Origin: Thermococcus guaymasensis DSM 11113
GTDB taxonomy: Archaea > Methanobacteriota_B > Thermococci > Thermococcales > Thermococcaceae
Reading direction: 5' to 3'
NCBI RefSeq assembly: GCF_000816105.1
Contig: NZ_CP007140.1
Span: 62,001 to 126,000 of the forward strand
Length of the DNA: 64,000 nt
Of this stretch, positions 1 through 64,000 are shown one piece after another. The notes under the pieces were generated by a model. That model ran no database searches. It saw nothing but the letters and a program-made list of their open reading frames with translations, and was not told where the DNA came from. The position numbers were made by a program, and so were the translations under genes. Position 1 is the stretch's first letter; every line of letters starts with the position of its first letter.

Positions 1-154
1 CGTAAACGACCATACCAAGGGAATCGCCGACGAAAACGATGTCTATGCCAGCCTTATCTGCTAAAAGCGCTGAGGGGTAATCGTAGGCCGTCACCATCGT
101 GATTTTCTCCTTCCCCTTCATCTCGCGGATTCTCTTCGGCGTTACCTCCCTCAT
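1..154 (-). CDS. panB: 3-methyl-2-oxobutanoate hydroxymethyltransferase, N-terminal fragment
   Basis: This is the first 51 codons of a gene that runs off the left edge of the window. The start is the ATG whose complement lies at 152-154, preceded by a GGTGAG-type ribosome site. The peptide opens [18 protein letters not shown], then reads [19 protein letters not shown] and [13 protein letters not shown]. The TAYD and VGDSLG motifs are characteristic of PanB, which adds a one-carbon unit from methylene-tetrahydropterin to 2-oxoisovalerate for pantothenate and coenzyme A synthesis. It is divergent from the archease gene. Only the N-terminal part is visible, so completeness cannot be judged. Confidence 0.88.
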
Positions 155-208
155 GTTCTCACCACACCCGTTTCGACGGCGGTCTAATTAACGGTTTCGA
201 TAGTGGAG

Positions 209-241
209 TTTATTAACCAGAGCACCTTACCCTATATCATG
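209..241 (+). promoter_or_regulatory. TATA box placing a leaderless start ahead of archease
   Basis: TTTATTAA at 209-216 is a good archaeal TATA element. About 26 bases downstream of its centre lies ATG 239-241, the distance expected for a leaderless transcript. That ATG opens a 43-codon in-frame extension of archease, described separately. The assignment rests on spacing only. Confidence 0.45.
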
Positions 242-367
242 GAGGAAATGGGCGTGATCGACGAGAACTTTGAACCTATAAAAGTGGAGGGCAAGCCCGC
301 TTCCGAGATACTTCGTGAGATGAGGTTTGAAAGGGAGATGCGTCTAATGGGGCTGGAGGTGAAGGGT
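239..367 (+). other. in-frame 43-codon extension upstream of archease
   Basis: From ATG 239 an open frame reads [20 protein letters not shown] and continues through a basic/acidic helix-like stretch ending [10 protein letters not shown]. It joins the archease start at 368 without a stop codon. No known archease carries this segment to my knowledge, and archease has its own strong ribosome site. It may be a leaderless alternative N-terminus giving a 185-residue product, the remnant of a small gene fused in frame, or untranslated leader. I do not recognise its family. Confidence 0.35.
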
Positions 368-796
368 ATGAGGGCCTGGGAGCACTACGAGCACACGGCC
401 GACATAGGCATTCGCGGTTACGGCTCGACACTTGAGGAGGCCTTCGAGGCAGTCGCGTTAGGCCTCTTCGATGTGATGGTGGACGTGAGGAAGGTTGAAG
501 CAAGGGAGTGTCGCGAGGTTGAGGTCGAGGAAGAGGATTTAGAGGCGCTCCTCTACAGCTTCCTTGAAGAGCTCCTCGTGCTCCACGACATGGAGGGGCT
601 GGTCTTCGGCGACGTCCGGGTCAAGATAGAGAAGACCGAGAACGGCTACCGCCTCAAAGCGAAGGCCTGCGGTGAGCCTTTAGACTACGAGAAGCACGAG
701 CCAAAGGAGGAAGTGAAGGCGATAACATACCACGACATGAGAATTGAGAAGCTCCCGGACGGGCGCTGGATGGCTCAGTTCGTTCCCGACCTGTGA
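368..796 (+). CDS. Archease, RNA ligase and tRNA methylase cofactor
   Basis: The 142-residue protein opens [20 protein letters not shown], the conserved archease N-terminus, and ends in [10 protein letters not shown]. Metal-binding acidic residues (the D of HTADIG and the C-terminal D) are present. Archease activates RtcB guanylylation and also improves the specificity of the neighbouring tRNA m5C methylase in Pyrococcus abyssi. The start was chosen at ATG 368 because GGAGGTGA lies just upstream and the length matches the family. It is followed after 9 bases by the methylase gene, and rtcB lies two genes further on, so the functional partners are grouped. An in-frame upstream extension is listed separately. 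Confidence 0.93.
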
Positions 797-805
797 GGTG
801 GTTGA

Positions 806-1741
806 ATGAGTGCGAGGGACGTTATTAGGGAAACCAACCCCGCCTTTTACGAGCGCTACTCCAAGCTCGAAGATACCGATGAGTTCTGGGAGTTTCTGGT
901 TAGGCCACTCAGGCAGAGCATCAGAGTGAACACGCTCAAGGCCCCGCTGGAGGTGGTTGTTGAGAGACTTCAAGAGGAGTTCGAGCTCGAGCCGATTCCC
1001 TGGGTTAGGGAGGGGTTCTTCATCAACGTTGACAACCTCGCAAAGGTCCCGGAGCACAGTCTCGGCCTGATATTCGGCCAGGAGGCGAGCTCGATGATTC
1101 CGCCGGTGGTTCTCGATCCCAAGCAGGGAGAACTCGTCCTCGACATGGCGGCGGCTCCGGGCTCGAAGACAGGCCAGATAGCCCAGTACATGGAGAACGA
1201 GGGGTGCATAATAGCCAACGACCCCAACAGGGACAGGGCCAACGTCCTGATAGCGAACCTCAACAGGATGGGGGTTCTGATAGCACGTGTAACAACGAGG
1301 GACGGGGCGAGGTTTGCGCGCTTCGAGAATACCTTCGACAGGGTTCTGCTCGATGCACCGTGCTCCTCCGTTGGAATGATACGAAAGAGCTGGCGCTTCC
1401 TGAGGGAGTGGCGCGAAAAGGCCGTCGTCAAGTACATGAACATTCAGAAGAGGCTTATCTTGGCCGGTTACAAGGCTCTGAAGCCCGGTGGGGTTATGGT
1501 CTACTCCACCTGTACAATAGACCCTTTGGAAAACGAAGAGGTCGTGGACTACCTCCTTAGAAAGACCGACGCGAGGCTGGAGAAGATAGACCTGCCCGTG
1601 AAAACGAGCGAGCCCGTCCTCGAGTGGGAGGGGAAGACCTACTCGGAGGAGCTGAAAAAGGCTTTGCGCATACACCCCAACGACAACGACACCGAGGCGT
1701 TCTTCATAGCGAAGATAGTCAAGCCGGAGGGAGGGGAATGA
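806..1741 (+). CDS. tRNA (cytosine-5) methyltransferase, NSUN/Trm4 type
   Basis: This 311-residue SAM-dependent enzyme methylates C5 of cytosines in tRNA. The SAM-binding motif LDMAAAPGSKTGQ lies near residue 115. Motif IV, DAPCSSVGMIRKSW near residue 180, carries the cysteine that releases product, and motif VI, STCTIDPLENEEVV near residue 234, carries the nucleophilic cysteine. It corresponds to the P. abyssi enzyme whose site specificity is tuned by archease, the gene directly upstream. The start ATG 806 follows GAGGTGGTTGA. Its stop overlaps the next start in ATGA. Exact target positions on tRNA cannot be read from sequence. Confidence 0.92.
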   Translation: MSARDVIRETNPAFYERYSKLEDTDEFWEFLVRPLRQSIRVNTLKAPLEVVVERLQEEFELEPIPWVREGFFINVDNLAKVPEHSLGLIFGQEASSMIPPVVLDPKQGELVLDMAAAPGSKTGQIAQYMENEGCIIANDPNRDRANVLIANLNRMGVLIARVTTRDGARFARFENTFDRVLLDAPCSSVGMIRKSWRFLREWREKAVVKYMNIQKRLILAGYKALKPGGVMVYSTCTIDPLENEEVVDYLLRKTDARLEKIDLPVKTSEPVLEWEGKTYSEELKKALRIHPNDNDTEAFFIAKIVKPEGGE

Positions 1742-2184
1742 GCAACCCGAGGGACGAGATTGGCAAGACCAGCGATGCTGAGCTCGTTAAAAGGCTCCTT
1801 ATCGAGAACTACGGCCACGCACCTGAGCTAATCTACGAAATCCGGGGCAACCACAGCAAGGTCTACGCCTACAAGCCTTGTCAGCTAAAGATAAGCGACA
1901 CCGGCAGGAGGGGAATCTACTTCGGCAGGATAGAGAGCGACGGGATAAGGCTGACGATTGAAGGTGCCTTCCTCGTCGGGCCTAAGGCGACTAAAAACGT
2001 CGTTGAGCTGGACGATGAGCGGGCTAAACGTTACCTGGCAGGAGAGAGCGTTGAAATAGACGAGAAAGACCTCTACGGGTGGGTGCTCCTCAAATGGCGC
2101 TCCTACTACCTTGGCTCGGCCAAGGCCAAAGCTGGAAGGCTGCTCAACTACGTCCCGAAGGAGAGAAGGTTGAGGCTTGAGTGA
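1738..2184 (+). CDS. PUA-like RNA-binding protein (RsmF C-terminal domain type)
   Basis: The 148-residue product resembles the C-terminal PUA-like domain found fused to bacterial RsmF-type rRNA m5C methylases. Supporting segments are NYGHAPELIYEIRGNHSKV, then GRRGIYFGRIES, the VVELDDERAKRYLAGE segment, and YGWVLLKW followed by GRLLNYVPKERR. The ATG at 1738 overlaps the stop of the methylase gene by ATGA, so the two are translationally coupled. A reasonable inference is that it is an RNA-binding partner supplied in trans to the upstream methylase, as if one bacterial protein were split in two. No catalytic motif is seen. The start is fixed by the overlap. Stand-alone function is unproven. Confidence 0.75.
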   Translation: MSNPRDEIGKTSDAELVKRLLIENYGHAPELIYEIRGNHSKVYAYKPCQLKISDTGRRGIYFGRIESDGIRLTIEGAFLVGPKATKNVVELDDERAKRYLAGESVEIDEKDLYGWVLLKWRSYYLGSAKAKAGRLLNYVPKERRLRLE

Positions 2185-2243
2185 CTTTCCGCCCCGCGAA
2201 AGTTTAAAATAACTTTAGGCCCACCTAAGGAGGGGGTGAGGGG

Positions 2244-3683
2244 ATGGTTCCGCTGAAGAGGATAGACAAAATCCGCTGGGAGATTCCCAAGTTCGACAGG
2301 AGAATGCGCGTTCCGGGCAGGGTTTACGCTGACGACCAGCTCATCGAGAAGATGCGCGGGGACAGGACGCTGGAGCAGGCGGCCAACGTTGCGATGCTCC
2401 CCGGCATCTACAAGTACTCCATCGTCATGCCCGACGGCCACCAAGGCTACGGCTTCCCAATCGGTGGTGTGGCTGCCTTTGACGTGAAAGAAGGTGTAAT
2501 AAGCCCCGGAGGCGTCGGCTATGACGTGAATTGCGGCGTCAGACTGATTAGAACGAATTTAACGGAGAAAGAAGTCAGACCGAGGATAAAGGAGCTCGTT
2601 GACACGCTCTTCAAGAACGTGCCTTCTGGACTGGGAAGCAAGGGAAGAGTGAGACTCCACTGGACGCAGCTCGACGACGTTCTCGCAGACGGTGCCAAGT
2701 GGGCCGTCGATAACGGCTACGGCTGGAAGGAGGATTTGGAGCATCTTGAGGAAGGCGGGAGGATGGAAGGGGCCGACCCGAATGCCGTCAGCCAGAAGGC
2801 CAAGCAGAGAGGCGCTCCACAGCTCGGCTCCCTCGGCTCCGGAAACCACTTCCTTGAGGTTCAGGTGGTTGATAAGATCTTTGACAAAGAGATAGCCAAG
2901 GCCTACGGCCTCTTCGAGGGGCAAGTCGTGGTGATGGTTCACACCGGTTCGCGCGGACTCGGCCACCAGGTCGCGAGCGACTACCTCAGGATAATGGAGA
3001 AGGCCAACAGGAAGTACGGAATCCCCTGGCCTGACAGAGAGCTCGTCAGCGTCCCCTTCCAGACGGAGGAGGGACAGAGGTATTTCAGCGCGATGAAGGC
3101 GGCCGCAAACTTCGCCTGGGCCAACAGGCAGATGATAACCCACTGGGTCAGGGAGAGCTTTGAGGAGGTCTTCAAGAGGAAGGCCGAAGACATGGAGATG
3201 CACATAGTCTACGACGTCGCCCACAACATAGCCAAGGTGGAGGAGCACGAGGTAGACGGAAGGAAGGTCAAGGTCGTCGTCCACAGGAAGGGAGCAACGA
3301 GGGCCTTCCCAGCAGGCCACCCCGATGTACCGAGGGCCTACCGCGACGTCGGCCAGCCCGTCCTGATTCCCGGCTCGATGGGAACCGCGAGCTACATTCT
3401 GGCCGGAGCAGAGGGTTCGATGAAGGAGACCTTCGGTTCGAGCTGCCACGGCGCCGGAAGACTCCTGAGCAGGAAAGCTGCAACGAGGAGGTACCGCGGT
3501 GATAGACTGAGAAGCGAGCTCCTTCAGAGGGGAATCTACGTGAGGGCCGCTTCGCTCCGTGTCGTTGCCGAAGAAGCTCCCGGAGCCTACAAGAGCGTCG
3601 ACAACGTCGTCAATGTCGTCCACCAAGCCGGCATAGCGAAGCTCGTCGCGAGGATGCGCCCGATGGGCGTCGCCAAGGGCTGA
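2244..3683 (+). CDS. rtcB: RNA-splicing ligase RtcB
   Basis: The 479-residue protein is a full-length, intein-free RtcB, the GTP- and Mn2+-dependent ligase joining 2',3'-cyclic phosphate (or 3'-phosphate) and 5'-hydroxyl ends during tRNA splicing and RNA repair. Signature blocks are [14 protein letters not shown] near residue 60 and [13 protein letters not shown] near residue 95, with the metal-binding cysteine. Others are [10 protein letters not shown] near residue 200, [10 protein letters not shown] near residue 233 and [14 protein letters not shown] near residue 400, with the guanylylated histidine. The P. horikoshii homologue carries an intein at the cysteine site and this copy does not. 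ATG 2244 follows AGGGGGTGAGGGG. A TATA-like AAGTTTAAAATAA lies near 2199, so it probably has its own promoter within the archease group. Confidence 0.97.
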
Positions 3684-3720
3684 TGCCTTCGGGCTTCTTT
3701 TGAGTTTTATTTTTGAGTGA
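3684..3720 (+). terminator. T-rich terminator after rtcB
   Basis: After the rtcB stop the plus strand runs CTTCTTTTGAGTTTTATTTTT, with several T tracts. Such tracts are sufficient for intrinsic termination by archaeal RNA polymerase. The converging metG gene ends at 3797, and the space between holds nothing else. Confidence 0.4.
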
Positions 3721-3796
3721 AGTTAACAGGTTCTCAAATAAATGGCCTTCCTCTAAGGATTGCAGGAGAGAAAAGAAAAGGCTTTTGAAAAAGACC

Positions 3797-6016
3797 TCAC
3801 CTTATCCTCGCGCCGAGCTTTACCTCCTTGTCGGGCATCAGCAGGGCGACGTTCTCGCCGTCATCGGCGGCCAAGAGCATTCCCTGGCTCTCTACTCCCC
3901 TAAGCTTCTTGGGCTCGAGGTTCGCTATGACGATAACTGTCTTGTTGAGGAGCTCTTCGGGCTTGTAGTACTTCTTAAGGCCAGCCACCAGCTGTCTGAC
4001 CTCGTCTCCGAGGTCAACCTTCACCACGTAGAGCCTGTCGGCGTTCGGGTGGTCTTTGACCTCGATTATCTTTCCAACGCGGAGGTCGAGCTTCGCGAAG
4101 TCGTCAAAGCTGACGTAGTCCATCTTTCCGCCCTCCTTTTTCTTCACCTTCTCCTTCTTCGAGGCCTTTCCGGGCTTTTCGGACTTGACCTCGAGCTCCT
4201 CACCGTAGACGCTCTTAAGGATTGCCCTCGCTTCCTCCTCGTTCTTGAAGCGCTCCAGGGCGACTTTCACGACGTCGTCGCGCTTGTAGTACTTGTCAAG
4301 GAGTATTTTAGCGCTCTCCGGGTTTCCGCGCGCTATGTAGTTGAGGATGAAGTGGATGATATCATCGTCGGTGACCTTCCTGAACATCGGCGTTGCCTTC
4401 CTGACGCGGTGTCCCGCGGGAATCTCGGTGAACTCCCAGCGCTTGAGCTCTTCGAGGTTGAGCAGGTGCCATATCTTCTCGCTGGCATCGGGCAGGAACG
4501 GTTCAAGGAGAATTCCGAGGGCCTTGACTATCTGGAGCGAGACGTTGACAGTTGTGGCCGTCCTATCGCGGTCGGTCTTTGCCGTCTTCCACGGCCTCTG
4601 GTGGTCGAAGTAGCGGTTGCCGAAGATGGCCAGCTCCATAACCCTTCTGAGCGCGTCCTTGAAGCGGTACTGGCTTATGAGCTCGCCGACCTCCTCGAAG
4701 GCTTTCTGAATTTCTTCGAAGGCCTGTTTGTCGAGGTCGTTGAGCTCGCCCCTCTCAGGCACGATTCCGTCGAAGTAGCGGTTCACGAAGGTTAAAGCCC
4801 TGTGCACGAAGTTGCCGAGGTTGTTGACGAGCTCTTCATTGATTTTCACCTTGAAGTCGGCGAAGCTGAAGTCGCTGTCGCGAGTTTCGGGCATTATCGC
4901 GGTGAGGTAGTAGCGCAGGTAATCAGCTGGAAAGGCGTCGAGGAACTCGTGAACCCATATGGCCCAGTTCCTGCTGGTGGAGAACTTCTTGCCCTCGAGG
5001 TTGAGGTACTCGTTGGCGGGAATGTCGTATGGGAGGTTCCACTCGGCCTCGACTTCCTCGTCCTTATACTTTCCGTAGGCCATCAGGAAGGCAGGCCAGA
5101 ATATCGCGTGGAAGGGTATATTATCCTTGCCGATGAAGTGTATTACTCTGGTCTCGCCGTCGAGGTTGAGCCAGAACTTCTTCCACTCCTCCTCCCTTCC
5201 AGCCCTCTTGAGGGCCTCGATTGTTATGGAGATGTAGCCTATCGGAGCCTCGAACCAGACGTAGAGGACCTTTCCTTTAACGTCCTCGTCGTCGAGGGGA
5301 ACCGGGATTCCCCAGTCGAGGTCGCGCGTTATGGCCCTCTCCTCGAGTCCCTCGTTAATCCAGCCGAGGACTGTGTTTTTGACGTTAGGCTTCCAGGGCC
5401 TGCCCTCAATCCACTTCTTGAGCCTCTCCGCGAAGTCCTGCATTTTGATGTAGTAGTGAGCGGAGTCCTTGAAGGTTATCGGGTTGCCACAGATGTTACA
5501 GCGCGGGTTGATGAGGATTTCGGGCGTTAACGGCCTCCCGCAGACCTCACACTGATCGCCGCGCTGGTTCTCAGCCCCACAGTAGGGGCAGGTTCCGATG
5601 ACGTATCTATCGGGCAGGAACATCTTGTCGTGCTCGCAGTAGGCCTGCTTGGTGACCTTCTTGACGAGGTGGCCGTTCTCAAGCGCCTTTAAAAAGAACT
5701 CCTGGCTTATTCTATAGTGCACTGGTAGCTCGGTCCTGCCGAAGTAGTCGAAGCTTATCTTCGCCCTTTCGAAGGTCGTCTTTATGTGCTCGTGGAACTC
5801 GTCAACGATTTCCCTCGGGCTTCTGCCTTCTTTGAGCGCGCGGAAGGTTATCGGCGTGCCGTGCTCGTCGGTTCCGCAGATGAAGAGCACTTCCTCGCCC
5901 TTGAGCCTTAGGTAGCGAACGAATATATCGGCCGGCAGATACGCTCCCGCCAGGTGGCCCGCGTGAATCGGCCCGTTCGCGTAAGGGAGTGCCGAGGTTA
6001 CCATGTAGCGCACCAT
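3797..6016 (-). CDS. metG: Methionyl-tRNA synthetase with fused C-terminal tRNA-binding domain
   Basis: The 739-residue class I synthetase charges tRNA-Met. The start was set at MVRYMVTSALPYANGPIHAG (ATG complement 6014-6016), which gives the family's usual N-terminus; a longer frame upstream is not needed. The HIGH-type motif is HAGH near residue 20. Two zinc knuckles are visible as CPYC/CEVC and a later CNIC. The KMSKS loop reads KFSTSRN near residue 335. After an alpha-helical anticodon domain and a lysine-rich linker, the last 110 residues form an OB-fold EMAP/Trbp111-like tRNA-binding domain starting YVSFDDFAKLDLRVGKI. In several archaea this domain is a separate gene, and here it is fused. 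The gene stands alone, with element A lying upstream of it. Confidence 0.97.
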   Translation of the reverse strand: MVRYMVTSALPYANGPIHAGHLAGAYLPADIFVRYLRLKGEEVLFICGTDEHGTPITFRALKEGRSPREIVDEFHEHIKTTFERAKISFDYFGRTELPVHYRISQEFFLKALENGHLVKKVTKQAYCEHDKMFLPDRYVIGTCPYCGAENQRGDQCEVCGRPLTPEILINPRCNICGNPITFKDSAHYYIKMQDFAERLKKWIEGRPWKPNVKNTVLGWINEGLEERAITRDLDWGIPVPLDDEDVKGKVLYVWFEAPIGYISITIEALKRAGREEEWKKFWLNLDGETRVIHFIGKDNIPFHAIFWPAFLMAYGKYKDEEVEAEWNLPYDIPANEYLNLEGKKFSTSRNWAIWVHEFLDAFPADYLRYYLTAIMPETRDSDFSFADFKVKINEELVNNLGNFVHRALTFVNRYFDGIVPERGELNDLDKQAFEEIQKAFEEVGELISQYRFKDALRRVMELAIFGNRYFDHQRPWKTAKTDRDRTATTVNVSLQIVKALGILLEPFLPDASEKIWHLLNLEELKRWEFTEIPAGHRVRKATPMFRKVTDDDIIHFILNYIARGNPESAKILLDKYYKRDDVVKVALERFKNEEEARAILKSVYGEELEVKSEKPGKASKKEKVKKKEGGKMDYVSFDDFAKLDLRVGKIIEVKDHPNADRLYVVKVDLGDEVRQLVAGLKKYYKPEELLNKTVIVIANLEPKKLRGVESQGMLLAADDGENVALLMPDKEVKLGARIR

Positions 6017-6124
6017 TTCAACCACCGTTGGCCGTTGTTCCCGGCGCTTATAAGGACTGCGGGTTTTAAGCATTACGGTGGGTTATTAAGACGGGAGAAA
6101 AATATGCAGGGTTTGATATATTAC

Positions 6125-6170
6125 ATTTTTCTTTTGAAGGCCTCGCCGTTCACGGCGGGGAGGAGGTCAG
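6125..6170 (+). mobile_element. 46-bp TTAC-anchored hairpin element, copy A
   Basis: The element begins directly after TTAC (6121-6124) with ATTTTTCTT and ends in GGAGGTCAG. In between is the hairpin CTCGCCG-TTCA-CGGCGGG. The innermost pair of that stem is G-C here but C-G in copies B and D, which is a compensated change. It lies between the ends of metG (start side) and ahcY (stop side), reading antisense to both. Three more copies of the same length occur in the window. TTAC-adjacent insertion, a subterminal hairpin and the right-end sequence fit an IS200/IS605-type end without a transposase. Confidence 0.7.
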
Positions 6171-6192
6171 CCAAAGAAGAAAAAGAAGGGGC

Positions 6193-7458
6193 TCATGTCC
6201 CGTGCTCCCAGCTCTCCAGATATTTTTTCTGCTCCTCGGTGAGCTCCTCTATCTTTATCCCCATCGAGGCGAGCTTGATCCGAGCTACCATCTCGTCTAT
6301 CTCCCTCGGGAGCACGTAGACCTTCGGCTCAAGCCTCTCATGGTTGTTCAGTATGTATTCGGCCGCCTTCGCCTGAAGGGCGAAGCTCATGTCCATTATT
6401 TCCGCAGGGTGGCCGTCGGCGGCCGCTAAGTTGACCAGCCTTCCGTCCGCGAGGAGGTAGAGCCTCCTTCCGTCCGCGAGCTTGTACTCCCTGATGTTGG
6501 GCCTCGGCTCGCTTATCTCAACTGCAAGCTCCTCCAGGTCGGGCTTCCATATCTCAACGTCGAAGTGGCCGGCGTTCGCCATTATGACTCCATCCTTCAT
6601 GAGCTCGAAGTGCTCCTTCCTTATGCACTTAATGTTGCCGGTTGAGGTGACGAAAATGTCGCCTACCTTTGCCGCCTCCTTCATGTCCATGACCAAAAAT
6701 CCGTCCATCCTCGCCTCCAAAGCCCTGATCGGATCAACTTCAACGACTATGACAGTCGCACCCAGTCCACGAGCGCGCATCGCTATGCCCCTTCCGCACC
6801 AGCCGTAGCCGACAACGACGACGTTCTTTCCTGCAACGAGCAGGTTGGTTGTCCTTATTATGCCGTCCCACGTTGACTGGCCCGTTCCGTAGCGGTTGTC
6901 GAAGAGGTATTTGGTATAGCTGTCGTTGACTGCTATTATCGGGAACCTAAGAACCCCGTCCTTCTCCATCGCGCGGAGCCTAATCACGCCAGTCGTTGTT
7001 TCCTCGCTCGCGCCCCAGATTTCGTCTATTAACTCAGGCCTTTCGCGGTGGACGGTGCTTATCATGTCCGCCCCGTCGTCTATGATGATGTTGGGTTTTA
7101 TGTCTAAAGCCCTGTGCATGTTCTCGTAGTACTCCTCCCTGCTCTCGCCCCTGATGGCATAGACCTTGACGCCGGCCTTAGCGAGGGCCGCCACAACGTC
7201 GTCCTGCGTCGAGAGAGGATTGCTCGCCGCCGCTGAAACCTCGGCACCGCCAGCCTTGAGGGTCAGGAGCAGAAAAGCTGTCTTCATCTCAAGGTGGAGC
7301 GTCGTCGCAATCCTGACGCCCTTGAAGGGCTTCTCCCTCTCGAACTCCTTCCTTATCGTCTGGAGGACGGGCATGAAGCGCGAGACCCAGTCAATCTTCT
7401 TCTCCCCGCTCGGAGCGAGGCTCAGGTCTTTAACGCAGTAGTCCTTCGTGCAGTCCAT
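6193..7458 (-). CDS. ahcY: Adenosylhomocysteinase (S-adenosylhomocysteine hydrolase)
   Basis: The 421-residue cytosolic NAD-dependent enzyme splits S-adenosylhomocysteine into adenosine and homocysteine and so relieves product inhibition of SAM methylases. The substrate domain shows [15 protein letters not shown] and [10 protein letters not shown]. The NAD-binding Rossmann fold is at [20 protein letters not shown] near residue 215. The catalytic region includes [14 protein letters not shown] near residue 185 and [10 protein letters not shown] near residue 295. The C-terminus is the archaeal short form. ATG at 7458 was preferred over an upstream GTG because GGTGGT precedes it. Genome context gives no operon partner. 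Confidence 0.97.
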
Positions 7459-7511
7459 AACAACCACCGATGGGTTTTTAATTCCGGGAGTTAAAAAGGG
7501 TTGGTGTTGGC

Positions 7512-8084
7512 ATGATAGTCGACCTCTCGCTCCCCCTCGGAGAGGACACCCCCGTTTACCCAGGAGACCCGGAGATAAAGGTGAAGCCCTGGGCCTTCAT
7601 CGACAGGGACGGCTACTACATGAACGCCCTCAAACTCGGGGACCACTCCGGAACGCACGTCGATGCTCCAGCCCACTTCATCCCGGGCGGGAAGACCATC
7701 GACGAGATGCCCCTTGAGAAGTTCATCGGCGAGGCCTTTGTCCTCGACCTCCGGGATGGCGAAGGGCCTGTCAAACTCGACGAACTGCCCGATTCTGGCT
7801 ACTACAACAGGATAGTCCTCCTCCTGACGGGTGGAAGGGAGATTTCTCCCGAGGTCGCGCTATTCCTCGTGGCAGAGGGGGTCAAAGCCGTCGGCACCGA
7901 CGCGATGAGCATCGGCGATGAGACCGTCCACACCATTCTGCTGACTGCCGAAGTACCGGTTTTTGAGAACCTCGATCCTACAGGCCTTGAGCAGCTCCTC
8001 GAAAAGACGTTCACTTTCATCGGCATCCCGCTGAAAATCGAAGGGGGCTCAGGGAGCCCGGTTAGGGCGATTGCCATGCTATGA
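7512..8084 (+). CDS. Cyclase-family metal-dependent hydrolase (kynurenine formamidase-like)
   Basis: This 190-residue protein belongs to the Pfam Cyclase family, which includes kynurenine formamidases and related amidohydrolases. The metal-binding signature [13 protein letters not shown] lies at about residues 46-58. A second conserved block, [11 protein letters not shown], lies near residue 130. The N-terminus [20 protein letters not shown] is characteristic. The gene starts about 50 bases from ahcY in divergent orientation and its 3' end overlaps the coiled-coil gene by 6 bases. Whether the substrate is formylkynurenine or another amide cannot be read from the sequence; archaeal members are mostly uncharacterised. 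Confidence 0.8.
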
Positions 8085-9086
8085 CTCCTCAGACTCCTCC
8101 TTCCCAAGAAGCATTTTGAGGGCATGGGCCAGCTTCTCGTTCTTCTCACGTAGGGCAGAATTCTCGTTCTCCAGCTCTTCAAGGCGCTCCTGGAGACGCT
8201 TAAGCTCGCTGATCAGCGGTGAAACTTTGGATTTCGGTACGTACTCTTCCTTCATCCGCCTGACTGCTTCTACGGCCTCTTCGAGTGAACCCGCGCCGGT
8301 CAGTCTCAGGAGCTCTTTTTCGGCCTTTGAAAGCTTCTCAGCTCTCTGTTCATATTCCTGAAGCCGTTTTTGGAGTTCGTCGATCCTTTTGTATAACCCG
8401 TTGTAATTGGAGATCTTCTTCTTAAGGTCTGCAACCTCACGTTCTCTTTTCTGAAGCAATCCACGGAGCCTCTCGACCTGGTGTCTGAGCTCGTAGTTCT
8501 CAAGGATTAGTTTTTCGTGCCTCTCCTGCAGGTCTCTGAGGAACTTTGCCAGATCGTCGCTGGAGCCCAGGGCTGAACTCTGGAGTTCTTTGATGCGCTC
8601 GTTTACGAGCTCCTCAACTTTCTCTTCAATGAGGCGCATATAGCTCTTCTCAAACCGGGCGAGGATTTCAGCCTGATTCATCTCTAGTTTTTCCTCAAGC
8701 TCGTTTATCCGGGGAAGAATGTTGCCGATGCCCTCAACAAGGAGGACTTTTCTCTGGACTTCCCTCAGATCCTTTTCAAGGGAGTTTATACGCTTTTCTA
8801 GGGTAGAGTTGCGTTCTCTCATTTCTGTCCTCGTGTCTTCGAGCTTCTGATTAATTGTCTCCAGTCTCTCGCCCAAGATGCCGCGTTCAATATGGAACTC
8901 CTTGATAAAAGATGCCAGGGCCTGGAGAGAGAATAGAGAATAATCGCCTAGCTTCTCCGCCTCCGGGACGATGGCTTTCACGCCCTCCCAGTCCCTCAAG
9001 GTCTTAAGCTCCGACAGTATCTCTGGGTGCCTCTCCCGGAGGTAGTCCCATGTAACTCCCTGCTTTCTCTTGTCAAACATGCCCAT
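8079..9086 (-). CDS. Long coiled-coil protein of unknown function
   Basis: The 335-residue product starts with a short globular region (MGMFDKRKQGVTWDYLRERH). It is then almost entirely heptad-rich coiled coil, for example LEKRINSLEKDLREVQRK and KRLQERLEELENENSALREK. No membrane segment, enzyme motif or recognised domain is seen. The start was placed at 9086 (alternative 9080). A TATA box AGCTATATAAG lies near 9111-9121, and an upstream ATG at 9107 would lie before the expected transcription start. This makes the mRNA nearly leaderless. The gene stands between the cyclase gene and the 5S rRNA gene. A structural or scaffolding role is only a guess. Confidence 0.65.
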   Translation of the reverse strand: MGMFDKRKQGVTWDYLRERHPEILSELKTLRDWEGVKAIVPEAEKLGDYSLFSLQALASFIKEFHIERGILGERLETINQKLEDTRTEMRERNSTLEKRINSLEKDLREVQRKVLLVEGIGNILPRINELEEKLEMNQAEILARFEKSYMRLIEEKVEELVNERIKELQSSALGSSDDLAKFLRDLQERHEKLILENYELRHQVERLRGLLQKREREVADLKKKISNYNGLYKRIDELQKRLQEYEQRAEKLSKAEKELLRLTGAGSLEEAVEAVRRMKEEYVPKSKVSPLISELKRLQERLEELENENSALREKNEKLAHALKMLLGKEESEES

Positions 9087-9206
9087 CGAATATTTCAACG
9101 AATCCAAAACTTATATAGCTTTTGTGTAGGCGGTTCCTAAGGAATAGAGTAAAGGTGAAGACAATCCGTCAATTCAGAACAGGGGTTTGAAACTGAAGAA
9201 GTTTAG

Positions 9207-9331
9207 TGGCCGGCGGCGTTCCCGGTTTCCCGCCCCCTCTCGGAGGGCAGTACACCCGGGAACGCTGGCGGGCTTAACTTCCGGGGTCGAAACGAGACCG
9301 GGTGTAACCCCGCCGCCATGGCCGCCGTGCC
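9207..9331 (-). rRNA. rrf: 5S ribosomal RNA
   Basis: Read on the minus strand, this stretch has the archaeal 5S pattern. The 5' arm reads GGCACGGCGGCCA, loop A/helix III CACCCGGTCTCGTTTCGA, then CCGGAAGTTAAGCCCGCCAG, helix IV/V CTGCCCTCCGAGAGGGGGCG, and the 3' arm GAACGCCGCCGGCC. It stands apart from 16S and 23S genes, as is usual in Thermococcales. A TATA box GTTTATAAAG at about 9352-9361 gives a predicted start near 9330. End positions are uncertain by a few bases. It is transcribed divergently from the OB/winged-helix gene at 9413. Confidence 0.93.
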
Positions 9332-9344
9332 GATTCATACCTGT

Positions 9345-9412
9345 CGTACCGGCTTTATAAACTTTACGGTTCGGCAAAGGTTTATCAGGTCAAATCCCCA
9401 TGATAACCTGCT
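9345..9412. promoter_or_regulatory. Divergent promoter region for 5S rRNA and the gene at 9413
   Basis: On the minus strand TTTATAA (about 9353-9359) serves the 5S gene. On the plus strand GGTTTATCAGG (about 9377-9387) lies about 30 bases before ATG 9413, consistent with a leaderless mRNA for the OB/winged-helix gene. The two cores are within 30 bases, so the promoters share upstream DNA. Confidence 0.5.
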
Positions 9413-10939
9413 ATGGAAGATCCGTACCTTGAGCTGATAAGGATCTCCCGGCCCATTGGTGAGCCCCTAACGCCGGAGAGGAGGGCAAAGGACTTTATAA
9501 CAGAGCTACAGCGGAGGCACAACGGAGAAGAAGTAACCATCAGGGGTTTTCTGATACTCAGGAAGCCTCCAAACGCTCCCAGGGATGCGGCCTACTACCT
9601 GCTATTGGCCCTCAGCCCGAGCGACCTCAAAAACCTCCCCTCCAGTGCTCCACGGCCATACGTAGTTGTGAGAATAGGGCCCGAGACCAGAATAAGCGAA
9701 AAGCTGCTCTCCGGGTCGTACGTTGAGGTCAGGGGCATACTTGATTCATATCCCCTGGGCAACCTCCGAATGCTCAGGGCCCTCTCGCTCAGGAGTGCCG
9801 AGTACTCCGACTACTGGAAGGAATACCGTAATTTGGCCCTCAGCCCCTCCGAGGTTCAGGAGCTCATCGAAGGCTCGATATATACCAACCGGGAGTTCCA
9901 GCTGGGCCTTATCTACGCTCTCTATGGGTCACCCCCCGTACTCGAGTCTCCAAGGGGATGGAGTGAAGGGTATGAACTTTCCATCCTCGGACAGAGAGGC
10001 AGAGAAAGCTCTCTCCTAGCCCTCTGGAAGATACTCAAGTTCCTCTACACCAACCTGCCGGAGGAGCTGAGGTTCAGGAAGGGACAGAAAAGTACCTTTG
10101 AGGACGAGTTCCTCGATATTGATTTCAAGATTTTTGACCCGAACAGAACCCGTGTAAGATATTACACCCCAAGAACCCCTAAAAGGATCAGCAAAGCCGC
10201 CGAAAGGATGATCACGGCAAAAAAGATAATAGGAATGCTAGCACTTCCAAAAAAGGCAGACCCAACAGATAACCTGAGCAGCAGAGCTGAGACCCCATTT
10301 GTTTTCATTCCCGAGGAGGACGAACGCCCGTATCTGGACAACGAATCCCTGTTAAAGAGGTACCTTCCCAACCTCATCGTCACGGTCTTCCTAGAACGGG
10401 AGAAGGTGACCGCCCTCTCGACCTCTCATGGACTTGGAAAAACATTCCAGAGGCAGTTCGAAGACTGGCTGATGGAGAAAAGGAACGAATACGGATGGAC
10501 CTTTGACGTGCTCACGATCCCAGGAAGTGTTTTTGACGTCGGAACGCGCTACGAGCTGAGCCTTAGACTCCTAGGCTCGATGGCCCGGCTCGAAGGGGAA
10601 CTTAGAAAAAGCCACATTAGGAACGTGAAAGCCCTCAACGACGAAATACTGAATGACTGGATGACTGTCCTTTCCGCCCTCCCCCAGAGCGAACTTCAGC
10701 GTCTGATAAAACTCTATAAGGGGTACGTACCGAAAGACCGCAAGATGGCAAAAGCACTCCAGCTTTTCAGGGACATAGCTTCCACGACCTTTACCGGAGA
10801 GGTCACTAGGGAGGCGTTCAAGAGAGAGCTCCTCCGGGCCGGATTCTCAGAGGGCTCCGCTGAGCAGGTTATTGAGACGCTCGTTAGAGAGGGTTACATC
10901 TACGAGCCTTCAGCTGGGGCGCTAAAGCTAGTTCGGTGA
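9413..10939 (+). CDS. OB-fold and MCM-type winged-helix protein without ATPase motifs (unknown function)
   Basis: The 508-residue protein is not a family I can name. Residues 38-130 read like an OB-fold beta barrel (EEVTIRGFLILRKPPNAP, then PYVVVRIGPETRI and GSYVEVRGILDSYP). The last 65 residues (VTREAFKRELLRAGFSEGSA, then EQVIETLVREGYIYEPSAG and ALKLVR) resemble the C-terminal winged helix of archaeal MCM helicase. Between them lie a helical region and an alpha/beta region with no Walker A, Walker B or arginine finger. A DNA-binding, replication-related role is therefore an inference from both ends. Translation is probably leaderless from ATG 9413. The rnp4 start lies 5 bases after its stop, so the two are likely co-transcribed. 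Confidence 0.7.
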   Translation: MEDPYLELIRISRPIGEPLTPERRAKDFITELQRRHNGEEVTIRGFLILRKPPNAPRDAAYYLLLALSPSDLKNLPSSAPRPYVVVRIGPETRISEKLLSGSYVEVRGILDSYPLGNLRMLRALSLRSAEYSDYWKEYRNLALSPSEVQELIEGSIYTNREFQLGLIYALYGSPPVLESPRGWSEGYELSILGQRGRESSLLALWKILKFLYTNLPEELRFRKGQKSTFEDEFLDIDFKIFDPNRTRVRYYTPRTPKRISKAAERMITAKKIIGMLALPKKADPTDNLSSRAETPFVFIPEEDERPYLDNESLLKRYLPNLIVTVFLEREKVTALSTSHGLGKTFQRQFEDWLMEKRNEYGWTFDVLTIPGSVFDVGTRYELSLRLLGSMARLEGELRKSHIRNVKALNDEILNDWMTVLSALPQSELQRLIKLYKGYVPKDRKMAKALQLFRDIASTTFTGEVTREAFKRELLRAGFSEGSAEQVIETLVREGYIYEPSAGALKLVR

Positions 10940-10944
10940 TCGGG

Positions 10945-11328
10945 ATGGGAAGGAAATGGATACTCCGCGGAAAAGAACAACGGGAAAAGAAAAGGATTGC
11001 CAGAGAAAGGGTGGAGACGCTGTTCACGATGGCTGAGAGAGTCTTTCCATACAGCAGAGAACTGGCCAACAGGTACGTTGAGATAGCACTCGCGGTTCAG
11101 CAGAAAGCAAAGATAAGGCTCCCAAAAAAATGGAAGAGGCGCTACTGCAAGAAATGCCACTCATTCCTCGTCCCCGGCGTCAACGCACGGGTGAGGCTGA
11201 GAAGCAAACCGTATCCCCATGTTGTCATCAAGTGTCTTGAATGCGGCCACATAATGAGGTACCCCTACCTACGGGAGAAAAAGGCAAGACGGGCGAAAAC
11301 ACAGGATCAGGGCGGTGTAGAAGCCTGA
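10945..11328 (+). CDS. rnp4: Ribonuclease P protein component 4 (Rpp21 homologue)
   Basis: The 127-residue basic protein is the archaeal Rpp21, which pairs with Rpp29 on the specificity domain of RNase P RNA and helps remove tRNA 5' leaders. The zinc site is visible as YCKKCHSFLVPG near residue 71 and KCLECGHIMRYPY near residue 97, preceded by the RNA-binding basic segment LPKKWKRR. ATG 10945 follows GGTGATCGGG; an in-frame GTG nine bases earlier is the only alternative. The 3' end overlaps the convergent HEAT-repeat gene by 22 bases. Confidence 0.93.
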   Translation: MGRKWILRGKEQREKKRIARERVETLFTMAERVFPYSRELANRYVEIALAVQQKAKIRLPKKWKRRYCKKCHSFLVPGVNARVRLRSKPYPHVVIKCLECGHIMRYPYLREKKARRAKTQDQGGVEA

Positions 11329-12089
11329 TCGGCCGCCTCGCCTCCTTCCTCCGACTCCGCGAGCGCTATTTTTGTAAGCCCCTCCCTGACCTTCTCCATG
11401 ACTATCTCACTCCTGTCGTCGAGTTCCTGAAGCTTGGCCTTTATGATCTTTCTGAACTTGGGGTTCTTGAGGGCCAGCCCCGTCAGCGTCTCAACAACAC
11501 TTACCCGGACTATCTCGTTCCTATCGTAGAGCAAAGAAAGAAGCCTTGGCAGAAAAGGGGTAACGTAGCGGGTGTGGTTGTCAGCGAGTGCCGAAATAAA
11601 GTTAAGGGCCACGAGGCGGTCCATTTCATCCGGGGACGTTAACATCGATGCGATTTCACGGACGATGTTGCCGAGAAGCCTTGGGTTGTTCCTCATGATC
11701 TCCTCGATTATGTAGGCCATATTTATCCGGATTTTTGGATCGCCAATGCGGTAGTTGGCCAGAATCACTGGAACCATGCCCTGAATGAGCTCTGGCTTGA
11801 TTTTGGAGATGAGGCCAATCGTCCTCGCGATCTCCAGTGTCAGAGGAACCGCTTCGCTTTTCCGCACCATTACGAGCAGCTTCCTGACTAGGGGGTCAAT
11901 TAGCTCCTCGTATTCTTCGATGACGTTCATTATGACGATCAGTGCGTTTTTTTGGACTATCCAGAGGTCATCATCCAGGTACTTAATAACTTCATCAAGT
12001 ATCTCCCTGTCATAGGAGGCGCGGACTATGAGCTCGTCAAGCCCCTTGCCGGTTGCAAGCACCTCCCTAACGTCCAGCTCTTCCTCCAT
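11307..12089 (-). CDS. HEAT-repeat protein at the end of the taxis operon
   Basis: The 260-residue all-helical protein consists of HEAT/ARM-like repeats, for example DLWIVQKNALIVIMNVIEEY, then KIRINMAYIIEEIMRNNPRL and NEIVRVSVVETLTGLALKNP. Such repeats serve protein-protein contacts. It is the last gene of a minus-strand run beginning with cheY, and its start (ATG 12089) overlaps the end of the beta-propeller gene by 23 bases. In Halobacterium salinarum a HEAT-repeat protein and CheF-type proteins link the Che system to the archaellum. A similar adaptor role is a reasonable inference from family and location, not shown by sequence alone. Confidence 0.75.
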   Translation of the reverse strand: MEEELDVREVLATGKGLDELIVRASYDREILDEVIKYLDDDLWIVQKNALIVIMNVIEEYEELIDPLVRKLLVMVRKSEAVPLTLEIARTIGLISKIKPELIQGMVPVILANYRIGDPKIRINMAYIIEEIMRNNPRLLGNIVREIASMLTSPDEMDRLVALNFISALADNHTRYVTPFLPRLLSLLYDRNEIVRVSVVETLTGLALKNPKFRKIIKAKLQELDDRSEIVMEKVREGLTKIALAESEEGGEAADQASTPP

Positions 12090-13365
12090 TGAGACCACCC
12101 CTCACCGCAGCGGCCGCCAGCAGGGTCAGGAAAACGAGGAACGCCGGCCCGCAGATCCCGCTTGATTCTCCTATCTTCGACAGATCCAGGACGTAGAAGT
12201 ACGAGCTTCCCGTTCCCGCGGCCACCAGGCTACCCTGGACGGCAAGGCTTCTGACGTAACCCATTCCCCGATCTTCCCATAGTACCTTTCCGTCGCTGGG
12301 ATCGAGGACGTAGAGCCCGCCCTCACTGTAAACCTTCGTCACGTTGCCCTCTTTCCGGCTCTCAAACTTTCCGGTGCCCACGACCAGTTTTCCACTTCCG
12401 TAGGCGAGTGGCTTGGCCCTGTACGGAAAGTCCCTGGTCCAGAGAAGTTTTTTATCGTTCAGGTCATATGCGGCAACTTTTCCCTTTTCCCCATCAAAGC
12501 CCGAGACGTAAAGGGTGTCATTAACGACAAGGAGATCCTCGACGAAGAACGTGCTCTCATTCCAGAGCACTCTACCATCCTTGTCCACCATGAGGATGTA
12601 GCCCTTCGTGTTGTTGAACCCAGTCCCGGCTATGGCGTTGCCCTTCCACAGCTCAAGATCCCTGACCCACCAGCCAGTGCTGACGTTCCAGAGCAGCTCG
12701 CCATCGTAGGAAACGCCGTAGATGGCACCGAACTGGTACTTAGCGGAGTAACCGGAGGGGAAACCTGAACCAACGTAGATTATATCCCCAAGCCTCACCC
12801 GCCCGGGCATCGTGGGAAGCCTAAGCTTCCACCCGTCTTCAATTGACAGGCTTCCGTTTTCAAGGAGTTTGGCTTTAAAGACCTCGCCGGAGCTGCTGAA
12901 CGTACCGTTGGAGTACCATACGTCCCCATCTATCCCATAGACGTAACCGTTTCTCATTGCGAAGTCATAGAGCTTGTTAAGAGTCGGGAAGTTCGCCCTT
13001 ACATGGCCCTCCTTATCGAAGAACACGAATCCCCCCAACCCCCCCGCGAGGATACCGTTATCAAGGGGCTGGATTTTAACCACGTAGCCGGAATCGTTCA
13101 CCCAGAGTCTGCTTCCGTTGGTGGAGTAAGCGGCCATGACGCCGAGATAATAGATCGAGAGGAGTTCATCCCCCACCACCATTCTATAATCACAGGAGGC
13201 GTAGACAGTACCGTTTGAAATTGCAACTGCCTCTATGCTCTTCTGGTACTGAATGTCCTCCCCAACTGAACCCTTAAAGAGGATTGGGCCTTCCCCCGCG
13301 AGAACGGACCCGAATGACATGCTTACCACGATGATCAAAGCTAGAGCAATCGCCTGCCATCTCAT
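12067..13365 (-). CDS. Secreted PQQ-type beta-propeller protein with CGP-CTERM signal
   Basis: The 432-residue protein has an N-terminal signal peptide (MRWQAIALALIIVVSMSFGS, cleavage likely near SVLAG) and a series of WD/PQQ-like blades (GQLLWNVSTGWW-type repeats such as DGELLWNVSTGWW, KDGRVLWNESTFF, DGKVLWEDRGMGY). The C-terminus has CGPAFLVFLTLLAAAAVRGG, the Thermococcales CGP-CTERM sorting signal with its cysteine, hydrophobic stretch and basic tail. It is therefore exported and probably lipid-anchored at the outer face. It sits between cheF and the HEAT-repeat gene with overlapping ends, so it is co-expressed with taxis genes, which is unusual for a surface protein. A sensory role is speculative. 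Confidence 0.8.
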   Translation of the reverse strand: MRWQAIALALIIVVSMSFGSVLAGEGPILFKGSVGEDIQYQKSIEAVAISNGTVYASCDYRMVVGDELLSIYYLGVMAAYSTNGSRLWVNDSGYVVKIQPLDNGILAGGLGGFVFFDKEGHVRANFPTLNKLYDFAMRNGYVYGIDGDVWYSNGTFSSSGEVFKAKLLENGSLSIEDGWKLRLPTMPGRVRLGDIIYVGSGFPSGYSAKYQFGAIYGVSYDGELLWNVSTGWWVRDLELWKGNAIAGTGFNNTKGYILMVDKDGRVLWNESTFFVEDLLVVNDTLYVSGFDGEKGKVAAYDLNDKKLLWTRDFPYRAKPLAYGSGKLVVGTGKFESRKEGNVTKVYSEGGLYVLDPSDGKVLWEDRGMGYVRSLAVQGSLVAAGTGSSYFYVLDLSKIGESSGICGPAFLVFLTLLAAAAVRGGLNGGRAGR

Positions 13366-14228
13366 TCTTCATCACCCTCCCATTTAATTTTCTTCGCCAG
13401 TGGAGTGGGTTCCACTATCTTCCTTATGCCCCTGATCCTTAGGAGCCCTTTCCTTATCAAGCTGTCGTAGGTTTTTTCAACCGTTACGACGTCCAGTCTC
13501 AGCACACCAGGGACATCAAGGGGATCAACTCCTGCTATGAGGGCACCGAGGACCTCCCGCTCAACCGGTTCGAGCTCTGGAACCCGGAGTTCTCTTTCAA
13601 GCTGGGGAAACTCCCTTGAAAGCTCAACGAGGTAACCCCAGCTCGCTTGAGAAAACCGCTGGAGGTAACGGAGGACAAAAAGCCTGATCCTCCGATCCCG
13701 GATCTTAACCTCAAACCGCCTTACACCGCTCGGCAGGTAGAATTCAAGCCTCCAAACGGCATCTTCACCAGGTTTTGCTTCGGTAACTGACGAGAAGCTT
13801 AGCACAGGCTCTCCCTCTTCTCCAACTATCAGAAGCTTCCCCGGTCCTATTACTTTCAGGTGTGCGGTTTTCCAGGGCTCTCTCGCCTCCCTTAGGAGAA
13901 CGGGAACCCCGTTCAGGAGCTCAAAGAAGATCCTGTGGATGAAGGCCTCGAACTTTTCCCTGTCGTAGATCAGCGGGTTATCCCCAATGCTCAGGATAAG
14001 GATTCGATCTCTGGAGAAGCGCATTGTGAAGTTTGGTCCGTCCCACTGAAGTGGGGGAAGGAAACCTAAATCCTCCAAGGCTGCAAAGGAGAAAAAGTCT
14101 TCACCTGCCTTTTCGTCCAAAAACTTCACCGAGAGACCATCATGGCTGAGGACCAAAAGAGCTTCCCGGTCTCGGAGTTCGTTACCCCCCACAACCTCCG
14201 CAATCCGGGCTCTTAACTCAGCGAACAT
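13362..14228 (-). CDS. cheF: Taxis protein CheF, archaellum adaptor
   Basis: The 288-residue protein matches the archaeal CheF family (DUF439), which connects phosphorylated CheY and CheC/CheD to the archaellum motor. An N-terminal domain begins MFAELRARIAEVVGGNELRD. A C-terminal winged helix lies at about residues 215-288 (PVEREVLGALIAGVDPLDVP followed by KTYDSLIRKGLLRIRGI). ATG 14228 was selected because GGAGGAGGAG precedes it; a longer frame to 14291 lacks such support. Both ends overlap neighbours (4 bases with the propeller gene, 11 with cheC). This is the expected archaea-specific link between che and fla genes. Confidence 0.85.
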   Translation of the reverse strand: MFAELRARIAEVVGGNELRDREALLVLSHDGLSVKFLDEKAGEDFFSFAALEDLGFLPPLQWDGPNFTMRFSRDRILILSIGDNPLIYDREKFEAFIHRIFFELLNGVPVLLREAREPWKTAHLKVIGPGKLLIVGEEGEPVLSFSSVTEAKPGEDAVWRLEFYLPSGVRRFEVKIRDRRIRLFVLRYLQRFSQASWGYLVELSREFPQLERELRVPELEPVEREVLGALIAGVDPLDVPGVLRLDVVTVEKTYDSLIRKGLLRIRGIRKIVEPTPLAKKIKWEGDEE

Positions 14229-14817
14229 ATTCTCTCCTCCTCCTGAAGTGACTGTTTTTGTTAGAGAGCCTCCTTCTGATTGACGGGTCACCCTCGATCT
14301 TCTTGATGAAGTCGAGCGAGGGGATTATGTAAACCTTCATCTTGCCCTCCATGCCCCCATCTACAACGCCAACGAACACCGGCACCCCCATTCCACCATC
14401 CAGATGGGAAAGGATGCGCTCAAGCTGCGTCACGGTCTTTATGGAGAAGGGGGGACTTGGAAGGAGATCCTCACCCAGAAAGTTGGATAGCCAGCTAGCA
14501 AACTGTCCCGCGATAACGTTCCCCATCTCCCGGAGAAGGGAGTCTACAAACTCCTCGATGTTGTATGCCTCAAGGGTTTCTATTTTATTCAACTTAAGAA
14601 GACGAGCAATGACACTGGAGGAATCCTCAAAGTCGAAAGCTATTATGAGTTCCGGGCAGTCACCAATGGCAAAACCAACAAGGTGGAAGCCTTCAAGGAG
14701 TCCCTGGATAATGAGGTCTGAAGGGGAGACAACACTAAATTCAGAGAGTTTTATCTTGCCGGTTGGATCTACCCTCATAAGGGACTCTTCAAGGGACATT
14801 TTTATCAGTTTTCTCAC
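14218..14817 (-). CDS. cheC: CheC-like chemotaxis phosphatase
   Basis: This 199-residue protein belongs to the CheC/CheX/FliY group that removes phosphate from CheY-P. The active-site pattern D/S-x3-E-x2-N appears as DSLLREMGNVIAGQ near residue 90, followed about 20 residues later by the conserved proline (LLPSPP). Only one such motif is clear, where classical CheC has two. GTG at 14817 was chosen because GGAGG lies nine bases upstream inside the end of cheA; a GTG at 14835 is the alternative. It is immediately downstream of cheA and overlaps cheF by 11 bases. Confidence 0.8.
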   Translation of the reverse strand: MRKLIKMSLEESLMRVDPTGKIKLSEFSVVSPSDLIIQGLLEGFHLVGFAIGDCPELIIAFDFEDSSSVIARLLKLNKIETLEAYNIEEFVDSLLREMGNVIAGQFASWLSNFLGEDLLPSPPFSIKTVTQLERILSHLDGGMGVPVFVGVVDGGMEGKMKVYIIPSLDFIKKIEGDPSIRRRLSNKNSHFRRRREYVR

Positions 14818-14821
14818 GAGG

Positions 14822-17149
14822 TTAATCCTCCTCACGCAACGATCCCTCCATTAGACGGATAAGGTCTATAACCGGAACAGGTTCTCTTCCCCCAAGGATC
14901 GCTACCCCAGTAAACACGTTTCTGTCCAGAGAGTCTCTGAACGGAACCAGCGAGCGGAGTGACCTCACGACAACGTCTCTCCTTCCAAGGACACTGTCAA
15001 CGAGCACGAGAGCTTTTTCCCTGCCCTCGCGATCCAGCTGGAACAGCAAGCCCTCAAGGTCGCCCTCGGGGGGCAGAGTGAACTTCTCAACAATTTCATG
15101 GAGCAGAACAGCTGGGAAGATCCCTGACTCGGCCACCGCAACGTATATCCCGCCGACCTTTCTCACGCTCTCGGCCTTTAGTTTAACCCTCCCAGCGATC
15201 CCCAGAGAGGGGATGGCGTACTTCTTGCCACCCACTTCCACGATATAAACCGGGAGGAGGAGAACGTCGGCGGGAACCCTGAGTGTCATGACCGTCCCCC
15301 TGCCCTCTTCGCTGCTCACGTGAACGCTCCCGTGGAGCTCCCGGATTGATTCCATGACAACGTTCAGCCCGAACCCCCTGCCGCTCCTCTCAGAGATCAC
15401 ATCCGCGGTGCTTATCCCAGGCTTAAATATCAGCATGAGGGCCTCTTTTCTCGACAGTTTTTTGGCTTCTTCGGGCGTTATGATCCCCCTTTCAACCGCC
15501 CGTTTCTTTATTTCTTCGATATTAATACCCCGCCCGTCGTCCCTGACACTTACCTCGATGTAGTCTGGATGTGGGAAAATCTCTATCTCGATGACACCTG
15601 CTGGAGGTTTTCCAGCCCTAATTCTCTCCTCGGGCATTTCAATGCCATGGATAACCGCGTTTCTCAATATATGGACTAAGGCCTCCCAAACGACACCTGC
15701 AACACTTCTGTCAACTGCAACATTCTCTCCCCTGACGATAACGTCGACTTCCTTCCCCATCTCCTTTGCAAGCTTTGTAACGTAGGGTACGAACCCATTC
15801 ACTTTCTCCCTCAAATCCACGACCCTAAGGGATGTTATGAGGCTCCTCAACCTGGACAGAGACGCTTTAAACTTCTCGTTTAATCTCACGAGTTCATCCG
15901 GGTTCGGGCCGCTGGCAACCAGGCTCTCCAACCACTCCTCAACTGCAATTAGTTCTCCCATCGAATACAGCAGGCCGTCCAGCAGGGATACGTCGACCGA
16001 AATCGTCTTCCGGTTGGATCCACCAAAAACGCTGGGCTTTTTACTGGGGGGACTTTCGGGAAACGAACCACCTTTAGATTGTGCGGGGATACAAGCTGTG
16101 TTTATTGTGACGTCCACTTTTTCAACGCCCGGGTGCTCCAGGATAACTTTTTTAACCGCTTCAGGATCTTCAGTCTCTATGAGGACTTCAAAGAACCTGT
16201 CTTCAAGCAGGATCCCCTTCTTTATCTCTTCCCTGGCCGGCATTACTGAAAGCACCTTAGACGTTTGCTCAATATCCCTGAGGACTAGTAAAGCACGTGC
16301 AGCCTTAAAAGGAGCCTCTTCCTCTAGATAAACCCTGAGGAGTATCCTTTTACTGTGCTCTTTCTTTTCACTTTCCCCCGCAGACACCTCAACCTTTCTG
16401 ACGCCATCCATGGAACTCAGGATCATCTCCCTGATATCATCGGGGTTCATGGATGTCTCAACCCTGAGCCGGATACTTCCCGGCGGCTGGATTTTTCCTC
16501 CCATTACATCACTGATGTCAGGATCAGATTCCACGATACTCACAGTTTTCTGGAGTTTAGAAACGACCGCAAACAGCCATGTTGGTATTTTTTCAGGGGA
16601 ATTTTCAAAATAAACTACAACATCATATGTTTTGCTGGAGAGGGACGCCAGAGAGGGCAGCTTTCCCACTTTTCTCGTTGAGTCTCTCAAGTATCGAGTT
16701 GCCTTAGCTATGATATGGGACAGTTCAACACCCCTCTCGTCCCCAAAGCTCTCTATTGAACGAACCAGCCCGTCCATTGCGGCTATGAAATCCCCCACCA
16801 CGGCGAGAAGATCATCATCGACGGAGAGGTCTCCAGAGCGGATCATGTCCAGGATAGTTTCAAGCCAGTGGGCGGCCTGGGTGAGCTTTGGGAATCCCGC
16901 TAGGGATGCCATACCCTTTATCGTGTGGGCATTCCGGATCATGCCCTCGATGAGCTCTTCAAACTCTCTCCTTTCAGACCCCTTTCCTCTCCTAAGTTCA
17001 GAGAGAAGTGACCCGAGCTCGTCAATCTTTTCCCTGACTTCCCTTATGAAACTGTCCACATGTTCAACTTCGATGGTCCCACCTCCAAAGGAAGGCCGGC
17101 CGGATGATAGTACGCTGGGCCCCTGGATTGGACGCAACTCACGACTCAC
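14822..17149 (-). CDS. cheA: Chemotaxis histidine kinase CheA
   Basis: The 775-residue kinase phosphorylates CheY in response to receptors. The HPt domain carries the phospho-accepting histidine at about residue 75 (IRNAHTIKGMASLAGFP). Residues 150-370 hold two similar alpha/beta modules, probably duplicated P2 CheY-binding domains. A dimerisation helix pair follows at about 390-460. The ATPase has the N box HILRNAVIHGIEMPEER near 505, the G1 box VRDDGRGI near 550 and the G2 region SERSGRGFGLNVV near 605. A CheW-like domain ends the protein. GTG 17149 is the start and overlaps cheY by 11 bases. No cheW, cheB, cheR or receptor gene lies in this window. Confidence 0.95.
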   Translation of the reverse strand: MSRELRPIQGPSVLSSGRPSFGGGTIEVEHVDSFIREVREKIDELGSLLSELRRGKGSERREFEELIEGMIRNAHTIKGMASLAGFPKLTQAAHWLETILDMIRSGDLSVDDDLLAVVGDFIAAMDGLVRSIESFGDERGVELSHIIAKATRYLRDSTRKVGKLPSLASLSSKTYDVVVYFENSPEKIPTWLFAVVSKLQKTVSIVESDPDISDVMGGKIQPPGSIRLRVETSMNPDDIREMILSSMDGVRKVEVSAGESEKKEHSKRILLRVYLEEEAPFKAARALLVLRDIEQTSKVLSVMPAREEIKKGILLEDRFFEVLIETEDPEAVKKVILEHPGVEKVDVTINTACIPAQSKGGSFPESPPSKKPSVFGGSNRKTISVDVSLLDGLLYSMGELIAVEEWLESLVASGPNPDELVRLNEKFKASLSRLRSLITSLRVVDLREKVNGFVPYVTKLAKEMGKEVDVIVRGENVAVDRSVAGVVWEALVHILRNAVIHGIEMPEERIRAGKPPAGVIEIEIFPHPDYIEVSVRDDGRGINIEEIKKRAVERGIITPEEAKKLSRKEALMLIFKPGISTADVISERSGRGFGLNVVMESIRELHGSVHVSSEEGRGTVMTLRVPADVLLLPVYIVEVGGKKYAIPSLGIAGRVKLKAESVRKVGGIYVAVAESGIFPAVLLHEIVEKFTLPPEGDLEGLLFQLDREGREKALVLVDSVLGRRDVVVRSLRSLVPFRDSLDRNVFTGVAILGGREPVPVIDLIRLMEGSLREED

Positions 17150-17531
17150 TTCCCCGGCCGGCCCTATCTCTGCTCTTCAGGACTCTCTCGACCTCCTTGA
17201 TCACATCCGCGGGTTCGAATGGCTTGACAATGTATCCAGAGGCGCCCGCCTCTATGCATTCAACCAGTTTCTTATAGCTGTCCACGGAGGTTATCATTAT
17301 GATCCTGGCGTTTGGGTCAATTTCCCTTATTTTTTTGAGGGCCGTGATCCCATCCATGTCAGGCATTATTATGTCAAGGGTCACAAGATCCGGGTGAAGC
17401 TCTGCATACCTTTCAACGGCCTCTCTGCCCGTGGAGGCCTCCCCAACGACCTCGTGCCCTGCATCGGTGAATATCTTCCTGAGCAGTAGCCGGGCAAAGA
17501 GCGCGTCGTCGGCTATCAGTATCCTCGCCAT
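17139..17531 (-). CDS. cheY: Chemotaxis response regulator CheY
   Basis: The 130-residue single-domain receiver carries phosphorylation aspartate D53 (LVTLDIIMPDMDG). The acidic pair is D8/D9 (LIADDALFARLLLR), with a switch Ser/Thr in IIMITSVDSY and the conserved lysine in GYIVKPFEPADV. It has no output domain, so it should act on the archaellum switch through CheF. GGAGG lies 5-6 bases upstream of ATG 17531. It heads a six-gene minus-strand operon (cheY-cheA-cheC-cheF-propeller-HEAT). TACACA boxes upstream, like those before flaB1, suggest EarA control. Confidence 0.96.
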   Translation of the reverse strand: MARILIADDALFARLLLRKIFTDAGHEVVGEASTGREAVERYAELHPDLVTLDIIMPDMDGITALKKIREIDPNARIIMITSVDSYKKLVECIEAGASGYIVKPFEPADVIKEVERVLKSRDRAGRGSES

Positions 17532-17568
17532 CTTTCCTCCCTCAGATTCGGTGTTTGAAACTAAAACT

Positions 17569-17592
17569 CTTGTGTGTAGGTACGTGTGTAGT
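17569..17592 (-). promoter_or_regulatory. Paired 12-bp EarA-like boxes upstream of cheY
   Basis: On the minus strand two copies of CTACACAC occur with TACACA at 17590-17585 and 17578-17573, exactly 12 bases apart. The same core and spacing occur three times before flaB1. EarA of euryarchaea is known to bind TACATA-type hexamers upstream of the fla promoter, and an earA gene lies about 1 kb away. A TATA element for cheY is not clear; TTTTAGTTTC near 17566-17557 is a candidate. Confidence 0.6.
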
Positions 17593-17609
17593 TACACCCT
17601 TCACCAGTT

Positions 17610-17634
17610 CGGAAAATTTACAACACATTTTCCG
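17610..17634. repeat. 8-bp inverted repeat, possible terminator or operator
   Basis: CGGAAAAT at 17610-17617 and ATTTTCCG at 17627-17634 are perfect inverted copies with a 9-base loop. The pair lies between the cheY promoter region and the 3' end of the methyltransferase gene. It could end the earA-methyltransferase transcript or bind a dimeric regulator of cheY. Confidence 0.4.
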
Positions 17635-17667
17635 TTTCCGGCTAACATTTTGAAAAAAATACAACAA

Positions 17668-18642
17668 TCAGGGCATTAGAGTTACCTTGAGAATACTCCG
17701 CCCAAGTGGCTCTACCGAGACGTCGAACCCCTTCTCCTCGATTGCCCGCACGATGCTCTCTCTACTGGGGAACCCAACAAAGTCTTTGTTCAACTTTTCA
17801 AAGAACTCAAGCGCTTCAATGTGCTTAAAGTTCTCCCTGAACGGCTCAAGGATCACGAGCCGCCCGCCCGGCTTAAGGGCTTCGAGGGTTCTCCCCAGTA
17901 CCCTGCCGTATTCTTCGGGTTTCAAGTACTCCAGGAGGTAGCTGATAACCGCCACGTCGTACTCGTTTACTGGACGGATCAGACGGACATCAAGCTCTTT
18001 CAGATCCACGGGAAGATTTTTTGCCTCCACGCGGCTTCTTGCTATCTCCAGTATCGCGGAGGAATAATCCACGCCCGTATAGAATCCATTGTACCCCACG
18101 AGCTTTCCGAAATAGCCCGGCGCGGCCGAACCACATCCGAGGTCGAGGACGCTGCTTCCCTGCCCGATGCCGGCCACGATGGAAATAACCTTCCTGTACA
18201 GCTCGGCGAAGTCCGTCGTCATGCGTATGTCCCAGAAGTCCGCGTCCTTGTCAAAGTCCATGAGAACGTGCGGGTGGGTGGGTGTGATCAGGGCGTAGTC
18301 CACCATCCTGTAGATCTCTTCAAGCGTTGAGACCCAGCCCGGAAGAAGGCTGTCGTAGTGCTCCTGAGGGACTTTCAGCGTGTAGGAGAACCCGTTGAGC
18401 TTTAGCCTTCCTTCGTGCTCCTCGACTACGCCGATGGCCTTCAGGGTGTTAATGAACTCCCGCAAGAGCGCGCGGTTGGGAATTTCAAGCGAATCCACGA
18501 CCTCTGGATACGTCGGCTCCTTTGAGAGAACCTTGAAGACACCGTGCTTGGTGCCGAGCTGTATTACGTGGAGTATCGCCATCCTGACCATCTGCTCGAT
18601 GTTTGAATCAACCGTTGCAACGAGTTTGTTAACGTCCTCCAT
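17668..18642 (-). CDS. SAM-dependent methyltransferase next to the archaellum locus
   Basis: The 324-residue protein has an N-terminal helical/winged-helix region (residues 1-100, similar in layout to dimerising O-methyltransferases), followed by a class I methyltransferase fold. Its SAM motif VLDLGCGSAAPGYFGKL lies near residue 165 and an acidic motif II GVDYSSAILEIA follows. The post-motif region LKPGGRLVILEPFRENFKHI is typical of small-molecule or protein side-chain methylases. ATG 18642 lies 8 bases after the earA stop, so the two form one operon between che and fla. The substrate is unknown. Modification of archaellin or of a taxis component is an inference from location only. Confidence 0.75.
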   Translation of the reverse strand: MEDVNKLVATVDSNIEQMVRMAILHVIQLGTKHGVFKVLSKEPTYPEVVDSLEIPNRALLREFINTLKAIGVVEEHEGRLKLNGFSYTLKVPQEHYDSLLPGWVSTLEEIYRMVDYALITPTHPHVLMDFDKDADFWDIRMTTDFAELYRKVISIVAGIGQGSSVLDLGCGSAAPGYFGKLVGYNGFYTGVDYSSAILEIARSRVEAKNLPVDLKELDVRLIRPVNEYDVAVISYLLEYLKPEEYGRVLGRTLEALKPGGRLVILEPFRENFKHIEALEFFEKLNKDFVGFPSRESIVRAIEEKGFDVSVEPLGRSILKVTLMP

Positions 18643-18652
18643 CCTGACCACC

Positions 18653-18988
18653 TCACATGAACTTCCTGTAATACCTGTAGTATTCCTTGAGGTATTCCAC
18701 AACCTGCCTGCCGTACTCGGTGAGCCTGTAGTACTTGAAGCCCCCGTTGGTTATTTCCTCCACGAGTCCCAGATAAACGAGGGAGCTCTCGCCGTTGTAC
18801 CTGTTTCCCAGCCCAACCAAGGCCCCGCGGACGTTTGAGGGGTCTGAACCAACGACCCTGGCGATCTCAGAAAGGTACGTCGCAGAGGGGTATATCTCGT
18901 TCAGGTACAGGAGAATTCTTTTTCTCAATTCGCTTCTGTGGAGGGACCTCAACACCTGCGGGTCAATTATCATTGTCCTCACAGCCAT
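18653..18988 (-). CDS. earA: EarA-type archaellum transcription regulator (winged helix)
   Basis: The 111-residue protein has a winged helix-turn-helix spanning most of its length (LHRSELRKRILLYLNEIYPS, then SEIARVVGSDPSNVRGALVG and FKYYRLTEYGRQVVEYLKEY) and a tyrosine-rich C-terminus. Size, sequence style and position directly beside the fla operon fit EarA, the euryarchaeal activator that binds TACATA boxes ahead of the fla promoter and recruits TFB. Such boxes are present before flaB1 and cheY here. The start ATG 18988 follows GGGGGAGAA. TATA TTATATAG at 19102-19095 suggests a leader of about 85 bases. Confidence 0.82.
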   Translation of the reverse strand: MAVRTMIIDPQVLRSLHRSELRKRILLYLNEIYPSATYLSEIARVVGSDPSNVRGALVGLGNRYNGESSLVYLGLVEEITNGGFKYYRLTEYGRQVVEYLKEYYRYYRKFM

Positions 18989-19094
18989 TTCTCCCCCACC
19001 CCCACTGCTACTCTGCGGCCTTTAGCCCCCTGATTTTACTGGGCCACTGACCATGTGACGTAGCTGCGTATGCGATATTTTATTCACTTGGATA

Positions 19095-19102
19095 CTATAT
19101 AA
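19095..19102 (-). promoter_or_regulatory. TATA box of earA
   Basis: TTATATAG on the minus strand would place the earA start near 19073. A TACATA hexamer lies on the other side at 19122-19127, which raises the possibility that EarA acts on its own gene. The box is nearly symmetric and could also serve the plus strand. Confidence 0.45.
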
Positions 19103-19140
19103 CATTTTTGGTTTTAGGTTGTACATATTCCAGCATCGGC

Positions 19141-19196
19141 TTACTTAAACCGATGTCGACCCATTAAGTATAGCCAATTTTGAAGAATTACTTAAA
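19141..19196 (+). repeat. Direct repeats TTACTTAAA in the earA-flaB1 intergenic region
   Basis: TTACTTAAA occurs at 19141-19149 and again at 19188-19196, each followed within three bases by CGAT. The pair lies in the 350-base region between earA and flaB1, upstream of the EarA boxes. The function is unknown; it could be a second regulator site. Apart from these repeats, the boxes and the TATA elements, nothing else is seen in this gap. Confidence 0.35.
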
Positions 19197-19228
19197 ATCG
19201 ATTAGGATGCCTCCAGAAGCCTCCTTTA

Positions 19229-19264
19229 CCTACATATGCACCTACACAACCACCTACACCACTA
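19229..19264 (+). promoter_or_regulatory. Three tandem 12-bp EarA boxes before flaB1
   Basis: Three units beginning CCTACA start at 19229, 19241 and 19253, exactly 12 bases apart, with cores TACATA (19231), TACACA (19243) and TACACC (19255). The first is identical to the published EarA hexamer. The TATA box TTTATATT (19280-19287) lies 16 bases after the last unit, and the predicted transcription start is near 19309. Helical spacing of 12 bases would place bound proteins along one side of DNA approximately once per turn. Confidence 0.72.
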
Positions 19265-19335
19265 AGAACAAAAAATCGATTTATATTGGGCCGGCGTAAC
19301 CTCCAATGCAGACAACCCCAGGGGGTGCATGGCTG

Positions 19336-20091
19336 ATGAAGGCCAGGACGAGAAGAGGTGCGGTTGGTATTGGGACTTTGATAGTGTTTATAGCGATGGT
19401 TCTAGTGGCGGCAGTGGCCGCGGCAGTGCTCATTAACACGAGCGGCTTCCTCCAGCAGAAGGCTTCCAGCACCGGAAGAGAGACCACCCAGGAAGTGGCG
19501 AGCGGCATACAGGTCGAGAGGGTTGTTGGTAAGGCCAACAATCTCCCGAGCAGCCAGTACATTCAGCAGTTGGCCATCTACGTCAGTCCGAACGCCGGAA
19601 GCTCCGGAATCGACCTCAGCAACACCAAGATAATCCTCAGGAGCGAGGACACCGAGGCCGTTCTGAAGTACGACGCCGATGCTGCTAACAAGGCATTTAC
19701 CGACGCTGTTGTTAGCGACATATTCAAGGCTGGAGCCTTTGGTACGGACTCAAACAGCGATGGTGCTGACGACAATGGCGTTCTCGCCGCTTGGACCTAT
19801 CTTAATGACACATCCACCAGCGAGTTTGGTATCATAGTCCTCCAGGACGCCGACGACAGCCTCAGCGACGACCACCCAACACTCAACAAGGGTGACCTCG
19901 TCGTTCTCACGGTGCTTGTCGGAAACTATGATGTGGACGGGGACAGCAACCCTGAGAGCGGTGTCTTTGGCAATGGCATCGCTCCGGGCAAGAAGATAAC
20001 CGGCGAGATTGTTCCGGAGTTCGGTGCTCCGGGCGTCATCGAGTTCACCACCCCGAGCACCTATGTCGATGCCGTTATGGAGCTTCAGTGA
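19336..20091 (+). CDS. flaB1: Archaellin FlaB1
   Basis: The 251-residue filament subunit has a short basic class III leader (MKARTRRG) cut by the FlaK/PibD peptidase before [20 protein letters not shown], the hydrophobic helix that packs in the filament core. A variable Asp/Ser-rich outer domain follows, then the conserved end [18 protein letters not shown] and VMELQ. ATG 19336 was chosen because GGGGGTG (19321-19327) precedes it and the leader is of normal length. It is the first gene of the archaellum operon and carries the EarA boxes and TATA box upstream. Confidence 0.95.
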
Positions 20092-20125
20092 TTTCCTTAT
20101 CCACTTATTTGGGAGGTGAGTGGCA

Positions 20126-20806
20126 ATGTTTAGGAGGCTGAAGAAGAGGGGTGCGGTTGGTATTGGAACCCTGATTGTGTTTATAGCCATGGTTCTAGTG
20201 GCTGCAGTAGCTGCAGCAGTCCTCATCAACACGAGCGGCTACCTGCAGCAGAAGGCTTCCAGCACGGGCAGGGAGACCACCCAGGAAGTCGCCAGCGGAA
20301 TACAGGTTGAAAGAATAGTCGGTAAGACCGATGCCAACAAGGAATACATTCAGCAGCTCGCCATCTACGTCAGTCCGAACGCCGGAAGCTCCGGAATCGA
20401 CCTCAGGAAGACCAAGATAATCATCAACAACGGTAGCACTCAGGCGGTGTTGAACTATGAGAGCAATGCATACACTGGAAAAGATGGCATTGCCGGAGGA
20501 ATCTTCGACACAGGAAAAACCGCATGGAGCGGACTTAATGACCCAACCGACTATGGTATCATAGTCGTCCAGGATGCAGACAACAGCGTCCAGTCGGACT
20601 ATCCAACCCTCAACAAGGGCGACCTTGTCATACTGACGTTCTACGTTGGCGGCAGTGTCGGCGGCGAGAACGCAATCTTTGGCAATAACGGCATACCGCC
20701 GAGGACCAAGATTACCGGCAAGATTGTCCCAGAGTTCGGTGCTCCGGGCGTCATCGAGTTCACCACCCCGACCAGCTACACGGAGGAGATTGTTGAGCTT
20801 CAGTGA
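20126..20806 (+). CDS. flaB2: Archaellin FlaB2
   Basis: The 226-residue archaellin has leader MFRRLKKRG and mature start [20 protein letters not shown]. It shares long stretches with FlaB1, including [18 protein letters not shown], and ends IPEFGAPG-type ([20 protein letters not shown]). ATG 20126 is set by GGGAGGTGA eight bases upstream; a GTG at 20120 is too close. The spacer before it is almost identical to that before flaB3, so gene plus spacer were duplicated together. In archaella of this group one subunit dominates and others are minor, but which is which cannot be told here. Confidence 0.95.
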
Positions 20807-20840
20807 TTCCCTTATCCACTTATTTGGAGGAGGTGAGATG

Positions 20841-21548
20841 ATGTTCGGAAGGAGGAGGAAGGGTGCCGTCGGGATTGGTACCCTTATAGTCTTCATTGCC
20901 ATGGTGCTCGTTGCCGCGGTAGCGGCGGCAGTGCTCATCAACACGAGCGGCTACCTGCAGCAGAAGAGTCAGGCCACCGGGAGGCAGACCACTCAGGAGG
21001 TCGCCAGTGGAATAAAGGTTACCAGTGTCGTCGGATACGCCCCCAAGTCGGGCAATACCTATGAGAACATCAAGAGGCTTGCCGTTTATGTCACCCCAAA
21101 TGCGGGCAGTGACGGCATAGACCTTAGGAAGGTTAAGATAGTCCTCAGCGACGGCAACAAGGAGGCCACCCTCAAGTGGGCTGACCCGGACACCGACGAT
21201 GATGGTAATCAGGATGTTAACACTTACACCAACGACCCGGTTAGCAATATATTCAAGGACTCCTTTGGAACCACCTACACCTTTGACTGGAGCGTTCTTA
21301 CCTCAACCACCTTTGGTATCATAGTCCTCCAGGACGACGACGGTAGCGTCCAGATGAATTACCCGACCCTCAGCAAGGGCGACCTCGTCGTCCTTGCCGT
21401 TAACACTGAGCAGGTGTTTAGCGACAACAGCGGTATCGAGCCCAACACCAAGATCACGGGAGAGGTCGTCCCTGAGTTCGGTGCCCCAGGCGTCATCGAG
21501 TTCACAACTCCAAGCACCTACACCCAGAGCGTCATGGAGCTCCAGTGA
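20841..21548 (+). CDS. flaB3: Archaellin FlaB3
   Basis: The 235-residue archaellin has leader MFGRRRKG, mature start [20 protein letters not shown], an outer domain with an Asp-rich stretch ([20 protein letters not shown]) and the common end [20 protein letters not shown]. Two ATG codons are adjacent (20838 and 20841); the second is better spaced from GGAGGAGGTGA. The Asp-rich stretch resembles a calcium-binding loop, as also seen in FlaB1. It is third in the tandem array. Confidence 0.94.
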
Positions 21549-21598
21549 TTCTGCCCCCTTTCCCTTTCGTTCTTTGAAGATTCTCCGGAGGTGATGCT

Positions 21599-22255
21599 AT
21601 GAGGAGAGGAGCAATAGGCATTGGCACACTGATAGTCTTCATCGCAATGGTGCTCGTGGCGGCAGTGGCGGCAGGGGTTATCATCGGCACAGCGGGCTAC
21701 CTCCAGCAGAAGGCCCAGGCCACTGGACGGCAGACCACCCAGGAAGTATCGAGCGGGCTCAAGATCGTCAACGTGTACGGATACACTCCCGCAAACCCGC
21801 CGAGCAGCGGCCTCATCGAGAGGATGGCCATATTCGTGACGCCGAACGCGGGGAGCGAGGGGATCGACCTCAGCAATGTTAAGATCGTCCTCACAGATGG
21901 GAAGAAGCTCGTTGTCTACAACTACTCAGAGGAGTTCCAGAATCCGGGTAGCGTTAAGGACCTCTTCGATAAAAACAATATAACCGTGTGGAACGAAACC
22001 GAGAACAAGGCCAGCTTCGGCATCGTCGTCATCAACGACATAGGCAGCGAGATGCAGGACAACCACCCAACGCTGGAGTTCGGCGACATGGTGGCCCTGT
22101 GCATATGGACCACGATGTTCCAGAGCGACGGAAACAGCGGCATAGGACCAAGCACCAAGATGACAGGGAAGGTAATCCCAGAGAGGGGAGCCGCTGGAGT
22201 GATAGACTTCACTACGCCCGCTACGTTCAGCGATAACGTAATGGTGCTCCAGTGA
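21599..22255 (+). CDS. flaB4: Archaellin FlaB4
   Basis: At 218 residues this is the shortest of the five archaellins. The leader is only MRRG and the mature protein begins [20 protein letters not shown] with Gly/Ile changes after it ([13 protein letters not shown]). It diverges from B1-B3 in the outer domain and at the end ([19 protein letters not shown]), and pairs with FlaB5 in this. GGAGGTGATGCT precedes ATG 21599. It may be a minor or hook-region subunit, an inference from divergence only. Confidence 0.94.
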
Positions 22256-22265
22256 GGTGGTGGGG

Positions 22266-23048
22266 ATGATAAGGAAAAAAGGTGCTGTGGGTATAGGTAC
22301 GCTGATAGTCTTCATCGCAATGGTGCTTGTGGCAGCAGTGGCCGCTGGAGTGCTCATAGCCACCAGTGGCTACCTCCAGCAGAAGGCCATGGCAACTGGA
22401 CGGCAGACCACCCAGGAAGTAGCAAGCGGAATCAAGGTGATGAACATCTACGGCTACACCCCCGCCGACCCGCCCGGAAGCGGCAAGATAACCAGGATGG
22501 TCATCTACGTCAGCCCCAACGCCGGTTCCGGAGGAATAGACCTCGCCCACGTCAAAGTTGTCCTCAGCGACGGCAAGAGGATGGCTGTTTACAGGTACTA
22601 CGACTCCAACCAGGACTCTGGACTGCAGGCGGATTACTTCCTCTATTCCGGTGACGTCAGCAACGTGTTCCCCGAGGTTGAGGATAATGACGAGGGTACT
22701 GTTACCGTAAGTAGTTACAGTAATGCCAATGACCTCGAAACCCTCTGGAAGAACCTCTACTACGCCATGACCAATGACGATAAGATGCTCTTCGGCGTCA
22801 TCGTCGTCAGCGACGCCGAGGGGAGCCTCAGCAACAGCAAGGAGCACCCAACACTGAGCTGGGGGAACATTGCCGGCATAGCCCTATGGACTATACCGTT
22901 TGACGATGATAATAACCCGGACAACGGCTATGGCCTCGGCCCGAACACCAAGGTCACTGGCAAGGTCATCCCGGAGAACGGTGCAGGTGGAGTCATAGAC
23001 TTCACCACTCCGAGCACCTTCACCGAAAACCTGATGGAGCTCCAGTAA
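22266..23048 (+). CDS. flaB5: Archaellin FlaB5
   Basis: The 260-residue archaellin has leader MIRKKG, mature start [20 protein letters not shown] and an enlarged outer domain ([20 protein letters not shown] region). Its end, [19 protein letters not shown], follows the FlaB4 pattern. ATG 22266 follows GAGGTGGTGGGG and begins 10 bases after the flaB4 stop. The next gene, flaC, begins 13 bases after its end. Confidence 0.94.
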
Positions 23049-23061
23049 AGGGGGTGGTACC

Positions 23062-23541
23062 ATGGCACTAAATTTCCTTTCATCTTTGTTCGGGAGGAAA
23101 AAACAAGAAGAAACCGCCACCCCCGAAGCCGAGGAAGTCACGTACGAGGAGCTTGAAGAGACGGTTGAGAACAGGGAAACAAACGAACAGATCAACCAGC
23201 TCATGGAGAGGATAAACGAGATCGAGAACGACCTGCCAAGGATAAAGATAAGCATTGACACCATAAAGAAGAACATCCAGGAGCTCAGGGACGACATAGA
23301 CAGGCTCGATAAGACCATCAAGGACGTCATGATGCTCTACGAGGTCATCAGTCAGGAGATAAACCCGTTCAAGGAACAGATGGGTCAGGAAAACCCGCTC
23401 AGCAATGAGATACAGGAGCTCAGGAAGGAGCTGGAGAACCTCAAAATGGAGCTGGCCCAGGTCAAGAACGACATCAAAGTGCTCGCCGGGTATGGGGTTG
23501 ACCTCGACTCAATAATCTACGAGGTGCTGGCGGAGGTGTGA
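23062..23541 (+). CDS. flaC: Archaellum accessory protein FlaC
   Basis: The 159-residue acidic, coiled-coil protein carries a hydrophobic/basic start (MALNFLSSLFGRKKQEE), an acidic linker and heptad-rich helices (INEIENDLPRIKISIDTIKK and IQELRKELENLKMELAQVKN). It ends YGVDLDSIIYEVLAEV. FlaC with FlaD/E forms the cytoplasmic complex that connects CheF/CheY-P to the motor in euryarchaea. ATG 23062 follows GGGGTGGTACC and the gene is closely spaced on both sides. Confidence 0.88.
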   Translation: MALNFLSSLFGRKKQEETATPEAEEVTYEELEETVENRETNEQINQLMERINEIENDLPRIKISIDTIKKNIQELRDDIDRLDKTIKDVMMLYEVISQEINPFKEQMGQENPLSNEIQELRKELENLKMELAQVKNDIKVLAGYGVDLDSIIYEVLAEV

Positions 23542-23545
23542 AGGG

Positions 23546-24877
23546 ATGCAGGTGGGCGGGTTCGTCACAGAGGGAGACATAAACGCCAAGCTCTCAGAGC
23601 TCAAGGGCAAGGTGCCAACCGTCGTCATAAACGAGCTTAGGGAGAAGCTGATAGCCAGGAAGGACCAGCTCACGCCGGAACAGCTTGACAAGATCGTCAA
23701 GAAGGTCCTTGAGACCTACGGCAACCAGGCAACTAAGTACGAGCAGCTGAGCAGGCGCGTCGATGAGCTCGGAAAGAGACTGAGTGAGCTGGGCACTCAG
23801 CTCAACAGGCTCATCGAGAGCCTCGAAGAGACCAAGTTCAAAGTCCACGAGAAGAGGGCCGAAGAGGTCACAGAGAAAGTCGAAGAGGCCCACGAGAGGA
23901 TTGAAAAGCTCGAAGAGATGCTTGAGAAAACAGGGGAAGAAAAAGAGGGGGCACTTTCAGAGGAGGCCAAGAAGAAGCTCGAAGAGCTTCACAGGAAGAT
24001 TGAGGAGCTTGAAGAGAAGCTCACTGGAAAGGTTGCGGAGGAACTCATTGAGGAAGCTAAGACAAAGGTAGAGGAGCTCGAAAAGAAGCTCGAAAGCGGG
24101 GAAGAGGTCACAGAAGAGGAAATTGAAGAGGCCAAAGAGACCCTTGAAAAGGTCGAGGAAGTGGAGACCAAGGAGGGCGAAGAGGCCCCGGCAGAGGAAG
24201 AAAAAGTCGAAGAACTCGCAGAAGAAATAGAGGCCCCAGCCCCCGAAGAGGGGCCCGCTGAGGAGATAGCCGAGGAAGAGGCCGCCGAAGAGATTGAGGT
24301 TGAAAAACCTGAAGAAGAGATTGAGGTTGTTGAAGAAAAGCCCGAAGAAGAGGGCGTTGAAGAGGTTCCCGCTCCTGAAGAGGTTGTTGAGGTTACTCCT
24401 TCCCCCGAAGTCGTTGAAGAAAAAGCTGAAGAGGGTGGTGTTAAGATGGCAGAAGGAAAACTCCAGATCCCGGAGGATATTGCGAACCTCCTCTTCGAAG
24501 AGGAGCCGAGAAAGGCCAGGCTTGAGAAGCTCCCGGAGGACGTCGTATCCACCATGATAGCGCTCAAGTGGCTCGGATTCCTCATTGACAGGGTCGGCAT
24601 CCAGAACCTGGAGAGGGTCCTAGAGTTCTACTACGAGATCGGCTGGATAAGTGAGGAAGTGCTCAACCAGCTGCTCCGCTACGCCAAGGGCACCAGGCCG
24701 CACCACAGGGACCCGGAGTGGAAGCCGGCAGACAAGCTGACCGTGCAGGACCACCTGATAAGCCTGCTCTTCATAGAGAGGCTCAGGGGCCTGCGCATAA
24801 ACCGCGACGTCCTCGACAAGCTTGAGAGGGAGATCAAGCTCCTGGAGAAGACGCTGGATGAGTTTTACGGCATCTGA
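23546..24877 (+). CDS. flaD: Archaellum accessory protein FlaD (with FlaD/E domain)
   Basis: The 443-residue protein has three parts. Residues 1-110 form an N-terminal domain (GGFVTEGDINAKLSELKGKV). Residues 110-300 are a very Glu/Lys-rich coiled coil turning into a Glu/Pro/Val low-complexity linker. Residues 305-443 are the conserved FlaD/E domain (LQIPEDIANLLFEEEP, ALKWLGFLIDRVG, then ADKLTVQDHLISLLFIERLR). It acts with FlaC at the base of the archaellum in switching. No separate flaE is present. An internal ATG at 24446 with a good ribosome site could produce the C-terminal domain alone (see findings). Confidence 0.9.
   Translation: MQVGGFVTEGDINAKLSELKGKVPTVVINELREKLIARKDQLTPEQLDKIVKKVLETYGNQATKYEQLSRRVDELGKRLSELGTQLNRLIESLEETKFKVHEKRAEEVTEKVEEAHERIEKLEEMLEKTGEEKEGALSEEAKKKLEELHRKIEELEEKLTGKVAEELIEEAKTKVEELEKKLESGEEVTEEEIEEAKETLEKVEEVETKEGEEAPAEEEKVEELAEEIEAPAPEEGPAEEIAEEEAAEEIEVEKPEEEIEVVEEKPEEEGVEEVPAPEEVVEVTPSPEVVEEKAEEGGVKMAEGKLQIPEDIANLLFEEEPRKARLEKLPEDVVSTMIALKWLGFLIDRVGIQNLERVLEFYYEIGWISEEVLNQLLRYAKGTRPHHRDPEWKPADKLTVQDHLISLLFIERLRGLRINRDVLDKLEREIKLLEKTLDEFYGI
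24431..24448 (+). promoter_or_regulatory. Internal ribosome site and start inside flaD
   Basis: GAGGGTGGTG at 24431-24440 lies six bases before in-frame ATG 24446 (residue 301), just where the conserved FlaD/E domain begins. Initiation here would give a 143-residue FlaE-like protein. A shorter flaD product has been described in methanococci, as I recall it. Confidence 0.45.
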
Positions 24878-24907
24878 CCAGAGAGAACCAACACGGGGGA
24901 AGGCAGC

Positions 24908-25417
24908 ATGGGCTTCAGCGTCTCAGCGAGTGCAGCGATAATCTTTATTTCATTTTTAATTGCGGCAGCGACCCTCTACACCGCATGGGACAACAGCTAC
25001 AGCGAAGTCCGGGCTGCTCAAGAGGATTGGTACGAGAAAAAGCTCTCACAGCTCAACACCCTCGTAAACGCTTCGATAGGAGCGGCTATAGCTGATAACT
25101 ACTACAATGTAACTTTTCACATTGAGAACTTGGGAATGACTCAATATCTCCCCCACTGGAGTGCTATATATGATGGGAGCTATGTAACGATATACAACGT
25201 TAGTGACGATAACGTTGGTTTCCTTTCGGATTACACCTATCTGCTCCCATCCCAAGTGGTGTATTTGAACGTGACCAATATCCCTCTGAACACCACTGAG
25301 CACTCCCTAATGGTAACCTTCGGAAACGGTTGCTGGCTCAGGTTGAGCTGGCACTACAATGGGACAGATGTGGTCCTTGACTCTGAGTCGAGGGGCTGTC
25401 CAACGGAGGTGAGCTGA
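24908..25417 (+). CDS. flaF: Archaellum stator protein FlaF
   Basis: The 169-residue protein has one N-terminal membrane helix (VSASAAIIFISFLIAAATLY) and an outer beta-sandwich domain with many N-x-S/T sites. FlaF anchors the motor by binding the S-layer outside the membrane. ATG 24908 follows GGGGAAGGCAGC. Two cysteines (GCWLRLSWHY and SRGCPTEV) near the end may form a disulfide. The stop overlaps the flaG start by one base. Confidence 0.92.
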   Translation: MGFSVSASAAIIFISFLIAAATLYTAWDNSYSEVRAAQEDWYEKKLSQLNTLVNASIGAAIADNYYNVTFHIENLGMTQYLPHWSAIYDGSYVTIYNVSDDNVGFLSDYTYLLPSQVVYLNVTNIPLNTTEHSLMVTFGNGCWLRLSWHYNGTDVVLDSESRGCPTEVS

Positions 25418-25896
25418 TGGCCGCAGGGGGTCCAGCGAGCGAGCTCATAATGTTCATAGTCGCGGTGATCGTTGCGGGCACCGTGGCAGGGGCGCTGACT
25501 TACGTCACGACCGACATAGCCCATGGAATAAACGAGCATGGGGAACTGATGGCGGACAGGCTAAGGACTGACTTCGCAATAATCAACGACCCCCAGAACA
25601 TACCCGTGAATACCTCAACTAGCCCCTATACATACACATTCTACATCAAGAACATAGGCAAGGAGACAATTGCCTTCACGAGTAATTCGGTTCAGGTATT
25701 CATAGATGGGACTCTAATACCCGCCAATCAGCTGTCGTTTGAGGACGTTAACGGGGACCCAATAACGTCCCTCCAGCCATACGAAGTTGGTGTCATTGAA
25801 GTCCAACCCCAGAGCAACCTTGCTTCAGGGTACCACACCATAACCATCGTCCTTGAAAACGGCGTCAAGAGAAAGTTAATCTTCAGGATCTCCTGA
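25417..25896 (+). CDS. flaG: Archaellum stator protein FlaG
   Basis: The 159-residue partner of FlaF has an N-terminal membrane helix (SELIMFIVAVIVAGTVAGAL) and an extracellular beta-sandwich (YTYTFYIKNIGKETIAFTSN). FlaF and FlaG form the periplasmic stator in known archaella. ATG 25417 overlaps the flaF stop in TGATG, so translation is coupled. GGAGGTGA lies just upstream. Confidence 0.92.
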   Translation: MAAGGPASELIMFIVAVIVAGTVAGALTYVTTDIAHGINEHGELMADRLRTDFAIINDPQNIPVNTSTSPYTYTFYIKNIGKETIAFTSNSVQVFIDGTLIPANQLSFEDVNGDPITSLQPYEVGVIEVQPQSNLASGYHTITIVLENGVKRKLIFRIS

Positions 25897-25925
25897 GCTT
25901 AAAATCAGTCCCTGGGGGTGATCAC

Positions 25926-26624
25926 TTGGTCGAGGAGCTGCTCAAGATCGAACTTAAGGGCGATGAACTTCACAGGCGTCTTGGCGGTGGCATCCCAGCG
26001 GGCACCATAATGCTCCTTGAGGGGGACAGGGGGACGGGGAAGTCAATATTCGTCCAGAGACTCCTCTACGGCTTTCTAATGAACGGCTATACCGCAAGCT
26101 ACATTTCAAGCCAGTACACAACCGTCGAGTACATAAAACAGATGACCTCCCTCGGTTATGACATAATCCCTTTTCTAATCAGGAAAAAGCTCATTTTTGT
26201 GTCCCTTTACCCCCTTCTAACTGGAGTTAGCGAGAAGAGGAAGTTTCTGAGTAGATTATTGGGTGAGCCCCGCCTCTGGGAGCCTGACGTCATGATCATC
26301 GACTCATTTTCATCACTCCTTTCAAGGGAACAGGATCCAAGTGCAGTCCGAGATTTTCTCCTCTACGTGAAGAAACTCGCCTCTCTCGATAAGGTCATTA
26401 TCCTGACTGCAAACACCGAGGAGATAGACAGAGACTCGCTCTTCGTCTTGGAGGAGGCGGCTACGCTCCTTATGCGGCTGAACGTTAAGGTCTTCGGAGG
26501 CGACCTGAAGAACTCGGCGATGATAGTGAAGTACAACAACGCCAAGGGGATCTTCCAGAAGATAATTCCATTCCGCGTGGAGCCTAAGGTGGGACTGATA
26601 GTAGAGATCGCGGCGGTGGTGTGA
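25926..26624 (+). CDS. flaH: Archaellum motor regulator FlaH, RecA-like ATP-binding protein
   Basis: The 232-residue KaiC/RecA-like protein carries Walker A LEGDRGTGKSIFVQRL near residue 33 and Walker B DVMIIDSFSSLLS near residue 122. FlaH forms a ring under the FlaI motor ATPase and governs assembly and switching through bound ATP. The start is TTG 25926, placed five bases after GGGGGTGAT; no ATG or GTG is equally well placed. The gene ends two bases before flaI. Confidence 0.94.
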   Translation: MVEELLKIELKGDELHRRLGGGIPAGTIMLLEGDRGTGKSIFVQRLLYGFLMNGYTASYISSQYTTVEYIKQMTSLGYDIIPFLIRKKLIFVSLYPLLTGVSEKRKFLSRLLGEPRLWEPDVMIIDSFSSLLSREQDPSAVRDFLLYVKKLASLDKVIILTANTEEIDRDSLFVLEEAATLLMRLNVKVFGGDLKNSAMIVKYNNAKGIFQKIIPFRVEPKVGLIVEIAAVV

Positions 26625-26625
26625 C

Positions 26626-28263
26626 ATGGCGGAGGCAATTAGGAGCGACACCCTGGAAGAGGCAATGCAGAGAAACCCCCACCTTAGGAGGTACGTTGAG
26701 AGCTTTAGAAAGAAGTACGGCAAAATACCAGAGTTCCACACCCAGCTCAGCAGGGACATGAAGGACATTCCCTATCCCAACATACTTTATCCCGTTGGTG
26801 ACCCGATATTTGTTCACATTTACGGCGACCAGAGGACGGAAAAGAAGTACATCGTCATAGAGCCGAGGATCGAATCAGTTATCGAGGAAAGGAAGTACGA
26901 CATGATAAAGGATCGTATCCTTGAGATCGCCCCGACGAGGGACATTCCAGAAGACCCGGAAGAATTTGAGCGATTCCTCGATGCCCTCTACGACGAGGCA
27001 GTCCTCTCGCTCGTGAAGGGAAAGAGCAAAATCCCGGGAACCAAAGAGACTTTCGTTCTCACCAAAGAAGAGATGGAGAAGTTCAGATACCTTATCAAGC
27101 GAGACATAATAGGAATCGGTCCGCTTGAGCCTCTGGCGAGAGACCCCTACATTGAGGACATCCACATCATCGGTGCCAACTACGTCTCGCTCGTCCACAA
27201 GATCTTCGAGGCGCTGCCCACTAACATCACCTTTGGGGACAACGTTAAGCTGGCAGATTACTTCAAAAACATATCGGAGCGCATTGGAAGGCCCGTCAGC
27301 GACAGGAATCCAATAGTTGATGGCGCCCTCCCCGATGGCTCGCGTATCAACATAATCTACTCACCGGACATCTCGCTCAAGGGACCGAGTGCAACTATCC
27401 GTAAGTTCACGGCAACTCCGATCAGCATAACCCAGCTGATAGCGTGGGGAACGCTGAGCGCCGAGATCGCCGCTTACCTCTGGATAGCACTCGAATACGG
27501 TATGAGTGTCTTTGTCTGTGGTGAGACTGCTTCGGGAAAGACAACAACCCTTAACTCGATAATCCCCTTTATCAAGCCGGGGTCAAAGATTTACACTGCC
27601 GAGGACACTCCGGAGGTTCAAGTCCCCCACCCCACCTGGCAGAGGCTAGTAACGCGCGAACGCGGGCCAGAAGAGAGCAGGGTCACGCTCTTCGACCTCC
27701 TGAAGGCAGCACTGCGTTCGAGGCCCAATTACATCATCGTCGGTGAGATCCGTGGTGCAGAGGGTGCCATAGCCTTCCAGGCAATGCAGACCGGCCACCC
27801 TGTTATGAGCACCTTCCACGCTGGCGATATTAAGAAGATGATACAGCGTTTCACCGGCCATCCAATAAACGTCCCGATAACGTTCATTGACAACCTCAAT
27901 ATCGCCCTCTTCCAGCAGGCAGTCTACGTTAGAGGTAAATTCCTCAGGAGGGTCGTCAATGTCGTTGAGATAGAAGGTTACTATGAAGAGCTTGGAGGTG
28001 TTGCAACGAGAAACGTCTTTGAGTGGGATCCCGTGTCTGACAGGCATATATTCCGTGGATTCAACAACTCCTATATTCTCGAAAAGAAGATAGCAGAGAT
28101 TGCTGGATATGAAGACCCAAAAGACATCTACAACGAACTCTTCCTCCGTGCGAGAATTCTCCAGAGAATGGTCGAGCTTGGTATTATGAATTACTGGGAC
28201 GTTTACAGGGAAATCAAGGCATTCTACCAGCGCGGTGTTGAGGGCCTAAGCTTCAGGCTCTGA
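26626..28263 (+). CDS. flaI: Archaellum motor ATPase FlaI
   Basis: The 545-residue GspE/PilT superfamily ATPase powers filament assembly and rotation. The N-terminal domain (residues 1-230) precedes the RecA-like core. Walker A is VCGETASGKTTTLNSI near residue 300, the Asp box is YTAEDTPEVQVPHPTW near 325, Walker B is NYIIVGEIRGAEGAIA near 370, and the His box is GHPVMSTFHAGD near 392. Length is normal for the family. ATG 26626 follows GGCGGTGGTGTG. It forms the motor with FlaH and FlaJ, encoded on either side. Confidence 0.97.
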   Translation: MAEAIRSDTLEEAMQRNPHLRRYVESFRKKYGKIPEFHTQLSRDMKDIPYPNILYPVGDPIFVHIYGDQRTEKKYIVIEPRIESVIEERKYDMIKDRILEIAPTRDIPEDPEEFERFLDALYDEAVLSLVKGKSKIPGTKETFVLTKEEMEKFRYLIKRDIIGIGPLEPLARDPYIEDIHIIGANYVSLVHKIFEALPTNITFGDNVKLADYFKNISERIGRPVSDRNPIVDGALPDGSRINIIYSPDISLKGPSATIRKFTATPISITQLIAWGTLSAEIAAYLWIALEYGMSVFVCGETASGKTTTLNSIIPFIKPGSKIYTAEDTPEVQVPHPTWQRLVTRERGPEESRVTLFDLLKAALRSRPNYIIVGEIRGAEGAIAFQAMQTGHPVMSTFHAGDIKKMIQRFTGHPINVPITFIDNLNIALFQQAVYVRGKFLRRVVNVVEIEGYYEELGGVATRNVFEWDPVSDRHIFRGFNNSYILEKKIAEIAGYEDPKDIYNELFLRARILQRMVELGIMNYWDVYREIKAFYQRGVEGLSFRL

Positions 28264-28274
28264 GGTGGTGCCAG

Positions 28275-30005
28275 ATGACAGAGAATGGAAACATCAGTAT
28301 CTTCACCAAGGCAGACCTTGACATGAAGACCTACATCCGAAAGATCCTTCTCCCAAACGTGATTATCTCCGCCGTCCTGTTCGTTGTTGCCTCGATTATC
28401 TCACAGCTCCTCATGCTTTCTACAGCTCTGTCAATACTGCTCTATGCTATCCCAGTTGTTTTGCTGGTTTATGCTGCAATTTACCCATACATTCAGGCGG
28501 ATTCAAAAAAGATCTCCATAAACTCGCGTATCCCGTATTTCATAACGTATTTCGCCGTCCTCTCGACCAGTGAGATGGGAAGGGCAGACCTCATAAAAGT
28601 GCTCGCCAGTGATCCAAAGCTCGGCGCCATAGCAAAGGAGATGAAGAAAGTCTACATAATCGTCGATAAGCTCCATCGTTCGATGCCAGAGGCCTTCCGC
28701 TTCCTCGCAAGGAGGACTCCAAGCAGAGTCTTTGCAGACTTCCTTGACAGGTTGGCGTACTCTCTCGACAGTGGTGTAGACATGAAGGAGTACCTCTTTC
28801 AGGAGCAGAAGACCGTCATGGACGACTACGAGACCTTCTACGAGGGCGCGCTTTATGACCTAGATGTCTTCAAAGAGATATATGAGTCCATAATTATCTC
28901 AGTCGTCTTCATGGCAAGCTTTATTATCATTGGACCCCTCATAACAGGACAGAACATTGGAAAGCTCGCGCTTTACACCCTCATGGTAATCATCGCGGCC
29001 GAAATAGGCGTTTTTCTTGTGATAAAGTTCAGAATGCCCGAGGATCCTATCTGGGCAGACACAAAGGGGATAGAGACCGAGAGGATGAAACGACTAAAGA
29101 GGGCAGGCCAGATATCAGTCCTAGGCGTAGTTATCATGGGACTAGTTTACTACCTCTTCATAAGACCAAGGTTCGACATACCCAAACCTTTTGTCGTGGC
29201 GTTGGTACTCACACCCCTTTATTATGTCGGCAGGTTAGCCGCAAATGAAGAAAAAGCAATATTTAGAAAGGACGAGAATTTCCCTGCGTTCATAAGGAGT
29301 TTGAGCTCTTCGCTCGCCGCCAGTGGAACTTCCCTCGTTCTTGTCCTCAAGTACCTGAGTGCACACGACTTTGGATCGCTGACCGAAGACATCAGGGCCC
29401 TATACAGAAGACTCGCCGTCAGGGTGGATCGTGAGAGGGCGTGGGACTTCTTCATAGCCGGCACCGGGAGCTGGCTCATAGGAATCTTCTCAGAGATATT
29501 CAGGGAGGCGATAAGGCTCGGCGCCGAGCCTGACTATGTGGGTCTCGTCATCAGCAGAAACTTCGAGAGGCTCGTCAGGTTGAGGAGGAAAAGGCAGCAG
29601 AGCGTGGCCAGTTTCATTGGCATAATCTACGGCCTAACAGCTTCTTTCGCATTTGCACTCGCCGCTTCGTTCCAGGTGGCGGCCTCTATTAACACTCTGT
29701 TCTCCCAACTCCAAGTTCCCACAGAGTACATAGGGGATATAATCCACGTGATACCACCAGCAGGTATGAGCTTCGTTATGTATGTAATGCTGACGATAAT
29801 GGTCGTGCACTCCTTCCTCTCGGCAATGGCGATAAAGACCGCCGACGGGGGCCACTGGGTAGTGGCGTTGAAGTACTTTGTGATACTCCTCTGGATATTC
29901 GCAGCGGGAATGTACGCGGGACAGGTATTGATGGAGAGGATGATGGGCATAACCCCCCAAGAGGGGACGACCCAGCTCCTCGGCGTTCTCTTGGCTTCGC
30001 TCTGA
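28275..30005 (+). CDS. flaJ: Archaellum membrane platform protein FlaJ
   Basis: The 576-residue polytopic membrane protein is the GspF/TadC-like platform on which FlaI acts. Membrane helices are visible at about residues 28-75 (NVIISAVLFVVASIISQLLM), 210-265, 280-325 and 450-560, separated by two cytoplasmic helical domains with conserved basic and acidic loops (SSSLAASGTSLVLVLKYLSA). ATG 28275 follows GAGGTGGTGCC. It is the last gene of the fla operon; pcm follows after about 45 bases with its own apparent ribosome site. Confidence 0.95.
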   Translation: MTENGNISIFTKADLDMKTYIRKILLPNVIISAVLFVVASIISQLLMLSTALSILLYAIPVVLLVYAAIYPYIQADSKKISINSRIPYFITYFAVLSTSEMGRADLIKVLASDPKLGAIAKEMKKVYIIVDKLHRSMPEAFRFLARRTPSRVFADFLDRLAYSLDSGVDMKEYLFQEQKTVMDDYETFYEGALYDLDVFKEIYESIIISVVFMASFIIIGPLITGQNIGKLALYTLMVIIAAEIGVFLVIKFRMPEDPIWADTKGIETERMKRLKRAGQISVLGVVIMGLVYYLFIRPRFDIPKPFVVALVLTPLYYVGRLAANEEKAIFRKDENFPAFIRSLSSSLAASGTSLVLVLKYLSAHDFGSLTEDIRALYRRLAVRVDRERAWDFFIAGTGSWLIGIFSEIFREAIRLGAEPDYVGLVISRNFERLVRLRRKRQQSVASFIGIIYGLTASFAFALAASFQVAASINTLFSQLQVPTEYIGDIIHVIPPAGMSFVMYVMLTIMVVHSFLSAMAIKTADGGHWVVALKYFVILLWIFAAGMYAGQVLMERMMGITPQEGTTQLLGVLLASL

Positions 30006-30040
30006 GGAAAGGCTTAAGGAACCCTCCTCAAATTTTCTGA

Positions 30041-30707
<667 letters not shown>

Positions 30708-30709
<2 letters not shown>

Positions 30710-30797
30710 GCTTAATAACCCGCAGCACAGAGAGGAGGATGCGATGATGAGATTGGCCTTTGGGGTGATTGATGCCCGGGATCGACGGCCTGAGCCG
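30708..30797 (+). ncRNA. Probable C/D box sRNA with its promoter
   Basis: A TATA-like TTAATAA at 30712-30718 predicts a transcript starting near 30740. At 30744-30750 stands ATGATGA, a perfect C box preceded by G. A C'-like TGATTGA follows at 30766-30772 and CTGA, a D box, at 30790-30793. The span of 50 bases from C to D is normal for archaeal methylation-guide RNAs. The D' box is poor, the C' box has one extra base and the target of the 17-base D guide was not identified. The sRNA proper would be about 30740-30797. Confidence 0.5.
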
Positions 30798-30937
30798 AAA
30801 CGTTTAACCTCCAAATTCTTTCCCCATCCGGCGGCAATACTATTGGAAGCCTGGCGTAGGAATGTCCCTCGTAATCCGTCAAATTTTTAAATTGGCTCTT
30901 TTTAGTAACCTTCGGAAAGATTAAAGGGGGTGATGCC

Positions 30938-32263
30938 ATGCCGGTTATCGAGGAAGTGACCGCACAGAGGAGCTTTGAGAGGGTCGGCATGCACTCCCAC
31001 ATCAAGGGCCTCGGCCTCGACGAGAACGGAAAGGCCAGGTTCATGGCCGACGGCATGGTTGGGCAGGTCAAGGCGAGGGAAGCGGCGGGGATAGCGGTTG
31101 AACTCATCAAGCGCGGCAAGCTGGCAGGAAAGGGAATCCTCCTCGTCGGCCCGACCGGAAGCGGTAAGACGGCCATAGCAATGGGCATCGCAAGGGAGCT
31201 CGGTGAGGACGTGCCCTTCGTCCAGATAGCGGGAAGCGAGATTTACTCCACCGAGGTCAAGAAGACCGAGTTCCTGAAGGAGGCCCTGAGAAGAGCCATA
31301 GGCGTTAGAATCAGCGAGGAGAGAAAGGTCTACGAGGGTGAAGTCAAGGAGATAAAGATAAACCGCACCAGACACCCGTTCAACCCCTACGTCGAGATTC
31401 CCGAGAGCGTCATCATAACCCTCCGCACCAAGGACGACGAGAAAACTATCAGAGCCGGCAGGGAGATAGCCTACCAGCTCATGGAGCTCGGCGTTGAGGA
31501 GGGCGACGTCATTCAGATTGACGCCGAAACAGGCAGGATTTCCAAGATAGGAACCACGAAGGAAGAAGAGGGACTGTTCTTCAAGCGCAAGGTTAACCTG
31601 CCGAGTGGGCCCGTCCTCAAAGTGAAGGAGTTCACCTATACAGTCACGCTCCACGACCTCGACGTCGCCAACGCCCGCGGAAACATCTTTGGCCTGCTCT
31701 TCAGCACGGGGGCGGAGATAAGCGACGAGGTGAGGCAGCGCGTTGACGAGACGGTTAAGAAGTGGATCGAGGAGGGGAGGGCAACCCTCGTGCCGGGTGT
31801 CCTCTTCATAGACGAGGTACACATGCTCGACATCGAGGCATTCTCCTTCCTAGCCAGGGCTATGGAGAGCGAGCTCGCCCCGATCCTCATCCTTGCGACC
31901 AACAGGGGCAAGACCAGGATAAGGGGCACGGACATCGAGGCACCGCACGGCATGCCGATAGACATGCTGGACAGGCTCCTTATAATCAACACCGAGCCCT
32001 ACAAGAAAGAGGAAATCAGGGAGATAGTCAAGATCCGCGCAAGGGAGGAGAAGATCGAAATCAGCGAGGAAGCGGTTGAGTACCTCGCCGAGCTCGGCGA
32101 GAAAACGAGCCTGCGCTACGCAGTCCAACTCCTTGCACCAGCGAGCGTCATCGCTAAGGGCGGCAGAGTGGAGAGGGAGCACGTCGAGAAGGCCAAGGAG
32201 TACTTCGCCGACCTCAGGAGGAGCATGGAGTTCGTTGAGAAGCTTGAGGGCATGCTGAGCTGA
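30938..32263 (+). CDS. TIP49 / RuvB-like AAA+ ATPase
   Basis: The 441-residue protein is an archaeal homologue of eukaryotic pontin/reptin (RuvBL1/2), which act in chromatin remodelling, snoRNP assembly and box C/D complex formation. Walker A reads LVGPTGSGKTAIAMGIA near residue 68. An OB-like domain II insertion spans about residues 125-235. Walker B reads LFIDEVHMLDIEAFSFLA near residue 290, sensor 1 is ILATNRGKTRIRG and sensor 2 is SLRYAVQLLAPAS. GGGGGTGATGCC precedes ATG 30938 and TATA TTTTTAAATTGG lies near 30885. The archaeal function is not well established. Confidence 0.93.
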   Translation: MPVIEEVTAQRSFERVGMHSHIKGLGLDENGKARFMADGMVGQVKAREAAGIAVELIKRGKLAGKGILLVGPTGSGKTAIAMGIARELGEDVPFVQIAGSEIYSTEVKKTEFLKEALRRAIGVRISEERKVYEGEVKEIKINRTRHPFNPYVEIPESVIITLRTKDDEKTIRAGREIAYQLMELGVEEGDVIQIDAETGRISKIGTTKEEEGLFFKRKVNLPSGPVLKVKEFTYTVTLHDLDVANARGNIFGLLFSTGAEISDEVRQRVDETVKKWIEEGRATLVPGVLFIDEVHMLDIEAFSFLARAMESELAPILILATNRGKTRIRGTDIEAPHGMPIDMLDRLLIINTEPYKKEEIREIVKIRAREEKIEISEEAVEYLAELGEKTSLRYAVQLLAPASVIAKGGRVEREHVEKAKEYFADLRRSMEFVEKLEGMLS

Positions 32264-32359
32264 TTTCTCTTTTCTGGATTTTACGAAGTGCCTTCTTCCT
32301 TATTGTTCTCACCAGCATTTTCAGAGAATTAGAAATCCTGAAAAAACCCCCACAAACCA
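32264..32359. terminator. Convergent T-rich terminator region after TIP49 and the CPBP gene
   Basis: Plus-strand T tracts (TTTCTCTTTTCTGGATTTT) follow the TIP49 stop. Plus-strand runs of A and C before 32360 give T/G tracts on the minus strand for the CPBP gene. No gene is seen in this 96-base space. Confidence 0.35.
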
Positions 32360-32974
32360 TTAAATTATGCCTGCCTTCACGAACGCGCACAGAACGTCGA
32401 AGAAAGCCGAGCCCAGCCAGTGGAGTAGAAAGCTCTGGAAAAAGCTCTTTCCCCGAAGATCCAGCCAGCCAAAAACGATTCCTGCGAGGAAGGAGTACGG
32501 GATTTCAACTAAGGGCTTCCCGATGTGAACGAGGGTATAAGGCACGTCCTGGGCGAGGATTCCGGCCCACTTCTTCCGGGAAGCGAAGGGAAAGAGCAGA
32601 AACCCCCTGAAGAAAGCCTCATGGGTCAGCATAACAACGCCTATAACGAGTTCTTTCTCCAAAAAATCAAGCCAGCTGGAGTAAGCGAAGTTCGGATAGT
32701 ATGCCACCATTGAAGGCACCGTAAGGCCGGCAAAGCTTACCACAGCAGCGAGACCAAGAAGGTAAAGGAAAACCCTCCAGTTGTCATCGGGAAGTCTGAG
32801 TCCCAGATCCTGGGGTTTGAAGCCAAGGGCAAGCGAGATTAACAGTGGGACGAGCAGGTACCACAGGACAAGCCAGAAGGCCCACTCCTCCAAAGAACCG
32901 TGAAAAAAGCGGGGGACAAAAGAGAGAGGGGCCAGCACTGCAAAAAGAATATAGGGATTCCTCCTCAGGCCCAT
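32360..32974 (-). CDS. CPBP-family intramembrane protease homologue
   Basis: The 204-residue protein has about six membrane helices and the conserved motifs of the CAAX protease/bacteriocin-processing (Abi) family. These are a HEAFFRGFLL motif near residue 118 (the first Glu of the usual EExxxR is replaced by His), a second metal motif YTLVHIGKPL near residue 148, and the final HWLGSAFFDVL. Members cleave prenylated proteins or signal-like peptides in the membrane. The His for Glu change may weaken or alter catalysis. Its ATG lies four bases after the stop of the upstream unknown gene, so both are co-transcribed. Confidence 0.82.
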   Translation of the reverse strand: MGLRRNPYILFAVLAPLSFVPRFFHGSLEEWAFWLVLWYLLVPLLISLALGFKPQDLGLRLPDDNWRVFLYLLGLAAVVSFAGLTVPSMVAYYPNFAYSSWLDFLEKELVIGVVMLTHEAFFRGFLLFPFASRKKWAGILAQDVPYTLVHIGKPLVEIPYSFLAGIVFGWLDLRGKSFFQSFLLHWLGSAFFDVLCAFVKAGII

Positions 32975-32977
32975 CCT

Positions 32978-33889
32978 TCACACCATAAAGCTTATTGTTA
33001 TCGTACTTGGATACCTCCTAACATCAATCCCGCGGTTGGTAAAGGCTATGCCAATCTCAAGCGGTCTGTTTGGATTGGCCCTTCTTCTCACTTGAATTCC
33101 AATCTCGTCCCCAAGGCGGTCTTTGTTGAGGCGGGAGACGTAGGAGTAGAGAAGCCTGATGAAGTTGCGGTAGTCCTGCATATCGTTGAGAAACTCCCGC
33201 TGTTCGGGGTTGAGGCGGGGCATTATGTACCTGTGGAAAAACCAGTCAAATGTCCCGGCCGTCTCAGAGGAGTACACGAATAGAAGCTTGTAAAAGTCGA
33301 TGTTCTTGTTGCCAAAGACGGAATCCAAGTAGGGAATTGCCTTACCGAGAAGCCTGCTGGCTTCAGTAAAGTTAAGGTTAACCAGCCTCACAACGATGTC
33401 ACTTCCCCTGATCTCAAGGTGGATAAACCTGTTGTTCCCGAAGTCCATGTAAACATGGTCGTAGAACATTACGAAGTTCGTCGGCCTCGCGTTCATCTGC
33501 TGAAGAACTCTCACTACGACGTCCCTAAGCCTCACAAGACGGGAGGGATCCCCGATGAGAACTGCTTCAACATTCCCTACTCGCTCCCTCAGGACAACGT
33601 CCCTGTCGAGCCTGAACTCAACCTCCCTTCTCCAGCCAGGCATGTTGTAGCGGTTCAGTATTCTAAACTCCAGGAGAGACACCATAACGCTTTTCTCAAT
33701 GCCCCCAAACCTCTTCTTAAAAACGACAACCGGATGATACCTGGAAGCGGGGTTGAGATAAGAAACGGGTATTTCCGTGACTTTGAGAAATGCCGCAAGC
33801 GCATCCCTGATCTTCCTCTCGTCGGACTGTGAAAACCTGCTGACGAGGTCTTTTACGAGCATCTCAAAGCGTTCCCGTGTCACCGCCAT
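32978..33889 (-). CDS. Conserved protein of unknown function
   Basis: The 303-residue product is mixed alpha/beta and soluble, without signal peptide or membrane helix. I do not recognise a family. Visible features are an N-terminal helical segment (MAVTRERFEMLVKDLVSRFS), a basic/hydrophobic central region with aromatic repeats (FVMFYDHVYMDFGNNRF) and a C-terminal beta-rich end (LEIGIAFTNRGIDVRRYP). TATA GTTTATAATTTC near 33918-33928 predicts a transcript starting within about ten bases of ATG 33889, so translation is nearly leaderless. The gene is followed at once by the CPBP protease homologue. Confidence 0.65.
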   Translation of the reverse strand: MAVTRERFEMLVKDLVSRFSQSDERKIRDALAAFLKVTEIPVSYLNPASRYHPVVVFKKRFGGIEKSVMVSLLEFRILNRYNMPGWRREVEFRLDRDVVLRERVGNVEAVLIGDPSRLVRLRDVVVRVLQQMNARPTNFVMFYDHVYMDFGNNRFIHLEIRGSDIVVRLVNLNFTEASRLLGKAIPYLDSVFGNKNIDFYKLLFVYSSETAGTFDWFFHRYIMPRLNPEQREFLNDMQDYRNFIRLLYSYVSRLNKDRLGDEIGIQVRRRANPNRPLEIGIAFTNRGIDVRRYPSTITISFMV

Positions 33890-33961
33890 AGTCCCACCAA
33901 GATACGTGCGCCCAAGAAATTATAAACCTCTCGGCCAAATAGGAGAAAGCAAGAAGGAAAA

Positions 33962-34885
33962 TCACCGCTTCTCCTGAGCCTCTTCACTCTGAGGGGGGTT
34001 ATCTTCAGCTTCCTTGGATTCTCCAGTTTCCCCGCTTTCGGCATTCTCTTCGACAGGCTCTTCCTCTCCCTCAGAGGCCTCCTCCTGACCCCCCTCAGGG
34101 GTTTCGGCAGGCTCGGTCTCCTTGGCCTCCTCGGCACCCTCTTCGGTTTTCTCTTCGGAGGTAACTTCCTCCGGCGGCTTGAGAAGCTCCTCGACGCTCG
34201 GCTTGAAGGTTACTTCTTCGTAGCCAAGGAACTTCAGGTCGCTTTCCAGAAGGATCTCCCCGAGGACGAGCGTGTTCTTATCGACTTCTTCAAGGACGGG
34301 CTTGAAGTTTACGGTAACTTCCTTCTCTCCAACCTCTATGACCACCTTGTCGGCGTCAACCCTCGGAAGGCGGAGCTCGATCATGGCCTTGACCTTTTCA
34401 ATCGGGTCTTCGACCTTCTCCACGACCTCAACCTCGTAGACGAGGTGCTTGCCCGCGTAGGGGTGGTTGAAGTCAACCCTAACGCGGCCTCCGCTAACGG
34501 TCAAAACCCTTCCCTTGATCTTCCTTCCACCCTCACTCTCAATCTCAATGGGCATGCCCGGGAACGGGATTATACCCTGCCTCCTGAACTGGCCCAGGGT
34601 GAAGACCTTTATGAGCTTGGGATCGCGCTTTCCAAAACCTTTCTCTGGGGGAACTATGATCTCGTACTTCTTGCCGACTTCAAGCCCCTCAAGCTGTTCA
34701 TCAAGGCCCTTTATAACGTGGCCAGCGCCAACGGCGATTGGAACCGGGCCATAAACACCGTTCTCCTTGTAGATGCCGGCCTGCTTGGCGACCTCTTCCT
34801 CGGTCGTGTCAAAAATCTCGCCTGTTTCTTTAATCTTCCCAGTGTAGCGGAGCCTTATGACGTCTCCCTTCTCAACCTTAGCCAT
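33962..34885 (-). CDS. Long FKBP-type peptidyl-prolyl isomerase with acidic tail
   Basis: Residues 1-155 form a SlyD/archaeal-type FKBP with the insert-in-flap domain (VEKGDVIRLRYTGKIKETGE, then VIKGLDEQLEGLEVGKKYEI and FNHPYAGKHLVYEVEV). Such proteins are cytosolic prolyl isomerases and chaperones. Residues 155-240 form an additional alpha/beta module. The last 75 residues are Glu/Pro/Ser-rich and disordered (EEGAEEAKETEPAETPEGGQ), which is much longer and more acidic than usual. ATG 34885 follows GGAGGTAGTG; an upstream GTG is less well spaced. The gene is divergent from cysS. Confidence 0.92.
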   Translation of the reverse strand: MAKVEKGDVIRLRYTGKIKETGEIFDTTEEEVAKQAGIYKENGVYGPVPIAVGAGHVIKGLDEQLEGLEVGKKYEIIVPPEKGFGKRDPKLIKVFTLGQFRRQGIIPFPGMPIEIESEGGRKIKGRVLTVSGGRVRVDFNHPYAGKHLVYEVEVVEKVEDPIEKVKAMIELRLPRVDADKVVIEVGEKEVTVNFKPVLEEVDKNTLVLGEILLESDLKFLGYEEVTFKPSVEELLKPPEEVTSEEKTEEGAEEAKETEPAETPEGGQEEASEGEEEPVEENAESGETGESKEAEDNPPQSEEAQEKR

Positions 34886-34996
34886 CGTCACTACCTCCTT
34901 TTCAGGCTCTAACTCCGAGTTGTGAGGTTAGTTTTTAAGCTTTCCCGCAACGATAAGCTAATAAAAAGGCGCCCCCAACATGGCCCGGTGGTGGGA

Positions 34997-36427
34997 ATGG
35001 CGATTAGGATATACAACACTCTGACGAGGCAGAAGGAGGAGTTCAAGCCCTTGAGAGAAGGCGAGGTTAGGATGTACGTCTGCGGCCCGACCGTTTACGA
35101 TTACCCTCATCTCGGCCACGCCAGGACTTACATAGCCTTCGACGTTATAAGACGCTACCTTGAGCACAAGGGCTACACCGTCCTTATGGTCATGAACTTC
35201 ACGGACATAGACGATAAAATCATCAAGCGCGCCAACGAGACCGGGGAAGACCCGAAGGAACTCGCGGAACGCTTCCTGAGGATTTTCCTTGAGGACATGA
35301 AAGCTTTAAAGGTCAAGCCGGCCGACGTCTATCCCCGCGTCACCGAGCACATGGAGGACATCATCAACTTCATCAAGAAGCTCCAGGAGAAGGGCTACGC
35401 CTATGAAGGCTCTGACGGCGTTTACTTCGAGGTCAGGAAGTTCAAGGACTACGGAAAGCTGAGCAAGATAAAGCTCGAAGACCTCGTTAAAGGCGCGCGC
35501 GTCGAGCCCGGCGAAGGGAAGAGGAACCCAGAGGACTTTGCCCTCTGGAAGAAGGCCAAGCCCGGCGAGCCCAAGTGGGAAAGCCCCTGGGGAGAGGGAA
35601 GGCCCGGCTGGCACATAGAGTGCTCCACGATGAGCAGTAAATACCTCGGCGAGAGCTTCGACATCCACGGCGGAGGAAACGACTTAATCTTCCCGCACCA
35701 CGAGAACGAGATAGCCCAGAGCGAGGCCTGCTTCGGCCACGAGTGGGTTCACTACTGGATGCACACCGGATTCCTGATGGTGAACGGCGAGAAGATGAGC
35801 AAAAGTTTGGGCAACTTCGTAACCGTTAGAGAACTCCTCAAACGCTATAATCCTGAGGTAATCAGGCTCTTCGTCCTCCAGAGGCACTACCGCTCGCCCC
35901 TCGACTACAGCGAAGAGGGTATAGAGCACGCCAAGAACAACCTTGAGAGGCTCTACAACACGCTTGAGAACATCCGCGTGGCGATGGAGAGAGCGGAGAT
36001 TTCCTTCCGCTGGGAGGAGCCAGAGTTCAGGGCCTACGAAGCTATACGGGACGCGAGGAAGAAGTTCTACGAAGCTATGGACGACGACTTCAACACGGCC
36101 GAGGCGCTGAAGGCCGTCTTTGAGGCGAGCAATGCAATAAACCGCTACCTTACAGAGGTAGAGAGACCCAAAGAAAGCATCCTCCGGAAGGCCTGGGAGT
36201 TCTTCAGGGACGTCGGCGAGGTCTTCGGCCTGTTCGAGGACTACTTCAAGGAGCAGAAGGCCGGAAACGAGGAAGCTTTGATAGAGCTCCTCGTGGAAGT
36301 GAGGAGCCAGCTCAGGAAGGAGAGGAAGTTCGACCTAGCTGACAAAATCAGGGACGAGCTGAGGGAGCTTGGAATCCAACTCGAAGACACTCCGCAGGGA
36401 ACAATCTGGAAGAGGATTAAGGTTTGA
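34997..36427 (+). CDS. cysS: Cysteinyl-tRNA synthetase
   Basis: The 476-residue class I synthetase charges tRNA-Cys. The zinc-binding cysteine site begins at [19 protein letters not shown], which also includes the HIGH-type HLGH. The second zinc region is [20 protein letters not shown], and [12 protein letters not shown] is the KMSKS loop. The helical DALR-type C-terminal domain is complete. ATG 34997 follows GGTGGTGGGA and begins the normal N-terminus [16 protein letters not shown]; the frame is open further upstream but lacks support. TATA GCTAATAAAAAG near 34956 is placed for a start near 34985. Confidence 0.97.
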
Positions 36428-36509
36428 GTTGATTCTGAGTTTGTCCCTTCTAAGTTTTTTCTCTTCAACCTTCTTATTCTTGGGGGAGAATGAAAAAAAC
36501 TAAAGCAGG

Positions 36510-37934
36510 TTACGGCACTTGGAAGATCCTTATAGTGTTCGTACCAACGGTCTTACCTACCGGGGCCCCCTTCGTGAGCAGTACCGTGTCGTCTTCCTTT
36601 ACTAGACCAAGGCCTTTTATGAGCTGAATTATCTCCGCCTCATCGTCGCTCTCAACAACGAAGGGATAAACCCCATAGCTGACCATTAGGCTGTTCGCGA
36701 CTTTCTCGTCCTGTGTGAATGCCAGGATCCACTGCTTGGGCCTGAAGCGTGAGATAAGCCTTGCCGTGTAGCCGCTCCTCGTGGGCGTCAGTATATAACG
36801 GGCATCCACGACCTGGAGGGCCTCTATTATGCTCCTCGTTATGGCGTCCTTTATTGTGCCCTTCTTCGGTATCTTTTCCTTCCACTCCAGCATCCTTACG
36901 TTGCCCCAGCTCTCCCTATATGCCTCTGTTGCCCGCGCGATTCTGGCCATCATCCGTACGGCATCCACGGGATATTTGCCCACTGCTGTCTCCTCCGAAA
37001 GCATCACCGCATCGGCACCATCGAGGATGGCGTTGGCAACGTCCGTGACTTCGGCACGGGTAGGGAGCTTTTCAGAGGTCATGCTCTCCAGCATCTGAGT
37101 GGCCACTATAGCCGGCTTTCCTGCCATAACGGCCTTCTCTATGAGCTTCTTCTGGAGTATTGGAAGTTTCTCTATCGGCATCTCGACTCCAAGGTCGCCC
37201 CTCGCTATCATTACCCCATCAGAAGCTGTCAAAATCTCGTCGAAGTTTCTGACCGCATCTGGCCTCTCTATCTTGGCAACCACGAAAAGCTTGGCCTCAC
37301 GTTCTTGGAGGAAGCGTTTGACCTTGAGAACGTCGTAAGCGGAACCAACAAAGCTTATGCCCGCGATGTCAACGTTGTTCTCGATCATGAACTCAAGTAT
37401 TTCAAAATCCCGCTCCGTAATAGCCTCCAGCGGGATTCTGGCGTTGGGGACGTTTATGCCCTTGTGCGAGTACAGCGTTCCACCGACCATGACTTTACAG
37501 ACGACGTCTTTCTCAGTAACTTTGACGACCTTAAGGACTATGAAACCGTCGCTGAGGTAAACGATGTCTCCCGGGGAAACGAGCTTTGGAAAGTCCTTGA
37601 AGTCCACAGGGATTACTCCTTCCGTCCCCTCAACGTCCTCGACTGTTAGGGTCACCGTCTGGTTGCGTCTCAGCTCGACCTTACCCCCCAAGATTTCGCC
37701 GACACGGATCTTCACGCCGGGTAAGTCTCCCAGAATGGCAACCCGTCTGCCGACTCTTCTGGAGGCCTCCCTGACTCTTTTAATGACTTTTTTGTGATCT
37801 TCAAAGGTTCCATGGGAGAAATTCAGCCTTGCGACGCTCATTCCTGCCCGGATAAGGCTCTCAATGGTCTTTTTGTCATTTGAAGCCGGGCCGATCGTCG
37901 CTATTATTTTGGTCTTGTGTGAAGGTAACCTCAT
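36510..37934 (-). CDS. pyk: Pyruvate kinase
   Basis: The 474-residue enzyme makes pyruvate and ATP (or another NTP) from phosphoenolpyruvate and ADP. Signature segments are KTKIIATIGPASNDKK at the start, MSVARLNFSHGTFEDHKK, the active-site pattern LFVVAKIERPDAVRNFDEI followed by DGVMIARGDLGVEMP, and MLESMTSEKLPTRAEVTDVA. The C-terminal regulatory domain is present. ATG 37934 follows GGGGATGAAAGC. I looked for the Thermococcales glycolytic operator TATCAC-N5-GTGATA upstream and did not find it. A large gene-free stretch lies upstream. Confidence 0.97.
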   Translation of the reverse strand: MRLPSHKTKIIATIGPASNDKKTIESLIRAGMSVARLNFSHGTFEDHKKVIKRVREASRRVGRRVAILGDLPGVKIRVGEILGGKVELRRNQTVTLTVEDVEGTEGVIPVDFKDFPKLVSPGDIVYLSDGFIVLKVVKVTEKDVVCKVMVGGTLYSHKGINVPNARIPLEAITERDFEILEFMIENNVDIAGISFVGSAYDVLKVKRFLQEREAKLFVVAKIERPDAVRNFDEILTASDGVMIARGDLGVEMPIEKLPILQKKLIEKAVMAGKPAIVATQMLESMTSEKLPTRAEVTDVANAILDGADAVMLSEETAVGKYPVDAVRMMARIARATEAYRESWGNVRMLEWKEKIPKKGTIKDAITRSIIEALQVVDARYILTPTRSGYTARLISRFRPKQWILAFTQDEKVANSLMVSYGVYPFVVESDDEAEIIQLIKGLGLVKEDDTVLLTKGAPVGKTVGTNTIRIFQVP

Positions 37935-38805
37935 GCTTTCATCCCCCAATGGAGGAGTTTCGAGCACTCAAGTACTTTAATGTATCGGCTTTCGGTTTTA
38001 CAATTGATTATAGTAATTAGGCCTTCCCAAGTTGGCCTCGAATGATGTTCAGATGTTCTACTATTAGAACTCTTAGTTTAAACAATGAAACTAAATCGTG
38101 GGATTTTTGTTTGATTTTATTTTTTCTTTTGTAAAATCCAAGTATCTAAGAAAAGCAGAACTTTAAATAATGATAAATTTAAAACTTTAGATCTTAATTA
38201 TTTCACATTAATAACCACTCACAAATTTAACAAAAATACCATTATATATGCAAAACTACTGAGATTATCCATGAAAAATGGAGAATGCATGCACTTCACA
38301 ATCTTCCAGGGAAGGAGACTTTGGGAGGACACTGAACAACGTATTCTAACCGAGGTTCGAGGAGTCAGACTTTAATCTCCGAGATAATAAAAGCTATGAT
38401 AGAAAGAGCGAAGGCATTACAGTTTCAGGAACAACTACCACATTAATCCGCAGAGTCCACAGATAAATGCTTAGATTGAATTTGGAAGCGAAGTTTGGGA
38501 AGGCCAGCCGAAGTATTGGTCTTTTTCTCTTTTTGCATCCTTTCAAGCGCACAGTGAGCAAAGATAAAAAAGGACAACGGCTACCTCAAGTATCAGCGCA
38601 CTTCAGATGGACACGACTCACACTGACGAGTGGCTTGTATCTCTTGTCGTCCACAACAGCGGCTTCAGGAGTAAAACAAACTTTTGTTTAAGCCCTGCAG
38701 TCTTTATCTGGACTTCAGGCTCAGTTTGTTGTGCAATCACTTGAGAACTGAGAACACTCAAACAGGAGTGAGGAGACCTTAGAAAGCCAATTTAACGATG
38801 AGCAC

Positions 38806-38826
38806 AGGTAGCTTCCAATGCTACCT
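38806..38826. repeat. Small hairpin in the gene-free region
   Basis: AGGTAGC and GCTACCT form a perfect 7-bp stem around a 7-base loop. It stands in the middle of the gene-free stretch, without an obvious neighbouring promoter. Function unknown. Confidence 0.4.
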
Positions 38827-39422
38827 CCCACCCTGCAACACTACTACATGACAGGATCAGTCTGATTGGTGCAGCTTTCAATGACTGTTTTTGTACAGAA
38901 TTTTGAGATATAAGGCACATTATATCTAAAACTCACGATCAAATTCGAGCATTAGAATATGTAAAAAGTGAGCCCCCACATACCGGGCCACCATCTTTGT
39001 GTAGATCCTCCAGACAGGATACAATCCTCTTGTGATGCCTGTGGATGCGAGTTATGGGGGACAAACACATAACAACTTTCAATGGCTGTGTATGGGGCCT
39101 TGGTATACCCCCTAACAAGACCGATGCAGGCAACTTAAGATTAAGGGATGCATGCCCACTTCAAGATCCACAATAGGAATAGACCCGGACTTGCACAGAG
39201 AACCACTTGAATTAACGCAGTTCGGCGGGGTTTTCAAAGTTTAGGGTTTTTACTTATGAAAGCCCGCTTCTATCTCCCAAAATCCGGCTACAATTAAAGG
39301 TGGTAAAAACTCATGGTGAGAGCAGCTTTAGAGGAATCCCATAGATCAAGCTCCTGCATTAATGACGAGGGACCGGCCTAAGGCAACCCACAGACAATAA
39401 TTATGCTCTAAATGATTGTTAT

Positions 39423-39478
39423 AAACACCCTTTGTAATAGTAAAAAATTCGAATTTTTTACTATTTTAGTAAGTGTTT
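39423..39478. repeat. 30-bp perfect palindrome within a 56-bp interrupted inverted repeat
   Basis: Positions 39436-39465 are a perfect palindrome whose arm is AATAGTAAAAAATTC. Outside it AAACAC (39423-39428) pairs with GTGTTT (39473-39478). It lies at the boundary of the AT-rich flank near purB. It could be a bidirectional terminator, a cruciform or a binding site, and no similar sequence is seen elsewhere in the window. Confidence 0.6.
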
Positions 39479-39713
39479 TTTTGAGAATGATCCACTATGT
39501 AAATTAAGACCATTTTAAAGCGCAAGTTGTTAAGAGATTTAAATTGATATAAATATTTTTGAAAAATAAACCATGTTGATTAATCAAATCCTAATTTATA
39601 AAAACAACTTTAAACAAAAGTAAAAACTCACCCAAAAATTTGAGAGATAAATTTGGTTGCAAAGCACAAAACTATAAAAGAACTCAAAATGGAGAAAACA
39701 ACAAACTAAGAAC

Positions 39714-41069
39714 TCACAAACCTTCTTTCTGCATTTTGGCCCTTACCGAAGCTATTACGTTGTCAACTATCTGGGGGGCAACGCCAATGTAGTTCTCAGG
39801 CCTCAAAAAGGCCAAATCTTCATCGCTCAGGTACTTCCTGACTTCCCCGCTCTCCTTCACGACATCGAGAAAGTCCCTTCCCTCTTCAAACGCCTTCATT
39901 GCGAGCTGTCTGACTAGCTCATGAGCCTCCTGCCTGCCCATGCCCTTTTCAGCAAGTTTCAGCATCAGCGGTTCGGCCATTATGAGGTTCCTGGTCAGGT
40001 AGAGGTTGCGTTTGATGTTCTTGGGGAAGAACTCCAGCCCCTTGAGGACGCTAATTGTGACGCGGAGCATCTCATCGAGAAGGACAAACGTCTCCGGCAG
40101 AATAACGCGCTCGACGGAGGAGTTCGTGAGGTCTCTTTCGTGCCATAATGGGTTGTTCAGCAGGGCAGGGATGACATTCGAATAGATGACCCTTGCCAGG
40201 CCACAGACCTTCTCGGTTCTTATCGGGTTCCTCTTGTGGGGCATCGTTGACGAACCAACCTGCTTCTTTCCGAATGGCTCGCTGACCTCAAGGATTTCCG
40301 TTCTCTGGAGGTTTCTAATCTCAAGGCCAATCTTGTCAAGGGTCGAGGCAACCAATGCCAGAAACATCATGAGCTCCGCGTAGAGGTCCCTCGGGACGAG
40401 CTGGCTGGTTATCAGCGCGGGCTTGAGGCCGAGGTCGTCCATAACGAGCCTCTCAATCTCAAGGGCCTTCTCCCCGAAGGACGCGGCAGTTCCCACTGCA
40501 CCGCGCATCTTGCCAACTAAAATGCGCTTCTTAAGTTCTTCAAGCCTGTCAATATGCCTCTGAACCTCATCGAGCCAGAGGGCGAACTTCATGCCGTAGG
40601 TTGTCGGAACCGCGTGCTGGCCGTGAGTCCTCCCTATGCAGATGGTGTACTTGTGTTCCTCGGCGAGCTTCAGCAGGACGTCGCGGAGCTCTTTGAGGTA
40701 GCGCTCTATCAGCTCAAGGCTCTCCTTTATGAGGAGTGCGTTCGCGGTGTCAATTATGTCGTTGGAGGTCGCGCCGAGGTGGACGTACTTCCCGTGCTCG
40801 CCGCAGACCTCGCTCAATGCTTTTACAACGGCCATTATGTCATGGTGTATCTCGGCTTCTATCTCCTTGACGCGCTCCGGCTTCACCCACTCAGTGTTTG
40901 CCCTCTCGGAAATCACGCGGGCGCTCTCTTCAGGGATGTTGCCGAGCTTCGCGTGTGCCCTCGCCAGAGCAGCTTCAACGTCGAGAAGCTTCTGGAGCTT
41001 GTTCTCTTCGTCCCAGATTTTTCTCATCTCCTCGCTCCCGTAGCGATAATCAATTGGATGAACCGCCAT
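39714..41069 (-). CDS. purB: Adenylosuccinate lyase
   Basis: The 451-residue fumarase/aspartase superfamily enzyme acts twice in purine synthesis, releasing fumarate from SAICAR and from adenylosuccinate. The family signature is VGSSTMPHKRNPIRTEK near residue 265. Others are LGATSNDIIDTANALLIKES near residue 88 and GRTHGQHAVPTTYGMKFALW near residue 140, with catalytic His. ATG 41069 gives the normal start MAVHPIDYRYGSEEM and follows GGTGATT; the frame continues upstream without support. The gene stands alone, with element B upstream of it. Confidence 0.97.
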   Translation of the reverse strand: MAVHPIDYRYGSEEMRKIWDEENKLQKLLDVEAALARAHAKLGNIPEESARVISERANTEWVKPERVKEIEAEIHHDIMAVVKALSEVCGEHGKYVHLGATSNDIIDTANALLIKESLELIERYLKELRDVLLKLAEEHKYTICIGRTHGQHAVPTTYGMKFALWLDEVQRHIDRLEELKKRILVGKMRGAVGTAASFGEKALEIERLVMDDLGLKPALITSQLVPRDLYAELMMFLALVASTLDKIGLEIRNLQRTEILEVSEPFGKKQVGSSTMPHKRNPIRTEKVCGLARVIYSNVIPALLNNPLWHERDLTNSSVERVILPETFVLLDEMLRVTISVLKGLEFFPKNIKRNLYLTRNLIMAEPLMLKLAEKGMGRQEAHELVRQLAMKAFEEGRDFLDVVKESGEVRKYLSDEDLAFLRPENYIGVAPQIVDNVIASVRAKMQKEGL

Positions 41070-41174
41070 TTTAATCACCACATTCATGATTATTTGAAGC
41101 GTTAAAATCTTTTCTTTTGATTTTAACATGTCAATCAACGAAACTGGGGCTAATTACTTAATCACGGGTTTTAC

Positions 41175-41220
41175 ATTTTTCTTCTGAAAGCCTCGCCCTT
41201 TAGGGCGGGAAGGAGGTCAG
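41175..41220 (+). mobile_element. 46-bp TTAC-anchored hairpin element, copy B
   Basis: The copy starts after TTAC (41171-41174), folds CTCGCCC-TTTA-GGGCGGG, and ends GGAGGTCAG at 41220. It lies in the spacer between the divergent purB and alba genes, about 30 bases ahead of the alba TATA box and in the direction of alba. It differs from copy D by two bases outside the stem. Confidence 0.7.
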
Positions 41221-41251
41221 ACTTTGGAACCAGAACAAAGAAAGAACCGAA

Positions 41252-41262
41252 AAGTATTTAAC
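41252..41262 (+). promoter_or_regulatory. TATA box of alba
   Basis: GTATTTAACC at about 41251-41260 is a strong archaeal TATA element. The predicted transcription start is near 41283, giving a leader of about 27 bases with GGAGGTG before ATG 41310. Strong expression is expected for this chromatin protein. Confidence 0.55.
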
Positions 41263-41309
41263 CCTATGCCCGCGATAGGCTAACGACAAAACTTCCGGAG
41301 GTGCCAGAA

Positions 41310-41585
41310 ATGGCTGAGGAGCACGTCGTCTACATCGGAAAGAAGCCGGTTATGAACTACGTCCTGGCCGTTATAACCCAGTTCAACGAGGGTGCCAAGG
41401 AGGTCACCGTCAAGGCTCGCGGTAGGGCCATCAGCAGGGCCGTTGACGTCGCCGAGATCGTCAGGAACAGGTTCCTCCCAGAGGTCAGGGTCAAGGAGAT
41501 CAAGATCGGCACCGAAGAGCTTCCGACTGCCGACGGCAGGACTGCCAACACCTCGACCATCGAGATCGTTCTTGAGAAGCCGTGA
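41310..41585 (+). CDS. albA: DNA/RNA-binding protein Alba
   Basis: The 91-residue protein is the archaeal chromatin protein Alba, a dimer that binds DNA and RNA without strong sequence preference. Typical segments are [20 protein letters not shown] with the conserved lysine that is acetylated in Sulfolobus, then [20 protein letters not shown] and [14 protein letters not shown] 41310 was chosen because GGAGGTG (41297-41303) is six bases upstream; a GTG at 41301 is within that site. It is a single gene with its own promoter. Confidence 0.97.
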
Positions 41586-41687
41586 ATTAGTTGATTAAAT
41601 CCCTTTCCTTTTACTCTCACTCCAAACTCTTTTGAAGTCGTGGAAAGGTTTAATACCTCGTCCCCCAAGTTATTATGGGGGAATCGC

Positions 41688-42380
41688 GTGGGCGAGGGGA
41701 AGATCATAGAGATTAACGATGAGGCCGCAAAGCTTCTGGCTCAGATTATAACGAACGAGAAGGCCCTGGCGATTCTTCATGCCGTTGAGGAGGAGCCTAA
41801 ATCCCTGACTCAAATCGCTGAGGAACTGGGATTCCCCCTCTCCACGGTGAGCTATCATATAGACAGAATGCTTAGAGTTGGACTCATTGAGGTGGCTGGA
41901 AAAAAGTACGGAAAGAAACTTCAAGAGGTTAAACTCTACAAGGCCTCCAATAAGCCAATTCTCATCGTCCCCCGGAAGGACGCGCCAAAGGTCACAAAGA
42001 AGCTGTCCACTTTGGGGAAGCTCCACGTGATAAGTCTAAGTGTTGCTTCGTTTTTCTCGGTCATAGTTTATGAGATCCTCAAAAGACTTCTTGCGAGCGG
42101 GGCGTCCAGTGCTGGCCAACCTCAAAATACATCCCTCATTGGGTTTGAAGAAGCCAGTAAAAACATTACAACGACGACAGTTGGACGGCTCATCCCGAGT
42201 TCGGCTGAGTACGTGATATCCAACATGACGAACTCCACAATGAGCACTTCGTCTTCTAGTTTGCCCAAAAATGTTACATCTGGAGCACATGGAGGCAATT
42301 TACCCTTAATAGTGGCAATCCTCACGTTTGTAATTGTCTTTGCGGTGGTGTACTTCATATTAAGGAGAAAACGTTTTTAA
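41688..42380 (+). CDS. Membrane-anchored ArsR-type HTH regulator
   Basis: The 230-residue protein begins with a winged helix of ArsR/GntR style (ILHAVEEEPKSLTQIAEELG then STVSYHIDRMLRVGLIEVAG), typical of archaeal one-component regulators. It has a first membrane helix at about residues 105-125 (ISLSVASFFSVIVYEILKRL), a Ser/Thr/Asn-rich outer segment with N-glycosylation sites, and a second membrane helix at the end (LPLIVAILTFVIVFAVVYFI followed by LRRKRF). DNA-binding parts are thus cytosolic and a sensor loop is external. GTG 41688 was chosen because the TATA box GTTTAATACC near 41648 places the transcript start after the longer candidates. The signal is unknown. Confidence 0.78.
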   Translation: MGEGKIIEINDEAAKLLAQIITNEKALAILHAVEEEPKSLTQIAEELGFPLSTVSYHIDRMLRVGLIEVAGKKYGKKLQEVKLYKASNKPILIVPRKDAPKVTKKLSTLGKLHVISLSVASFFSVIVYEILKRLLASGASSAGQPQNTSLIGFEEASKNITTTTVGRLIPSSAEYVISNMTNSTMSTSSSSLPKNVTSGAHGGNLPLIVAILTFVIVFAVVYFILRRKRF

Positions 42381-42416
42381 GAGTGTAACCCAACTCCCCC
42401 CGAAGGGGTGATAGAG

Positions 42417-42944
42417 TTGGCAGAGATCAGCGTAGGTCAGATCGTCAAGAGGAAGGCCATCATTGTAAAGCCCGACGACACCGTACACAAAGTTGCCAAG
42501 ATCCTCGCCCGGAACCGGGTGGGGAGCGCGGTAGTCCTTGATAACGATGAGATAGTTGGGGTGGTCACAGATAGAGACATCCTCGACAAGGTGGTAGCAA
42601 AAGGCAAGGATCCAAAGAAAGTCAAAGTTAAGGACATAATGACAAAGAACCCGGTCACAATTGAGGATGACTACACCATCTCCGATGCGATAGACAGGAT
42701 GATGGAGAAAGGTATCAGAAGGCTTCTCGTGACTAGACTCGGTAAGCCCATCGGCTTCGTTACGGCAGCGGACCTCTTATCTGCCCTGAACACATACAAC
42801 CACGAGGAAGAAGAGTCTGAAGAAGAAACCGAGGTCTATGGAATTTGTGAAATATGCGGCCAGTACGGGCCACTCTACAAAGTTTACATTGAGGGAGGCG
42901 AAAAGTGGGTCTGCGAGGCATGTAAGGACAGCCTCAACCTTTAA
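42417..42944 (+). CDS. Two-CBS-domain protein with C-terminal zinc ribbon
   Basis: The 175-residue protein has two CBS domains (IVKRKAIIVKPDDTVHKVAK to about residue 60; KDIMTKNPVTIEDDYTISDA to about 125), an acidic linker (EEEESEEETE) and a C-terminal zinc ribbon (GICEICGQYGPLY and WVCEACKDSLNL). CBS pairs bind adenine nucleotides, so it may sense energy state. The zinc ribbon suggests a protein or nucleic acid contact. TTG 42417 is favoured because GGGGTGAT is correctly spaced; GTG 42408 is an alternative. It overlaps THEP1 by four bases tail to tail. Confidence 0.8.
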   Translation: MAEISVGQIVKRKAIIVKPDDTVHKVAKILARNRVGSAVVLDNDEIVGVVTDRDILDKVVAKGKDPKKVKVKDIMTKNPVTIEDDYTISDAIDRMMEKGIRRLLVTRLGKPIGFVTAADLLSALNTYNHEEEESEEETEVYGICEICGQYGPLYKVYIEGGEKWVCEACKDSLNL

Positions 42945-43471
42945 CCCCTCAACTCTCTCATTATCTCGTCGAGTACTATTCCGAACTCCCTGTTTCTGTT
43001 CTCAACGCTGAGAACGTGAAGCTTCCCAAGTGGTCTAAACTTATCTGCCATTTTTCTGTGCACGACCGCGAGGAGCGGCTTTTCTGACTTCAGCACTTCT
43101 CCAACAACCCGAACAAACTCATCGCTCTTGTACTCCATCGGGCCGATTTCGTCTATGACAATCAAATCCGCCTCGACCAGCGCGCGCCTTATAGCAGAAA
43201 CACCGACGCGGTTTATTTCATCAACATGGACAACGTACTTTCCGAAGGGAACACCGGGAAGGTGTGACGTCCCGCGGAGGCTCGCGAGTGTCCCTTCTTC
43301 TCCGGTGTCAAGGGCGATGATTTTGAAGCCAACGCGCCTTCCGTTTCGCCTGACTTCTTTTGTTACCATACCCCCAACGATGTAGCCCCATCTCTCGACT
43401 TCCTTCGCGACCCTCTCGACGAGTGTCGTCTTCCCGACTCCAGCCGGGCCGGTCACGAAAACCCTGACCAT
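42941..43471 (-). CDS. Nucleoside-triphosphatase THEP1
   Basis: The 176-residue P-loop protein has Walker A VFVTGPAGVGKTTLVERVA at the start, GGMVTKEVRRNGRRVGFKII, which is family-specific, and Walker B ADLIVIDEIGPMEYKSDEF near residue 100. THEP1 hydrolyses NTPs to NDPs, and its biological role is not settled. ATG 43471 lies close to and divergent from mtnA. Length is normal. Confidence 0.92.
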   Translation of the reverse strand: MVRVFVTGPAGVGKTTLVERVAKEVERWGYIVGGMVTKEVRRNGRRVGFKIIALDTGEEGTLASLRGTSHLPGVPFGKYVVHVDEINRVGVSAIRRALVEADLIVIDEIGPMEYKSDEFVRVVGEVLKSEKPLLAVVHRKMADKFRPLGKLHVLSVENRNREFGIVLDEIMRELRG

Positions 43472-43527
43472 TTTTCATCACCGAAGGAGCTTTAAGTTCC
43501 TCCCTTAAACCCTTTGGGGTGGTGGTT

Positions 43528-44601
43528 GTGGAGATAAGGTACAGGCCCGAGGAACTCACGAGGCTCCCGAGGAGCGTTCGCTACGAGACCGGAAAGGTCA
43601 TCATGATCGACCAGACGCTTTTGCCAGGGGAGTTCAAAACGATCGAGTTGAGGACCGTCGAGGAAGTCGCCGAAGCGATAGTAACAATGAAGGTGCGCGG
43701 TGCGCCGGCGATTGGCGCTTCAGCCGCTTTCGGCTTAGCTCTCTACGCGGACACGACCAAGGCAAAGACCAAGGATGAGTTCATGGACGGCTTTTACAGG
43801 GCATACGAGACCCTGAAGAATACGAGGCCAACCGCCGTGAACCTCTTCTGGGCCCTCAACAGGATTAAGAAGCTCGTCGAGGAGAACCTTGAGAGCCCGC
43901 TCGACGAGATAAAGCGCATGATTGTGGCAGAGGCCCAGAAGATAGCCGACGAGGACGTTGAGGCGAACCTCAGGATGGGCCACTACGGTGCCGAGGCTTT
44001 GCCCGAAGGCAACGTCCTCACCCACTGCAACGCCGGAAGCCTGGCCACCGTCCAGCTCGGAACTGTTGGAGCGGTTCTCAGGGTGATGCACCGCGACGGG
44101 ACGCTCAAGCTCCTCTGGGTGGACGAGACGAGACCCGTTCTCCAGGGTGCGAGGCTCTCCGCCTGGGAGTACCACTACGACGGCATCCCCCTCAAGCTGA
44201 TAACCGACAACATGGCCGGCTTCGTGATGCAGCAGGGGAAGGTTGACGCGATTATAGTCGGAGCTGACAGGATAGTGGCCAACGGCGACTTCGCCAACAA
44301 GATAGGCACCTATACCTTGGCCGTTCTCGCCAAGGAGCACGGGATACCGTTCTTCACCGTTGCCCCGCTCTCGACGATAGACCTCTCACTAAAAAGCGGT
44401 AAGGAGATACCGATTGAGGAGAGAAAGCCCGAGGAAGTCCTAACTTGCGGCGGCTGCAGGATAGCGCCGGACGTTGACGTCTACAACCCCGCCTTCGACG
44501 TGACGCCGCACAGGTACCTGACCGGCATAATAACGGACAGGGGCGTCGTTTACCCACCGTTTGAGAGGAATTTGAAGAGGCTGTTCAAGGAAGAACCGTG
44601 A
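43528..44601 (+). CDS. mtnA: Methylthioribose-1-phosphate isomerase (eIF2B-like family)
   Basis: The 357-residue protein converts 5-methylthioribose 1-phosphate to the ribulose form in methionine salvage. Motifs are MKVRGAPAIGASAAFGLAL near residue 55, LTHCNAGSLATVQLGTVGAV near residue 165 with the catalytic Cys, VDETRPVLQGARLSAWE, and GADRIVANGDFANKIGTYTL near residue 240 with the catalytic Asp. Thermococcales also have a ribose-1,5-bisphosphate isomerase of the same family, but the MtnA motifs fit better. GTG 43528 was chosen because GGGGTGG is properly placed; nearby GTG codons at 43519 and 43522 lie inside that site. Confidence 0.88.
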   Translation: MEIRYRPEELTRLPRSVRYETGKVIMIDQTLLPGEFKTIELRTVEEVAEAIVTMKVRGAPAIGASAAFGLALYADTTKAKTKDEFMDGFYRAYETLKNTRPTAVNLFWALNRIKKLVEENLESPLDEIKRMIVAEAQKIADEDVEANLRMGHYGAEALPEGNVLTHCNAGSLATVQLGTVGAVLRVMHRDGTLKLLWVDETRPVLQGARLSAWEYHYDGIPLKLITDNMAGFVMQQGKVDAIIVGADRIVANGDFANKIGTYTLAVLAKEHGIPFFTVAPLSTIDLSLKSGKEIPIEERKPEEVLTCGGCRIAPDVDVYNPAFDVTPHRYLTGIITDRGVVYPPFERNLKRLFKEEP

Positions 44602-44625
44602 AACCTTCTTTTTCCGCAGCATTTT

Positions 44626-45008
44626 TCAATCTTTCATCAAATGTGACAAAATCGAGGCCTCATCCTTGACTCTCAGAGCAGATGCGAGCTGTAGGGAATC
44701 AAGTGTTTTAAGCCCGTGTTTAAGAACAAGAGATGTCGCGAGGCTAACGGTTTCGCTTGAGATTGGGACTACTACATAGTTTTCGAGGTCAGAGTAGAAC
44801 CGTTCAAGAACCCATTCAAGCTTACGTTTTGTGAGTTCACCACTGAGAAATCGTCTGTTTAATGCCGAGCTGACCTCCTTCCCGCCGTGAAGGGCGAGGC
44901 TTGAAAAAGAAAAATGTAATTTTCCATGAGTTCGTTGACGATGGAGCTACCCCGCTCAATGTGGTAATGTTTCACAAGTGCACTGGTATCAAAAAACGCT
45001 ACCTCCAC
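44626..45008 (-). pseudogene. vapC: VapC-type PIN toxin, interrupted by a 46-bp element
   Basis: From GTG 45008 the frame reads VEVAFFDTSALVKHYHIERG, the normal PIN start with its first acidic residue, up to NELMENY. There copy C of the hairpin element begins and the frame stops. In another frame after the element the C-terminal half is intact (SALNRRFLSGELTKRKLEWV, LKTLDSLQLASALRVKDEAS). About a dozen codons are also missing at the site, so insertion was accompanied or followed by deletion. The RNase toxin should be dead. It overlaps the antitoxin gene by 10 bases, as in normal vapBC pairs. Confidence 0.85.
44870..44915 (-). mobile_element. 46-bp TTAC-anchored hairpin element, copy C (inside vapC)
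   Basis: On the minus strand the element follows TTAC (44919-44916), begins ATTTTTCTT and ends GGAGGTCAG. The stem is CTCGCCC-TTCA-CGGCGGG, with its innermost pair mismatched. It interrupts the PIN-domain coding sequence, direct evidence that these elements move into genes. Confidence 0.78.
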
Positions 45009-45211
45009 TCCTCATCCCTCTCCTTGAGGATGTCATCGCTAAGCTCACCGTCTATGCCCCTCAGAATACGCCTGACCTCCTCAATAGGCGGGGCTTTTTT
45101 AGAAACTTTTTGAGATGAGGATAGGTTATCATCAGCTGAACGCGCCTCGCTGAGATTGGCATGGTACCACCGTTTAAGATTTGAAGGATTGACCAATAAA
45201 ACGTTTTCCAT
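44999..45211 (-). CDS. vapB: VapB-like antitoxin
   Basis: The 70-residue product lies directly upstream of and overlaps vapC, in the usual antitoxin-first order. Its C-terminal part (KAPPIEEVRRILRGIDGELS then DDILKERDEEWR) looks like the toxin-binding tail of VapB proteins. The N-terminal part (MENVLLVNPSNLKRWYHANL) is not a recognised DNA-binding fold and may be altered. No good ribosome site is seen before ATG 45211, and a longer start at 45265 exists. With the toxin broken it probably has no partner. Confidence 0.55.
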   Translation of the reverse strand: MENVLLVNPSNLKRWYHANLSEARSADDNLSSSQKVSKKAPPIEEVRRILRGIDGELSDDILKERDEEWR

Positions 45212-45488
45212 GCTTTCTTTGGAATACCTTCCTGAGCCCGTCAAGGAATGATTTCCTATCCTCAACGGCCTCCTCCACGAGAACGGTCTCTATCTCCCCG
45301 AGCCTCTCTTCTATGGCCGGCAGGAGAAGGCCTAAAAGCTCAAGGGGCTCCAGACAGGGACAGTCGAGAGAGTAGTCGATTGGCTCTCCGTCTGGAAACT
45401 CCACTCTAAGCGATATTCCCTTTTTGCTCTTCTTAACTTCAAAACGGGCAGTCCCTTCCTTTCCCACCACTTTTCCCCTGACGAGCAT
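45174..45488 (-). CDS. Hypothetical protein
   Basis: The 104-residue product starts MLVRGKVVGKEGTARFEVKK and has a beta-rich first half with DYSLDCPCLEPLELLGLLLP, containing a C-x-C, and a helical second half ending in a basic segment. I do not recognise it. Codon use and start (ATG 45488) look like a real gene, but its 3' end overlaps the vapB frame by 38 bases, suggesting a rearranged end. It lies in the zone of broken genes. Confidence 0.5.
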   Translation of the reverse strand: MLVRGKVVGKEGTARFEVKKSKKGISLRVEFPDGEPIDYSLDCPCLEPLELLGLLLPAIEERLGEIETVLVEEAVEDRKSFLDGLRKVFQRKHGKRFIGQSFKS

Positions 45489-45550
45489 CGGAGATAGTAA
45501 AGAAGGACAGCTTAAAGGCCTTTTTTGAACGGGAGGTTGAAAACAAAAAG

Positions 45551-45696
45551 TTAGAGCTCCTTTTCGAGGATGAAGGCCCTTTCGCGGTAGCCTCTCCTCC
45601 TGTACCATTCGAGTGCCGGATTGTCGAGCTCAACGCGGAGTGAGACCTTCCTCCTTCCTCCCCCACCCACTCCTCGGCCCGTTGGAGGAGGGCACT
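45551..45696 (-). pseudogene. GNAT acetyltransferase, C-terminal fragment
   Basis: The fragment begins with SALLQRAEEWVGEEGGR, the acetyl-CoA-binding motif region. After a frame change it continues KVSLRVELDNPALEWYRRRG and YRERAFILEKEL to a stop at 45551. This is the last third of a RimI-like N-acetyltransferase. It is joined at its start to a glycerate kinase fragment in the same frame. No N-terminal half is present nearby. Confidence 0.75.
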
Positions 45697-46130
45697 TCCG
45701 CCGCCGGAGATGAGGACGAGGAGGACGTTGTTCTCCCCAACCTTCCCGGTCAGCTCGAGGCCGAGCTTTCCGCCCCGGAGGGAGTTCTCATCTGGAACTG
45801 GGTGCCCCGCCTCGATGACCTTCAATCTTTCCGTTCTCAGGCAGTCCTCTGCGTAGCCGTACTTTGTAATGATAACTCCCTCTTCAATCTGCTTCCCGAT
45901 GATGTCAACGACGGCCCTCGCCATGGAGCAGGCGGCCTTGCCGAAAGCCAATACGTAGAACCTCTCACCAGAAACGACCATTTTGTTCTCCTTAATCTGT
46001 AAGGTTCCTTTTCACCGCGAGCTGACCTCCTTCCCGCCCTGAAGGGCGAGGCTTTCAAAAGAAAAATGTAAGGATCCGCGCTTTCGATGGCAACGTTCAT
46101 GATCTCCAGTGCAGCAGTTCTGGCGTCCAT
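45685..46130 (-). pseudogene. Glycerate 2-kinase (GckA-type), N-terminal fragment, interrupted
   Basis: From ATG 46130 the frame reads MDARTAALEIMNVAIESADP and Y, then meets element copy D. Beyond the element, LAVKRNL continues the kinase as if the element had been removed, a one-base insertion shifts frame, and IKENKMVVSGERF leads to YVLAFGKAACSMARAVVDII and LISGGGSAL. There the kinase ends and an acetyltransferase fragment begins. About three quarters of the roughly 440-residue kinase are lost. The gene lies next to the TrmB-controlled sugar cluster, so it may once have served it. Confidence 0.85.
46022..46067 (-). mobile_element. 46-bp TTAC-anchored hairpin element, copy D (inside glycerate kinase)
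   Basis: The element follows TTAC (46071-46068) on the minus strand, starts ATTTTTCTT, contains the perfect stem CTCGCCC-TTCA-GGGCGGG with one T-G pair, and ends GGAGGTCAG. Removing exactly these 46 bases rejoins ADPY with LAVKRNL, a normal glycerate kinase sequence, without a target-site duplication. This defines the element ends precisely. Confidence 0.82.
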
Positions 46131-46154
46131 CTCACCTCTCCCAGTGGAGAGAGT

Positions 46155-47171
46155 TCACTCAAGGAGTACTATCCTCTCAGCTTCGATATCCTCAAGTGAC
46201 GCGTTCCAGCCACCAACAACGTACCTGGCTCCGTCTTCGGTCTCTACTGTAATATTGGAAATGACCTTGTTCTCATCCTCAAAAAACTCCACCACCCTAC
46301 CCACGATATGTACAGGTTTCTTGGAGCGAACAAACTTCCCAATAATCTCGACCTTTGATCCCGTTAGATTGAAGGTCTTTATGTCCTCCACCAGCTCCCT
46401 TATGTGGATGTACTCCCGCGGGAGCTTGAGTTTGCGCTCCTCACGATAAACTACCCTTCCCGTCGGCCAGAGGGCGTGGTAGAAGTAGCGGTCGAGCATG
46501 AAGAGGAGATTGTTGTCCCTGATTATGAGGCCGTAGCCGTGAAGGGAACTGCCGCTACTCAGGGCCTCATAGGAAAGGTACACCCCCATCTCCCTGTCTT
46601 GAATTATGAGTATTGGGTCTGGAACGTCTCTGATCCGGATCTCGTTCGCGATCGCAGGGGCTTCCCCTTTCCCGTAAAGGAATAGGTTTATGCGGACGTT
46701 GTTTTCTTTCTTGGCCTTCAAGTCCCCCTCAAATTTCCTCAGGAACTCCGTAGGTATGGCTACGCTCATATGGTACTTGGCGTTCCTTATGGCCCTTCTC
46801 ATGTACTCCTCAAGGGCTATACGGCTCTTGATGACGGTAACGCTCCCTATCTCGCCGTGGGGAGTGTAGAGTTCCTCAAGGGCGGTTTTGAGGGCCTCTA
46901 TTCTCTCCTCGTATCGCTGCTTGATGGCTTCCATGACGCTCTCCGGATTGAGGGGAATGACGTGCTTGGGCCTGCCTTCACTGGTCGTGACAAAGCCCTT
47001 TGCCATGAGTGTTCTTATTACGTCGTATATCCTCGGCTGTGGAACCTTTGAGAGTGCCGCCAGTTCCCCAGCCGTCAGGGGACCGCTTTTTATAAGAGTA
47101 AGGTAAGCCCTAACCTCATACTCGTTCAGACCAAATTCCCTGAGGAGAGCCTTGATTTCTTTCTCCTCCAT
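46155..47171 (-). CDS. TrmB-family sugar-responsive transcription regulator
   Basis: The 338-residue protein has the N-terminal TrmB winged helix (LREFGLNEYEVRAYLTLIKS, then TAGELAALSKVPQPRIYDVI and RTLMAKGFV), a coiled-coil linker and a C-terminal sugar-binding domain with phospholipase D-like and beta regions. TrmB proteins bind sugars and repress or activate ABC transporter and sugar genes. It is the last gene of an operon with the ABC importer, the classical arrangement. The 17-bp palindrome found before three transcription units in this cluster is its likely operator. ATG 47171 follows GGCCGGCCTATGGAG, and the gene begins 9 bases after the ATPase stop. Confidence 0.92.
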   Translation of the reverse strand: MEEKEIKALLREFGLNEYEVRAYLTLIKSGPLTAGELAALSKVPQPRIYDVIRTLMAKGFVTTSEGRPKHVIPLNPESVMEAIKQRYEERIEALKTALEELYTPHGEIGSVTVIKSRIALEEYMRRAIRNAKYHMSVAIPTEFLRKFEGDLKAKKENNVRINLFLYGKGEAPAIANEIRIRDVPDPILIIQDREMGVYLSYEALSSGSSLHGYGLIIRDNNLLFMLDRYFYHALWPTGRVVYREERKLKLPREYIHIRELVEDIKTFNLTGSKVEIIGKFVRSKKPVHIVGRVVEFFEDENKVISNITVETEDGARYVVGGWNASLEDIEAERIVLLE

Positions 47172-47180
47172 AGGCCGGCC

Positions 47181-48290
47181 TCAGATTATCGCTTTCTCTG
47201 TGTCTCTGTCGAAGATATGGATGTTGTCAAGGTCGATCTCTATTTTAATATTTTCTCCAATCGGCAGGGGTACGTGGCCGGGTATCTTTATCTTGATGAT
47301 GTTTTCCCCAACCTTGGCGTGGACTATCGTGTCCGTTCCGAGAGCCTCTACGAAGTCCACCAGCCCCTCTATCTCAGCCGTCCTCGTTACATGCTCAAGG
47401 GTTGAGACGCCCTTCACGGTCATGTGCTCTGGTCTTATACCGACGAGAACGTCCTTTTCAATGTATCCCTCTAAAAGTTCCCTGAAGTCGTCCGGAAGGC
47501 GTATCCTGAAGCCGTTTCCCTCAAGGAACAGCCCATCGTTCTCCACAACAGTGGCGTCAACGATGTTCATCTCTGGAGCGCCTATAAACGTTGCCACAAA
47601 GAGGGAATTGGGCTTTAGGTAGACCTCAGTTGGCGGCCCAACTTGGAGAAGGTGCCCCTTGTTCATTACCGCTATTCTGTCGCCCATTGTCATGGCTTCA
47701 ACCTGATCGTGTGTAACGTAAACTGTGGTAACCTTTAGCTTTGTTTGGAGCTTTTTAATCTCTGCCCTCATGGCAACTCTAAGTTTAGCATCAAGATTGG
47801 AAAGCGGTTCATCCATAAGCAGAACATTCGGCTCAACAACAATTGCCCTTGCAACAGCAACCCTTTGCCTCTGGCCACCGCTGAGCTGGGCCGGGTATCT
47901 GTCGAGGAGGTCTTCTATCTGAAGCAACTCGGCCGCCCATTTGACTCTCTCATCAATCTCGTTTTTGGGGTATTTCTTTACCTTCAGGGGAAATGCTATG
48001 TTGTCGTAGACCTTCATGTGAGGCCAGACGGCGTAGCTCTGGAAGACCATGGAGATGTTCCTGTCCTTGGGCGGTAGATACGTGACATCCCTGTCCCCAA
48101 AGTATATCTTTCCTTCCGTCGGCGTTTCAAGGCCGGATATCATTCTTAGTGTGGTTGTCTTTCCGCATCCGCTCGGGCCAAGGAGCACAAGGAACTCTCC
48201 GTCTTTTATCGTGAGGTTTACCCCATCAACAGCCTTTACCCTTCCCCTATCAAAATACTTTTTGAGGTTCTCAAGCCTAACCTCCACCAT
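47181..48290 (-). CDS. ABC sugar importer ATPase (MalK/UgpC type)
   Basis: The 369-residue ATPase energises the carbohydrate importer. Walker A LLGPSGCGKTTTLRMISGL lies near residue 38, Q loop VFQSYAVWPHM near 82, signature LSGGQRQRVAVARAI near 136, Walker B VLLMDEPLSNLDAKLR near 155 and H loop YVTHDQVEAM near 192. The TOBE/regulatory domain fills residues 240-369, as in MalK. It is cytosolic and docks on the two permeases encoded just upstream. Substrate cannot be derived from the ATPase. Confidence 0.95.
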   Translation of the reverse strand: MVEVRLENLKKYFDRGRVKAVDGVNLTIKDGEFLVLLGPSGCGKTTTLRMISGLETPTEGKIYFGDRDVTYLPPKDRNISMVFQSYAVWPHMKVYDNIAFPLKVKKYPKNEIDERVKWAAELLQIEDLLDRYPAQLSGGQRQRVAVARAIVVEPNVLLMDEPLSNLDAKLRVAMRAEIKKLQTKLKVTTVYVTHDQVEAMTMGDRIAVMNKGHLLQVGPPTEVYLKPNSLFVATFIGAPEMNIVDATVVENDGLFLEGNGFRIRLPDDFRELLEGYIEKDVLVGIRPEHMTVKGVSTLEHVTRTAEIEGLVDFVEALGTDTIVHAKVGENIIKIKIPGHVPLPIGENIKIEIDLDNIHIFDRDTEKAII

Positions 48291-48300
48291 TTTTCACACC

Positions 48301-49119
48301 TCATTTAAGTGCTATACCCCACATGGATATTAGATACTTCCTTGCAACGGCCACGTAAATCATAGCAGGGAATGCCATTATAAATGCAGCAGCGAATTTA
48401 TAATAATCCGGTGCAGTTTCCATTAGGGTCAACATTAATGCGGGCAGTGTTCTATGACTGAATGTTAAGACTGAAGCCGCAAAGACTTCGTTCCAGGAAC
48501 CAACGAACGTGAACATTGCCGCGGCCGCCAGACCGGGAAGTGCTAGGGGTAGGGTAATCCTAAGAAATGATTGAAACCTTGTAAGACCGAATACCATACC
48601 CGCCTCTTCCAATTCTGCGGAAGTGCCTGAGAATATACTCGCTGTGATTAGAACAACGAGGGGTAGGGAGCCGGCACTGTGAGCGAGTGCAACACCAAGC
48701 AGGGTGTCGATTAAGTGCAGCCTTATGTAGAGCATTACGAGGGGAACTGCCATTATCGGAACGGGGAACACCTTGAGGGCAAGCATTCCAAGCTTTATAG
48801 TATCCTTTCCTGGAAAGATGAACCTTGCTATAGCGTATCCAGCCGGTAGCCCAAGGGCAAAGCTGATTATTATTGCCAAAATTGCCACGATTATGCTGTT
48901 CTTCAACGCCTCCCATCCACCGAGTGTGAAAAGTAGCATTTTGGTTGTCTCCAGTGTAAAGTGAAGCGGTATTATTCTGTGAGGGTTGTAGTAATCATCT
49001 GGAGTCCCGAATGCATAGAGAGTGGAGACGACCAAAGGTAAGCCCATCCACACCACAACAATAAAGATTAGTGTATAAAATCCTAGTTTTTTCAGGTTGT
49101 GCTTTGTCTTCTCGTTCAT
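48301..49119 (-). CDS. ABC sugar importer permease, MalG type
   Basis: The 272-residue inner permease has six membrane helices. The EAA loop is recognisable at EEAGMVFGLTRFQSFLRITL followed by PLALPGLAA, the contact with the ATPase. The N-terminus (KKLGFYTLIFIVVVWMGLPL) matches MalG-type proteins. Its start ATG 49119 overlaps the stop of the partner permease gene by four bases. Confidence 0.93.
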   Translation of the reverse strand: MNEKTKHNLKKLGFYTLIFIVVVWMGLPLVVSTLYAFGTPDDYYNPHRIIPLHFTLETTKMLLFTLGGWEALKNSIIVAILAIIISFALGLPAGYAIARFIFPGKDTIKLGMLALKVFPVPIMAVPLVMLYIRLHLIDTLLGVALAHSAGSLPLVVLITASIFSGTSAELEEAGMVFGLTRFQSFLRITLPLALPGLAAAAMFTFVGSWNEVFAASVLTFSHRTLPALMLTLMETAPDYYKFAAAFIMAFPAMIYVAVARKYLISMWGIALK

Positions 49120-49973
49120 CTTCTCACCTCCAAGTACTCTGATCTTGTTAGCCTCAGGTAAACGGCACCAGTTGCAAGGGACATAATTGCAATTAGCAAC
49201 GCGTAGAATGCCCCAACCCCATAGTCCTTAATCTGTGTCACCTGGTAGTACGCTTCTCCCGCTAAGACTGGAATGTCCCTGCCAACGAGGACCCATACGA
49301 TTCCGAAGATACTGAACGCATATATAGTTCTCAGTAGCAGGGCAGTTTGAATGCTCGGTTTTAATAGGGGGATAACTATGTGCCTTAATCTTGTCCAGTA
49401 GCCGGCACCGAATACTTCAGCGGCTTCGATGTACTCCTGGCTTATCATCTGCAATCCTGCCAAGACGATTACGAATATCGTGACGGTTGACCTCCAGAGC
49501 TCAACAAACACTAGCATAAGGAACTCTCTCGTATGGAACTGGTATCCAAAAAGCTGGATCGGAGAATGGATTAAACCTAAATTTAGCAATAGTTTGTTCA
49601 TAAAACCGCTAGGAGACAGCATTGAATACCAAATTAAACCCGCAGCAATGTCACTTAGGGTCATAGGAATTAAAAGGAGTGTCAGTGCAATGTTTCTTCC
49701 CTTAAATACTTTGTTCATCGCCAACGCGAGTACAAGGGCCAGTATAAGCTGAGTGGGGACAATTACGGCGACCAAACCTAAGGTATTCTTCAAAGCTGGC
49801 CAGAAATAGTAATTGTTAACCGCTCTGTGAACAGTTGCAAGGGAAAAGCCACCATTTTCATAGAAAACAAGTTTAATGCCCTCTATCATGGGATACCCAA
49901 TGAATATGGCCAAATATATTATTGCGGGAGCCACTAAGAGATACGGAGCATATTTTGACACTTTTTTCGCCAT
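49116..49973 (-). CDS. ABC sugar importer permease, MalF type
   Basis: The 285-residue permease has six membrane helices and an EAA loop at EAAEVFGAGYWTRLRHIVIP. The N-terminal segment APYLLVAPAIIYLAIFIGYP is typical of MalF/UgpA-type subunits. It forms a heterodimer with the next gene product. ATG 49973 lies 84 bases after the binding-protein stop, and the gap has no other feature. Confidence 0.93.
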   Translation of the reverse strand: MAKKVSKYAPYLLVAPAIIYLAIFIGYPMIEGIKLVFYENGGFSLATVHRAVNNYYFWPALKNTLGLVAVIVPTQLILALVLALAMNKVFKGRNIALTLLLIPMTLSDIAAGLIWYSMLSPSGFMNKLLLNLGLIHSPIQLFGYQFHTREFLMLVFVELWRSTVTIFVIVLAGLQMISQEYIEAAEVFGAGYWTRLRHIVIPLLKPSIQTALLLRTIYAFSIFGIVWVLVGRDIPVLAGEAYYQVTQIKDYGVGAFYALLIAIMSLATGAVYLRLTRSEYLEVRR

Positions 49974-50057
49974 TCAACGACCCCCTTATCCGTACTAGGA
50001 CTCAGTTCTTAGGCCGGAAACGGCAAGTCTGACCTAAAAATGAAAATAAAAGTCATC

Positions 50058-51401
50058 TCACGGCTCCGGTACGCCAGCTTTTTGGAAGAGGTTATGCAAC
50101 TGAGCGCCTACATCCTTTGTTACCTGCTCGGGATCCTGCCCCTCAAGGACAATTCTTCTAAATGCCTCTTTGTAGAGATCTCCGAACTGTCCACCGTATT
50201 CTCCGAGGTTCGGAATCATGACAACCAGTGCATCGGATGTTGATTCCTGAGCTGCAACACCTTTTGCGAGCACTTTGAGTGGTCCTTCTGGGAGTTCTTC
50301 ACTTGCTTCCTCAACAACCGGGAAGAAGCCGGTTTCTGAGAGCGTCTCTGCCTGAACTTTAGGTGTCGTCAGATAGTCTATGAGTTTCCATGCCGCATCC
50401 TTGTTTGGAGCTCCCTTAGGAATGGCCAGACCGGCAACGACTAATATGAATCCCCTGCCCTTTGGTCCTCTTGGAACAGGAACGACAACGAACTTGTCGG
50501 GCTCTTTGGTTATAGCGTCCTTGATTCTTGCCGTGTGGTCCCACGCAATCAACACATCCCCTCTTAAAAGAGGATCTGCCATCTCGTCCCATGTTGTACT
50601 TGAGGGATTCACATACTGCCAAAGATCTTTAAGGTAGTTCCACATCTCGATAGCTTCAGATGACTCAAACTTTTTGACTTCGTAACCAGTGTATGAGGGA
50701 TATAGATATCCATGCAGGAACCTGTGGAACAGTCCCTTAACTGGAAATCCAACGAGCTTCTTGCCTGTTTTTTCATGTATGTTCTTTGACCAAGCTAAGA
50801 ACGCATCGTATGTCCACTTGTCGGTGCCCTTCATGACGTCCTCCTGCGTAAGGCCGTCAGGCAGGTACTGGAAGGCCTCCTTGTTGACAACCATGACATA
50901 AGTGGCGCTCATCCAGGGGATATATACTTTTTTACCCCTTATCACGGAATACTTTTCAAACGTGGAGATGAACGTTCTACCCTTGAGCTCTGGCATGTTG
51001 CTTAGATCCATAAGCCAGCCTTCGGAGTCATAATAATCCAGTGCCCCATGGAGATCCCCAACTACACTGATAGTGACCTTACCGCTCTTCTCTTCTGCCG
51101 CGAGTCTCGTGCTTAAGTCAAACTGACTTATTGGGACAAACTGAACATCAATTCCCGTCTGCTTTTTGAAGTCTGGCAGAACCGTGTTAAGGATAAAGGC
51201 CCTCTCTGCAGGGGGAACTAATTGAGTTGAAGCCCAGACAACCTTACCACCGGCTTTAGTGGTGGTTGTCGAGCTTGATGTTGGGGTAGTTGCGCTTTTG
51301 CTGGAACTTGTAGTTGTGGTTCCTCCACCGCCTATACACCCGCTGGCCACCACGGCGAAGGCCATGAGGCCAATCAACAACAATCCAAACACCCTTTTCA
51401 T
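50058..51401 (-). CDS. ABC sugar importer lipoprotein binding protein
   Basis: The 447-residue extracytoplasmic solute-binding protein (family 1) has signal MKRVFGLLLIGLMAFAVVAS followed by GCIGGGG, an archaeal lipobox with the lipid-modified cysteine at about residue 22. A Ser/Thr-rich linker follows, then the two-lobed binding fold (FAILN-like AFILNTVLPDFKKQTGIDVQ; VPVPRGPKGRGFILVVAGLA; ALVVMIPNLGEYGGQFGDLY). It is the first gene of the importer operon. GAGGTGATACCTG precedes ATG 51401, TATA TTTATATAATTT lies near 51460-51471, and the 17-bp operator lies just upstream of that. Confidence 0.93.
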   Translation of the reverse strand: MKRVFGLLLIGLMAFAVVASGCIGGGGTTTTSSSKSATTPTSSSTTTTKAGGKVVWASTQLVPPAERAFILNTVLPDFKKQTGIDVQFVPISQFDLSTRLAAEEKSGKVTISVVGDLHGALDYYDSEGWLMDLSNMPELKGRTFISTFEKYSVIRGKKVYIPWMSATYVMVVNKEAFQYLPDGLTQEDVMKGTDKWTYDAFLAWSKNIHEKTGKKLVGFPVKGLFHRFLHGYLYPSYTGYEVKKFESSEAIEMWNYLKDLWQYVNPSSTTWDEMADPLLRGDVLIAWDHTARIKDAITKEPDKFVVVPVPRGPKGRGFILVVAGLAIPKGAPNKDAAWKLIDYLTTPKVQAETLSETGFFPVVEEASEELPEGPLKVLAKGVAAQESTSDALVVMIPNLGEYGGQFGDLYKEAFRRIVLEGQDPEQVTKDVGAQLHNLFQKAGVPEP

Positions 51402-51483
51402 CAGGTATCACCTCTGGTCAACGAGGTTAAACAAAGTAGTTCAGCGAATATAGACATTCAAATTATATAAAGCTTATGTTTAG

Positions 51484-51500
51484 AACCACTGAAAGTGGTT
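51484..51500. promoter_or_regulatory. 17-bp palindromic operator before the ABC importer operon
   Basis: AACCACTGAAAGTGGTT is a perfect inverted repeat with a 3-base spacer. It lies 12 bases upstream of the TATA box of the binding-protein gene. Two further copies with the same spacing occur in the cluster. TrmB, encoded at the end of this operon, is the likely binder. Confidence 0.7.
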
Positions 51501-51526
51501 GTATTACAAAAAAGTAAAAGTTCAAA

Positions 51527-52540
51527 TCAAAGTTCCAGCTTTACCGCTTTCTTCTCCCGCGAGGATTCGTAGGCCGCAAGGATTATGGCAAGATTCCTCT
51601 TGGCGTCCTCTCCCGTTATAGGGACCTCCTCGTCCTTCAAGACGGCCCTAGCGAAGGAGCTCACTATTCTTCTGATGTCCGGTCTGTCCCAGTATACCTT
51701 TTCAGCCCTGTCCTGGTAGACTGTGAAGTCGGGATAGGCAGTCCTCACGTCAAGGAAGCCCTCCCTGCCGACGAGGTAGTACTTTATCTCCAGACCATAG
51801 GAGTAACCCTTGGGGTTGCCCCATCCGGCGGTGAGAACCGCAACAACACCATCTTTAAACTCAAGGACTGCCGTCCCTATGTCGTCCACGGGGAAGCCGT
51901 ATATCTTTGCCCCTATGTCCGCATATACTTTCTTGGGAACGTCTCCCGTGAGCCAGAGGAGGGAGTCTATTCCATGGGGAGCGGTGTCCATGAAACCCCC
52001 GCCTCCGGATTTCTTCACGTCCAAGAACCAGCTCATATCAAGTCCCTGGAGGAATATCGGCGGCTTGACGTTCTCGGAAATGGTCTGTATGTACTCCAAG
52101 GGCCCAATCTCCCCAGCATCTATCATGTCCTTTGCTTTCACAAGGGGCTCTGTGAACCTCGGGTTGAATGGAAGCATGAGCTTTACGCCGGCCTTTTTAG
52201 CTGCCATTATGATCTCGTCCGCATCCCTGAGGTTCAGGGCTATGGGTTTCTCGAGGAGTATATGCTTGCCCTCCTCAGCGGCCCTGAGTGCCACTTCCTT
52301 GTGCCTGTAGGTCTCGATTGCTATGTAAACCGCCTCGACGTTCTCATCCCTCAGAAGTTCCTCATAATTTCTGTAGAACCTCGCCCCGTACTTCTTGGCC
52401 TCGGCGCGTGCAACGTCAGAGTTGGCTCCATCGCCGGAAATGGCAACGATCTTTGTTTCCTTGCCCCCCGCGATAGTGGAGGCAAAGCGAAGGGCGTGGG
52501 GATGAGCGTAGCTTATTATTCCAAAGTTGAGCTTCTTCAT
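51527..52540 (-). CDS. Gfo/Idh/MocA-family oxidoreductase with unusual N-terminus
   Basis: The 337-residue protein has the two-domain Gfo/Idh/MocA layout: a Rossmann domain and the conserved HILLEKPIALNLRDAD near residue 95, then a beta-sheet substrate domain (GGGGFMDTAPHGIDSLLWLT near 175). The usual N-terminal GxGxxG is replaced by FGIISYAHPHALRFASTI, so cofactor binding may differ. Members oxidise or reduce sugars, inositols and sugar acids using NAD(P). It overlaps the stop of the preceding oxidoreductase gene by four bases; the two probably act on the same path. Confidence 0.85.
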   Translation of the reverse strand: MKKLNFGIISYAHPHALRFASTIAGGKETKIVAISGDGANSDVARAEAKKYGARFYRNYEELLRDENVEAVYIAIETYRHKEVALRAAEEGKHILLEKPIALNLRDADEIIMAAKKAGVKLMLPFNPRFTEPLVKAKDMIDAGEIGPLEYIQTISENVKPPIFLQGLDMSWFLDVKKSGGGGFMDTAPHGIDSLLWLTGDVPKKVYADIGAKIYGFPVDDIGTAVLEFKDGVVAVLTAGWGNPKGYSYGLEIKYYLVGREGFLDVRTAYPDFTVYQDRAEKVYWDRPDIRRIVSSFARAVLKDEEVPITGEDAKRNLAIILAAYESSREKKAVKLEL

Positions 52541-53544
52541 ATCTCAACCACCTCCCCCTTGCGGGCGCTCTCTTTGGCTTTCTCGGCAATCTTCAGCGCT
52601 ATCAGAGCATCCTCGGCGGTAACCACGGGCTCTTCCTTCCCTTTGATGCAGTTGAAGAAGTGCCTCAGTTCCCTCTCGAAGGCATCCGGAAAGGTCGAGA
52701 GGAGCGGCGAGAAGCGGGGCATCTCAAAGTTGGCCTTGGCGACGCCGACCACGGGAGTATCCAGCGGGGTGTACCGTATCCTGCCGTTTTTCCCTATAAT
52801 ATCAACGTGATGGTAGAAGACACCGTAGCGCGATGGATATGGATAAGCCCAGCTGACCTCCACTATGCCGGTTTTTCCTCCCTCAAACTCTATCATCATC
52901 ACGAAGTGATCGAACGTTCCGTTTGCTCTCGCCTCCTCCTTTATCGCCTTTCCAACGGCGTAGACGCTCAGGGGTTCGCTCTCAAAGAACCAGCGCAAGA
53001 AGTCTGTGACGTGAACCCCAAGGTCAACGGCTACACCGCCGCTCCTCTTCTCGTCCCAGTACCAGTATTCCTTTGGAAACGGGAGGTTTTGAACCTCGCT
53101 CTTCCTGATGTGCATGGGGAGGACGTTGCGCTTCTCTATGATCTCCTTCATCTGAACCCATCTCTTGTCGAACCGCCTCACGTGGCCAACGAAGAGGTGC
53201 AGACCTTCCTTCTCCGCGGTTCTTATCATTCTCTCGCCTTCTTCAACAGTGAGGGCTATCGGCTTCTCCACTATCACGTGCTTTCCGGCCTTAAGGGCTT
53301 TTATGGCCAGCTCAGCGTGGGTGTATGTCGGAGTCAGTATCTCCACAATGTCCACGTCTGTGTCCAAAAACTCGTCGAGGTTCGTGAAGGCTTTTGCCCG
53401 GAACTCCTTCGCACCCTCGTGGACCCGCTTCGGGTCTATGTCCATGCATGCAACAACCCTGATGCCCTCAATTCCCTTGAGAGCCCTCTTGTGGGCAAGG
53501 TTGAATATGTTTCCGCAACCTATCACTCCAACCTTTAGCTTCAT
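52537..53544 (-). CDS. Gfo/Idh/MocA-family NAD(P)-dependent sugar oxidoreductase
   Basis: The 335-residue protein has a normal Rossmann motif VGVIGCGNIFNLAHKRAL at its start, ACMDIDPKRV, the catalytic EKP in HVIVEKPIALTVEEGER near residue 92, and the substrate-domain motif GGVAVDLGVHVTDFLRWFFE near residue 172. The start is ATG 53544; the open frame extends upstream through the promoter. TATA GGTTATATACC at about 53575-53585 and the 17-bp operator at 53599 precede it. It is the first gene of a two-gene operon. Confidence 0.88.
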   Translation of the reverse strand: MKLKVGVIGCGNIFNLAHKRALKGIEGIRVVACMDIDPKRVHEGAKEFRAKAFTNLDEFLDTDVDIVEILTPTYTHAELAIKALKAGKHVIVEKPIALTVEEGERMIRTAEKEGLHLFVGHVRRFDKRWVQMKEIIEKRNVLPMHIRKSEVQNLPFPKEYWYWDEKRSGGVAVDLGVHVTDFLRWFFESEPLSVYAVGKAIKEEARANGTFDHFVMMIEFEGGKTGIVEVSWAYPYPSRYGVFYHHVDIIGKNGRIRYTPLDTPVVGVAKANFEMPRFSPLLSTFPDAFERELRHFFNCIKGKEEPVVTAEDALIALKIAEKAKESARKGEVVEI

Positions 53545-53598
53545 GGGGAATCCCCAAGGGGTGTAGGGGTCGAAAGGTATATAACCTTTTTCAAAATA

Positions 53599-53615
53599 AA
53601 CCACTTTAAATGGTT
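53599..53615. promoter_or_regulatory. 17-bp operator between oxidoreductase and glycosyltransferase genes
   Basis: AACCACTTTAAATGGTT matches the operator at 51484 with one changed base in the right arm and the same length. It lies 14 bases upstream of the oxidoreductase TATA box. For the divergent glycosyltransferase gene the only TATA-like stretch (CTTTAAAT) is inside the operator, so binding should block that gene. Confidence 0.68.
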
Positions 53616-53639
53616 GTAAATTTGCGGAGGTGGAAAGAG

Positions 53640-54782
53640 ATGAGGGTTATCGTTGGAATTCCCAGTTACAACAACGCGGAAACAATCTCTTTTGTCGTGA
53701 AGCAGGCCGCCGAGGGGCTGAAGAAGTACTTTGGTGGAGGAATAGTCGTCAACGCTGACGGGGGGAGCACCGACGGGACGAGAGATGCAGTGCTGAGAAC
53801 CGAGGTTCCGGATGGTGTCGAGGTTCACAGCTTCGTCTACAAGTGGCCGATACCCGGAAAGGGAAGCGCCATGAAGGAGCTCATGGAGTTCGCCCTGGAG
53901 AGAAACGCCGATGCAATAGTCTTCGTTGACAGCGATCTGAGAAGCATAACCCCCGAATGGATATACCGCTTCGCCAAACCCATCGAGGAGGGCTACGACT
54001 TTGTTGCACCGCTCTACATAAGGCACAAGTGGGACGGAACCATAACCAACAACATAGCCTACCCTATGACGGCCTCACTCTACGGAAAGAACGTCAGACA
54101 GCCTATAGGAGGGGACTTTGGAGTGAGCAGGAAGCTCATGGAAGTTTACCTCGAAGACGAGGAGGTCTGGAAGACGCACGTTGCTCGCTTCGGCGTGGAC
54201 ATATTCCTGACAACGACGGCCATAGTTAGGGGCTTCAAAATCACCCAGACAGCCCTTGGAATGAAGATACACAACCCCAAGGATCCGGCCGCTTCCCTCG
54301 GCCCCATGTTCAACCAGGTCGTCGGAACGCTGTTCATGCTGATGGAGAAGTACGAGAACGTCTGGAAGGGCGTGAGAACGATAGAACCCGTTCCGGTCTT
54401 CGGGGAGCTTGAGAAGGGCGAACCCGAGCCTGTAAAGGTGACCTTGGAGCTCCTTGAAATAAGGGCGAAGGAGCTATTCGCCCAGCACGAACCCGTGCTG
54501 AAGAGGGCACTGGGCGAAGAGACGTTCAAGGGAGTGGTGGATTCACTCAAGACCTTCGAGTTCGACGACAGGCTCTGGAGCCACGTCCTCTACGACGGAG
54601 CCGTGGCGTACAAAAACGGAATTCTAACCGAGGCGGAACCCCTCGTGCCGCTGTACTTCGCAAAGACTGCTGATTTTGTCAAGAGAACGATGGACATGAG
54701 CACCCTTGAGGCCGAAAAACTGATAGAGGAGAGGGCGAAGGTATTCCTTGAGGAGAAGGACTACCTCCTGGAGCGCTGGTAG
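53640..54782 (+). CDS. GT81-like glycosyltransferase (glucosyl-glycerate synthase type)
   Basis: The 380-residue GT-A enzyme opens VIVGIPSYNNAETISFVVKQ and has NADGGSTDGT, the PGKGSAMKELMEFAL segment and the metal-binding IVFVDSDLRSITPEWI near residue 105. It also has PIGGDFGVSRKLMEVYLED near residue 160 and KIHNPKDPAASLGPMFNQVV near residue 215. PGKG, DSD and the G-x-SR pattern resemble GpgS/glucosylglycerate synthases, which make glucosyl-(phospho)glycerate. Product identity is an inference. GGAGGTGG precedes ATG 53640. The 3' end overlaps the convergent kinase gene by 22 bases. It is the only likely biosynthetic enzyme in an otherwise catabolic-looking cluster. Confidence 0.78.
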   Translation: MRVIVGIPSYNNAETISFVVKQAAEGLKKYFGGGIVVNADGGSTDGTRDAVLRTEVPDGVEVHSFVYKWPIPGKGSAMKELMEFALERNADAIVFVDSDLRSITPEWIYRFAKPIEEGYDFVAPLYIRHKWDGTITNNIAYPMTASLYGKNVRQPIGGDFGVSRKLMEVYLEDEEVWKTHVARFGVDIFLTTTAIVRGFKITQTALGMKIHNPKDPAASLGPMFNQVVGTLFMLMEKYENVWKGVRTIEPVPVFGELEKGEPEPVKVTLELLEIRAKELFAQHEPVLKRALGEETFKGVVDSLKTFEFDDRLWSHVLYDGAVAYKNGILTEAEPLVPLYFAKTADFVKRTMDMSTLEAEKLIEERAKVFLEEKDYLLERW

Positions 54783-55711
54783 AGCTCCCTGACCTCTTTC
54801 ATCAGAACTATTTCCTCCATTTTTGGAACGCTCCAGGCCCCCCTGAGGGTCGTTGAGAGCGCCGCTACAAGGTTTGCGAAGCGGCCGATTTTTCTGAGCT
54901 GTTCCTCATCTATGGAATCCTCACCGAGCAGGTTTGAGTAGTGAAGACCAGCTAGGAGGGCGGCCGTGAAGGCATCTCCCGCACCGGTGGTGTCCACCGG
55001 TTCGACTCTATAGGCTGGAATGTGAACCTTAGCACCCTCGCTTATTAATTCGCTGCCCTTCTCTCCCAAAGTCACCGCGAGCAGTTTGAAGTCGAAGTCC
55101 TCGATGTTTATTCCGTTGTTTTTGAGGTACGCCAGCTCCCCATCGCCAAGCTTAACTATATCCGCCAGCCGAAGGGCCCTCTCAACGTCCCGAAGCATTT
55201 TCTCCTCCCTTCCGCGCCAGAGGTCGGGCCGTATGTTGACGTCGTAGCTCAGCGGAACCTTTTCCTTAAGTTCCTCCAGAATCCGGAAGAGCGTCGAGCG
55301 GGATGGCTCCCTGGCGAAGAGCACGGTGCCGAAGTGAACCGCCTCAGCGTTCTCAAGAGGGGCCGTTTCAACATCCCCGGGCTTCAGGTTAAAGTAGGCG
55401 ACGCCGTCGTAGAGGATGAACTCCGGCTTGGCACCGATGAGCTGAACGAAGACGACGCCGGTGTGCTTTTCAGCATCCCGGGATACGTAGGTCTTTACTC
55501 CCTCATCACGGAGTCTTTCGAGCAGAAAGTCCCCAAAGGGGTCGTCGCCGACCTTGCTTACCAGCGCACTCTCAACGCCGAGCCTTGAAAGACCAACCGC
55601 AACGTTTGCAGGAGCACCGCCCGGATGCTTCTCGAAGGACTTTACGTCCTTAAGCTTCCCCTCCTGCAGGGCTATGAAATCTATGAGTACTTCACCGATC
55701 GAAACGATCAT
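54761..55711 (-). CDS. PfkB-family sugar kinase (fructokinase-like)
   Basis: The 316-residue ribokinase-fold kinase has the N-terminal signature EVLIDFIALQEGKLKDVKSF and KHPGGAPANVAVGLSRLGVE, close to fructokinases. The C-terminal anion hole and catalytic base are in EPVDTTGAGDAFTAALLAGL near residue 245. It should phosphorylate a sugar or sugar acid freed from the imported glycoside. ATG 55711 is preceded by GGTGATAGGT. It is divergent from the isomerase-like gene, with a shared operator between. Confidence 0.88.
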   Translation of the reverse strand: MIVSIGEVLIDFIALQEGKLKDVKSFEKHPGGAPANVAVGLSRLGVESALVSKVGDDPFGDFLLERLRDEGVKTYVSRDAEKHTGVVFVQLIGAKPEFILYDGVAYFNLKPGDVETAPLENAEAVHFGTVLFAREPSRSTLFRILEELKEKVPLSYDVNIRPDLWRGREEKMLRDVERALRLADIVKLGDGELAYLKNNGINIEDFDFKLLAVTLGEKGSELISEGAKVHIPAYRVEPVDTTGAGDAFTAALLAGLHYSNLLGEDSIDEEQLRKIGRFANLVAALSTTLRGAWSVPKMEEIVLMKEVRELYQRSRR

Positions 55712-55728
55712 ACCTATCACCAAAATAC

Positions 55729-55745
55729 AACCATCATAAGTGGTT
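55729..55745. promoter_or_regulatory. 17-bp operator between kinase and isomerase-like genes
   Basis: AACCATCATAAGTGGTT shares length and both half-sites with the other two operators (left arm with one change). A further half-site AACCAT follows at 55754-55759, next to the TATA box ATTATATATG of the plus-strand operon. It can serve both divergent units. Confidence 0.65.
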
Positions 55746-55800
55746 TATACCACAACCATTATATATGAGTTTTTTGTCGATTCTCTTCAAGGTGATATCT

Positions 55801-57279
55801 GTGATAGCGGTTATTACTTTCACTGACCCCCGACCAACGGCCCTCTCGATTGAGCGCGAGAGGGCTTTGATGGAGAAGCACTCGGCCCTCATCGGGGAGC
55901 TGAGGAAGGCCGGCTTTGAGGTCCTCGACGTGAACGAGAGGCTTGGAAAATACGAAGCTCTCAAAGCCGGGAAGAACTTCGGGGTAGATTCGATGGATGA
56001 GAGCTTTAAGGCGGGAGAAATCATAGCCGGAAGCTCCGTCTCGGGAATAATAGCCGGCCTCTGGCACTGGACGGAGAGCAACCTCGTTACGGCACTGGTC
56101 AGGGAAACCAAGAGGCCCATACTCCTTTACGCCGACGACGATCCGGCATGGGCAGGAACCACGTGCGTCACATCGGTCGGGGCCTCACTCTGGGAGAGCG
56201 CGGTGAACGAGTACGCGCTGAAGCACGTGCGCCTCAAGGGGGACGTTGAAAAGGTAAAGGCCTGGGTCAGAGCCGTTGAGGCTGTCTCAAAGCTCTCCAG
56301 GAAGTCCATCCTCCTCTGGGGAGCTCCGTACACCCTCGGAATGGAGCACCTCATGGACGACCTGCCGAGGCTTAAGAGGATCGTCGGCGACTTCATAACC
56401 CTCGACCAGTACGTTCTGGTGAGGAAGGCGGAGAAGCTGCTCTCGGACGAGAGGCTGAGGGTCCGCGTGGAGGAGTTCTACGACTGGCTGACCGAGAAGA
56501 CGACCGTTAAGTTTGACGACCTCATGCTGACACCGGAGGCATTGAGGAGACAGATAGCCATCTATCTCGCCGCAAAGGAGAGCTGGAGCGAGCAGAAAGG
56601 TGTTTCGGCCGTCTCGATAAAGTGCCAGCCGGAGCTGAGCGAGATCTACGGCGTTACGGCCTGCCTGATTCCGGCGCTGTTCCCGTTCAACCTCGATGCC
56701 GAGGGCGAGAAGGAGGTAATCCCGGCCACGTGTGAGGGCGACGTTAAAGGAACGATAAGCTCGGCGCTCCTCTTCTATCTGAGCGGAAAGCCCCCGCTTT
56801 TCGGAGACATAAAGTACGTGGACGATGAGGTCGTCATGATAGCCAACTGCGGCGCTTCATCGCTCTACTACGCGAGGCTGAGCGAGAATCCCAAGGAGAA
56901 CCTGAGAGCCACAACAATCCAAGGACAGTGCCAGGGGGCGAGCGGCGGGGCGCTAACTTACAGAACCCCTCCGGCGGAGTTTACCGTGGCAAGACTCATA
57001 CGTCGCGGGGGAGAGTACTACCTCCTCTACTTCCTCGCGGAGGGCCTCGAGATAACTAAGGAGAGGGAGTCGAAGCTCAAATGGGGCAAGCAATGGCCGC
57101 ATACGGCCATAAAGAACCCACTCGACAAAGAAACATTTATCTCGGCCATGGGGGCCAACCACCTCTCGCTGGTTCCCGGCGACTACACCGAGGAGCTCCG
57201 CTTTACAGCGAGGCTCTGGGGAGTAAAGGCAATAAACCTTGAAGACCCAAGGGAGGTAAAGTCCTTCCTTGAGGGGTAG
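55801..57279 (+). CDS. L-fucose isomerase-like protein
   Basis: The 492-residue protein matches the L-fucose/L-arabinose isomerase superfamily. Segments include IIAGLWHWTESNLVTALVRE, PILLYADDDPAWAG, VSAVSIKCQPELSEIYGVTA, then IPATCEGDVKGTISSALLFY with the metal-binding Glu/Asp, and MIANCGASSLYYARLSE. Such enzymes convert aldoses to ketoses or act as sulfoquinovose/trehalose-type relatives, so the substrate is open. GTG 55801 was chosen because AAGGTGAT precedes it and the TATA box near 55757 predicts a start close to 55785; an ATG at 55765 is too early. It leads an operon with two glycoside enzymes. Confidence 0.82.
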   Translation: MIAVITFTDPRPTALSIERERALMEKHSALIGELRKAGFEVLDVNERLGKYEALKAGKNFGVDSMDESFKAGEIIAGSSVSGIIAGLWHWTESNLVTALVRETKRPILLYADDDPAWAGTTCVTSVGASLWESAVNEYALKHVRLKGDVEKVKAWVRAVEAVSKLSRKSILLWGAPYTLGMEHLMDDLPRLKRIVGDFITLDQYVLVRKAEKLLSDERLRVRVEEFYDWLTEKTTVKFDDLMLTPEALRRQIAIYLAAKESWSEQKGVSAVSIKCQPELSEIYGVTACLIPALFPFNLDAEGEKEVIPATCEGDVKGTISSALLFYLSGKPPLFGDIKYVDDEVVMIANCGASSLYYARLSENPKENLRATTIQGQCQGASGGALTYRTPPAEFTVARLIRRGGEYYLLYFLAEGLEITKERESKLKWGKQWPHTAIKNPLDKETFISAMGANHLSLVPGDYTEELRFTARLWGVKAINLEDPREVKSFLEG

Positions 57280-57282
57280 TCC

Positions 57283-59145
57283 ATGGGAACCATCCTAGCC
57301 GGCAACGGGGCCTTCGTCCTGAGCGATGAGAGAGGGGACATGCCCTCGCATTACGACGGCTTTTATTTTCTCGACACCAGATTCGTCAGAAAGGCCCAGC
57401 TTGAAGTTTCTCCGGAACCGGGCTTCATCGGGGCATCATCGACCTTCACCAGGGCGGTTTCACACTTCTCCCTCGGCGAACGGGGAATCCTGGTGAGGCT
57501 GAGAACGCTGGACGGGGTTTACGAGGAAAAGCTCTCCTTCTACAACACGTCGGAAGAACCGCTCGGTGTCAGGGTCAGGTACACCTACGAGGCTCCCATT
57601 GAGGACATATTCCAGGTCAGAGGCTTCATGGGGCTGAAGAGCGGGGAGGCGATAGCCCCAGCCAGAGGAACGCACATCAAAGAGAGCCCCGCCGGAAGGA
57701 GGAGCCTCTTCATTGAGACAAACATGGAAAGGGAGGGGAGTCTCTTAAGGGCGGAACTTGAGATACCTCCCCTCGGAAAGGCCGTCCTCCACGTCCGCTT
57801 CATCCCCAAAATCGAGGGCAGGGTCTCGGAGATACTCGCAGAGAAAAGGAAAACGATAAAAAACGTCGCCTTCACCGGCTCACCCGTCATTGACGGAATA
57901 TTCGAGAGAGCTGTGGAGAACATAAACGCCCTGACGCTATTCACGCGCTTTGGGCCGGTTCCCCTTGCAGGGATTCCGTACTTCGCCTGTCCCTTCGGAA
58001 GGGACGCGATAATAACCTCACTCTTTCTCCTGCCGTATTACCCCGAATACGCCGCCGGCACGCTGAGGCTCTTCGGGCGGCTCCAGGGGAAGAGAACAAA
58101 CCCGAAGAACGAGGAGGAGCCGGGGAAGATACCCCACGAGTTCCGCCTCGGGGAGCTCGCGCAGTCGGGGAAGGTTCCCTTCGCGCCCTACTACGGCACG
58201 GTGGATGCCACCCCACTCTACGTGGCATTAGCCGGCGAGTACCTGCGCTGGACGGGGGACAGAAAATTAATCGAGGAGCTGAGACCGAACCTGACGGCCG
58301 CCGTCGAGTGGATACTCAAAAAGCTCGATGATGGTTACATAACCTACGTTCCGGGGATACTCGGCAACAAGGGGTGGAAGGATTCGAGGGATGCCATAGT
58401 TGACGAGGAAGGGAAACTTCCAAAGCCGCCGATAGCGCTCGTCGAGGTGCAGGGCTACGCCTACTGGGCGCTTAAACTTGCGGGGGAGCTCAGCCTGACA
58501 GACCTCGATGAAAAGACCCTCCTCGCGGAGGCGGAACAGCTCAGGAAAAGGTTCAACCGCGACTTCTGGCTCGGCTCGTACTACGCCCTCGCGCTTGATG
58601 GGGAGGGAAGGCCGCTTAGAGTCGTCTCCTCCAACATGGGACACCTGCTCCTGACGGGTATAGCCGAGCACGAGGAGGAACTCGCGGAGAGGCTTTTCCG
58701 GCCGGACATGTTCTCCCGGTACGGGATAAGAACCCTGAGCGCTAAGGAGAAAGCCTACAACCCCTTCAGCTACCACCGCGGAAGCGTGTGGCCGCACGAC
58801 AACGCGCTGATAGCCCTCGGCCTAGCAAGGATCGGAAGGACTGACATGGCGAAGGCACTCATGGATGCCGTCTTCGATGCCGCGAAGCTTCTGCCGGAGA
58901 GGGAGCTTCCGGAGCTGTACAGCGGCCTAAACGAGCTCGTTCCCGTTCCGAGGGCCAACTCCCCGCAGGCCTGGAGCTCGGCGAGCGTTTTCGCCTTCGT
59001 TACCGCCTCGCTTGGAATGGAAGCCGGGGATGAGCTCACTCTCCGTCCGGCAGAGGGAACGAGCATCGTTTTGAGAGGAGTTTCGTTTGGAGGAAGGAGA
59101 TACGCCGTAGTGGTCAACGGAGGTGTTAGTGTTGAACCCATATGA
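57283..59145 (+). CDS. Glycogen debranching enzyme-type glycoside hydrolase
   Basis: The 620-residue protein has an N-terminal beta-sandwich of the GDE_N_bis type (LAGNGAFVLSDERGDMPSHY, then GFYFLDTRFVRKAQLEV) and an (alpha/alpha)6 barrel from about residue 210 (YFACPFGRDAIITSLFLLPY, PFAPYYGTVDATPLYVALAG, YHRGSVWPHDNALIALGLAR). These resemble amylo-alpha-1,6-glucosidases and GH63-like glucosylglycerate or mannosylglycerate hydrolases. Acidic catalytic candidates are the Asp of FGRDA and of TVDATPL. No signal peptide is seen, so the substrate is cut inside the cell after import. It starts 3 bases after the isomerase gene. Confidence 0.82.
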   Translation: MGTILAGNGAFVLSDERGDMPSHYDGFYFLDTRFVRKAQLEVSPEPGFIGASSTFTRAVSHFSLGERGILVRLRTLDGVYEEKLSFYNTSEEPLGVRVRYTYEAPIEDIFQVRGFMGLKSGEAIAPARGTHIKESPAGRRSLFIETNMEREGSLLRAELEIPPLGKAVLHVRFIPKIEGRVSEILAEKRKTIKNVAFTGSPVIDGIFERAVENINALTLFTRFGPVPLAGIPYFACPFGRDAIITSLFLLPYYPEYAAGTLRLFGRLQGKRTNPKNEEEPGKIPHEFRLGELAQSGKVPFAPYYGTVDATPLYVALAGEYLRWTGDRKLIEELRPNLTAAVEWILKKLDDGYITYVPGILGNKGWKDSRDAIVDEEGKLPKPPIALVEVQGYAYWALKLAGELSLTDLDEKTLLAEAEQLRKRFNRDFWLGSYYALALDGEGRPLRVVSSNMGHLLLTGIAEHEEELAERLFRPDMFSRYGIRTLSAKEKAYNPFSYHRGSVWPHDNALIALGLARIGRTDMAKALMDAVFDAAKLLPERELPELYSGLNELVPVPRANSPQAWSSASVFAFVTASLGMEAGDELTLRPAEGTSIVLRGVSFGGRRYAVVVNGGVSVEPI

Positions 59146-60049
59146 GTTCAGGTTTGAAAAACTCCCAAAACCCGTGCTTTCTCCCTCAGATGAGGGATTC
59201 GACTCAAAGAACGTCTACAACCCCGCGGTGGTCAAGAGGCGGGGAAAGGTGGTCATGCTCTATCGTGCGGAGGCTAAAGGGGAAAAGATAACTGGAAGAA
59301 TCGGGCTGGCGCTGAGCGAAGACGGGATCAACTTCATCAGACACCCGGAGCCCGTTATGGAGCCCGAATACGAGTGGGAGAAGCTCGGCGTTGAGGACCC
59401 CCGCGTCGTGAGGATTGGAAAGACCTACTACATGACCTACACCGGCTACGATGGAGAAACCGCCCGACTCTGCATCGCCACCTCAAAGAATCTGCTGAAC
59501 TGGAAGAAGCACGGAGTGGTTTTTGAGGAGTTCCCTTTCCCCAAGAACGGAAGGTTCAACTGGACAAAGAGCGGGGCCATACTGACGGAGAAAATGAAAT
59601 TCGGACCGTTCAAGGGGCACTACATCATGTACTTCGGCGACTCCAACATCTGGCTCGCCTATTCAAAGGATCTTCTCCATTGGGAGTACGAGAGGGAGCC
59701 CGTCCTGAGGCCGAGGGGTTATCTCGTTGAGCCCGGGCCTTCTCCACTCCCCGTGAAGGATGGGATACTCCTGATACACAGCGAAGCCTTCCACGAGGAG
59801 GGAAAGCTCGTCTACTACACGCACGCTGCCCTCTTCGACTGGGAGGACCCGAGAAAGCTCATCTGGAGAACAGAGAAGCCCATCCTCAGGCCAACCTTCG
59901 ACTGGGAGCTGCACGGATGGGTGGACAATGTGGTCTTCGCCGAGGCCATGGTAGAGCATGGGGGCAGGTACTACCTCTACTACGGGGGTGCCGACAGGTA
60001 CGTTGGGCTCGCGATAGGAAAAATTGAGAGCTCAGTCGAGCGTCGCTAA
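59129..60049 (+). CDS. GH130-like glycosidase or phosphorylase
   Basis: The 306-residue five-bladed propeller matches the PF04041/GH130 family of beta-mannoside phosphorylases and hydrolases. Motifs are SKNVYNPAVVKRRGKVVMLY, the catalytic-region GVEDPRVVRIGKTYYMTYTG near residue 90, SGAILTEKMKFGPFKGHYIM, and VEPGPSPLPVKDG near residue 205. GTG 59129 (alternative TTG 59132) follows GGAGGTG and overlaps the upstream gene by 17 bases. With the glycosidase upstream it suggests stepwise breakdown of a mannose- or glucose-containing glycoside. Confidence 0.85.
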   Translation: MLNPYEFRFEKLPKPVLSPSDEGFDSKNVYNPAVVKRRGKVVMLYRAEAKGEKITGRIGLALSEDGINFIRHPEPVMEPEYEWEKLGVEDPRVVRIGKTYYMTYTGYDGETARLCIATSKNLLNWKKHGVVFEEFPFPKNGRFNWTKSGAILTEKMKFGPFKGHYIMYFGDSNIWLAYSKDLLHWEYEREPVLRPRGYLVEPGPSPLPVKDGILLIHSEAFHEEGKLVYYTHAALFDWEDPRKLIWRTEKPILRPTFDWELHGWVDNVVFAEAMVEHGGRYYLYYGGADRYVGLAIGKIESSVERR

Positions 60050-60112
60050 AATCTCAACGCTTGAGACGCGTGAAGGTTAAGTTTTTAAACCCTCTCTTTT
60101 TCTCCCGCTCCC

Positions 60113-61381
60113 ATGGCGGTCAGTCAGAAGCGCAAGAGAACAACCCTCAAGAAGCTTGAGAGAAAAAGCCAGATGAGGCACCGGCCGAATCCAGAGAAAT
60201 GGTTTTACTCCTTCATTCCCTTCAAGGTCTCAACCGGGGGAGCTGCCCCTTTGATCCCACTCCTTACTATGGAGCTCGGCGGCGGTCCGCGGGAAGTCGG
60301 TATTGTAAACGCCGTCGGGAGCTTTGCATCAATGCTCGGCGGCCTCTTCTGGGGAAAACTCAGTGACCGGCTCAACAGGCGGAAGGTTTTCCTCATAGCC
60401 GGCTTTCTTGGAACTGCGCTATCAACCTTTCTGTTCGCCCTAGCGAGAAGTGTCTCCTCGGTGATTTTTGCAAACGCCCTCTACACTTTCTTCATAGCCG
60501 CGACGGTTCCGATTCCAGTCCTCATAATCACCAAGGCGTTCCGCCTTGAGGACTGGGACTACGAGATAGGAAGGTTCAACGAGATATGTGGCTGGGCCTG
60601 GGTGTTGGGGCTTGTAATTGGGTTCGTCCTGTCCCACCTGCTTCCCCTTCGGTGGATTTTTGCAGTTCTCGGCTTAATAGGCCTCCTCTCTGCCCCCTGG
60701 GGGATGAGGACGATAAAGGAAGTCCCGCTCCACCTCAGCAGAAAGATCCTCGGTGTTTACGCGGGCTATGTTGTCGAAAAGTTCCGCTATTTGCCAAACT
60801 TCATAACCCACCTGCCAAGGCTTTCCACGGACGGATTCGGCAGGCTTTACCTTTCGACTTTCCTCTTCTGGTTCGGGGCGATGCTGTACTTCACCCAGTT
60901 CCCCGTCCTCCTGAAGGTGAGAGGCTTTGGAGCCTCGACGCTCTACCTTATGAGCATTGGAAATTCGGCGGTCTCAGCCTACATGTACACCCGCGTTGGG
61001 AAGAGGGTTAAAGCGGAGGGCGGCTACAGAACCCTCAAGTTCGGCCTTCTCCTGAGGGGCCTCTCTTTCCTTCTACTCACCTTTGCGACGTCCATAACCG
61101 GGCCGCTCTTTCCAATCTTAGCGTTCATCTCCTACTTCCTCGCTGGTTACACGTGGGCCTTCATAGGCATCTCAACAACCACCGTGATTTCCCGTTTCGC
61201 TCCACCAAGAAAGAAGGGAACCCTAATTGGAGCCTACAACCTTGTGAGCTCCCTGGGAGCAGTAGCCGGAAACCTGGCGAGCGGGTTCATCGTCTCACTT
61301 CTCGGTCTTACAGGTAACTTTGCGCTCGCGTCTGCGTTCATCTTCCTCTCGCTCCTTCCGATAGCCCGTCTCAGGGGTTAA
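60113..61381 (+). CDS. Major facilitator superfamily transporter
   Basis: The 422-residue membrane protein has about twelve helices after a basic N-terminal arm (MAVSQKRKRTTLKKLERKSQ). The MFS loop 2-3 motif is present (GKLSDRLNRRKVFLIAG near residue 80). TATA AAGTTTTTAAACC lies near 60076-60088, so the mRNA is nearly leaderless at ATG 60113. It follows the glycoside cluster on the same strand but has its own promoter and no 17-bp operator. Substrate unknown. Confidence 0.88.
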   Translation: MAVSQKRKRTTLKKLERKSQMRHRPNPEKWFYSFIPFKVSTGGAAPLIPLLTMELGGGPREVGIVNAVGSFASMLGGLFWGKLSDRLNRRKVFLIAGFLGTALSTFLFALARSVSSVIFANALYTFFIAATVPIPVLIITKAFRLEDWDYEIGRFNEICGWAWVLGLVIGFVLSHLLPLRWIFAVLGLIGLLSAPWGMRTIKEVPLHLSRKILGVYAGYVVEKFRYLPNFITHLPRLSTDGFGRLYLSTFLFWFGAMLYFTQFPVLLKVRGFGASTLYLMSIGNSAVSAYMYTRVGKRVKAEGGYRTLKFGLLLRGLSFLLLTFATSITGPLFPILAFISYFLAGYTWAFIGISTTTVISRFAPPRKKGTLIGAYNLVSSLGAVAGNLASGFIVSLLGLTGNFALASAFIFLSLLPIARLRG

Positions 61382-62007
61382 AGTTCGATGGTGCTCCCTG
61401 TCTTCACGCTTACGAACTTCTCAGGATATTCCCTCCGCACGTAGGCTTTGGCTTTTTCGCCAGAGCAGTGTGCGGGCGCTATAAACTCAGACATCCGGGC
61501 AAGCCTGTCTAGAACTGTCCTGGACGGGTAATGGAAGCCACCGATTACAAGGTAGGCTCTTTTGTACCCTGAAACCTCAAGGACGGCCTCCGTCAGCCCC
61601 TCCGCGCCCGGGTGGGAGCAGCCAACTATGACGATCAAGCCCCGAAGGCGTTTCAACCCCTACCGCCTGCTCGAAGCCATCCAGCGCTCCGGAGGTCCAG
61701 ACGCCACTGGATATCTCACCAGCACCGGGGACTTCGAAAACTCTCAGCCCCCCGACTCTTCCACCGGGCGGAGCGTACAGTTCAAGCCCCGGGTTCAGCT
61801 CCGCAATTGTTGAAAAACCGCCGTAGTGGTCGTAGTGCCAGTGGCTGAGAACCGCGAAGTCGAGGCCCTCCAAAGAAACGCCGAGAGCTTCTGCATTATG
61901 GAGGAGGATTTTTTTCCCTCAACTAAAACGCTCCACCCCCAGTCGTTGAGGAAGCCCTTCGAGGGCACGTTGTCGTTTAAAACTATGAGCCTCGTCTCAA
62001 CCCCCAA
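61378..62007 (-). pseudogene. Metallo-beta-lactamase-fold hydrolase, broken in three pieces
   Basis: Three frames must be joined to read one protein: VETRLIVLNDNVPSKGFLND then WGWSVLVEGKK; next ILLHNAEALGVSLEGLDFAV, LSHWHYDHYGGFSTIAEL up to AVGVETPSG; then LIVIVGCSHPGAEGLTEAVL to SVKTGSTIEL. The metal motif H-x-H-x-D-H and the GCSHPG motif belong to the dihydropterin-synthase-like branch of the family. The first break lies at a run of seven A (61909-61915 on the plus strand as T). There the conserved FDTG segment is also missing. The second break is a one-base excess in GGGG near 61640. Start TTG 62007 is a guess. Confidence 0.75.
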
Positions 62008-62119
62008 CTTAATGAGTCTCCAATAGCATAAATAACCCTTGTCGAGGAGACAACAACTGGGCATGTTCTGGTGCGAGACCGTTAAAAGGACTTTCCAAAA
62101 CCTTAATCCGGTGGTGGCG

Positions 62120-63256
62120 ATGTTCTGGCTCAAGACGAGAATCATCGAAGGTAAGGGCTCCATTGAAAAGCTCCGAAAGGAGGCCAAGGAACACGAGAGG
62201 GTTCTTATCCTGGCCAGCAACTCGATGAAGAGACACGGCTTCCTGAGCGAGGCTGAGGACTACATTAAAGAGGCAGGGGCGGAGGTTTTCTCAATAACCG
62301 GCCTTCCAGCGGAGCCTAGTGTTGAAGCCATAGAGGAGTTCCTGCCGAAGGTCAGGGAGTTCAACCCCGACTTGCTGGTTGCGCTCGGCGGTGGGAGCGT
62401 GATAGACACGACGAAGGCCTTGAAGGTCTTTTATGACGCCCCAGAACTTAACTTCGAGGAGATAGCGTTCTTGGACAGGTTTTCAAAGCCTAAGCCCGTT
62501 CCAAAGCTGAAGACGAAGCTCATAGCCATTCCCTCGACGAGCGGAGCGGGAAGTGAGGTTTCCGCTGCCAGCGTTCTGAAGAAGGGTGGAATCAAGTACA
62601 ACATTGTTACGCCAGAGATAGCGCCAGAGGTGGCTATCCTCGACCCGAGACTGCCGATGACGATGCCGAGGGAAGTTGTGAGGAATTCCGGGTTGGATGT
62701 TCTCGTCCACGGAATAGAGGCCTACTCAAGCAGAGTTGCCAACGACTTCAGCGACGCGATGGCAATAAAAGCGATAAAGACCGTTTTCAGCAACCTTGAG
62801 AGGAGCCTTGAAGGAGACGAGGAAGCTCGTGAAAAGATGCACTACGCGGCAACGATGGCTGGAATAGCCTTCCTCAACGCGCGCCTCGGCCTGTGCCACG
62901 CGATGAGCCACAAGGCGGCGTGGATAGGCCCGCACGGACTGCTGAACGCGATATTCCTTCCCTACGTCATGGAGTTCAACGCAAGCAAAAGCGACTACGC
63001 GAGGAAGCGCTACGACGAGATAGCGAGGGAGCTCGGCCTTAAGGACTGGAGGGCGCTGATCGAGGCCGTTAGGGAGCTCAACGAGAGGACGGGGGTTCCG
63101 AAGCTGAGCGAGCTCGTCGATGAAGAAACCTTCATGGCGAGGCTCGACGAGATGGCGGAGAAAGCCTACCGCGACGGGCTTATAGCCTTCAACCCCGTCG
63201 AAGCGAAGCCAGAAGAGATAAAGGAGCTCTACCTTAGGGCGTTCAAAGGGGAGTGA
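62120..63256 (+). CDS. Iron-containing alcohol dehydrogenase
   Basis: The 378-residue protein is a group III alcohol dehydrogenase, as purified from several Thermococcus species, reducing aldehydes with NADPH. The nucleotide motif is LVALGGGSVIDTTKALKVF near residue 93. IPSTSGAGSEVSAASVLKKG follows near 140, and the iron ligands are in SGLDVLVHGIEAYSS near 195 and LCHAMSHKAAWIGPHGLLNA near 258, with Asp and three His. ATG 62120 follows GGTGGTGGCG; the frame extends further upstream without support. It is divergent from the broken hydrolase gene. Confidence 0.95.
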   Translation: MFWLKTRIIEGKGSIEKLRKEAKEHERVLILASNSMKRHGFLSEAEDYIKEAGAEVFSITGLPAEPSVEAIEEFLPKVREFNPDLLVALGGGSVIDTTKALKVFYDAPELNFEEIAFLDRFSKPKPVPKLKTKLIAIPSTSGAGSEVSAASVLKKGGIKYNIVTPEIAPEVAILDPRLPMTMPREVVRNSGLDVLVHGIEAYSSRVANDFSDAMAIKAIKTVFSNLERSLEGDEEAREKMHYAATMAGIAFLNARLGLCHAMSHKAAWIGPHGLLNAIFLPYVMEFNASKSDYARKRYDEIARELGLKDWRALIEAVRELNERTGVPKLSELVDEETFMARLDEMAEKAYRDGLIAFNPVEAKPEEIKELYLRAFKGE

Positions 63257-63279
63257 GGAAAAGAAAAGGAACAAACGGA

Positions 63280-64000
63280 CTAAGCAACCTTCACGTCCCT
63301 TTCCCCTTCATTTTCGACCTCGTGTATCCTTCCGCCCTTCATGACCTCTCTGGTCGCGAGGACGAGGAGGGCAAGGAAGAGGTAGATTCCGGCAGAAGTC
63401 CCAAAGAGCACCTCATAGGCCTTCTCCGTCGGGATTTTAATCTGCACGAAGGCCGGCGCTCCCGGCGGGTGGAAGAGAGTGTAGTAGGTGCTCATTACTG
63501 TCCCGGCTATGGCCGGCCCCCAAGTTGAGCCGAAGTTCCTGAAGAGGCTGTTGGCACCTGTCGCGACACCCATGATCCTCGGCGGGACGCTGAAGACGAG
63601 GATGTTTATCAGCGAGATGTTCATGAGGGTAATTCCGGTTCCGACCACTACTATCATCGCGACGTACTGCCACAGTGAGAGGCTGGTGGCGTATTTTGAC
63701 ATGAATGCAAGGCCAGCACTGGCGATGAGGGAGCCGGTAATTGCTATGGGCTTTGCTCCGACCTTTGGCATTATCCTTCCGGCGAGCGGGGCTATTACGA
63801 GCATCACGATGGCCTGTGGGGTCATGAGGAGGCCGCTCTGGAGTATCGTCTTGCCGAAGCCGTAGGGTTCCGGCATCTGGAAGATGTAGGTGTTCGCCTG
63901 GCCCATCATGGATATCCCGAAGGCCGCGAACATTATTCCAACGTTCACTATGGCGGGGTTGCGGGAGGTTATGATGTCAAGCGGGAGGAGCGGGTTCTCC
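63280..64000 (-). CDS. MFS drug-transporter (DHA2-type), C-terminal part
   Basis: The last 240 or so residues of a 12-14 helix transporter lie in the window; the N-terminal part is beyond 64000. Visible are several membrane helices, ITLMNISLINILVFSVPPRI and MGVATGANSLFRNFGSTWGP, the motif C-like region of DHA2 exporters, and a hydrophilic tail after REVMKGGRIHEVENEGERD. It converges with the alcohol dehydrogenase gene with 23 bases between. Confidence 0.85.
   Translation of the reverse strand, partial: ENPLLPLDIITSRNPAIVNVGIMFAAFGISMMGQANTYIFQMPEPYGFGKTILQSGLLMTPQAIVMLVIAPLAGRIMPKVGAKPIAITGSLIASAGLAFMSKYATSLSLWQYVAMIVVVGTGITLMNISLINILVFSVPPRIMGVATGANSLFRNFGSTWGPAIAGTVMSTYYTLFHPPGAPAFVQIKIPTEKAYEVLFGTSAGIYLFLALLVLATREVMKGGRIHEVENEGERDVKVA

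What the first reader, a model, noticed from the sequence alone, without database searches (positions are those of the whole stretch)
44870..46067. Four 46-bp hairpin elements anchored at TTAC, two of them inside broken genes
Copies at 6125-6170 (+), 41175-41220 (+), 44870-44915 (-) and 46022-46067 (-) all have exactly 46 bases. All are preceded by TTAC, begin ATTTTTCTT, contain a GC hairpin and end GGAGGTCAG. The innermost stem pair changes from C-G to G-C in copy A, a compensated change that argues for selection on structure. Copy D interrupts a glycerate kinase gene and copy C a vapC gene. Fixed 3'-of-TTAC insertion, no target duplication, a subterminal hairpin and a TCAG right end match the behaviour of IS200/IS605-type single-strand transposition (established for IS608, target TTAC). 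No TnpA or TnpB is present in the window, so they would move in trans, or survive as orphan ends.
Basis: partly seen in the sequence, partly recalled or inferred. Interest (0 to 1): 0.85.

Follow-up and report, generated by a model that had tools for sequence, protein, structure and literature searches.

The report
Collapsed jumping-gene ends in Thermococcus
The four 46-base hairpins are what is left when an IS200/IS605-type jumping gene carrying tnpB loses its middle, so that its left and right ends fuse through their shared hairpin; such stubs are scattered across the genus, and the same kind was described in a salt-loving archaeon in 2011.

Summary
The window has four 46-bp copies, each 3' of TTAC; the genome (Thermococcus-like, 1.92 Mb) has about 26. 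Across 61 genomes of the genus a 45-base pattern finds about 146 in 33 genomes (reversed-pattern control 0).

The left half of each 46-mer equals the left end, and the right half the right end, of 1.45-kb tnpB elements in the same genome and of tnpA+tnpB elements in sister species. Both ends carry the same hairpin as a direct repeat, so the 46-mer is a fusion across it. Solos carry left-end-type or right-end-type loops, implying many separate fusions. Where one genome has a solo, a sister has a 1460-bp tnpB element.

Insertion follows the IS608 mode. Empty sites at copy D and elsewhere show an exact 46-bp insertion after TTAC without duplication. Target base -3 and guide base +13 covary as T:A or G:C (p about 1e-12). 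The genome has no TnpA, so the copies now look inert.

'Terminal-only PATEs' of Haloquadratum are the same kind, so this is a new member of a known kind. Unexplained: some solos have lost 38-935 bp next to the left end, bounded by target motifs.

The parts
6125..6170 (+). Copy A, 46-bp solo element (TTAC at 6121-6124), between the metG-like and ahcY-like genes; loop GTTCAC
   Evidence: left flank found in G025, right flank elsewhere there
41175..41220 (+). Copy B, 46-bp solo element (TTAC at 41171-41174) between the purB-like and Alba-like genes; loop CTTTAG
   Evidence: absent at the orthologous intergenic region of ten relatives; joined flanks align across the site
44870..44915 (-). Copy C, 46-bp solo element (TTAC on the minus strand at 44919-44916) in a PIN/vapC-like gene; guide TTTCAAG; chimeric loop CTTCAC; replaces 38 bp of the gene
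46022..46067 (-). Copy D, 46-bp solo element (TTAC on the minus strand at 46071-46068) in a glycerate kinase-like gene; exact 46-bp insertion
44588..45011 (-). vapC-like (PIN) pseudogene interrupted by copy C, second frameshift near 44650
   Evidence: tblastn; Pfam PF01850 on the intact orthologue
45655..46154 (-). Remnant of a glycerate kinase-like gene (residues 1-156 of 455), interrupted by copy D
   Evidence: tblastn; Pfam PF13660 and PF05161 on the intact orthologue

Best explanation
The 46-mers are 'solo ends' of an IS200/IS605-type element. A tnpB element of about 1.45 kb, with a tnpA+tnpB autonomous relative elsewhere in the genus, inserted 3' of TTAC or TTGAC through pairing of a short guide at the foot of its left hairpin with the target (supported by comparison and covariation). 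The left and right ends both contain the hairpin CCTCGCCCTTTAGGGCGGGGA as a direct repeat about 1.4 kb apart. Recombination or replication slippage between the repeats deletes the tnpB core and leaves left-end arm, one hairpin, and right-end arm = 46 bp (the fusion is shown; the exact mechanism is inferred). Without TnpA in the genome the stubs stay where they are, are inherited vertically and decay.
For: Full elements in the same genome have LE = TTAC+ATTTTTCTTTTGAAAGCCTCGCC..GGCGGGGATGCAGTAAAC and RE = GTTGGAACCCTCGCC..GGGCGGGGAGGAGGTCAG. All 77 solos have an RE-like right arm and 76 of 77 an LE-like left arm (the search required both, so the loops are the independent part). Loop CTTCAG is seen in 9/40 REs, 0/26 LEs and 26/77 solos, while GTTCAC is LE-type (11/26 LEs) and in 7 solos: different crossover points, so many events. 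At one locus G022 has a 1460-bp element with an open tnpB frame, G004 a 46-bp solo, G028 a decayed solo. Empty alleles with an exact 46-bp difference at D (G025, G034), 689781, 995071, 1346138 and for solos of G004 and G001. Target -3/guide +13 covariation: 85 T:A and 18 G:C against 9 mixed, p 5e-13; 6e-12 on unique sequences; highest of 190 column pairs. Autonomous tnpA+tnpB element with the same ends in G004. Solos at the same site in G004/G022 and G049/G053. tnpB-less intermediates of about 0.35-0.55 kb.
Against: Only one locus shows full versus solo, and the right junctions there differ by 5 bp (ATTAC), so two insertions at neighbouring TTAC sites are possible. No second strain of the same species was available. 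Some genomes (G008) have several near-identical solos but no TnpB or TnpA hit, which could also mean spread of the 46-mer itself.
Confidence: 0.87

Rival explanations
1. The 46-mer is itself a mobile non-autonomous unit (a minimal MITE) moved in trans by a TnpA, and spread as such.
For: Exact 46-bp insertions at empty sites; near-identical copies in G008 without TnpB; 15 of 61 genomes have TnpA; a 52-bp terminal-only element in Haloquadratum was suspected to move (PMC3119063).
Against: Solos show different crossover points; the own genome has no TnpA; a single hairpin replaces the two that IS608-type synapsis uses (PMC5934647); a full element sits where a sister has a solo.
Confidence: 0.2
2. 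A fixed small RNA gene or riboregulator conserved as a hairpin.
For: Conserved hairpin and GGAGG motif.
Against: Sites are empty in relatives; no Rfam match in the window apart from 5S; copies lie in genes and in both orientations.
Confidence: 0.01
3. REP-like elements maintained by a RAYT-type transposase.
For: Short hairpin, mostly intergenic, derived from Y1-transposon biology.
Against: No Y1 protein in the genome, only about 26 copies, no GTAG/CGTC tag at the end; the arms equal LE and RE of tnpB elements.
Confidence: 0.03

Closest known systems
Terminal-only PATEs of Haloquadratum walsbyi (HqIRS46, ISHwa23 core deletions; PMC3119063)
   Same: 52-bp element made from a 1500-bp tnpB transposon by repeat-mediated deletion between near-terminal palindromes (19-22-bp direct repeat); no target duplication; target oligonucleotide at the 5' side
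   Different: Other order of archaea and other sequence; 46 bp; here solos occur genus-wide, outnumber full elements in the own genome, and guide/target covariation was tested
IS608 / IS200-IS605 family ends (PMC5934647)
   Same: Insertion 3' of TTAC, no duplication, guide at the 5' foot of the hairpin pairing with target (A+16:T-3 there; +13:-3 here), subterminal hairpin at both ends
   Different: The 46-mer has one hairpin and no gene
Free-standing IS605 stem-loops in Borrelia plasmids (PMC2775950)
   Same: Isolated IS605-derived stem-loops, mobility unknown
   Different: There single-end remnants; here both ends fused
Solo LTRs (own knowledge)
   Same: Recombination between direct repeats at both ends leaves one repeat
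   Different: The repeat is a 21-bp hairpin, not an LTR

Membership tests
Terminal-only PATE (IS605 core-deletion derivative) | No gene; consists of the fused terminal sequences of an IS605-type element | tested here: met
Terminal-only PATE (IS605 core-deletion derivative) | Core deletion between direct repeats that are the near-terminal palindromes | tested here: met
   Shared hairpin in LE and RE; full versus solo at one site, with a 5-bp right-junction difference
Terminal-only PATE (IS605 core-deletion derivative) | No target duplication | tested here: met
IS200/IS605 (autonomous member) | Encodes a Y1 HUH TnpA | tested here: not met
   46 bp has no gene; no PF01797 in the genome. Relatives with the same ends do encode it
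IS200/IS605 (autonomous member) | Insertion 3' of a fixed short target | tested here: met
IS200/IS605 (autonomous member) | Guide at the foot of the hairpin pairs with the target | tested here: met
   Covariation -3/+13; pairing itself not assayed
IS200/IS605 (autonomous member) | Single-stranded circular intermediate | not testable with these tools
   needs biochemistry
REP/RAYT | Y1 RAYT gene in the genome | tested here: not met
Fixed RNA gene | Conserved at the same loci across species | tested here: not met
   a few shared sites between close sisters only

The most novel reading that the evidence does not exclude
The 46-mer, or its left end alone, can still be acted on by TnpA: it would be among the smallest IS200/IS605-type mobile units, and one-ended reactions of its left end with a second nearby target would explain the flank deletions of 38, 484 and 935 bp that end exactly at target motifs.
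Probability: 0.2. Interest if true: 0.65.

Novelty: new member of a known kind. Interest (0 to 1): 0.42.

Why it matters
It explains a dispersed repeat of Thermococcus genomes that breaks genes, shows that tnpB elements decay to solo ends there as in haloarchaea, and gives natural covariation evidence for IS608-like guide-target pairing in an archaeal family. The target-bounded flank deletions are an open, testable point.

Tried and rejected
Most G025 comparisons of intergenic solos were too diverged to place the junction. A candidate full-versus-solo pair (G000 L249 / G024 L293) was dropped: positions and left-end types differ. The 484-bp difference at 20591 in G050 and G036 first looked like a longer element; it is the rest of the host gene, missing in the own genome. 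RNA gene and REP readings were rejected. Rfam has no match for the tnpB-element ends.

Full report
Observation. The four copies are exact at the stated coordinates, each 3' of TTAC, and specific to these places in the window. The genome has about 40 matches to the 46-mer: about 26 solos, and the ends of longer elements. A solo pattern with up to 3 mismatches hits 33 of 61 genomes of the genus, about 146 copies, with none for the reversed pattern. The genus is taken as Thermococcus from the record titles of matching loci.

What it is. The genome holds about nine tnpB loci and no tnpA. Elements with both ends run about 1.45 kb. Their left end starts TTAC+ATTTTTCTTTTGAAAG, then the hairpin, then GATGCAGTAAAC; their right end is GTTGGAACC, the same hairpin, GAGGAGGTCAG. 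The 46-mer is the left end up to the hairpin followed by the right end from the hairpin. Four elements of roughly 0.35-0.55 kb with both ends and no tnpB domain hit are intermediates (the right end of one, at 621675, was placed only roughly). In G004 a tnpA+tnpB element has the same ends. Because solos were found by patterns that ask for both arms, the arm classification alone is partly circular; the loops are not. Right-end-type loops (CTTCAG) and left-end-type loops (GTTCAC) both occur in solos, so crossovers fell at different points of the hairpin and fusions happened repeatedly.

Insertion and mode. Orthologues of copy D in G025 and G034 read CCTTAC|CTCGCGG where the window has CCTTAC|46 bp|CTCGCGG. 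Gapless empty sites are also seen for 689781 and 995071, 1346138 in G036 and for solos of G004 and G001. None has a target duplication. In 121 left ends and solos the target base at -3 and the element base at +13 covary as T:A or G:C (103 against 9 of the four main combinations; Fisher p 5e-13, 6e-12 on unique sequences). This pair has the highest mutual information of 190 tested. Rows are related by descent and the match list was cut short, so the p-value is not exact, but the trend holds without the own genome. It is the counterpart of the A+16:T-3 pair in the IS608 target complex (PMC5934647).

Collapse. At one locus G022 carries a 1460-bp element with an open tnpB frame, G004 a 46-bp solo and G028 a decayed solo. 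G004 has an extra ATTAC after the right end, so a second insertion at a neighbouring TTAC cannot be excluded. A full element is kept at one site in both G000 and G024, and solos are shared at the same site by G004/G022 and G049/G053: stubs and full copies are inherited vertically.

Unexplained. At several solos the right flank is preceded in relatives by a target-like motif while the left flank comes from further away. In copy C 38 bp between TTAC and ATGAC are missing; at 20591, 484 bp between TAC sites; at 1380274, 935 bp between a TTGAC site and GATGAC; G046 and G049 share a right flank but not the left. Recombination between two neighbouring copies, or a one-ended reaction of the left end, would each give this. 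Copy C's guide base (C) fits the lost right-side target (G at -3) and not its present TTAC, which speaks against plain exchange with a copy that had inserted at the TTAC.

Comparison. The 2011 comparison of two Haloquadratum strains described the same kind of event: 1500-bp tnpB transposons reduced to 52-bp terminal-only PATEs by deletion between the near-terminal palindromes (PMC3119063). This find is therefore a new member of a known kind. What is added is its spread through Thermococcus, the guide/target covariation, and the target-bounded flank losses.

Noticed in passing
window 41175-41220 and 41248-41270: Copy B lies just upstream of a strongly conserved promoter-like block of the Alba-like gene (ccgaaaagtatttaacc...), and may change its upstream region.
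   Followed up: partly
window 6060-6240: Copy A lies between metG-like and ahcY-like genes; in G024 the two flanks are at different loci and in G025 about 7.5 kb apart, so it marks a synteny break. G024 has its own solo right behind ahcY.
   Followed up: partly
L275 (G004) versus L349 (G022): Two solos in opposite orientation in G004 sit at the ends of what looks like an inversion relative to G022.
   Followed up: partly
L135:7372-7416: A solo on a contig binned as a Thermoplasmata archaeon (QMTU01000019.1): mis-binning or transfer.
   Followed up: no
L283 (G049): A solo-like copy with a right-end-type left foot (CTTGGAACCCTCGCC).
   Followed up: no
L277 (G004): HgcC RNA (RF00062) and the sR1 and sR60 snoRNA families match on the same 5-kb locus as the tnpA+tnpB element.
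   Followed up: no
L274 (G004), L338 (G022): Five extra bases (ATTAC) after the solo's right end compared with the full element in G022.
   Followed up: partly
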